From the IMG/VR virus record IMGVR_UViG_3300010354_000903, positions 1 through 20,106 of that record: DNA of 20,106 bases, one strand, 5' to 3'. The notes beneath the pieces were generated by a model, which saw only the letters and a program-made list of their open reading frames with translations, had not been told where the DNA came from and ran no database searches. The DNA is from a virus. This document shows, in pieces, positions 1 through 20,106 of the stretch. How positions within the stretch are numbered: the stretch's first letter is position 1; each line of letters begins with the position of its first letter. Position numbers and translations under genes: made by a program.

Positions 1-15
1 ACCGTTTAATCTGAC

Positions 16-43
16 TTGACTCTTTTGAAGCCTATGATATAAA
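16..43 (+). promoter_or_regulatory. Sigma70-like promoter upstream of the tail gene block
   Basis: A -35-like TTGACT (16-21) is followed 16 bases later by a -10-like TATAAA (38-43). The overlapping TAAAAT (40-45), at 18-base spacing, is the alternative -10. Each box is one base off consensus. Transcription would start near base 50, inside the left arm of the terminator hairpin at 45-71, so transcripts from this promoter would lack most of that arm. The site resembles, but does not match, the T4-type late element TATAAATA. It is a prediction from sequence only. Confidence 0.5.
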
Positions 44-44
44 A

Positions 45-80
45 TACCCCTAGATGACCCGTCTAGGGGTAAACTTTTTT
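45..80 (+). terminator. Rho-independent terminator just before the first gene
   Basis: A perfect 10-bp inverted repeat, TACCCCTAGA (45-54) and TCTAGGGGTA (62-71), encloses a 7-base loop and is followed by AAC and then six T (75-80). This is the usual form of an intrinsic terminator. It probably ends transcription of the gene upstream of the window. It overlaps the start region of the promoter at 16-43, so it would act on read-through transcripts and not on those begun at that promoter. Confidence 0.75.
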
Positions 81-91
81 GGAGTAATATC

Positions 92-415
92 ATGACGTTA
101 GTGCAACTAGCTAAAAATACAAATAATAAATATTCGTCATCAGATACGACTCTAAAAACATTCGTCGTGCATCTTGCAGACAATTCAGAACTTAAAGTTA
201 AAGCAGTTTCTTGGCTCATTTCAGATTATGGTAAAGTTTGTTTTTATATGCAATCTCCAGAAGAAATTGCAAAAATGTCGATGAAAGGCCAAGAGCCAAT
301 TGCAGTTTATGCAATTAAACGTTCTTTGGTCGAAAGCGTTGCCGAAGAGGGTACTGTGACTGTCACGGTTAAAAGCCGGAAACGTAAGCCAGCAAAAAGA
401 AAAACTAGAAGATGA
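92..415 (+). CDS. Small protein of unknown function with a basic C-terminal tail
   Basis: A 107-residue protein that I do not recognise. The ATG start follows GGAGTAA (81-87), a good Shine-Dalgarno site. The first three quarters look like a compact alpha/beta or beta domain with no catalytic motif. The last 15 residues or so are almost entirely Lys and Arg (KSRKRKPAKRKTRR), which suggests binding to nucleic acid or to another acidic partner. Its stop codon overlaps the start of the next gene in an ATGA, so the two are translationally coupled. First place in a tail operon, just before a tube-like gene, would fit a tail or head-tail structural or assembly role, but that is inference from position only. 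Confidence 0.8.
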   Translation: MTLVQLAKNTNNKYSSSDTTLKTFVVHLADNSELKVKAVSWLISDYGKVCFYMQSPEEIAKMSMKGQEPIAVYAIKRSLVESVAEEGTVTVTVKSRKRKPAKRKTRR

Positions 416-927
416 GATTTGTTTTAGGCGATTTGCCTCTTGATTATCAAAAAGCAGTCGATAAAGAAATTGCGGCGGGCCGTAATCCAAATGTCACTTT
501 GCCTAAATATTTTTCGGGCGCTCGCGCATACGTCGTTGTGTCCGGCGAACTTGTTGCCGTGTGTCAAGATTTTAATTACACGATTGATTTTACTCCAGAA
601 GAAACTCGCACAATTGATACTCATATTCCGTGGGACATTTCTGTAGGACAGGTTTCGATTAGAGCCTCATTAAGGCAGCTAGTCGACCCTTCGGAGTCTC
701 CAGAGTCTCAAGGTTTATGGTCAAACATGGCTTCAATTATTCATCAGCCATTAGTAGAGCTAGAAGTGTTTGATAAGCTCGGCCAAAAGATGTTTTATGC
801 CCGTGGCATGTTTACAAGAATCTCCGGCAGTGTTACTATAGGTTCGTTGTCAAATAGAAATATTGATTTTGTAGGTACAGCTTATGCTCACAATGTTACT
901 CAGAGTTTTGTTCCTTATAAAAAATAA
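412..927 (+). CDS. Probable tail tube or tube-like structural protein
   Basis: A 171-residue protein that starts in an ATGA overlap with the preceding gene. Residues 36-90 contain a beta-rich stretch: a strand pair, then a 'TIDF...ID...PWDISVG...I.ASLR' pattern. This resembles the tail tube fold of contractile phages, in which a polar-acidic strand leads into 'ID..P.EI.PG' and then a beta strand. Residues 110-165 supply further alternating beta strands, as expected for the second half of that fold. No enzyme motif is visible. Its place directly before two chaperone-like genes and the tape measure supports a tube or tube-initiator role. It could also be a second tube-like baseplate protein if the main tube gene lies upstream. 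The assignment rests on pattern resemblance and gene order. Confidence 0.55.
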   Translation: MRFVLGDLPLDYQKAVDKEIAAGRNPNVTLPKYFSGARAYVVVSGELVAVCQDFNYTIDFTPEETRTIDTHIPWDISVGQVSIRASLRQLVDPSESPESQGLWSNMASIIHQPLVELEVFDKLGQKMFYARGMFTRISGSVTIGSLSNRNIDFVGTAYAHNVTQSFVPYKK

Positions 928-945
928 TTAAACTACGGGTAATTT

Positions 946-1326
946 ATGGAACCGTATTTAGCCGAGCGCATTGAAGCGGCCAAAAAAAAAGCAAAACAAA
1001 TTATTGACGGAAAGATTGACGACGAGTTTGACTTAAGACTTGTTTTTCAATTTGTTTTATGCCAAAAGTACAACATGCCGATATTCGACCCGTACTTTGA
1101 AGAAAGAACTCTTGACGAACTTATGTTCGAAGTCTATCTTCATAAAGAAGTTGCTGTAAAAGCTGATCCAGAATTAGCCAAACAAGATGCGGCTGATTTT
1201 GTCAGAGAGGAAGCAAACAAGGATGAGTATTGGGAAGATCTAGATATTCAGTCCGACGATGAATTTTTAGAACAGGCAAAAAAAGACTTTGGTTTGAAAC
1301 AGGAGCAAAACAATGAGCAGTCTTAA
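946..1326 (+). CDS. Probable tail assembly chaperone, first of an overlapping pair
   Basis: A 126-residue, strongly acidic and mostly helical protein. It begins with a Lys/Ala-rich helix that includes an AAA AAA AAA lysine run (982-990). Its middle, around residues 37-70, has a 'FV...YN.P.FDPYF...TLDELMFE' segment. The C-terminal 50 residues are rich in Asp and Glu. Small acidic helical proteins just before the tape measure are typically tail assembly chaperones (the G/GT position in lambda). The start is preceded only by a weak ACGGGT ribosome site. The end overlaps the next gene by 14 bases. Sequence similarity to a named family is not evident to me, so the role is inferred from size, composition and position. 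Confidence 0.55.
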   Translation: MEPYLAERIEAAKKKAKQIIDGKIDDEFDLRLVFQFVLCQKYNMPIFDPYFEERTLDELMFEVYLHKEVAVKADPELAKQDAADFVREEANKDEYWEDLDIQSDDEFLEQAKKDFGLKQEQNNEQS

Positions 1327-1837
1327 TCCTATTATTTTTATTGAGCTGGATGTTGTCGGGACTACAACGGGTGAAAAATATCAAGGGGCTTTTGAACTTA
1401 AAAAGTTTTTATCTCATAGAGATATGACTGATTCATCTCGCGTAGCTAATAGGTTGTCTACAGGTTTACGCCGTCCTCCCTCTTACAGTGTTCCTGCCTT
1501 GCTTGCGGGCATCAAAGATGCTCTTCAGAACATCCATGACGAAGTGGCTGTGGCAGTAGAGGACAAAGATAAAGTTGCTCTAGTGGCAAGCGACGAGGCA
1601 GTCCGTCGTGTTATTGAAGGAATTTTGCCTGAATTGAGAGATATTGACCAACAAGCCGAGTTTATTCAAATGCTTGCAGTTCTTAACGCCCATATCGTTA
1701 AGGCTCCTGACTGGTGGAAACCTAAAGGCGAAGAGTTGGGCGGGTATCATTTGTTGGATTATACTCCTATACTTGAGCTTAATCGTCAACTTTCTGAAGC
1801 ACAACGCCCCGCCACCAAAGAAGAAAAAGAAGAATAA
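1313..1837 (+). CDS. Probable tail assembly chaperone, second of an overlapping pair
   Basis: A 174-residue protein. Its ATG lies inside the end of the previous gene, preceded by AGGAG (1301-1305) at 7-base spacing, so it has its own good initiation site. The N-terminal 60 residues look like a beta domain ('IIFIELDVVGTTTGEKYQG'). The rest is helical, with a conserved-looking 'APDWW...GGYHLLDY' segment around residues 131-150 and an acidic Lys/Glu C-terminus. The position between a small acidic gene and the tape measure fits the second tail chaperone. In many phages such pairs are joined by ribosomal frameshifting. Here the reading frames and an intervening stop argue against fusion, and coupled re-initiation is more likely. 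A different tail-assembly role is possible. Confidence 0.55.
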   Translation: MSSLNPIIFIELDVVGTTTGEKYQGAFELKKFLSHRDMTDSSRVANRLSTGLRRPPSYSVPALLAGIKDALQNIHDEVAVAVEDKDKVALVASDEAVRRVIEGILPELRDIDQQAEFIQMLAVLNAHIVKAPDWWKPKGEELGGYHLLDYTPILELNRQLSEAQRPATKEEKEE

Positions 1838-1846
1838 GACATAAAA

Positions 1847-1880
1847 TGTCACTACTGTAATGGAGTAACGCATAGTGACA
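1847..1880 (+). promoter_or_regulatory. Possible translation-control hairpin over the tape-measure start
   Basis: TGTCACTA (1847-1854) and TAGTGACA (1873-1880) are perfect 8-base complements. They enclose an 18-base loop that carries the Shine-Dalgarno GGAG (1862-1865). The GTG start codon (1875-1877) lies within the 3' arm, so the folded RNA would hide it. An upstream dyad, GACAT-AAA-ATGTC (1838-1850), shares bases with the 5' arm and would compete. This could limit production of a low-copy protein or couple it to ribosomes finishing the upstream gene. Function is inferred. Confidence 0.4.
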
Positions 1881-4800
1881 CGCATAAACGTAGACCTATC
1901 AGATTTATTAGCCCCTATTAGGCAGATGCGCGAAGAGATTCAGAAGATGAATGAAGCTCTTCGCTCTACTGTGCAATTGCAAGCACAGATGGCTGCTCAC
2001 CAAAGACAGGCAGCTGGTGGTTACTCTCCAACTAAAACAGGATTAGCTCTTGAAATTCAAGATAGGATTGCTACTCGCGGCGGCCCTGTTAACAATGTTT
2101 ACGGTATTAATACCGGCGCTCCTATTCCACCATCTAATATTAATCCAACGGGTAGTCCACTCGGCTCAATTCTTCCTAGTGCTCAATGGCAGCTTTCTCG
2201 CGGTGGCGTAGGTATAGCTCAAGCGTTTGCTGGACAGGCTGGCTTTCAAAATGACTTGGCAGCCAAGAGAGAGCGCGAAGAAGCAATTAAGTTGCTATCA
2301 GGCAGTGCCAATACAACAGCAAAAATCTTACTAGATGTATCTAAGAAGATAGAGCAAGAAAGAGCTGCAGCCTCTGAAACTCTTAAACGAGCAACCGAAG
2401 AATATGGTAGGGCATCTGAGGCAGGAGCCAAAGACCTTGCTAAGTTTGCAAGAGAACTTGATGAAGCAGCCAAGAAGTTTAATAAAGTTAATCAAAAAGC
2501 CGAACAGTTTTCTACGACTTTAGACGACTTTATTAAAAAGGGCGGCCCCGGAGGCGGCGGTGGAGATGGCGGCGGTCGAGGTGGATTTGGTGGTTGGTGG
2601 GACAAATACGGCGGAAAAGCAAGTGCCATTGCATCTGGAGTGGCAGGTACCGCTGCTCTTGGCTTTCAGCTAGGAGGAGCATACGCAAATGTTCAGGCCA
2701 TGGGCTTTCAACAAAGCCTACAGGCAATGCAGGCTATTCCTCAAAACATAGGAATGGCCGAGTCTCTTAGGTATCAAAAGTACATGGCGGTTGTGGCTCC
2801 CACAACTGGCGAGCAGATGCTTGAAGCGTATGGCAACTTACTAACTCCCGGCAAAAAGAAGTTTTCTTATTTGGGAGTAGGTAATAGACAGTCACGCGAA
2901 ACCGAAGCAAACAAGATTTTTGAAGAAGAGTTTAAAGTTTCAGAAGCAGAACGTAAGGCAGCAACTCGTAGCTCAATTGGCAGTGCAATTGGACAAGCAG
3001 CTCTTTCTGTTGGAGCAATTGCCGGCGGCATAGGCTTAACAGCAGGTACTGCAGGACTTGGTGCGCTTCCGGGTTTGGCTTTGGCTGGAGCAGGCATTAC
3101 TGGTTTAGTTGGAGCAGGTAAAGACCTATTTACTAACATTACAGGAGCTCAAACCGGAATAGCAGGTCAGAAAGAGGGCGGTATTTATGACATGCCCGGA
3201 GCTGGTTTATTTTTTGATAAGCCTCAGCAAAATGCCCAAGCAGTTAAAGCCATGTATCAATCCGGTGCTATTCGTCAACGCGAGCAAAATGAAAGAATGC
3301 TTATAGAGGCTGAAAAATCTAGATTTGATTCTCGTCGTTTGGCTATGGGACTTGATGAAAATTTAGCCGCAATGAGAATGAGAACCGCAGCAACCTCTAT
3401 GGCGGGTGGAGCTGCCGTATCAGGGTTTGAGGCTTTTAAAGGACTATCTCCTGAAAGAGCCGAAGCTTTGGCCGGAAGATATGCCAAGTTAGGTTATTCA
3501 ATTCCAGAAGTTGGAAATATTTACAATACCTATGCAGGCATGATCGGCACAACCAAGGGGGCTGACCGTCTTCTTGGATTAAGTCGCGCAGGCGTTGGTT
3601 CTGTCGAGCAAATGGCTAGCAACGTATTGGGTATTTCTGCCGTTTCTGGCAAACAAGGAGATACTAAACAACTTGAAAATATCTTTGCTAAGGCTTTCGA
3701 GGCTGGATTAAAAGGCGCTCCCGCTATTCAAAGATTCTCGCAAGCAGCCATGGAAATGTCGCAAGCATTAAAAATACAGTCGGCCACAGGTGCTGCAGGA
3801 TTTCTGTCTACTTTGACAGGAGCGATGGCTGGCAAGTCTGGTTCAGCCATGATGTATATGGATGAAGCTCGCTCAGGTTTGATGGGACTTGCCGGAGCGA
3901 CCGGTGCAACAACCGGACTTATGGGAACGCTAAAAGTTCTTTCAGGAGCGGCATCTGGATTAGGGATGGGCACGGGCTTAGGAACGGCTAGTCGTTCAAA
4001 TATTGTTCAAGTGCAAGAGGCTCTAGGGCAGCTTGGTGAAGGCGGCGACTATACTAAATTAACAGGAATGGCTCGCAAAATGGTAGGCGCTCAGGTCGCT
4101 TCAGGCGTATCTCCAGCTCAAGCTATGGCCAATGTTCGTAGGGCACTAGAAGGGCAGGCGGCAGCTCAGGCCGCCCCATTTGCTGCAGAATATGAACGTA
4201 GAACAGGGGCATCTTTTTCTTCTGTTCAGTCTCAAGCAAAAAAATTACTTGAATTATCAAAAAGCAAAGATCCCAAGGTGGCCAAAAAAGCCGCAGAAGA
4301 TTTAAGAAACTTGATGTTCAAGTTTGAAGACGAAACCGTAGGAATGAGCGGTCTTGAAGCGGAAGGGTCTTCGGCGGCTTTATTAATGAGCGGAGTCTCA
4401 TCGGGGGACTTTAAACGCGGAAAACAAATATTAGAAAGAGAAAAAGGCAAGGGAGCAGCAAAAGCAGCAGCAGACTTTGCAACCGTTAACTATAAGCGCG
4501 TATTGAACTCAGCAGCGGTCGATGCGGCTAAAGGAATAGACAGAACGGTATCTGATGAAGATTTGAAGACTACAGCCGCTGGCATGGGAATTGATACAAG
4601 CAAGGCTAATTGGAAACAAGAACTTGGTAAGGCCGCAGGAGTTGATGTTGATAAAGGAGAAAAGTTTACTTTTGCCAAGTTAGCAACTGCCATGTCCACT
4701 TATGCTGACAAAGATACACAAAGAACATCGTTAAGTATTATTGAAGCTTTTGGCCCTACGGCGGTGCAACAGCTCGCTGATGCAGTTGGCGGAACTCCCG

Positions 4801-4916
4801 CAGGCGGCGTGATGCCCGAAAAGCCATCCGTAAATTCATCTAAAACTCCACAACAAATTCAACAAGAGAAAAATAGAGCTAGAACTAAATCGGCAGTTGG
4901 TAGTATGATGCCGTAA
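1875..4916 (+). CDS. Tail tape-measure protein
   Basis: A 1013-residue protein with a GTG start 9 bases after GGAG (1862-1865). It sets tail length and occupies the tail lumen until ejection. Residues 1-45 form an amphipathic helix or coiled coil. Residues 125-215 are a long charged helical region. Residues 222-247 are a glycine-rich hinge. Residues 249-271 and about 367-420 are Ala/Gly-rich hydrophobic segments with GxxxG-type spacing, as expected for parts that may enter the host membrane. The remainder is Ala/Gly/Ser-rich helix. This composition, the size, the chaperone-like genes just upstream and the hub gene just downstream all fit a tape measure. I see no lysozyme or peptidase motif. 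By the usual rule of about 0.15 nm per residue, a tail near 150 nm is expected (inference). Confidence 0.85.
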   Translation: MTRINVDLSDLLAPIRQMREEIQKMNEALRSTVQLQAQMAAHQRQAAGGYSPTKTGLALEIQDRIATRGGPVNNVYGINTGAPIPPSNINPTGSPLGSILPSAQWQLSRGGVGIAQAFAGQAGFQNDLAAKREREEAIKLLSGSANTTAKILLDVSKKIEQERAAASETLKRATEEYGRASEAGAKDLAKFARELDEAAKKFNKVNQKAEQFSTTLDDFIKKGGPGGGGGDGGGRGGFGGWWDKYGGKASAIASGVAGTAALGFQLGGAYANVQAMGFQQSLQAMQAIPQNIGMAESLRYQKYMAVVAPTTGEQMLEAYGNLLTPGKKKFSYLGVGNRQSRETEANKIFEEEFKVSEAERKAATRSSIGSAIGQAALSVGAIAGGIGLTAGTAGLGALPGLALAGAGITGLVGAGKDLFTNITGAQTGIAGQKEGGIYDMPGAGLFFDKPQQNAQAVKAMYQSGAIRQREQNERMLIEAEKSRFDSRRLAMGLDENLAAMRMRTAATSMAGGAAVSGFEAFKGLSPERAEALAGRYAKLGYSIPEVGNIYNTYAGMIGTTKGADRLLGLSRAGVGSVEQMASNVLGISAVSGKQGDTKQLENIFAKAFEAGLKGAPAIQRFSQAAMEMSQALKIQSATGAAGFLSTLTGAMAGKSGSAMMYMDEARSGLMGLAGATGATTGLMGTLKVLSGAASGLGMGTGLGTASRSNIVQVQEALGQLGEGGDYTKLTGMARKMVGAQVASGVSPAQAMANVRRALEGQAAAQAAPFAAEYERRTGASFSSVQSQAKKLLELSKSKDPKVAKKAAEDLRNLMFKFEDETVGMSGLEAEGSSAALLMSGVSSGDFKRGKQILEREKGKGAAKAAADFATVNYKRVLNSAAVDAAKGIDRTVSDEDLKTTAAGMGIDTSKANWKQELGKAAGVDVDKGEKFTFAKLATAMSTYADKDTQRTSLSIIEAFGPTAVQQLADAVGGTPAGGVMPEKPSVNSSKTPQQIQQEKNRARTKSAVGSMMP

Positions 4917-4927
4917 GGGGATTTTTT

Positions 4928-6796
4928 ATGAAAGTGAAATATTTAAATAATTCAACTAGATGGGATATTATCCTGTTTGATTATCTTGATGATATTCCAA
5001 CTTCCGACACACCCAAAGTCGAAGTCCATACTGGAAACAAAGGAGTTGTTTCAATTGGCATATCAAGGTCAAAAGCTTCTATTCAAAATACAGCTAGCAT
5101 TCGCGTTGTAGGCGACTTACATCCAGCCTATTCGATTGGGAATTGGATTATCATTAAATCAAAGGTTGGCAAGTTTACAGAAAAAGACAAAAAGTTTACA
5201 GAAGTATCTCCTCTCAAAGAAGGAATAATTAGATTCATTGGGCAGATTACCACCATTGAAAACAGCTATTCAGTTGAAGGCTCTGGGATTCTTACCAAAA
5301 GAGCTACTATTCATATTAGAGAGTGGTCTAGTCTATTAAACATCCCCGTCCGTATTGATGCAAACTCGATTTCTAGCTACTTTCTTCAAACTCAAGAAGT
5401 GTTGGGTAGAGTTGGTTTGATTTCCGGTGCAAAAAAAGATTCAAAAATTAATATTGCAGAATTAGCACAAAAACTTATTGATCCGTTTGTAGGAGCAGGG
5501 CTGGTACTGTCTATTATTGGCGGCTTAAATACGGACACAAACACTGGAACAAGTTTAGGTGTAGATTTAGGAGAATATCAAAAGGTTGTGAGTATCTCTA
5601 AGCTTACCTCGCGCATGCCTAGCCTGCCCCAAGAGCTGCTGGATTATTTAGAGTTGCCTAAGTCAACTCAAACTAACAATGCGTTTGCAACAGGGTTCAC
5701 TAATACTTTATTGGGTGTAATGTCCGTTAGCGAATCATCTAAGCAAGAAGCTTTAGATAAATACGGCGTAGAACAACGCGACCCAAAATCCTTTAGCGGG
5801 TACTTTAAAGGCTATAACCAACTAAAGTCAATGTTTTTAAATTATAAAGACAGGCCGGCTAAAACAAACTTTCTCTCATCTTTGGGACAAGGCTCTTCAG
5901 CTTGGAGTTTAATTCAAGAGCATATTGACACCACAATCAATGAAGCTTTTACTGACATCTGGTATTTCAAGACAGAATCAGGGGCGACTACTTCCTTGCC
6001 TATGATTATTCTCCGTGATAAGCCATTTGCTCTTAAAGCGTTTCTGACAGACCCAGACAATCAAATTAGGCATACAAAGTGGACTGCGTTTGATGACTTG
6101 CCCAGAGTCTTCGCCGACGACACTATGATACAAAGCGTGTCTACAACAAACAGTTTTTTTACTTCTCCTAACTTTATTATGCCTCAGCTGCAAACAGGCG
6201 AAGTAGGTTCATCAAGAAACGACGACCCTACTACGGTATTAACAACAGCCGTACACCGTATTATTGATGATGGGGCTATTAACAGGTTTGGAACTATTGA
6301 GCATTACTGGAATACTGTTTACAGTGCCCCAACAGCCAAATCAAGCGAGTCGGGTGTTGTATATGTTCCATGGTTTGAAGATACTAAAAAACTAATGTAC
6401 TATTGGCATGCCTTGAGTTATCGTTTTGGAGATGCTAATTTGACTCTCAAGGATAATAACTTGCCAATTATGGTTGGTTGTAATCTATCTTTTCCTATGG
6501 GCAAGAATGTATTATGTGGTCACGTTGAGTCAGTAAATTGGAGTTTTAATATTGGTATGGACGGTATGGCATCTACAACAACCAATGTCCAGCTTTCTTA
6601 CTTGTGCAAAGCAAAGGATGACGGGTCCCTAACGCTGATTGGCCCTGCAGGTTTTACAGACTTGTTTGACCCAGAATTAGCCGATTCGGATATTAAAGAG
6701 TTATTTAAATTTCCTGAATTTAAAACAGAAATACCCAAAGCGCAAGAATTACTTCCAAAATTAAATTTACCTAAGTTACCGAAAGTACCATTCTGA
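4928..6796 (+). CDS. Baseplate hub protein (gp27/gpD/XkdQ-like)
   Basis: A 622-residue protein. The ATG lies 6 bases after AAGGGGA (4915-4921), which overlaps the preceding stop. The first 140 residues show the pattern of hub domain 1: a beta stretch ending in 'ASIRVVGD', a hydrophobic 'IGNWIIIKSK' strand, then 'GIIRFIGQITTI' and 'ATIHIREWSSLL'. In contractile tails this tube-like domain forms the ring that joins tube to spike. Residues 150-420 are a large mixed region. The C-terminal part, about residues 480-580, returns to beta strands ('GNVLCGHVES'-type segment, here 'GKNVLCGHVESVNWSF'), another hub hallmark. The last 40 residues are Lys/Pro/Leu-rich. It ends in a TGATG overlap with the spike gene, so the two partners are translationally coupled. 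No enzyme domain is visible. Confidence 0.72.
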   Translation: MKVKYLNNSTRWDIILFDYLDDIPTSDTPKVEVHTGNKGVVSIGISRSKASIQNTASIRVVGDLHPAYSIGNWIIIKSKVGKFTEKDKKFTEVSPLKEGIIRFIGQITTIENSYSVEGSGILTKRATIHIREWSSLLNIPVRIDANSISSYFLQTQEVLGRVGLISGAKKDSKINIAELAQKLIDPFVGAGLVLSIIGGLNTDTNTGTSLGVDLGEYQKVVSISKLTSRMPSLPQELLDYLELPKSTQTNNAFATGFTNTLLGVMSVSESSKQEALDKYGVEQRDPKSFSGYFKGYNQLKSMFLNYKDRPAKTNFLSSLGQGSSAWSLIQEHIDTTINEAFTDIWYFKTESGATTSLPMIILRDKPFALKAFLTDPDNQIRHTKWTAFDDLPRVFADDTMIQSVSTTNSFFTSPNFIMPQLQTGEVGSSRNDDPTTVLTTAVHRIIDDGAINRFGTIEHYWNTVYSAPTAKSSESGVVYVPWFEDTKKLMYYWHALSYRFGDANLTLKDNNLPIMVGCNLSFPMGKNVLCGHVESVNWSFNIGMDGMASTTTNVQLSYLCKAKDDGSLTLIGPAGFTDLFDPELADSDIKELFKFPEFKTEIPKAQELLPKLNLPKLPKVPF

Positions 6797-7668
6797 TGAG
6801 CAACATACCTTATGTACCATCAATTTCGGTTGGAGAGATAGTCGCTGTTCAGGAGCCAGCTTCTGATACAGACAGGGTGATTAAGTATTTTGTAAGAATT
6901 GAAACAGATAACGGAACATCAACATTTGTGTCAAATGTTGTTGCCTCTACTTTTATCGGTGGAATTGCAGACGGCTTCAAAATTTATCGTCGCCCAACCA
7001 CAGTTGACGATAAACCTTATCAAATCGACGATAAGACTCCGTTTGGCGTAGGTGAGAGGGTCATCGTTGCCTTTATTAATAATGATATTAGACGTGGAAT
7101 TATTATTGGTGGCTATAACAGAATTATAGACCTAATATCGCTTCCTGAGCCAGAAGAAAAAAAGCCTCAGATGCGCTTTCAGTATTTGGGTATGATTTTT
7201 GATATTGATACTAAGGGGCAACTAACGATTACCCATACAGGCGCACCTAAAATTACCGATAGTCCAAATGATGTTCCGGAAATTGATGAAAAAAAAGTTT
7301 CCATCTTAACTCTTAAAGATGACTCAAGTTTTGCATTTATAGACGCAAACAAACAATCTATTCTAGTCGATTCAACCAATAAAAAAATAGAATTTTCTTC
7401 AGATAAAGAAAAAATATCGATTGATCAAAAAGGGACTATTAAGGTTGATTCTACAAAAGAGGTAATAATTAAAGCTCCCAAAGTAGCATTAGGTACCTCT
7501 TCTACGGAATTGCTTGATTTAATCGATAAGTTATTAGAAGCGTTACAAAAAGCGGCGCCTCAGTTAGTTCAAACGGCGGTCGGCCCGGGGGCTATGGACC
7601 CTAACTTAATTTCATCGATTGTAGATATTAAAACAAAACTTTCCGAAATTAAAGGCAAAGTCGAATGA
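6796..7668 (+). CDS. Baseplate spike protein (gpV/gp5-like), no lysozyme domain
   Basis: A 290-residue protein whose ATG shares one base with the preceding stop (TGATG). It has only a weak ribosome site, so it probably depends on coupling. Residues 8-110 look like the OB-fold of gpV/gp5 spikes, including 'GVGERVIVAFINNDIRRGIIIGGY', matching the family pattern of a strand, a short turn and 'G.I.G'. Residues 141-233 are repeated short strands of the kind that wind into a trimeric beta-helix. Residues 236-290 form a helical tail with an 'AVGPGAMDP' turn, seen in several gp5/VgrG-like proteins. T4 gp5 has a lysozyme domain between OB fold and helix. Here only about 30 residues lie between them. 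No HxH metal-binding tip motif is present at the C-terminus, so a separate tip protein may exist. Confidence 0.75.
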   Translation: MSNIPYVPSISVGEIVAVQEPASDTDRVIKYFVRIETDNGTSTFVSNVVASTFIGGIADGFKIYRRPTTVDDKPYQIDDKTPFGVGERVIVAFINNDIRRGIIIGGYNRIIDLISLPEPEEKKPQMRFQYLGMIFDIDTKGQLTITHTGAPKITDSPNDVPEIDEKKVSILTLKDDSSFAFIDANKQSILVDSTNKKIEFSSDKEKISIDQKGTIKVDSTKEVIIKAPKVALGTSSTELLDLIDKLLEALQKAAPQLVQTAVGPGAMDPNLISSIVDIKTKLSEIKGKVE

Positions 7669-7703
7669 CATATGTCTTTTAAAATATATAGGGGAGTACA
7701 AAA

Positions 7704-8810
7704 ATGAGCTTTAAAGCTTTAATGCAAGAAGGAATAAGTAGGCTAAGAAAAAATACAGCCGACGAGTCAGACGTAGAACTAGGAGCAGGTCCTACTCAAA
7801 GCCTTTTTGGAAATGTTATTGATAAAGCAATACAGAGTGTTCAAAAATCTAAAGAAGATGGTCCTTTTTATTCCGTTTCTGCAGAAAATTGGTATAAAAC
7901 TTTTCCGTATCGTTTTAGAATTGAAATTGATGGCATGCCAACTTTTTATTCTTTGCCCATACCGCCAGAAGCGTTGAATTATCAAATGATAAGCGCATCG
8001 CAATTAATACCCACTTTAGGCGGCGTTGTTGAAGAAACATCTGCAACGACTTTTTGGCAAATTTCTTTATCTGGAACAACTGGCATTGCAATTGCCAGAA
8101 AATACTCAGAAGACGCCAGCGTGGGTGATACTTTAAATATGCCTGCCTCAAAAGAAAATAGTTTTCGGCGAGTCCTTAAAGGCGGTGTTTTAGCTAATAC
8201 TTTTAATAAAGCCGCAAATGTATATGATGCAGTAACCGGAGCTTATGAGCAAGGTCCAATGGGAGCCGTTGGTTTGTTAGAAGGATTGGCTTCTACCGCG
8301 CAAAGATATAATTCATCCGCTGTTCCTACTAAAATTCCAGAAGAAAGCGCGTCATCAAGGACCGCAAACGCATTAGGAATAGATGCTTCTCAGCTTACAG
8401 ATGATTTAAAAACCAGCACCAATGGTTTTGTAGAGATTCATATATTGCATAACTTTTTAAATGCATATTCTCATATTAAAGAAACAAATCCAGAAAGCGT
8501 TAAGCTGTTCTTTGAATCTCACAAAGATAATATGGAATGGCAGATAATTATTAAAGGGTTTAGTTTTCAAAAAAACGCCGCGCAACCCTATCTGTATAAA
8601 TATAATATTGTTTTGCAAGGATTTGATTTAAAAGAAGTCGGAGCGTCCACAACAGGCGCGATTGATCGTTTTGGCGCAGGCGGCGATTTAGGCAACGTCA
8701 ACTCTTTTACGCTCGCGGGCGCTCTTGAAAGAGCAAACTCGTTATCAAAAAAATTAACGTCTTTAAGCGGGGTTACCAGTTTAATAGCATCAAAGCCACC
8801 TGTTTTTTAA
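7704..8810 (+). CDS. Baseplate hub/tube-junction protein, tube-like fold (predicted)
   Basis: A 368-residue protein with an ATG 7 bases after GGGGAG (7691-7696). Residues 65-128 run 'FPYRFRIEIDG', then 'SLPIPPEALNYQMI', then 'LGGVVEE' and 'WQISLSGTTG'. This is the strand order of the N-terminal domain in baseplate proteins that sit between hub and wedge (XkdP-type). About 100 Ala/Gly/Ser-rich residues (140-235) follow. Residues 240-310 then complete the fold with 'FVEIHILHNFLNAYSHI' and 'LYKYNIVLQGFDL'. The split fold with a long insert suggests a tube-like ring protein carrying a loop or helical arm. I see no LysM in this protein; one appears in the next gene. The assignment is by pattern and gene order; an exact family name is uncertain. 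Confidence 0.55.
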   Translation: MSFKALMQEGISRLRKNTADESDVELGAGPTQSLFGNVIDKAIQSVQKSKEDGPFYSVSAENWYKTFPYRFRIEIDGMPTFYSLPIPPEALNYQMISASQLIPTLGGVVEETSATTFWQISLSGTTGIAIARKYSEDASVGDTLNMPASKENSFRRVLKGGVLANTFNKAANVYDAVTGAYEQGPMGAVGLLEGLASTAQRYNSSAVPTKIPEESASSRTANALGIDASQLTDDLKTSTNGFVEIHILHNFLNAYSHIKETNPESVKLFFESHKDNMEWQIIIKGFSFQKNAAQPYLYKYNIVLQGFDLKEVGASTTGAIDRFGAGGDLGNVNSFTLAGALERANSLSKKLTSLSGVTSLIASKPPVF

Positions 8811-8819
8811 GGATTTTCA

Positions 8820-10376
8820 ATGGCTTATACTTATTTAGATCAAGTTTTGTCAGACTATTTAGGATATGTCAAAGTATCTAAAAACGCTGCGTTTACTTTG
8901 GCAGATGTGCCAACCATCGCTATTGATAGATGGGATTGGCTGGTTAAAAATTGGGAACTACGTTTTTATTCTAATTTTAAAAGAACTATTCCAAAATCAG
9001 ATTTTTTTATAGATTTACTAAAAAGCCTCAATAATGAGATAGTAACACAAAAGCTATTTTCTGTAACCAGCACAAACCCATTTTTAAATTCAATTAAATT
9101 TATTAAATATAAACCAATCTTATCGTATATTTCTCTTTCAGACATTGGTTTGACGCCATCGGAAGCCCTTGTTTTAAAAGAAGAGCAAAAACGCCTTGAA
9201 AATCTTTCTATTACAGATTTTAAAGACATGACCTTTTTTTTAAGAAACAGCGCTGCCGCAGCAGCGCAAACGGTTGGACTGGGCGATAATGACGGCGTGC
9301 TTGTTCAAGGATTTTCGTTAACGGAATCTCAGCGCAGATATTCAGTTCAAGAGCTGGAGCAAATTAATGATATTTTTGATTTAGCAGACGAAATTGATGG
9401 TATTATTTATTATTTGCAACAACAAACAGATAAGCAACCAAATTTGCTCGCTGTAGCTAACCGCAATACAGACCAAGATACTCAGGTTGTTTTTAATCAA
9501 TCCTACACAGCCGCAATTGCCGTTCCGTTTGTAGATTCTTTAGAGGCGATGGCAGACAAATACCTTAATTCAAAAGACAAATGGTTTGAAATTGCTACAA
9601 TTAATAATTTGCAACCACCGTTTGTTGATAAAACAGGTACAAAAGAGTATTTGCACGGCCCGGGAACTTTGGCTTCAGTAAAAATTTCATCAAATCAAGC
9701 AAACGCCCTCAAAGTTGGAACAAAAATTAAAGTTGGCTCGTATACAGTAAGAGAAGAAATTCGTTCTATTTTAAAAATTGTTAAATTTGATGATGGAACA
9801 ATGATACTTTCTCTTTCAGGCGCTCAAGATTTAGCCAAACTTAAACTCTCAGAAAAAGCCTACGTTAAAATCTATAAGCCTCAGACCGCAAACGAAGACT
9901 CTCTTCTTCTTATACCAGTTAACGCCCAATCTTCGCTTATTCAAAGCAAACAACCATCTTTAGATGTATTAAAAAGGCTCGACAAGGCACTTTTAGATTT
10001 TGGCGTAGACGTTAGGAAAGATGAAAAAACAGGCGAATTGCAAGTAGGAAAAAACGGAGATTTTGATATTGTTTACGGAATGCCAGCCGTAAGACAAGCT
10101 ATTTTTTCTATTTTAAATATTAATATCAATGAGTTGCCGTTTCATTCAAATTACGGAATTCCGTTTGCAAATATTATTGGAGAACGTTTTTACGGAAACG
10201 TAGAAGTTGCTGCAGCTTTTTCTGAAATATTACAAGCTGTTATATTTGCAGATGGCCGTTATTCAAAAGTTATTGTACAAAATCTTACAGTAAATGAAAC
10301 ATCAATTGCTATAAATCTTATTGTTACAGTAAACGGCTCCAACGTAATAATTCCATTGAGTTTCGTTTCAAGCTAA
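8820..10376 (+). CDS. Baseplate wedge protein: LysM-like plus gp25-like fusion
   Basis: A 518-residue protein with an ATG 6 bases after AAGGA (8809-8813). Residues 1-220 are mostly helical and not recognised; they include a Trp-rich 'DRWDWLVKNWELRFY' stretch and an 'AAAAA' helix. Residues 231-290 resemble a LysM: 'PFVDSLEAMADKYL', then 'W.EIATINNLQPPFV', then 'GPGTL'. Residues 412-518 match the gp25/GPW pattern: 'GDFDIVYGMPAVRQAIFSIL', a 'LPFHSNYGIPF' turn, a long helix, and final strands 'SIAINLIVTVNG'. In T4, gp53 (LysM-like) and gp25 are separate neighbours in the wedge core, so this protein seems to combine both roles. It would anchor the sheath start to the baseplate. The domain calls rest on motif resemblance, with gp25 the stronger of the two. 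Confidence 0.68.
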   Translation: MAYTYLDQVLSDYLGYVKVSKNAAFTLADVPTIAIDRWDWLVKNWELRFYSNFKRTIPKSDFFIDLLKSLNNEIVTQKLFSVTSTNPFLNSIKFIKYKPILSYISLSDIGLTPSEALVLKEEQKRLENLSITDFKDMTFFLRNSAAAAAQTVGLGDNDGVLVQGFSLTESQRRYSVQELEQINDIFDLADEIDGIIYYLQQQTDKQPNLLAVANRNTDQDTQVVFNQSYTAAIAVPFVDSLEAMADKYLNSKDKWFEIATINNLQPPFVDKTGTKEYLHGPGTLASVKISSNQANALKVGTKIKVGSYTVREEIRSILKIVKFDDGTMILSLSGAQDLAKLKLSEKAYVKIYKPQTANEDSLLLIPVNAQSSLIQSKQPSLDVLKRLDKALLDFGVDVRKDEKTGELQVGKNGDFDIVYGMPAVRQAIFSILNININELPFHSNYGIPFANIIGERFYGNVEVAAAFSEILQAVIFADGRYSKVIVQNLTVNETSIAINLIVTVNGSNVIIPLSFVSS

Positions 10377-10383
10377 ATTATGC

Positions 10384-10416
10384 TTGAAAAATACAGCCCT
10401 TCATTCTAAAATACAG
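10384..10416 (+). promoter_or_regulatory. Sigma70-like promoter with overlapping direct repeat
   Basis: TTGAAA (10384-10389) and TAAAAT (10407-10412) are separated by exactly 17 bases, the optimal spacing, and each is one base off consensus. A 9-base direct repeat, AAAATACAG, occurs at 10388-10396 and 10408-10416, exactly 20 bases apart, overlapping each box. This would allow two protein molecules to bind on nearly the same face of the helix. It lies in the longest gap between genes of the operon, before the giant wedge gene, and would give that gene and those after it their own transcription start. Confidence 0.5.
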
Positions 10417-10432
10417 TCACCTGAATCTTATT

Positions 10433-10447
10433 GAGGAGTTGGGCGTG
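10433..10447 (+). promoter_or_regulatory. Ribosome binding site that fixes the start of the giant wedge gene
   Basis: GAGGAG (10433-10438) lies 6 bases before GTG (10445-10447). The upstream in-frame TTG (10439) touches the Shine-Dalgarno directly and cannot be used, so GTG at 10445 is the supported start. Confidence 0.75.
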
Positions 10448-13400
10448 ACCGTTACGATTAAATCTAAAGAGCAGCTGCTTGGTACTTGGGTTAGAAGAAT
10501 CAAGAATAATACTGATATTACCGACTTTCAAGCGGGCGGCGCTCTTGTTACGCTTATGGAAGCAATTGCTCAACAAGTTTATCAAGCGCAGCTTTCTGTT
10601 TTAAAGGTTCTTGAAGTTACCGAAGTTGATAACTTAACAGAAAAACGCCTTGATGATTTGGCTGAGTCTTTAAAAATTCCTAACGGACAGGGTGGCGTAG
10701 GTCGCCAAGCGTCGCTACAGGCAACTGGGTCCGTAGTTATTGGATCGGCATTTACAAAAATATCTACTCGTGCGTATGCAGGAAAACCTGCGCCATATGC
10801 AGGTTCAAGAGTTTTGTATGTTCAAGATGCTTCTGAAATGTATGCTAAAACTCCGGTAAATGGCAAAATTTATATTGGACGTAATACTATTGATTCTTTT
10901 GAGGGTCCAATTTCATATTCTAGTATTTCATCAACCGGAACATATTGGATCATTAATTTGGTTGATCCTCTTACAAAAGATCATCCATATACGGATGAGA
11001 TAGTGTTGGCTCAGGGAGGGGACAGAAACGTTAATGCGTCAACAGTAGTCCAAGTGCCCGCATATGCAGATGCTCCTGCAATTCAGTTTACAACCGACGC
11101 TGCAGTTATTTTGCCCGACGGGGAAGATTCTGTTACTGTACCGGTAACTTGTGCGCAATTTGGTCTTGTTGGGAATGTTGCTTCGGGAGCTATTACTGAA
11201 TTTGCGGCAGAACCATTTGCGGGCGCAGTTGTTATTAATCGGCAGGCATTTGTAAATGGCGCAGATACAGAGTCGGATGCATCTTTACGCCTAAGAATTA
11301 AAGACTATCCTAATACATTGGCTCGCGGAACCGTGGGCGCAATGAACGCAGCTCTTTTGTCGGTTGTCGATGCAGACACAAAAAAGAAAGTAACTTCGGC
11401 TTCGGTTATTCGTCCCCTTGAACAAGGTGAGCCGACAACCGTTTATATTGATGATGGTACGTTGCTAGAACCTGTTTTTGCTGGTCAAGACTACGAGCTT
11501 TTGTTGGCAAAAGCATCTGGCTTAGAGCAAGGATTTAAAACAGCTCAATCTCCAATTACCCCTGCAGTTGTTGCGGCGACTAAAGCAGCTCCCTATGTCC
11601 TTGAAGCGGGGATGACAATTACATTTTTAATTGATAATATCCCTTATGTTTACACCATTACCCCCACTAACTATAAAGACTTAACAGCCGCCACTGCGTA
11701 CGAACTCGTTCGTGATTTAAACGCAGACCCCGAAGGTATTTTAGATTTTCGCGTTACGGAAAATGGCACTAAAATTGTTGCAATAGATAGAACAAATGCC
11801 GCCGAAGAGGTAAAAGTTATTTCTAGCGACCTGCAAGATATTTTGGGTTTTCCGACTATTTCTCAACGTCCTATTTATCTTTATAAAAACGGTGTATTGC
11901 AATCTTTTAAGGGAAAAACCGCAACTATTTCCTCAAATCCATTTTCTAATTGGTCAATTACCGGCGCATCGTATACAGGACTTAAAGCAACGATTGATGG
12001 AGTGTTGGTAGATATTGCGAGTATTACCGACGCCGATTTTTTGTCTCGTTTTGGCATTTCGATGACTGTAGCAACAGCGGACAATTGGCGCGAAATTTTA
12101 CAGTCAAAAATTCCTGGGGTTACGGTAATTTTTCAAGACAATAGATTTATTATTACATCTAATAAAGAAAATAGCGCGTCCAGCGAGATTATCATCAGTG
12201 CAGGAACATGGATTGGCTCTGCCTCTATTTTTAGCTCTGCGCTTGCAGAACGCTCTTCTGTAGGAGCTTCAAAAGACTATACTTTTAATAGATATACCGG
12301 CGATATTCGTTTTGTCTCTCGGCTAACAGCCGGAGATATTATCGAAATAGCTTCTTTAAATACACGTGCATTTGTAAAATCAACAACAACTCCTACGGGC
12401 AAATATGACATTTCCGACGACTACCCGGGTTTTGGTCCAGCAAAATTTATTGTCGCGGTTGATGATTCCGTTTCTGTAAAAACGACTGGCAATCCAAACA
12501 ACGGAGTATTGCAAGTCACCAATGTTGATTTAAATCAATTAACCGTTTCGCTAAAAGACAAGCTTGGAAACGGTCTTTTTATAAATGCAGCAATTGGTGA
12601 TTATCTTTATTTAACTTCTATAAAAGAAAATTCTGTTACTCCGATTTCAGGCTTTACCAGCGTACCGGATGCAGCCGTCGGATTTTATAGAATTAAAAAA
12701 ATTATTAAGGGAACCTCTCCTTCTAATTCAGACACAGTAGTAATAGAGGTTTCTTCGTATCAAGCATCGGCTGGTTTTGTTTTAAATGATGAGTATGGAA
12801 CAGCTTATAAAGGTAGCTCAATATTTAAAATATTTTCTTCTGATTCTGTCCCCCAAGTAATTACACTGCCTAGCTCTACGGCGGCCTTGGTCGAAGATAT
12901 TGTTAATTCTATTAATAATCAAATTGTTGGTGCCGAAGCAGAAAGAAGCACTGGACAATATTTCTTTTTAAGAACAAATACTTATGTAAACGGATCTTTA
13001 TCTGTATTGGCAACTTTTGGAAAAGCGAGCAATATATTTACCGCGGCCTCAAAAGAAAATTTGCAAGCTCATGTAGGATCTTCAAACTCAAACGCTTTGG
13101 ATAACGGTTTTCCGGTTGTTACGGAAAGCGTTGTTCCGTCTTTGCCAGCCGCTGGCATGGCGTTTAGGGAATATTTAAAAATTCAAAAAAACTATACAGA
13201 TGTAACTCAAACGTCGCAAAATCCAATTATAGAAGCAGACAGTAGTATTACTAGCTATCCAATTGGGTTTCAAGAATTTTGGGTTACAGGTAAATTATTA
13301 GGTTGGACTGGCCGTTCTTACAATAATGAAACAACGGCTCCATACCAAGGATTTTTAAGAACAGACAGCACCATTCGCCCAATCGGCGCTATTACTGTTA

Positions 13401-16400
13401 CAACAAACAATATTAATAGATATTCTAATATTTCTTTTCGCATGCAAGATTTAGCGCTAACGCCATTTGATAAGTTCGTTGTAGAAATGGATTTAGACGC
13501 ATCAAATAAGACAGTTAATTTGCCACTTTATAAAAAAGCTATTGTTTCAAGTCAACAGCTTATTGGAGCTTCTGGGCGCGGACAAAAATATCAGTTTACC
13601 CTTAAAGACCCTGAAGATTTTAATAAAGAGTTTTTTGATGTTACTAGTCCATTTAAAAATTTTGATTTTAATGATTTTAAAGTAATTGGAAAATCGGTTG
13701 GTGTATATAAGCTTAATTCGTCGGGAGCTGGTCCAAGTGAAGCGGCATTGATTATCAGGTCTTCTTCGTTTGGCGGCGCAAACAGAATTAAACTAAATAT
13801 CTTATACCCACAATCTCCGTCTCAGCCAGACATTAAGATTTCGCATGCAAATGCGTATGGTACAGAAGAAGTTTTAACAACTGTAAACGTAGAAATGCCG
13901 TCTCAAGCGGTTATTCCGTCAACTATTTTTACTAGCGGAACTTATAAAGTTACCGGAGTCTCTACAGCCAACAATCTTACTGATATCACTTTGTCCACCC
14001 AAGCTGCCGCAATTACCGCAACAGCAAAAATGGAAGACTCCTTAAATTTTAATATCTCATTTTTAGCAAGAGCCAGCGGATTTGCTGGAGTTTTGGGTAA
14101 TAATATTGAGCTTGTAATTCAAGACAGTGGTCATACCGGAACGGTTGGAACCGTCCAAATGATTTCTCAATCAACTAAAAAAGTTGTTTTAGATTTAAAC
14201 GGATCTGCCCCAAATTCAACTGCACTTACAGCGGCTCTTGCTTCAAGCACATACCTTGAGTCGGCTTCGGGCACTGGAAATTTAACTCTTAAGGTTGGTT
14301 CTTACAATTACGTTGCAGAGGTTGCGGCAAAAATTACAAATCCATATTACACTTTAACTTTAAATCAGGTAGATTTTAATCCTAAAATTCGCGGAGCATC
14401 AGGAAATGCATGGTCCTTTAGGTGCATTGATACCGGCGGCTCTGGACCTGCAGTCGCATCAGTAAACACAGTTGATAAAATTGTTACTGTAGATTTAAAG
14501 GGTCAGCTAGACTTTCCGCTATCAAATTTACAAACCCTTCTAAATTCTACAGCCGGATTAAATGGCGCTATTTCGGTAGCCGGAACTTTTACAGTTGGCG
14601 GAAGTCCTGTTTATTTAAGTACATCCGCTCAAGCTTTTTTTACAGGCGGTGTTACAAAACAAAATACTTTGTATACAGCCGATGGCGTTGATGCAACCAA
14701 CGGTATTTTTGCATCTGGTTTATATTCTGTAAATAATTTGTTGCAAGTTTCAGGTATTCAAGAATCCGACTCAATGCCAATAGGTGTTTGGCCAATAGTT
14801 GAAAAACCATCTGTCTCAGAACTAAAGATTCGCGTTCCCAACTATAATGGCCTTAGCGCCGCGGTATTTTTAAATAAAGAGTTTAACGCATCTGAATATC
14901 AAATTCAATCATTTCCTATACTTTCAAAAACATTGCAAAATTTAGTAGACGCATTAAACGATTATTTGACAGATGCTCCCGTTGTTTCTGCCCAAGCGCT
15001 AGGGCTGTCTACAACCGATGTTTTAATGCCAAACGGCGCCCAAGTTCCAAGATCAACGTATGTAAACTATACCAATACAAGCGCATTACCATCATACGTA
15101 ACGACTCCATCAGAGGCGATTAAGTTTCATGCATTTGCGGCAAATCGTTCAGAAGGCGCATCTATTTACGAGTATAATCAGCTAGGCAACTCAATTAAAT
15201 CGGTTGTGCAATCAGTGGACTCAATTTTTCCTGCCGGCAATGCAATATTAGGCACCACCTACTCATCGGTCAACGAAGAGGTGTATTTGTTGCCAACTAA
15301 TACAGCAACGTTTAGTCGATGGGCAAACTTTGCTCCAGCTTCTGCAATGCCAATCCAAGCTACTATCAGTAGGGTTGAAAAAGCTTCAAAAGTTCAAATT
15401 TCTTCAAAATTAAGAGGTACAGAGGGAGCTGTTTACGCAAAAGAAACTCTTGCAAATCAATATAAAACAACGGTTTTAGACGCTGCGTCTGCAGAAAACA
15501 ACTCGGTTTATTTTCCGCTCTTAACTTCGCAAACTAAACAGCTGCCTAGAAGCTCATTAGTGCAAATTACAAATGCCCTTACAGCCGATTTGTTGCGTCC
15601 ATTTAGAGTTGCCTCCCCCGCTGCCAATATTACTGCAGCCAATACAGCAAACGAAAAAACTTGGGTTCGCAAAAACGCAAATATTATTTACGAAAAAACA
15701 AGCCATTCAAGCGGAAACGTTGGTAGATTGTATTTTTTAAGAAATGGTCAGTCTGCGACAATTGGAACAACTACTGTAACAGCAACTGAACCACTTGATT
15801 CAGGATTAATAAATATTCAAGCAAATACGCCGTCTAATGGTTTGGCTACAATTACATATACTGGAACTCAAACATTGTCCGCCAGAATTGGCGATATGAT
15901 GTATGTAAGTCAAGCGTCAGCATTTAGTTCGGAAGTTAAGTGTCCAAGTGTACCTTTGGGTCTTTCAATGAGCACATCATTTAATGGCCTAAGCGGTTAT
16001 GTAGGGTATCCGGTTGTGCAAGTTAATAGCGCAACAGAAGTTATTGTAATTGCACCTAATATTACTTCTAACAGTACGGGAGTTTCCGTTAGTTCTGGTA
16101 CTGATTTGGTGTTTGTTCCTATGCTGTTTACAGAAAAAAACATAAAGACCCACTACAGCGCTGGGCCAAAAGGCGTAGAGGTTACTGACTCTTTAGGGAC
16201 AAGCGGAACTCACGCAGAATGGGTTACAAATAAATATTCATATGGAATTCTTAAAAAACTTTCAGATGGGTTTTCTGCTCTTATATTATCAAACACTTCA
16301 GATAATACTTCGGTTCCGGTTGCTGCGTCAGACACGATGCTGCTCAGTGAATGCGGAGTAAACACAGACGATTATGTGTTTTTGAATGGGTTTGGCGCAG

Positions 16401-17458
16401 GCGCAGACGGTCAATACCAATTAATCGCTCATGATGGAAAAAACACCGCAATTCTTTATAATTCTACGCTGCCACTGGAAGACGTTGTGTATGACACAAA
16501 TATACGCAATACAAACGATGTGGGACAAACTTGGTGGGGAGCACAATTAAAAGTATCTGGGTATGAAAACCCATCTGCGCCCCCTTCTGGCTTTGGTATT
16601 GACCCGCGTCCAATACGAATTGTAGACGCAGAGTCAGTTATGGTTGGGTGCAAATTAAAAATTGCTTCAGCGGCTTTGGGAACTAGCGAGTGGTTTACTC
16701 AGTCTTTAGTCGGAGTATGGAATATTACAAATATTGGTATTTACAGTTCGCCTACGGGAATTTGTCAATTTATAGAATTTGAAATCCCGACTGGAGCACC
16801 AACTGGCACAGCCTTAATTAAGGTTAATCCAGCCAACGAAGAAAATTTATCATTTGTTGAAAAAGAACCGTTTAACGCATTTAGAATTGTACAAGGATGG
16901 TCTATTGATCCTAAAAATACAGAAAATTCGCAGGTTTATTTAACTCCGGCAAAATCTTATCAAAAAATTTCTAATGCTTTAGGTACAGAAATTCAATGCG
17001 TTCAAAAACTTGGATACGAAGCTGTTCCAAAAACAGGAATTGATGGTTATAAGATTTTTGGCGGACTAGTTCGCGAAGCGCAGCGCACCTTAGACGGTGT
17101 ACCAACATCTATTAGTAGGTACCCTGGGATTAAATCCACGGGCACAGACGTTTCTGTATTGCCGCCCATCCCTCGCGCAGTCGCTGTAACATTTAGAGTT
17201 CGTACAAGAGATGGATTGTCAATCAACGTTATTGCCGGCACCGTGCGATCATCGGTCGTTTCTTTTGTGTCGTCCTTAGGATTAGGACAGTCCGTAATTC
17301 TGTCGGAGCTAATTTCTCTCGTGCAGGACATCCCAGGGATTGTTTCCGTAGAAATTATAAACACATTACCGGTAGCGGTTGATGGAAAAATTGCTGTTGC
17401 CGATAACGAAAAAGCTGTTATTATTGATGCAGCCACAAACATTAGCGTTGGACAATAA
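10445..17458 (+). CDS. Giant baseplate J/gp6-like wedge protein
   Basis: A 2337-residue protein from the GTG chosen by its ribosome site. Residues 1-85 are a helical N-terminus ending 'LTEKRLDDLAESLKIP', usual for J proteins. Residues 215-305 hold the J core: a beta stretch, 'GLVGNVASGAI', then 'FVNGADTESDASLRLRIKDY...LARGTVGAM'. The last 95 residues, from about 2243, are the J C-terminal domain ('VAVTFRVRT', 'LGLGQSVILSELISLVQDIPGIVSVEI'). J-like proteins are commonly 300-400 residues, T4 gp6 about 660. Here roughly 1,900 residues are inserted between core and C-terminal domain. The insert is beta-rich, Ser/Thr/Asn-rich, with repeated modules and no visible enzyme motif. It would form the wedge ring around the hub; the insert may extend outward or bind fibres (inference). 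Confidence 0.75.
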   Translation: MTVTIKSKEQLLGTWVRRIKNNTDITDFQAGGALVTLMEAIAQQVYQAQLSVLKVLEVTEVDNLTEKRLDDLAESLKIPNGQGGVGRQASLQATGSVVIGSAFTKISTRAYAGKPAPYAGSRVLYVQDASEMYAKTPVNGKIYIGRNTIDSFEGPISYSSISSTGTYWIINLVDPLTKDHPYTDEIVLAQGGDRNVNASTVVQVPAYADAPAIQFTTDAAVILPDGEDSVTVPVTCAQFGLVGNVASGAITEFAAEPFAGAVVINRQAFVNGADTESDASLRLRIKDYPNTLARGTVGAMNAALLSVVDADTKKKVTSASVIRPLEQGEPTTVYIDDGTLLEPVFAGQDYELLLAKASGLEQGFKTAQSPITPAVVAATKAAPYVLEAGMTITFLIDNIPYVYTITPTNYKDLTAATAYELVRDLNADPEGILDFRVTENGTKIVAIDRTNAAEEVKVISSDLQDILGFPTISQRPIYLYKNGVLQSFKGKTATISSNPFSNWSITGASYTGLKATIDGVLVDIASITDADFLSRFGISMTVATADNWREILQSKIPGVTVIFQDNRFIITSNKENSASSEIIISAGTWIGSASIFSSALAERSSVGASKDYTFNRYTGDIRFVSRLTAGDIIEIASLNTRAFVKSTTTPTGKYDISDDYPGFGPAKFIVAVDDSVSVKTTGNPNNGVLQVTNVDLNQLTVSLKDKLGNGLFINAAIGDYLYLTSIKENSVTPISGFTSVPDAAVGFYRIKKIIKGTSPSNSDTVVIEVSSYQASAGFVLNDEYGTAYKGSSIFKIFSSDSVPQVITLPSSTAALVEDIVNSINNQIVGAEAERSTGQYFFLRTNTYVNGSLSVLATFGKASNIFTAASKENLQAHVGSSNSNALDNGFPVVTESVVPSLPAAGMAFREYLKIQKNYTDVTQTSQNPIIEADSSITSYPIGFQEFWVTGKLLGWTGRSYNNETTAPYQGFLRTDSTIRPIGAITVTTNNINRYSNISFRMQDLALTPFDKFVVEMDLDASNKTVNLPLYKKAIVSSQQLIGASGRGQKYQFTLKDPEDFNKEFFDVTSPFKNFDFNDFKVIGKSVGVYKLNSSGAGPSEAALIIRSSSFGGANRIKLNILYPQSPSQPDIKISHANAYGTEEVLTTVNVEMPSQAVIPSTIFTSGTYKVTGVSTANNLTDITLSTQAAAITATAKMEDSLNFNISFLARASGFAGVLGNNIELVIQDSGHTGTVGTVQMISQSTKKVVLDLNGSAPNSTALTAALASSTYLESASGTGNLTLKVGSYNYVAEVAAKITNPYYTLTLNQVDFNPKIRGASGNAWSFRCIDTGGSGPAVASVNTVDKIVTVDLKGQLDFPLSNLQTLLNSTAGLNGAISVAGTFTVGGSPVYLSTSAQAFFTGGVTKQNTLYTADGVDATNGIFASGLYSVNNLLQVSGIQESDSMPIGVWPIVEKPSVSELKIRVPNYNGLSAAVFLNKEFNASEYQIQSFPILSKTLQNLVDALNDYLTDAPVVSAQALGLSTTDVLMPNGAQVPRSTYVNYTNTSALPSYVTTPSEAIKFHAFAANRSEGASIYEYNQLGNSIKSVVQSVDSIFPAGNAILGTTYSSVNEEVYLLPTNTATFSRWANFAPASAMPIQATISRVEKASKVQISSKLRGTEGAVYAKETLANQYKTTVLDAASAENNSVYFPLLTSQTKQLPRSSLVQITNALTADLLRPFRVASPAANITAANTANEKTWVRKNANIIYEKTSHSSGNVGRLYFLRNGQSATIGTTTVTATEPLDSGLINIQANTPSNGLATITYTGTQTLSARIGDMMYVSQASAFSSEVKCPSVPLGLSMSTSFNGLSGYVGYPVVQVNSATEVIVIAPNITSNSTGVSVSSGTDLVFVPMLFTEKNIKTHYSAGPKGVEVTDSLGTSGTHAEWVTNKYSYGILKKLSDGFSALILSNTSDNTSVPVAASDTMLLSECGVNTDDYVFLNGFGAGADGQYQLIAHDGKNTAILYNSTLPLEDVVYDTNIRNTNDVGQTWWGAQLKVSGYENPSAPPSGFGIDPRPIRIVDAESVMVGCKLKIASAALGTSEWFTQSLVGVWNITNIGIYSSPTGICQFIEFEIPTGAPTGTALIKVNPANEENLSFVEKEPFNAFRIVQGWSIDPKNTENSQVYLTPAKSYQKISNALGTEIQCVQKLGYEAVPKTGIDGYKIFGGLVREAQRTLDGVPTSISRYPGIKSTGTDVSVLPPIPRAVAVTFRVRTRDGLSINVIAGTVRSSVVSFVSSLGLGQSVILSELISLVQDIPGIVSVEIINTLPVAVDGKIAVADNEKAVIIDAATNISVGQ
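14063..14560 (+). repeat. Two copies of a beta module within the J-like protein
   Basis: Protein segments at about residues 1210-1275 and 1314-1380 (GTG numbering) share a pattern: 'G..GN' (GVLGNNIE and GASGNAWS), a 'D.G' turn, 'VG/SV', then 'KKVVLDLNG' versus 'DKIVTVDLKG', then 'LTAALASS' versus 'LQTLLNST'. The likeness is at protein level and imperfect, suggesting an old tandem duplication. Boundaries are approximate. Confidence 0.5.
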
Positions 17459-17460
17459 AA

Positions 17461-19986
17461 ATGTCAAATGTTCGTCAGTATTTGCCAAAAGTAGCAAAAC
17501 CAAATAAGGAAGATGCTCCGTTTGTAAATGCATTTTTAGACGGCGCAGATGATATTGTTGGGCAGCTAGAAGCCTTTGTAGAATATGCTCAAAATCAGTT
17601 TTTCTTTTCTACCGCAGATGCTGAATACGTTTTTAAATTGGCTGCTCGCGATGGTTTTTATCTGCCAAAAAACTCAGGATTAAACATCGAAGGTTTAAAA
17701 CCACTTGCACCTTTGATGATTAATCAGCCTAAAACAACCCTTGCGTTATTAGCGCAAATTCTTGAAATTTATTTTTCTCAGAGCTTATGTCGTCCTAGTA
17801 TTATATGTGCTCAGGCAGAGCCGTATAAATTAAAGGCAAACGATGAATTTATTGTAAAAACAAGAGAAGTCACTCACCGTTTAACAATTGACGAAAAGTT
17901 GTTTTCAAATATTAAAAACGTAAGTGCTTCGGAGTTATCAACGTATATTAACTCGGTACAAGACCATTATTTAGCCACCGTTTATTTTGACAGAGGCGTA
18001 AACAAAAACAAAATTAGGCTTATTCCAAACGGAGCGGGGGCCAACGAAATTATTCAAATTTTAGGTGGTACTTTACAAAATTTGCTTTTATTTCCAGATA
18101 TTGTACCAACAACTAACACAACTCAAACGGTTTGGGAAGTGTCTAAAGTGTCTGATTATACTGACATTATAAAATTTCAATACGTAAATGGCCCTATTCC
18201 AAATATCTTTCAGGCATCGATTGGAGATATTGTTACGTTTAGAAATTTGTTTGACGTGGGCGCGTCTGGCACAGCGCGACTTCCTATCACAAACGAACTT
18301 GGCGACGAAATTATAGATAATAACGGCGATATAGTAACAGTTGAAGTTGCTCTGGTCGAAGGAAATTATTCTGTTTTAAATGGCTCTTTTGATGTAATTG
18401 AAGTTGGATATGATTATTTTTCTATTAGAAATAGATTTTTAAAACTACCAATCAACAATCAAGGTTTAGTCGTTCAGCTCTCGTCTAGAGATGTTGTTTT
18501 TACAAAAAATATAGCTCAACGGGTTTATCAACAGCCTAATTTTTCTTATTTAACTGAAATGACCGATGACCAGCTAACGGTGACTGTTCCAGCAGTACCT
18601 CCGATTGTAAAACGATTCCTTGAAGGATCGTGGCATATTTACGGAGTAAAACATAGAATACAAAGCTTTACGCGCACATCTGTACAAATCAATCCAATTA
18701 CAAGTGTTCAGCTTCCAAACAGCGGAAATGTGTTTGTATTACAGTCGTCTAAAATTGTTTCGGACTACTCAAGCAAAAAATTTAAAATTAGTACAATCAA
18801 TCAAAGTACAGGAACTGTTTCTTTAGACCTTTCTGACTCATACAGCGTATTGCCCTATACGACGCCATTTTTGATTGGCGAAAATCCGTTTAAGTGCAAT
18901 TTTGGCAGCACCGATGTAGAAATTGAATTTCCGTACCGTCATGGGTTGTTTGTGGGCGCAAAAATTATAATTAACTCAGCAGCAGCAAACCCAGAAAGCG
19001 GATTAGTTTTAAATGGATCTTGGCGGGTTAGCAAGGTTTTAGATCAATATAAAGCCATTATATCAACCAACCAAAAAAACGTTGCTCCGCCGTCTTCGGT
19101 CACGGGCGTTTTGTATAGTTTAGGCAATAAAAGATACAGAATAATTTACTCCTCTAATGCATCTTTGATTTTGTCAAAGTTAAACTCCGTAGGAAAACAA
19201 TTTAGACTGTATGATGATGGAACTTCAATTATAAATAATAATTATATATGGGAAAAATTAAAAACTCGCATACAAACGGTTGATTTTGTTGGAACAAATA
19301 GTGTAGAATTTGAAAGCTTGGACAACCTGTCTGTTCTCGTTGGGGAAACAATCGGCAGTGCAGTAAAAATTCAAACTTCCGCAGTCGAATGGGGCGGCAG
19401 CTCTGCTACATACTATTTTGATAGAACAGATTTAGAAAATATAGATTTGCTAAACAATTTAGAGTTAATTATTGCAGATTTTGTTAAGCCGGAAAGTTCT
19501 TTGCTTTTAGGTTCATATATATACGACCCACGCGGAACGTATTATAAATTTTTACCAAGCTCAATCGGAACCTCGTCCGTTTCTCAAATATTAAAGGGAG
19601 AAAGTGGAGTTATTTTGTCTGCTGCGGACACCGATGGCTTTGACCCAAACGGCGGCTATCTTATTTTTGATTATGGAACAGGGAATGCCGAAGGGCCGCT
19701 GAAATATCTTGCTCTTTCGGGCGATCAAGTGGTAATAGACCCGTCTTACACATTTCAAAAAACACACTCGATTGGTTCTACTATTCGCGTTGTAAAACAG
19801 CTAAGTCCGTTTTCTCCAAACGAAAACGGCAAACAATATCAACCATTTGCCACCGGCACGTCATTAGCTAGAAACAGTTTTTTTGAAATTTTAAAATCAG
19901 TGGTTTCCGCTGGAGTTTTTATTCAAGAAGATGTATTATTTCCAGAGCTACGGTTTGTTGACGACAGCCTAAAGCCTTATGAATAG
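17461..19986 (+). CDS. Baseplate wedge protein, gpI/gp7-like partner of J
   Basis: An 841-residue protein that begins 2 bases after the stop of the J-like gene and has only a weak ribosome site, so it is probably translated by coupling. Residues 20-75 are helical, with 'DGADDIVGQLEAFVEYAQNQFFFSTADAEYVFKLAARDGF', which resembles the N-terminus of tail protein I-type proteins. From about residue 215 the protein is beta-rich. It contains three imperfect repeats centred on 'LNGSFDVIEV' (306-315), 'LEGSWHIYGV' (387-396) and 'LNGSWRVSKV' (517-526). The role as partner of J in the wedge follows from gene order (J then I, or gp6 then gp7) and the N-terminal resemblance. It is much longer than a simple gpI (about 180 residues in P2) and nearer to T4 gp7 in size. 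A fibre-attachment role is possible. Confidence 0.6.
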   Translation: MSNVRQYLPKVAKPNKEDAPFVNAFLDGADDIVGQLEAFVEYAQNQFFFSTADAEYVFKLAARDGFYLPKNSGLNIEGLKPLAPLMINQPKTTLALLAQILEIYFSQSLCRPSIICAQAEPYKLKANDEFIVKTREVTHRLTIDEKLFSNIKNVSASELSTYINSVQDHYLATVYFDRGVNKNKIRLIPNGAGANEIIQILGGTLQNLLLFPDIVPTTNTTQTVWEVSKVSDYTDIIKFQYVNGPIPNIFQASIGDIVTFRNLFDVGASGTARLPITNELGDEIIDNNGDIVTVEVALVEGNYSVLNGSFDVIEVGYDYFSIRNRFLKLPINNQGLVVQLSSRDVVFTKNIAQRVYQQPNFSYLTEMTDDQLTVTVPAVPPIVKRFLEGSWHIYGVKHRIQSFTRTSVQINPITSVQLPNSGNVFVLQSSKIVSDYSSKKFKISTINQSTGTVSLDLSDSYSVLPYTTPFLIGENPFKCNFGSTDVEIEFPYRHGLFVGAKIIINSAAANPESGLVLNGSWRVSKVLDQYKAIISTNQKNVAPPSSVTGVLYSLGNKRYRIIYSSNASLILSKLNSVGKQFRLYDDGTSIINNNYIWEKLKTRIQTVDFVGTNSVEFESLDNLSVLVGETIGSAVKIQTSAVEWGGSSATYYFDRTDLENIDLLNNLELIIADFVKPESSLLLGSYIYDPRGTYYKFLPSSIGTSSVSQILKGESGVILSAADTDGFDPNGGYLIFDYGTGNAEGPLKYLALSGDQVVIDPSYTFQKTHSIGSTIRVVKQLSPFSPNENGKQYQPFATGTSLARNSFFEILKSVVSAGVFIQEDVLFPELRFVDDSLKPYE

Positions 19987-20021
19987 TAAAATCAATATAT
20001 TAAAGAAAAAGGGAACTTCAT

Positions 20022-20106
20022 ATGGCTATTCAGAGTAGAGTAAACTATGTTGGTGGACTAAGAATTGACTTGCCTGACCTTTTAGCAACTGATTCATATA
20101 TCGTAA
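20022..20106 (+). CDS. Start of a further gene, cut by the window end
   Basis: Only the first 28 codons are visible. The ATG is preceded by AAGGGA at about 20009-20014, a usable Shine-Dalgarno site, 35 bases after the wedge gene stop. The visible protein starts MAIQSRVNYVGGLRIDLPDL. Position suggests another baseplate or fibre protein, but too little is seen to name it. The reading frame stays open to the end of the window. Confidence 0.75.
   Translation, partial: MAIQSRVNYVGGLRIDLPDLLATDSYIV

Follow-up and report, generated by a model that had tools for sequence, protein, structure and literature searches.

A J/gp6-family baseplate wedge protein carrying a very large insertion, and its relatives of graded size in phages

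We identified a member of the Baseplate_J/gp6 family of wedge proteins in which the J fold is interrupted by a very large insertion. The protein is encoded at positions 10445..17458 (+) of a 20,106-base virus record (IMG/VR record IMGVR_UViG_3300010354_000903; this whole stretch of DNA is called the window here), where its gene stands in a tail/baseplate operon on the + strand, beside the gene for a gp25-like sheath initiator. The family assignment is strongly supported, and the possibility that this is not a J protein was ruled out by Pfam family PF04865, PHROG 6, profiles of solved structures and Foldseek. Nor is the protein a one-off, as it had seemed in a reading made from the sequence only. 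It belongs to a family found at about 60 viral contigs or loci (in a distant scan) and in the isolate Myxococcus phage Mx1. The J proteins of this family are 1133 to 2523 aa long; all retain both ends, and the middle enlarges stepwise.

The gene and its J-family ends

The open reading frame (10445-17458, +) begins with a GTG codon preceded by a likely ribosome-binding site (GAGGAG at 10433..10438, +) and encodes a product of 2337 aa (248.8 kDa, pI 5.1). Its unusual length alone would speak for a sequencing or assembly artefact, or for a frame error that had fused two genes, an outcome that the sequence-only reading had itself raised against its proposal. However, an unbroken frame of 2307-2487 aa, matching over its full length at ~70% identity, was found in the first scan in nine further IMG/VR records, at least two of which are near-identical in sequence. 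The same frame occurs in contigs from several metagenomes and in one isolate, and the colinear J pieces lie in one frame in the genomes of relatives. Comparison of the window with three relatives gave a pN of 0.05-0.32 against a pS of 0.60-0.87 in every 200-residue segment, revealing purifying selection throughout the protein; the lowest pN values are those of the two ends, and the long middle evolves faster than the ends. Because the same frame is present in independent contigs and amino-acid changes are suppressed along its whole length, the open reading frame is a real single gene rather than a sequencing fusion, and we give an artefact practically no credence. A Pfam J search of eight relatives' records of 162-182 kb found one J frame in each and no second one, and a second J frame was likewise absent from four relatives' records of 108-121 kb. 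In one relative (L035:2449-9416), the J gene appears as two overlapping open reading frames (1475 + 852 aa), a frame break that may be real or a sequencing error.

The sequence-only reading had placed a J core at about residues 1-305 and a J C-terminal domain at about residues 2243-2337, to be sought by profile searches and by structure prediction in overlapping pieces. Both approaches recovered J at both ends, with beta-rich domains between them at residues 361-873. Within the N-terminal J core (residues 1-342; 10445..11470, +), PF04865 matches residues 200-295 (E 4e-15; 56 bits, with the cut-off at 21) and PHROG 6 matches residues 168-350 (profile positions 119-301, E 9e-23). A second PHROG 6 match covers residues 2215-2326 (17087..17422, +; profile positions 294-398, E 9e-8). 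PHROG 6 thus matches the protein in two colinear pieces: it halts at about residue 350 and restarts at about residue 2215, with almost nothing of the profile missing. In the Pfam search, PF04865 was without a match at the C-terminal piece of the window's own J protein; its positions 194-255 match the C-terminus of the same J frame in five relatives' genomes. When the profile of the J family was compared with the phi812 wedge protein ORF62 (348 aa), three colinear blocks were obtained (ORF62 residues 6-83, 125-206 and 249-317), showing that the insert stands in for ~40 residues of a standard J protein. A whole-protein single-sequence search of the PDB returned chance nanobody matches only.

Structure prediction gave a consistent picture of the two ends. 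The AlphaFold model of residues 1-1165 has a mean pLDDT of 70.6, rising to 82 over residues 1-290 and 361-870; the low confidence at residues 291-360 probably arises because the partner strands of this part are expected in the C-terminal piece. Foldseek with this model yielded 20 PDB matches at E<=0.001, every one of them to a baseplate wedge protein (those of phi812, phiCD508, Bas63, A-1(L), Mu, PhiTE, diffocin, Pa193, T4, 7-7-1, Milano and PVC). Their TM-scores by target are modest (0.15-0.37), since what was modelled is a multi-domain chain cut short. The model of residues 1150-2337 (mean pLDDT 52.6) is of low confidence except for short stretches and the last 98 residues, and its Foldseek list was used for that C-terminal domain alone. 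The domain (residues 2240-2337; 17162..17455, +) has a pLDDT of 85, and the C-terminal domain of the R-pyocin J protein PA0618 (5ces) is among its matches (TM 0.68 by target, rmsd 3.1, probability 1.00, E 0.057).

Among known wedge proteins, phi812 ORF62, phiCD508 gp65, Mu gp47 and T4 gp6 have the core fold and the C-terminal domain in common with the window's protein and, as a group, are its best sequence-profile and Foldseek matches. T4 gp6 is linked to it by Foldseek alone (E 3e-5), and a direct hhalign comparison of the J profile with the gp6 sequence gave no match. The difference lies in the middle: the solved standard wedge proteins, of ~350-660 aa, have tens of residues where the window's J family has ~690 to ~1,900 or more.

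The insertion and its variation among relatives

The PHROG 6 pieces, the relatives' PF04865 pieces and the phi812 ORF62 blocks together delimit the insertion in the J fold at about residues 343-2236 (11471..17152, +). It measures ~1,890 residues, in agreement with the ~1,900 first estimated, against ~40 at the same place in a typical J protein, phi812 ORF62. The sequence-only reading had also described the insert as beta-rich with repeated modules. The first part of this description holds for a chain of domains at residues 361-873 (11525..13063, +; mean block pLDDT 82, 36% strand, 15% helix). As to repeats, profile self-comparison revealed one clear tandem pair of modules of ~100 residues each (residues 373-472, 11561..11860, +; residues 492-599, 11918..12241, +), which align with an hhalign probability of 96% (E 4e-9). 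No other strong repeat was detected by this comparison, a weak hint of residues 712-771 with 1981-2116 not being counted, and self-BLAST of the protein found no internal repeats. Residues 875-1007 (13067..13465, +) form a stretch of very low AlphaFold confidence that may be flexible or simply unresolved by the model. Pfam and PHROG searches recognised no family, cage or adhesin domain within the window's insert, a PDB sequence search with residues 1150-2337 gave no match, and neither Pfam nor phmmer with propeller queries detected kelch repeats in the window's own J protein.

The insert is not uniform across the family. Every full-length member, the 1133-aa forms included, keeps a proximal unit corresponding to residues 1-640 (10445..12364, +), and the boundary first drawn at about residue 305 is therefore moved to about residue 640. 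The first ~300 residues of the insert are accordingly a fixed trait of the family, and the remainder is modular and variable. Given that the 1133-aa relatives manage with a much smaller insert, most of the insert is not essential for baseplate function.

Alignment to relatives located the places at which modules are exchanged. At residues 760-787 of the window's protein (site a; 12722..12805, +), nine relatives (L022, L025, L028, L029, L034, L039-L041 and L062) carry a kelch-type beta-propeller of ~350 residues, and at about residues 1790-1958 (site b; 15812..16318, +) a kelch propeller is present in three relatives (L019, L020 and L021). Kelch repeats were confirmed by Pfam in all three propeller relatives that were scanned (L062, L029 and L020), and phmmer with propeller queries found propellers in the J proteins of 10 of these 12 relatives. 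Between residues 1230 and 1231 (14132..14137, +), L009, L010 and L013 have 156 additional residues that make up two tandem 'HGYxxGQ.V...NGTF.I' modules. In Mx1 and L014, a propeller lies in a downstream gene rather than in J, and the Mx1 copy, encoded by the gene next to J, can be aligned to the propeller inside the J protein of L020. A strict alternative, with kelch solely in J or solely in the next gene, was ruled out by L022, L028 and L034, which carry both. In a tree of the J core, the J proteins with a site-b propeller form one clade, those with a site-a propeller are mostly together, with L062 apart, and the short forms group.

A search of 50,697 phage records with the J protein gave Myxococcus phage Mx1 as the sole long match, with short matches to the mycobacteriophage Bxz1 group. 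Mx1 has a contractile tail and a genome of 169.6 kb, the announcement of which does not discuss its J protein (PMC10720576). This protein, a 'baseplate protein J-like' of 1925 aa (WNM70274, in OR576727), is a homologue with ~23-27% identity to the window's protein; it aligns to residues 6-1128, 1610-1831 and 2135-2335, that is, at both ends and between, and its middle is ~400 residues shorter. The top structural matches in BFVD/UniProt, large proteins of uncultured phages such as A0A6J5KUV1 and A0A6J7WUL1, have 28-33% identity to the window's protein and bear the automatic annotation 'Baseplate protein J-like'; we found no paper on these proteins. A first scan of genome contigs revealed no J relatives, and a second revealed two MAG contigs only (L065 and L066), of unrelated taxa. 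Both contigs are short; one had been assigned to a Rhodospirillaceae MAG and the other to a Saccharibacteria MAG, probably through misbinning of phage contigs, and we therefore claim no host.

The J type of protein is known, J proteins enlarged by a cage insert have been published from bacterial injection systems, and relatives of the present protein are in databases. In the open-access literature, we found no paper that describes this phage family of oversized J proteins, the gradation of their sizes or the exchange of propellers among them. The oversized, module-swapping phage form of J appears to be undescribed.

Possible roles of the insertion

J proteins are well known to form the wedge ring of the baseplate, to bind the gp25-like initiator and to open at firing, the opening of the ring being what fires contractile tails. 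They assemble as dimers or rings in the virion, usually in 12 copies. Against this background, our judgement inclines slightly to the view that the window's protein serves a large contractile-tailed phage, related to Mx1, as its single J wedge protein, and that the insert forms a cage or skirt that touches the host and gates firing. The two J ends would fold together into an ordinary wedge core that forms a ring round the hub, binds the gp25-like sheath initiator and opens at firing, and the polypeptide would loop out between about residues 342 and 2237, as ~1,890 residues of mostly beta domains. These loops may hang below or around the spike, giving a cage or skirt comparable to, but larger than, the cages of the wedge proteins Alg11 and Cis11, and may touch the host surface, where glycans would be the natural target of propeller and Ig-like modules. 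Opening of the cage or skirt would then help to trigger ring expansion and contraction. With 12 copies per baseplate, a number assumed from other J proteins, the insert would add ~2.5 MDa.

The closest published analogy comes from bacterial injection systems rather than phages. In AlgoCIS, domain IV of Alg11 (residues 278-643), which includes two carbohydrate-binding modules, forms a hexagonal spike cage and, on contraction, tilts outward (PMC8894135), and Anabaena Cis11 has a cage domain too (PMC8894136). According to a 2026 study, which also suggested a second receptor contact, the cage opens after the fibres have bound and before the iris expands (PMC13314943). Alg11 and Cis11 resemble the window's protein in being J-like wedge proteins with a large insert between the J core and the C-terminal domain (~343-2236 in the window), theirs being an extra layer round the spike, and the final domain of Alg11 (VI, ~97 residues) is about as long as the window's C-terminal J domain. 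On the other hand, Alg11 is a protein of 1012 aa, and the small size of the published cages (inserts of ~366 residues) and their origin in bacterial injection systems speak against a cage or skirt here, and so does the much smaller insert that suffices for the 1133-aa relatives. Neither Alg11 nor Cis11 matches the window's protein in sequence, and their Foldseek matches to it are insignificant (E ~0.008-0.08, probability 0.03-0.04). The sequence-only reading had offered arms, a shell, a fibre of its own or a host-contact layer; the kelch and small beta modules in the inserts of relatives and the cages of Alg11 and Cis11 are in keeping with a role of this kind; what speaks against it is that neither a cage nor an adhesin domain could be recognised in the insert of the window's own protein.

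It is possible, though doubtful, that the insert is instead a sideways structural platform which does the jobs of peripheral wedge proteins (of the T4 gp7/gp8/gp10 type) and docks the fibres encoded by downstream genes, without host contact. Neighbouring wedge genes do fuse in the family (e.g., tube initiator and gp25 in Mx1, L017 and L020), and the window lineage has large genes downstream of J (841 and 824 aa), both of which would suit such a platform. The kelch propellers and tandem small modules of relatives, however, resemble surface-binding parts and not a docking scaffold, and the faster evolution of the middle also speaks against a platform. A bolder form of the host-contact proposal, which we regard as unlikely, is that J is an evolving host-recognition layer, in which a cassette site would swap propellers and small beta modules and receptor sensing and the contraction trigger would be combined in one polypeptide, not relayed from separate fibres.

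The insert could also be the phage's main receptor-binding device, with J acting as its own fibre. Propellers are inserted in the J proteins of twelve relatives, and Gp119 of Bacillus phage Vp4, a wedge protein that has carbohydrate-binding folds, was shown to attach to cells (PMC11406892), indicating that wedge proteins can bind hosts. Gp119 (831 aa) is likewise enlarged by host-contact modules, but it is baseplate wedge 3 (BW3), not the J/gp6-like BW2. We consider this role improbable, given that almost all loci on contigs that extend past J have separate large genes after it, some with a propeller of their own, so that dedicated fibres or adhesins probably exist, and that the window's insert contains no known adhesin domain that could be recognised. 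Finally, a functionally neutral accretion, or a polyprotein-like spacer processed during assembly, might explain the low-confidence stretch at residues 875-1007 and the graded size within the family, but with pN well below pS in every segment, the middle included, its probability is negligible.

Whichever role applies, the stepwise growth of J from 1133 to 2523 residues, with propellers that can be exchanged at two sites, provides a natural series for studying the coupling of host sensing to firing. It lets one ask whether phages, too, have spike cages, which until now have been described in bacterial injection systems, and this question is directly testable because Mx1 can be cultured on a laboratory strain of Myxococcus.

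Neighbouring genes

Upstream of J, the window's operon encodes a tail-tube initiator-like protein of 368 aa (7704..8810, +; Pfam/PHROG), followed by a neighbouring wedge protein of 518 aa (8820..10376, +), in which a gp25-like sheath initiator domain (residues 401-506; PHROG 975/120) comes after a 400-aa N-terminal part. The next baseplate gene downstream of J (17461..19986, +) encodes 841 aa. Its product has no family match; the stretch from residue 28 to 385 resembles the N-terminal part of the kelch protein of Mx1, and it is likely a further wedge or fibre-docking protein. Mx1 is the sole match for the products of both 8820-10376 and 17461-19986 in the 50,697 phage records.

Several minor observations concern these neighbours. 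Compared with its counterpart in Mx1 (L002:20769-23717), the gene at 17461-19986 has a similar front and a different rear, which is kelch in Mx1, representing a further exchange of modules next to J. Across the family, fusion of the gp25-like sheath initiator varies; in the window it lies behind 400 residues. Apparent fusions of a tube initiator, a LysM-like and a gp25-like part, of 806-868 aa, are present in Mx1 (L002:6374-8794), L017:7408-9921 and L020:6869-9475, and a separate 139-aa open reading frame just upstream of J at L054:9580-9999 may be a stand-alone gp25-like form. Very large proteins (1552-2317 aa) are encoded downstream of J at L038:14757-19415 and in L042, L037 and L043 and are possible fibres or adhesins. 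In the window itself, a 290-aa protein encoded at 6796-7668, with a sub-threshold match to Phage_base_V (spike OB), is probably a tail spike or hub component.
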